Source: Actinomycetota bacterium (lineage in GTDB: Bacteria > Actinomycetota > Humimicrobiia > Humimicrobiales > Humimicrobiaceae). Taken from it: a DNA stretch of 5,661 nucleotides. The stretch spans positions 1-5,661 of the forward strand of contig JAMCVO010000702.1 in the NCBI GenBank assembly GCA_023475715.1, read 5' to 3'. Position numbers and translations under genes: made by a program. Under the pieces are notes generated by a model that worked only from the letters and a program-made list of their open reading frames with translations, was not told the origin of the DNA and did not search any database. Positions within the stretch are counted from its first letter, which is position 1. Each line of letters starts with the position of its first letter. This document shows positions 1 through 5,661 of this stretch, one piece after another.

Positions 1-236
1 GAGATAATAATTTAGTATTGTTCCCATATAATATTTTTTTTGATATACAAATCAGGCAATATAATCAGGTGATTTCAAAAGTTGCACAAAAATATGAAGT
101 AAATTTAATTGATTTATATACCCCAACGAAAAATGATTTTGCAAATCGAACTAATTTTTATTCAGTTGATGATTTTCATCCGTCCGGCGAAGGATATAAA
201 ATGTGGGGTACACTAATCACATCAAAGGATCTTTAA
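1..236 (+). CDS. SGNH/GDSL-type esterase, C-terminal fragment (5' end outside window)
   Basis: The frame is open to the left edge (first complete codon at position 3) and ends with TAA at 234-236, so about 78 C-terminal residues are visible. Near the end it has the motif VDDFHPSGEGYKMWG. This matches block V of SGNH hydrolases, where the Asp and His of a DxxH motif complete the Ser-Asp-His triad; HPSxxGY is typical just after the His. The nucleophile Ser (GDS) block and the Gly and Asn blocks would lie upstream, outside the window. Before the motif comes a pattern (QYNQVISKVAQKYEVNLIDLY) typical of the last helix and strand of this fold. It ends 1 bp before an acyltransferase-3 gene; such pairs commonly transfer or remove O-acetyl groups on exported glycans. 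The TTG at 18 is not a plausible start because the domain clearly extends upstream. Family is fairly sure, substrate unknown. Confidence 0.75.
   Translation, partial: DNNLVLFPYNIFFDIQIRQYNQVISKVAQKYEVNLIDLYTPTKNDFANRTNFYSVDDFHPSGEGYKMWGTLITSKDL
224..230 (+). promoter_or_regulatory. Shine-Dalgarno site of the acyltransferase gene
   Basis: AAAGGAT, containing AAGGA at 225-229, lies 8 nt before the ATG at 238, which is standard spacing. It overlaps the last codons of the esterase gene, as expected for an internal operon gene. It is the clearest ribosome-binding site in the window and supports the ATG at 238. Confidence 0.6.
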
Positions 237-237
237 T

Positions 238-1380
238 ATGGAAATAACAATTACAGACATACAAAATCAAACAACATTATTTTTAATTATTTTAGGCATT
301 ATCCTTCTGTTTACTATGAGGAAAAGAGTTAGCCCTGCTTTTGATATGGCTGTAACAAATGAGATCAAAGGAATAGGGCTTTTAATGGTGCTTTTTGCCC
401 ATATAGGATATTTCCTGATTTCTGATCATAATTTTTTATTTCCTATTTCTGTTGGTGGGGGAATCGGAGTTAATTTATTTTTCTTTTTATCAGGTTATGG
501 TTTGTCTGTATCCGCCCTAAAAAATAGGCTTTCGATATTAGATTTTTATAAAAAAAGAGTTGTTAAACTTTTTATTCCTTTATGGATAATTCTTAGTGTT
601 TTTTTGCTAATGGATTTTTTTATTTTAAACAGGGGATATGGATTTACTGAAATCTGGCATGCTTATTTAGGGTATTACCCAGCTGCTAATCTTAGGTGGA
701 ATATAAATTCACCTTTATGGTTTATTACTCCCATAATTTTTTATTACTTAATTTTCCCACTGATATTTAATAAAAAATTCCTTACACTAACAGGCTTACT
801 CATGATGGTTGTCAGCTATTTTTTGTTGTTTAATGAGTCTGTAATTACCTTTTTGGTTTCAAACGATATTTTTAAAAGTGATGTTTTAAAACTTTACAGG
901 ACCCATTATATTGCCTTTCCAGCAGGAATGATTTTGGCTGACCTTGCCTTTAATAAGCCTGCTGTTGCTAAAATATGGTCCTCAACTTCTGCGTTTTTAG
1001 AAAGACAGCAAATTATTAAACAAATACTCGCTTTAACGACTTTAATTGCAGCTGCTTTTGTCAGTTGGCATACAGCCGTATATTCCGGAGTTTTTAAAGG
1101 GGATATTGTAGAGCAGAACTACAGTCTAGCAACGTGTACAGCATTAATTTATCTATTTGTTTTTAATAAAGTTAGGTTTGGAGTATTTTCAATTATCGGA
1201 ATATATTCTTATGAAATGTACCTTATCCATTGGCCACTTTTGTCCAGATATGAGATTTTTTACCGGTTTCTACCGCCTGCACTAGCAACACTTGCTTATA
1301 TTGTATATTTCCTTTTATTAGGATTTCTTTTAAATAAGATAACGAATTTTATTTCCTCCAAAGTCTTAAGGATAGTATAA
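238..1380 (+). CDS. Acyltransferase-3 family integral membrane O-acyltransferase
   Basis: A 380-residue polytopic membrane protein with about ten hydrophobic segments, fitting the acyltransferase-3 (OafA/YrhL, PF01757) family. These enzymes pass acyl groups, usually acetyl, across the membrane onto surface sugars. Visible family features are the conserved His in LFAHIGY (H55), the FFFLSGYGLS block (residues 81-90), the basic KKRVVKLFIPLW segment that begins the next helix (about 105-116), PLWFITPIIFYYLIFPLI (159-176) and the C-terminal SYEMYLIHWPLL (324-335). The usual R-x10-H motif of the first core helix reads K44-x10-H55, a conservative substitution. A short extra helix (about 12-28) precedes the core. 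There is no fused SGNH domain; the partial esterase gene 1 bp upstream probably supplies it in trans. The acceptor glycan cannot be read from the sequence. The start is supported by AAGGA 8 nt upstream. Base composition is very AT-rich. Confidence 0.88.
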   Translation: MEITITDIQNQTTLFLIILGIILLFTMRKRVSPAFDMAVTNEIKGIGLLMVLFAHIGYFLISDHNFLFPISVGGGIGVNLFFFLSGYGLSVSALKNRLSILDFYKKRVVKLFIPLWIILSVFLLMDFFILNRGYGFTEIWHAYLGYYPAANLRWNINSPLWFITPIIFYYLIFPLIFNKKFLTLTGLLMMVVSYFLLFNESVITFLVSNDIFKSDVLKLYRTHYIAFPAGMILADLAFNKPAVAKIWSSTSAFLERQQIIKQILALTTLIAAAFVSWHTAVYSGVFKGDIVEQNYSLATCTALIYLFVFNKVRFGVFSIIGIYSYEMYLIHWPLLSRYEIFYRFLPPALATLAYIVYFLLLGFLLNKITNFISSKVLRIV

Positions 1381-1381
1381 T
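1376..1381 (+). promoter_or_regulatory. Putative -10 box for gpmA (leaderless start)
   Basis: A perfect TATAAT overlaps the stop codon of the acyltransferase gene and ends 6 nt before the gpmA ATG, placing a likely transcription start at or next to the start codon. No convincing -35 hexamer is seen 16-18 bp upstream. The only Shine-Dalgarno-like string (AAGGA at 1368-1372) is 15 nt from the ATG, too far to be ideal. Read-through from the upstream gene remains possible. AT-rich DNA gives chance matches. Confidence 0.35.
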
Positions 1382-1387
1382 TTAGTT

Positions 1388-1999
1388 ATGGCATACCTCG
1401 CGCTGGTTCGACATGGTGAGTCAACATGGAATGAAGTTGATGCCTGGACAGGTTTAACCAATATCGGTCTTTCTGAAGAAGGTTTTAAGGAGTCGAAAAA
1501 GGCAGGAAAGCTACTAAAAGATATTAATTTCCAGATAGCATTTACATCCAAACTTATCCGAGCAAAACAAACACTAGAGGAAATCCTCGATGTTTTGAAT
1601 ATTGAACATATACCAATTTATGAAAATGCAGCCTTAAATGAACGAGATTATGGTGATTTTACCGGTAAAAATAAGCTTGAAGTTGAAAAGGACTACGGAG
1701 AAAAAAAATACCATGATATTAGAAGAGGATGGGATGTGCCTATTCCCAACGGTGAAACTTTAAAAGACGTTTATGAGCGGGTTGTTCCTTATTATCAAGA
1801 ACATATCTTACCAAAGCTCAAAGCCGGTAAAAATGTACTTGTTGCGGCGCATGGTAACAGCCTGAGGGCATTAATTAAATACCTGGACCATATTTCCGAT
1901 AAAGATATCCCTAATTTTGAAATGGAAACAGGAGCTGTATTTGTTTATGACATAAGTCAGAGTGGTGAGGTTATAGGAAAACAGGTAAGAATTCCTTAG
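1388..1999 (+). CDS. gpmA: 2,3-bisphosphoglycerate-dependent phosphoglycerate mutase (compact form)
   Basis: This 203-residue histidine-phosphatase-superfamily enzyme should interconvert 3- and 2-phosphoglycerate in lower glycolysis, in the cytosol. The phosphohistidine motif LVRHGEST (R8, H9) is followed by AWTGLTNIGLSEEG, typical of dPGM. R58 (SKLIRAKQT), E85 in LNERDYGDFTG (the acid/base) and H155 in AAHGNSLRALIKYL complete the expected catalytic set. METGAVFVYD near the end is also dPGM-like. E. coli GpmA is about 250 residues. The shortening lies mainly after RRGWDVPIP (112-120), which joins almost directly to NGETLKD, so the usual PPxxxxHP...DPRY insertion of classical dPGM is absent. 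Some small bacterial genomes carry this compact form. A broader-specificity phosphatase is possible but less likely given the dPGM-specific blocks. ATG at 1388 is the only sensible start. The TAG stop overlaps the opposing gene's stop. Confidence 0.88.
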   Translation: MAYLALVRHGESTWNEVDAWTGLTNIGLSEEGFKESKKAGKLLKDINFQIAFTSKLIRAKQTLEEILDVLNIEHIPIYENAALNERDYGDFTGKNKLEVEKDYGEKKYHDIRRGWDVPIPNGETLKDVYERVVPYYQEHILPKLKAGKNVLVAAHGNSLRALIKYLDHISDKDIPNFEMETGAVFVYDISQSGEVIGKQVRIP

Positions 2000-2457
2000 C
2001 CACCGAATTTTGAAGACTTTCGGTTCAATTTTGCAGTATAAACAATTTCCAAAAGTTCCCCGTCTTCACCCTCAATTTCGGATATCCCGGACATTCGTTG
2101 AAATTCCCTGAGATAATCAGATAAAGATGCTTGATTTTCTGACATTTCTGACTTTAAAGTTTTAACTTTCTCAAACAAATCTGCAGCCTGGGGTTGTTTT
2201 AAAATTTGCTGTTTGGTGGCTGATTTTACCCTGGCAGCTTCTTTGGCAGCTTTGGCATGAGTTACATATGTTTCATCATTTTCAAATATATCATTTAAAG
2301 CTTCTTGAAATTTTTGAGCGGCTTCTTTTTGTTTATCCAGGGTGGAAATCAGATTTTTTATCATTCCTTCCATATTCAAAACCAGCTCTGAGGAATCGAC
2401 TTTTTTGGCGTCTACTGCAGGTTCGTCATTATTATCCATGTTTACCAATATAGACAT
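1996..2457 (-). CDS. Small coiled-coil protein of unknown function
   Basis: A 153-residue, soluble, highly charged protein rich in Ala, Lys, Glu and Gln. Residues 28-60 and 67-122 look like long helices likely to form coiled coils (for example KQKEAAQKFQEALND and AADLFEKVKTLKSEMSENQ). It ends in a short beta-like segment, GELLEIVYTAKL, and a basic tail KSSKFGG. There is no signal peptide, membrane segment or Cys, and I recognise no enzymatic motif. The pattern QQILKQPQAADLFEKVKxLKSE followed by SLSDYLREFQRM is one I associate with uncharacterised proteins of CPR genomes, from memory only. ATG at 2457 is the longest start, but ATG at 2439 (residue 7) may be the true one because it lies 7 nt after a TATATT box paired with an upstream TTGACG. 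Neither has a clear Shine-Dalgarno. Its TAA overlaps the gpmA TAG in the shared TTAG. Confidence 0.7.
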   Translation of the reverse strand: MSILVNMDNNDEPAVDAKKVDSSELVLNMEGMIKNLISTLDKQKEAAQKFQEALNDIFENDETYVTHAKAAKEAARVKSATKQQILKQPQAADLFEKVKTLKSEMSENQASLSDYLREFQRMSGISEIEGEDGELLEIVYTAKLNRKSSKFGG

Positions 2458-2476
2458 TTTTTGCTGCTTGCGTCAA
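2447..2476 (-). promoter_or_regulatory. Putative promoter of the coiled-coil gene
   Basis: On the minus strand TTGACG (2476-2471) is followed after 18 bp by TATATT (2452-2447). The predicted transcription start then falls close to ATG 2439, which would give a leaderless message starting at codon 7 of the longer frame. The -35 box is embedded in the small palindrome CTTG-CGT-CAAG (2467-2477), a possible operator half. Prediction by eye only. Confidence 0.4.
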
Positions 2477-2494
2477 GATGCCAAAACACTCCGT

Positions 2495-2521
2495 TGCACG
2501 ATTTATTGCGTGATTATTGCG
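2495..2521 (+). repeat. 27-bp direct repeat, copy A (upstream of fic)
   Basis: Identical over 27 bp to 3621-3647 and in the same orientation. It starts TGCACGATTTATTGCG and ends in ATTATTGCG; identity stops abruptly on both sides. This copy lies in the intergenic region between the coiled-coil gene and fic and includes the first of two tandem TTATTGCGTGA motifs and most of the second. Confidence 0.85.
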
Positions 2522-2524
2522 TGA
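2503..2524 (+). promoter_or_regulatory. Tandem 11-bp motifs, likely operator of fic
   Basis: TTATTGCGTGA occurs twice in perfect tandem (2503-2513 and 2514-2524). A degenerate element, TTGCACGA, lies just upstream (2494-2501). The 11-bp period puts the units on one face of the helix. The array lies immediately upstream of a TATAAT box (2532-2537), where it would overlap the -35 region, so a bound protein would probably block or control the promoter. The Fic protein's C-terminal winged helix makes autoregulation a reasonable guess. Confidence 0.5.
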
Positions 2525-2528
2525 TTTA

Positions 2529-2537
2529 TGGTATAAT
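2529..2537 (+). promoter_or_regulatory. Putative extended -10 promoter of fic
   Basis: TGGTATAAT is a perfect extended -10 (TGn plus TATAAT). Transcription would start near 2544, giving an untranslated leader of about 18 nt before ATG 2562. A second, weaker candidate, TGTTAAGAT (2546-2554), ends 7 nt before that ATG. No strong Shine-Dalgarno is seen. Confidence 0.5.
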
Positions 2538-2561
2538 ATCAACTGTGTTAAGATAAAAAAG

Positions 2562-3620
2562 ATGTTCAAACCCAATTATCAAATTACCTCAAAAATACTG
2601 GCAGATATTTCTGAAATTGCCGAAATCAAGGCAGTTGTTGAAAGGTCAAAAGTATTGCCTTTAAATGAAGCGCAACTAAAACGTCAGGCAATTGTCAGGA
2701 TGGCTCATACTTCAACCTCAATTGAAGGAAATCCTTTAGCCGAATTTCAGGTTGATAAGGTTTTGGCAGGTATGTCAGTCAACGCCGACAGCAAATCTAT
2801 TCAAGAAGTTAAAAATTACCAAAAAGTGCTGGCTGAAATAGAAAAAATTGCGCCCGGTAAAAAACCATTAACTCTGGAAGGAATTTTAGCCTTACACGGA
2901 TTGATGATGGATAACTTACTGGAAGAGGGGAAAACCGGACATTTCAGGCCCGGGCCTATTTATGTTATTGACGAGTTGGGAGACGGCCGGGAAAAACTAC
3001 GATATGAAGGTCCGCCGTCTGATAAAGTCGCTTTCCTGATGCTTGAACTTCTTAAATGGCTACATGAGGCAGACAAGCAAGAAATGCATCCTGTTATTAA
3101 AGCAGCCATATTTCACCTGCAGTTTGTAACCGTCCATCCTTTTGCTGACGGAAATGGTAGGATGGCACGCCTTTTAACAACCTTGATTTTATATAGGGAC
3201 AATTGGGATTTCCGCAAAATTATCGTGCTAGAAGATTATTATAACCGGGACAGATTAGCCTATTACAATGCTTTAAACGAGATTCAAGGCAATCATTATC
3301 ACGAAGGTGAGGACTCTACCCATTGGATTGAATATTTTGTAACAGGATTTTTGGTGGAAGCAAGGAAAGTTGCTGAATCTATTGCTCAAATCGGGTTTGG
3401 AAAGGTTTCTGATATCTCCGAGCAGGTATTTTTGGATAAAGACGAGATTAAAATTATGGATTTCCTCTCCACAACAGGCAGGATGACAAGCGGGGATGTG
3501 GAAGATATTTTGGGAATTGCCAAAAGGACTTCTCAACTTAAACTCAAAGGCTTGGTTGAGAAAAAACTGATTGAGGCAAAAGGCAAAGGTCCCAGCACTT
3601 ATTATGTTTTGAACTCCTGA
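2562..3620 (+). CDS. Fic-family protein (class II AMPylase-like) with C-terminal winged helix
   Basis: A 352-residue Fic/DOC-superfamily protein, predicted to transfer AMP (or another nucleotide moiety) to a target hydroxyl. The N-terminal region (about 1-90) carries the inhibitory-helix motif [ST]xxxE[GN] as STSIEG (51-56), making it a class II Fic whose E55 should hold it autoinhibited. The Fic core (about 105-240) has the flap around TGHFRPGPIYVI (125-136) and the complete catalytic motif HPFADGNGRMAR (192-203), so the enzyme looks active. Residues about 290-350 form a winged-helix/HTH-like domain (SGDVEDILGIAKRTSQLKLKGLVEKKLI) that may bind DNA. There is no separate antitoxin gene, as expected for this class. 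ATG 2562 is preferred over an in-frame TTG at 2517, which lies upstream of the promoter's -10 box and adds residues unlike the family. The gene is bracketed by a 27-bp direct repeat whose second copy starts right after the TGA. The target is unknown. Confidence 0.88.
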   Translation: MFKPNYQITSKILADISEIAEIKAVVERSKVLPLNEAQLKRQAIVRMAHTSTSIEGNPLAEFQVDKVLAGMSVNADSKSIQEVKNYQKVLAEIEKIAPGKKPLTLEGILALHGLMMDNLLEEGKTGHFRPGPIYVIDELGDGREKLRYEGPPSDKVAFLMLELLKWLHEADKQEMHPVIKAAIFHLQFVTVHPFADGNGRMARLLTTLILYRDNWDFRKIIVLEDYYNRDRLAYYNALNEIQGNHYHEGEDSTHWIEYFVTGFLVEARKVAESIAQIGFGKVSDISEQVFLDKDEIKIMDFLSTTGRMTSGDVEDILGIAKRTSQLKLKGLVEKKLIEAKGKGPSTYYVLNS

Positions 3621-3647
3621 TGCACGATTTATTGCGTGATTATTGCG
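3621..3647 (+). repeat. 27-bp direct repeat, copy B (downstream of fic)
   Basis: Perfect copy of 2495-2521, beginning on the first base after the fic stop codon and ending 3 bp before the stop of the convergent Nudix gene. It carries one exact TTATTGCGTGA (3629-3639) and a degenerate second unit TTATTGCGCAA (3640-3650). Lying between two convergent 3' ends, it has no obvious promoter role, which favours a boundary or recombination scar, although protein binding here is not excluded. Confidence 0.85.
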
Positions 3648-3650
3648 CAA

Positions 3651-4055
3651 TTATTGAAATGGGTTATAGCCTTGAGCCAGTAAATTTGTGATCGGTAAAA
3701 ATAAAGGATTTGGCAGATCATCCCATGCAAACCAGCGCCATTCTTCCAATTTTTCCGGTTCTGTGTTTTTTACTTCACCGCAATCAAAGTCGCAAACCAC
3801 AAATACTGTTACATAATGTTTCTTTTCATCCTTAAAAATATCATTCGTAACTGTAATAAATTTAACATTTTTTACTGAAATTAATGTTTCTTCAAAGACT
3901 CCGCCACCCATCTTTTCCGGAATGGTTTCTCCAAATTCAAGGTGTCCACCGACAAATGCCCAAGATTTTTTACCATGCTTACTTTTCCGTTTCCCAAGAA
4001 GTACCTTATTGTCTTTCTTAATTATTACTCCTACTCCCACCCGTGGATGCTTCAT
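3651..4055 (-). CDS. Nudix-family protein with a disrupted Nudix box
   Basis: A 134-residue protein with the overall form of a small Nudix hydrolase: strand VGVGVIIKKDNKVLLGKRKSKHG, then SWAFVGGHLEFGE, a later KHYVTVFVV strand, the EPEKLEEWRWFAWDDLP segment (98-115) and the LFLPITNLL tail. The Nudix box GX5EX7REUXEEXGU begins normally (G37, E43) and keeps E55-E56, but the central Arg-Glu is G51-G52 and the later Gly is L58; the usual Pro of FPGG is V35. Loss of the first Glu of the metal-binding cluster should abolish or strongly reduce Mg-dependent hydrolysis. The altered stretch coincides with one arm of a perfect 25-bp inverted repeat shared with the upstream gene. The length of the box is unchanged and the frame is open, so it may be a recent loss, a non-catalytic Nudix protein or an artefact. 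It starts 4 nt after the membrane-protein gene's stop, so the two are probably co-transcribed. TATACT (4067-4062) also lies 6 nt before its ATG. Confidence 0.82.
   Translation of the reverse strand: MKHPRVGVGVIIKKDNKVLLGKRKSKHGKKSWAFVGGHLEFGETIPEKMGGGVFEETLISVKNVKFITVTNDIFKDEKKHYVTVFVVCDFDCGEVKNTEPEKLEEWRWFAWDDLPNPLFLPITNLLAQGYNPFQ
3898..3922 (-). repeat. 25-bp inverted repeat, arm 1 (inside the Nudix box)
   Basis: Its reverse complement is identical to 4168-4192 over 25 bp, with mismatches immediately outside both ends. In the Nudix gene it encodes the end of I45 through the start of V53 (P46-E-K-M-G-G-G52), that is, the part of the Nudix box where Arg-Glu is expected. Confidence 0.9.
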
Positions 4056-4059
4056 CGAC

Positions 4060-4572
4060 CTAGTATACCCGAAAGTTTGCCCTTTTTTTAAGATGTATAA
4101 AATAATGCTTGGGCTTAAAGTTAACCAGGTACAGGGAAATTAAGACATTGATTAAAAAATATCCGAGTTCCGGAAAAGATGGGTGGCGGAGTAAATTATA
4201 TCCGTCAATGGGTAGTAAAATTACAGTGAGTGCGACCAAAAGATCTAAGCCCCAGTGTCTTCTTTGATAAAGCCCCACAGCGCCTATTACTTTGACAAAT
4301 CCTAAAGCCAGAAGTACAAAAACTACATATGCCTGGTGTTCAAAAAAGTAGGGAATTGTTCTTTGTAAAATATATGCCACCAGATCATGCGAGTTTTCCA
4401 AAAGCTCGTCATTTCTTACTTTCATATAAAAATCAAACATCTGTCTACCTCCGAAAAATATTCCGAACCCTAATAATATTTCAAAAATACCGAGAATAAA
4501 TTTGTAAAAAATAATCAATTTTGAAACATAATATTCCTGCTCAAGCTTATCTCCATTATTTCTTTTACTCAT
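4060..4572 (-). CDS. Four-helix integral membrane protein, DUF2127-like
   Basis: A 170-residue membrane protein with four predicted transmembrane segments at about 18-40, 81-101, 108-123 and 134-152. A charged N-terminus (SKRNNGDKLEQE) and a basic C-terminal tail (HLKKRANFRVY) suggest both ends are cytoplasmic. The pattern LGFVKVIGAVGLYQRRHWGLDLL followed by a short loop and a final helix LINVLISLYLVNF resembles uncharacterised DUF2127 membrane proteins; this is by recognition of the pattern, not by search. No catalytic motif is seen. The loop RHPSFPELG (129-137) includes residues 128-135, coded by one arm of the 25-bp inverted repeat. It fits the fold and family well, so this gene is probably the source rather than the recipient of the shared sequence. 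It is first in a two-gene unit with the Nudix gene (4-nt gap). No Shine-Dalgarno precedes ATG 4572; TATAAT lies 8 nt upstream. Confidence 0.75.
   Translation of the reverse strand: MSKRNNGDKLEQEYYVSKLIIFYKFILGIFEILLGFGIFFGGRQMFDFYMKVRNDELLENSHDLVAYILQRTIPYFFEHQAYVVFVLLALGFVKVIGAVGLYQRRHWGLDLLVALTVILLPIDGYNLLRHPSFPELGYFLINVLISLYLVNFKPKHYFIHLKKRANFRVY
4168..4192 (+). repeat. 25-bp inverted repeat, arm 2 (inside the membrane-protein gene)
   Basis: Perfect inverted partner of 3898-3922 across a 245-bp spacer. On the coding (minus) strand it encodes residues L128-E135 of the DUF2127-like protein, in the loop between the third and fourth membrane helices. Confidence 0.9.
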
Positions 4573-4580
4573 ACATTCTT

Positions 4581-4586
4581 ATTATA
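4581..4586 (-). promoter_or_regulatory. Putative -10 box for the DUF2127-like/Nudix unit
   Basis: A perfect TATAAT on the minus strand (4586-4581) lies 8 nt before ATG 4572, so transcription would begin at or just before the start codon. No good -35 hexamer is visible. It shares the 62-bp divergent region with the zinc-ribbon gene's promoter. Confidence 0.4.
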
Positions 4587-4618
4587 CCCAAATACCCCTT
4601 TATTTTAAAAAAAATAAA

Positions 4619-4627
4619 TGATATTGT
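4619..4627 (+). promoter_or_regulatory. Putative extended -10 box for the zinc-ribbon gene
   Basis: TGATATTGT resembles an extended -10 (TGn plus TATTGT) and ends 7 nt before ATG 4635, again predicting a leaderless transcript. There is no Shine-Dalgarno in the AT-rich stretch before the ATG. Weak on its own. Confidence 0.3.
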
Positions 4628-4634
4628 TAATTTC

Positions 4635-5165
4635 ATGCAAGAAGATGATAAATGTCCTAAGTGTGGTTCCTCCCTGGGTGATGTAACTGAAACAAAAACA
4701 GGCAAAAGGCTGCAAAGGTGTAGCAAAGGATCCTGGAATCCTGCTACAAAACAAAATGAAGGCTGTGACTATGTTAAATGGTTGGCAATAGAACCCAAAG
4801 AACTTGATGAAAAATGCCCAAAATGTGGGGCCAGCCTTATTCTTCAGGTAACCAGATTTGGCAAAAAGATGAAGAAATGCTCTGCAGGGGGCTGGGATAA
4901 AGAAGCTAAAAAAGCAACGGGTTGTGACTATGTGGAGTGGATCAATGGGACAACTGAAAACCTAGATGAAAAATGCCCAGAGTGCGGGGAAGCACTGGTT
5001 TTATTCACCACTAGTTCAGGAAAAAGGATGAAAAAATGCTCAACAGCAGGTTGGGACAAGGCTGCCAAAAAAGCCACAGGTTGCACCTATATTCAATGGT
5101 TAAAACCCGGTGAATATGCAGGAGTCAGCAATGCAGGTGAAGAATTTTTACCACCAGAAGAATAA
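4635..5165 (+). CDS. Protein of three tandem topoisomerase-type C4 zinc ribbons
   Basis: A 176-residue protein made almost wholly of three zinc-ribbon repeats. The Cys sets are C7/C10/C29/C44, C61/C64/C82/C97 and C114/C117/C135/C150, with spacing C-x2-C-x17/18-C-x14-C. Each repeat reads CPxCG...GKxxxxCSxxxWxxxxxxxxGCxYxxW. This resembles the C4 zinc finger at the C-terminus of bacterial topoisomerase I (zf-C4_Topoisom, PF01396), but with a longer third interval that includes a conserved Trp. Such ribbons bind single-stranded DNA in topoisomerase; here there is no topoisomerase domain, so it may be a small nucleic-acid-binding accessory protein (inference). The acidic tail GEEFLPPEE follows the last ribbon. 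ATG 4635 is chosen because it directly precedes the first ribbon. An in-frame extension to 4521 would run back through the divergent promoter region and into the opposing gene and would add hydrophobic, non-family residues. It is convergent with the next gene, 4 bp between stops. Confidence 0.82.
   Translation: MQEDDKCPKCGSSLGDVTETKTGKRLQRCSKGSWNPATKQNEGCDYVKWLAIEPKELDEKCPKCGASLILQVTRFGKKMKKCSAGGWDKEAKKATGCDYVEWINGTTENLDEKCPECGEALVLFTTSSGKRMKKCSTAGWDKAAKKATGCTYIQWLKPGEYAGVSNAGEEFLPPEE
4653..5099 (+). repeat. Three in-frame zinc-ribbon coding repeats
   Basis: Ribbon-coding units span about 4653-4781, 4815-4940 and 4974-5099, from the first Cys to the final Trp. Units 2 and 3 are offset by exactly 159 bp (53 codons) and remain similar in DNA, for example GATGAAAAATGCCCA at 4807 and 4966. 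Unit 1 is more diverged and one residue longer between its second and third Cys. This suggests an older duplication followed by a more recent one giving units 2 and 3. Confidence 0.75.
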
Positions 5166-5169
5166 TTTA

Positions 5170-5661
5170 TTAACAACCTATAAATCTGATAGGTTCATGT
5201 AATAATAGGCGTATTTTTCTCCATTTTTCTATATTCATTACTCCTATATTTTCTAAAATTCTTCCTACAGGACCAGTGGTTGGATCTAACCAATATGCAA
5301 AACCATCTTTTGAAGCAAAATTACGTGGCTCGTGATCATATTCATCTACTAAGGTCATCAGATTATCTTCAATCAACAATTCTCTGATATTAGTTACACT
5401 ACCATCGTCCTGAATTACCTCCTGTTTCATAATATAGCCAGGGAAAAAACATTCAGGAAAGCTGAATTTTTCGCGCCGGATTGTTGTGTGGGGTATTTTA
5501 ACTCTTGTTCCTGCCACTAAAGCTTCAGCCAACATCAACTCAAGTTGGAGTCTGGGAACCGGTTCATATGGCCAGAAAGACATTCTATTGAAAAGCCTTG
5601 GGATTTTTACAAGATCAGAGGCTAAAGATTTATTTCTTCTGGGGTTTAACACAATATGTTC
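5170..5661 (-). CDS. Unrecognised protein, possibly 5'-truncated by the window edge
   Basis: The minus-strand frame ends with TAA at 5172-5170 and stays open to the right edge (163 codons). A GTG at 5652 could start a 160-residue protein, but the frame reads Glu-His-Ile upstream of it and no ribosome-binding site is visible, so the true start may lie outside. The protein looks soluble, with no membrane segment or signal peptide. It has an aromatic/Pro segment MSFWPYEPVPRLQLELMLAE, then a Phe/Pro-rich FSFPECFFPGYIM, an acidic middle (EVIQDDGSV, LIEDNLMTLVDEYDHEP) and the tail DPTTGPVGRILENIGVMNIE followed by KWRKIRLLLHEPIRFIGC. I recognise no family and assign no function. The coding character (steady amino-acid mix, tight 4-bp convergent spacing with the zinc-ribbon gene) supports a real gene. 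Confidence 0.6.
   Translation of the reverse strand, partial: EHIVLNPRRNKSLASDLVKIPRLFNRMSFWPYEPVPRLQLELMLAEALVAGTRVKIPHTTIRREKFSFPECFFPGYIMKQEVIQDDGSVTNIRELLIEDNLMTLVDEYDHEPRNFASKDGFAYWLDPTTGPVGRILENIGVMNIEKWRKIRLLLHEPIRFIGC

Follow-up and report, generated by a model that had tools for sequence, protein, structure and literature searches.

The window, i.e., the whole stretch of DNA analyzed here, is a contig of 5,661 bp with a G+C content of 36%, which, judging by its relatives, comes from a bacterium of the Patescibacteria type. It carries genes for a GDSL protein, an acyltransferase, a histidine phosphatase, a small hypothetical protein, a Fic protein, a Nudix protein and a zinc-ribbon protein, in this order, and ends with one further gene. 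With the exception of a gene for a DUF2127 membrane protein, which is sited between the Nudix and the zinc-ribbon genes, they are paired one to one and in the same order with genes of G031, a genome from the class of the Gottesmanbacteria MAG G003. Proteins with a match in G031 are 53–86% identical to their counterparts. The Nudix protein reaches 62%, compared with 83–84% for the Fic and zinc-ribbon proteins, which raised the question of a horizontal replacement of the Nudix gene. We rejected this idea, because the identities range from 53 to 86% throughout and gene order is kept, so that orthology is the simpler reading.

Three further features of the neighborhood were recorded. The Fic gene is flanked on both sides by a 32-nt direct repeat with 94% identity, built from TTGCGTGATT units (positions 2495–2526 and 3621–3652). 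Its upstream copy immediately precedes a TATAAT-like hexamer. Similar sequences lie on both sides of the Fic gene in G031 (L053, about 6144–6174 and 7273–7306). The repeat may serve the Fic protein as an operator or mark the edges of a movable cassette. The small protein encoded at 4636–5165 consists of three zinc-ribbon repeat units spaced 162 and 159 bp apart; its Pfam match is the topoisomerase I zinc finger and it is 83% identical in G031. The open-ended frame on the minus strand at 5170–5661 encodes a 163-aa protein without Pfam match at an E value of 0.01, which adjoins the zinc-ribbon gene in G031 as well (58% identity).

The two genes of interest both reside on the minus strand. The upstream gene (4060–4572) encodes the DUF2127 membrane protein (PF09900, 170 aa) and is followed after only 4 bp by the gene for a Nudix-fold protein of 134 aa (3651–4055). 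Given their shared strand and the 4-bp gap, the two are probably co-transcribed. The DUF2127 gene is without match in G031 (window positions 4060–4572 versus L053 7710–7782), and a match is present in 15 of the 373 genomes of the class.

The Nudix box follows the pattern G-x5-E-x7-R-E-U-x-E-E. The Nudix protein of the window matches PF00293 (3.3e-16) and has G37, E43, E55 and E56 at the spacing typical of the family, but the full motif is not present: residues 46–52 read PEKMGGG, and the positions of the R-E pair are occupied by G51 and G52. In a set of 120 homologues, comprising the best 119 of 1,120 matches from outside the window and the G031 orthologue, all have arginine at position 51 and glutamate at position 52, and not one has an insertion or deletion in the box. 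Among the matches listed, the consensus is glutamate at position 46 (93%), cysteine at 48 (99%) and alanine at 49 (81%). The same picture emerged from 32 genomic loci of relatives (30 best places of one search, G031 included, plus two of another), where R-E is present in all 33 aligned rows. A GGG box occurred neither in any of the 120 proteins nor in any of the 33 genomic rows. Compared with the G031 orthologue, identity within the tract amounts to 0/7 residues and 8/21 bases, versus 83/127 residues and 254/381 bases outside of it; only six of 382 sliding 21-base windows score as low as the tract. Its mean match to the homologues is 0.05, compared with 0.61 for the remaining protein. The nearest relatives of the Nudix protein are 62–66% identical, and no strain-level relative was found.

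The bases encoding this tract recur in inverted orientation in the neighboring gene. Positions 3898–3922 and 4168–4192 are perfect reverse complements over 25 bp, with zero divergence between the arms. In the Nudix gene, positions 3900–3920 of the arm are the seven codons for P46-E-K-M-G-G-G52, and the two terminal bases on each side are part of the codons for Ile45 and Val53. In the DUF2127 gene, positions 4168–4188 encode R129-H-P-S-F-P-E135. The arms are separated by a spacer of 245 bp (3923–4167), which consists of the 5' part of the Nudix gene, the 4 intergenic base pairs and the 3' end of the DUF2127 gene. The edges of the match are sharp: in the 20 bases outside the arm ends, identity is 1/20 and 3/20 and thus at chance level, and the two genes share no other 10-mer on either strand.

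The second-longest perfect inverted pair in the window measures 12 bp. Dinucleotide shuffling of the window, repeated 300 times, gave perfect pairs of at most 19 bp at any distance and 14 bp within 400 bp, and the probability that this exact 25-mer occurs as its reverse complement anywhere in the window is about 1e-12. We also scanned the 1,096,538-bp contig of G031 in tiles overlapping by 1,000 bp, so that pairs spanning more than 1,000 bp across a seam could escape, and found no perfect inverted pair of at least 17 bp with a spacer of 20–2000 bp; the longest was 16 bp, and the same scan recovers the 25-bp pair of the window. At spacers below 20 bp, the contig has a single 19-bp hairpin with a loop of 10 bases. 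In 51 other loci totaling 200,814 bp, some of them mutually overlapping, the longest perfect inverted pair measured 17 bp. With pairs of 20–2000 bp spacer reaching just 16 bp in G031, the 25-bp pair is exceptional by comparison, and the maxima of 16 and 17 bp led us to reject a lineage-wide habit of forming long inverted repeats. A dispersed repeat or mobile sequence was rejected as well, as viral contigs contain no exact copy of the 25-mer. It is also absent, with up to three mismatches allowed, from the 373 genomes of the class to which G003 belongs.

Which of the two arms is native can be read from the homologues. In 12 close homologues of the DUF2127 protein, the loop at residues 129–135 (RHPSFPE) shows proline in nine, serine or threonine in all twelve and histidine in seven, while its final position is lysine in ten. 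In 15 distinct loops from more distant genomic loci, a count that comprises rows with letters (one further row is blank), H-P is found in ten and H-P-S/T in seven. The mean match of the loop to the 12 homologues is 0.31, as compared with 0.54 elsewhere in the protein. Because the loop is itself variable, support for its being native is moderate. Its fit (0.31 versus 0.54) nevertheless far exceeds that of the Nudix tract (0.05 versus 0.61), which identifies the DUF2127 gene as donor and the Nudix gene as recipient. A first-pass annotation, made from the letters of the window alone, had already called the repeat exact and far beyond chance, had placed PEKMGGG where the family has R-E within a box of unchanged spacing, and had described the replacement of the glutamate without an indel by copying from the membrane-protein gene. 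Its coordinates, residue numbers and description of the repeat hold in full, the direction, the loss of R-E and the missing indel are supported, and RHPSFPE fits its family moderately well. Its reading as a templated inverted copy is still the cheapest account of a perfect and sharply bounded repeat.

We consider a single short-range template switch during replication or repair to be the best explanation and assign it a probability of roughly 0.75. The minus strand, with growth proceeding through DUF2127 and on into Nudix, would leave its template beside position 3923. Its end would re-pair at position 4168 with minus-strand DNA, either the newly made strand itself or the parental one. Copying would then proceed from 4168 to 4192, before the strand returns to its first template at 3897. 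In the four-point notation this is the order 3-2-1-4, and its mirror 1-4-3-2 would apply if the plus strand grew in the opposite direction. The former would be possible within one strand, since the donor would already have been copied, while the latter would require an inter-strand switch. According to the consulted parts of a survey of great-ape genomes, these two orders are the majority patterns and yield single inverted repeats (PMC7954356). Some 21–25 bases would have been copied and an equal length replaced. Equal length follows from the homologues, none of which has an indel here, and it leaves the reading frame intact with seven codons that are now unlike the family. The bases TT and GT at the ends may represent 2-base microhomologies. 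Among the matches listed, isoleucine is present at position 45 in 30% and valine at position 53 in 70%, so TT and GT may have been part of the old sequence, and this is why the true copied length is given as 21 to 25. The flanks of the tract are collinear with the relatives, as judged from the box without indel and from the gene order, which is kept versus G031 except for DUF2127. Several points count against this explanation. The sequence before the event is represented only by the 62–66% identical relatives, the donor loop is itself variable, and exact length neutrality is uncommon (5.5% of the great-ape events). In addition, the 245-bp spacer is larger than the template ranges of two published surveys, i.e., inverted-repeat spacers of up to 70 bp in the sections seen of a study in yeast (PMC8604942) and 100 nt in great apes, the latter being the distance within which templates were searched and not a part of the four-point model (PMC7954356). 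Longer template distances are allowed for in another study, as far as its consulted portion goes (PMC8794818).

The event had also been labeled as a mutation of the quasi-palindrome type, for which an imperfect inverted repeat would have been in place beforehand. This label is not supported by comparison with relatives. Across 30 of them, an average of 8.2 of the 25 bases in the homologous register match the donor 25-mer; ranked against all registers, this one stands at about 0.32 on average, and the arms lie 245 bp apart. The average slightly exceeds the random expectation of 25%, and each of the 30 genes has better matches elsewhere. A prior repeat is not consistently present in these relatives. 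Note that matches in register amount to 10/25 bases in the nearest relative (rank 28 of 378) and to 11/25 (rank 14 of 342) and 12/25 (rank 6 of 372) in two distant ones, so that some weak earlier similarity is possible, and since all 30 relatives are diverged, they provide weak evidence against an earlier imperfect repeat.

The predicted structure of the Nudix protein has a mean pLDDT of 94.4, and its best PDB matches are Nudix enzymes: TM-scores, normalized by query length, are 0.92 for 5gp0_A (rmsd 1.4 Å) and 0.93 for 5bon_B (rmsd 1.3 Å), at sequence identities of 43–49% to 5gp0_A, 5bon_B and 4kyx_A. The protein thus resembles AtNUDX1, NUDT15 and MutT-type hydrolases (5gp0, 5bon, 4kyx) in its predicted fold and differs from them in having a box without R-E. 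The alignment from which the model was derived contains homologues with intact boxes; the model can't judge the patch, and the helix predicted over it (residues 45–57) is not independent evidence. In the parts consulted of one study, REUXEE is given as the core of the Nudix box, the first glutamate of R-E-U-x-E-E coordinates magnesium in NUDT9, and NUDT9 mutants in which the box is changed lack activity (PMC6461439). A PDB entry, 5wy6, is entitled AtNUDX1 (E56A), and E56 of AtNUDX1 aligns with Gly52 of the window protein. With the R-E pair gone, the Nudix fold is very probably kept and magnesium-dependent hydrolysis very probably lost. G031 has five Nudix matches, and the loss of one such enzyme may therefore be bearable.

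Outside the tract, the Nudix protein has not clearly decayed, judging from its conserved columns. One of the 47 columns with at least 90% conservation deviates, which equals the homologue median, and of the 29 columns conserved at 97% none does. At a threshold of at least 75%, there are six deviations in 68 columns versus a median of four, a number equaled or exceeded by 35 of 119 homologues, and mild relaxation is possible. Gene decay following loss of function is thus not clear. The protein-database cluster of the Nudix protein (P0001) has two member sequences and that of the membrane protein one; the second P0001 member may represent an allele without the patch. For P0003 and P0126 the length of the longest contig is the same (17,245), which suggests another contig carrying both genes.

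Undiverged arms and near-typical conservation can be explained in three ways: by a recent event, by retention of the protein for a non-catalytic purpose, or by a change that is absent from the cell. The last of these describes the main rival to the template switch, an in vitro chimera or assembly error in which the patch was created by fold-back copying while the DNA was amplified or the library prepared, and the box in the cell is normal. The window is a single contig of 5,661 bases, and a Nudix gene without clear decay outside the tract is just what an intact cellular gene would look like. However, such an artefact would need two precise junctions inside 25 bases with zero net length change, and this in most reads. 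Fold-back artefacts mostly yield one junction and a persistent inversion. On balance we regard this origin as unlikely, though it is the strongest competitor.

A somewhat less probable proposition, compatible with the template switch, is that the patch was retained by selection, be it for a Nudix protein that only binds its ligand or for an mRNA stem controlling translation. The absence of clear decay would fit, and human TRPM2 provides a precedent for a Nudix domain without hydrolysis, as stated in the consulted part of its description (PMC6461439). In the predicted fold of the operon RNA, the 25-bp stem closes over the Nudix start codon at −92.5 kcal/mol, a value reached by none of 100 shuffled sequences (−73.7 ± 5.3 kcal/mol). 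But any 25-bp inverted repeat folds likewise; the stem is a consequence of the repeat and does not speak for selection. A recent event accounts equally well for the missing decay, and the variant is present in no other genome examined and in no homologue among the matches listed.

Repair of a break by templated insertion appears less probable still. The Nudix gene would have lost about 21 bp at a break, and the end would have been extended on the neighboring gene and then joined. The outcome in sequence is identical, and the 2-base overlaps at the ends are compatible with it. In this scenario gain must equal loss to the base. A returning template switch faces the same demand on length but does so without break or resection. 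The perfect and correctly oriented arms could in principle also be recombination sites flipping the 245 bp between them. This we rejected as very improbable, because Pfam finds no recombinase family among the nine proteins of the window (two of which have no match at all) and a flip breaks both genes: the DUF2127 frame would stop 32 codons past the arm and the Nudix frame would lose everything before it. In addition, one of the arms encodes a loop that is ordinary for the DUF2127 family. Point mutations with a chance match to the neighboring gene have no point in their favor and, at about 1e-12 for the exact 25-mer, can be dismissed.

The template switch thus remains our preferred reading, and the class of mechanism to which it belongs is already known. 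Unusual are its reach of 245 bp, the lack of a consistent prior repeat in relatives, the exact neutrality in length and the fact that a catalytic motif was struck. If the bases are real, the locus offers an unusually readable one-step change of several codons in a natural bacterium, with donor, recipient, direction and boundaries all visible, and a catalytic motif would have been lost without frameshift or stop. Ordinary comparison would score such an event as clustered point changes, profile searches still call the product a Nudix protein, and surveys restricted to templates within 70–100 nt would overlook some events of this kind. It is conceivable, though we doubt it, that the lineage performs inverted copying that needs no homology, is neutral in length and reaches over hundreds of bases, exceeding the 70–100 nt of the surveys. 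Were this true, a single replication error could swap a block of codons between neighbors, thereby altering or removing an active site in one step with the frame unbroken. Among the matches listed in the open-licence literature, as represented by titles and the beginnings of abstracts, none describes inverted copying between neighboring genes in Patescibacteria.

Three known systems come close. Template switches in great apes, as presented in the consulted parts of the survey, likewise swap a short stretch for a nearby reverse complement and leave the flanks collinear; 5.5% of these events are length-neutral, and their length has a median of 12 and a maximum of 128 bases (PMC7954356). Unlike them, the event described here affects a bacterium, draws on a template 245 bp away, comprises up to 25 bases with exact length neutrality, joins two genes and strikes an active site. 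Switching between the arms of inverted repeats in yeast is similar in that several adjacent amino acids are changed by arm-to-arm copying, but the cases described in the sections seen start from a prior imperfect repeat, have spacers of at most 70 bp and change no more than five residues per gene (PMC8604942), whereas the window has no consistent prior repeat in relatives, a spacer of 245 bp, seven altered residues and two genes involved. Finally, the lacZ quasipalindrome reporters of Escherichia coli are similar to our case in that bacterial replication switches to an inverted template close by. These reporters, according to the portion of the report available, contain an 18-bp quasipalindrome (PMC7202029), while no such prior sequence is seen at the window locus.
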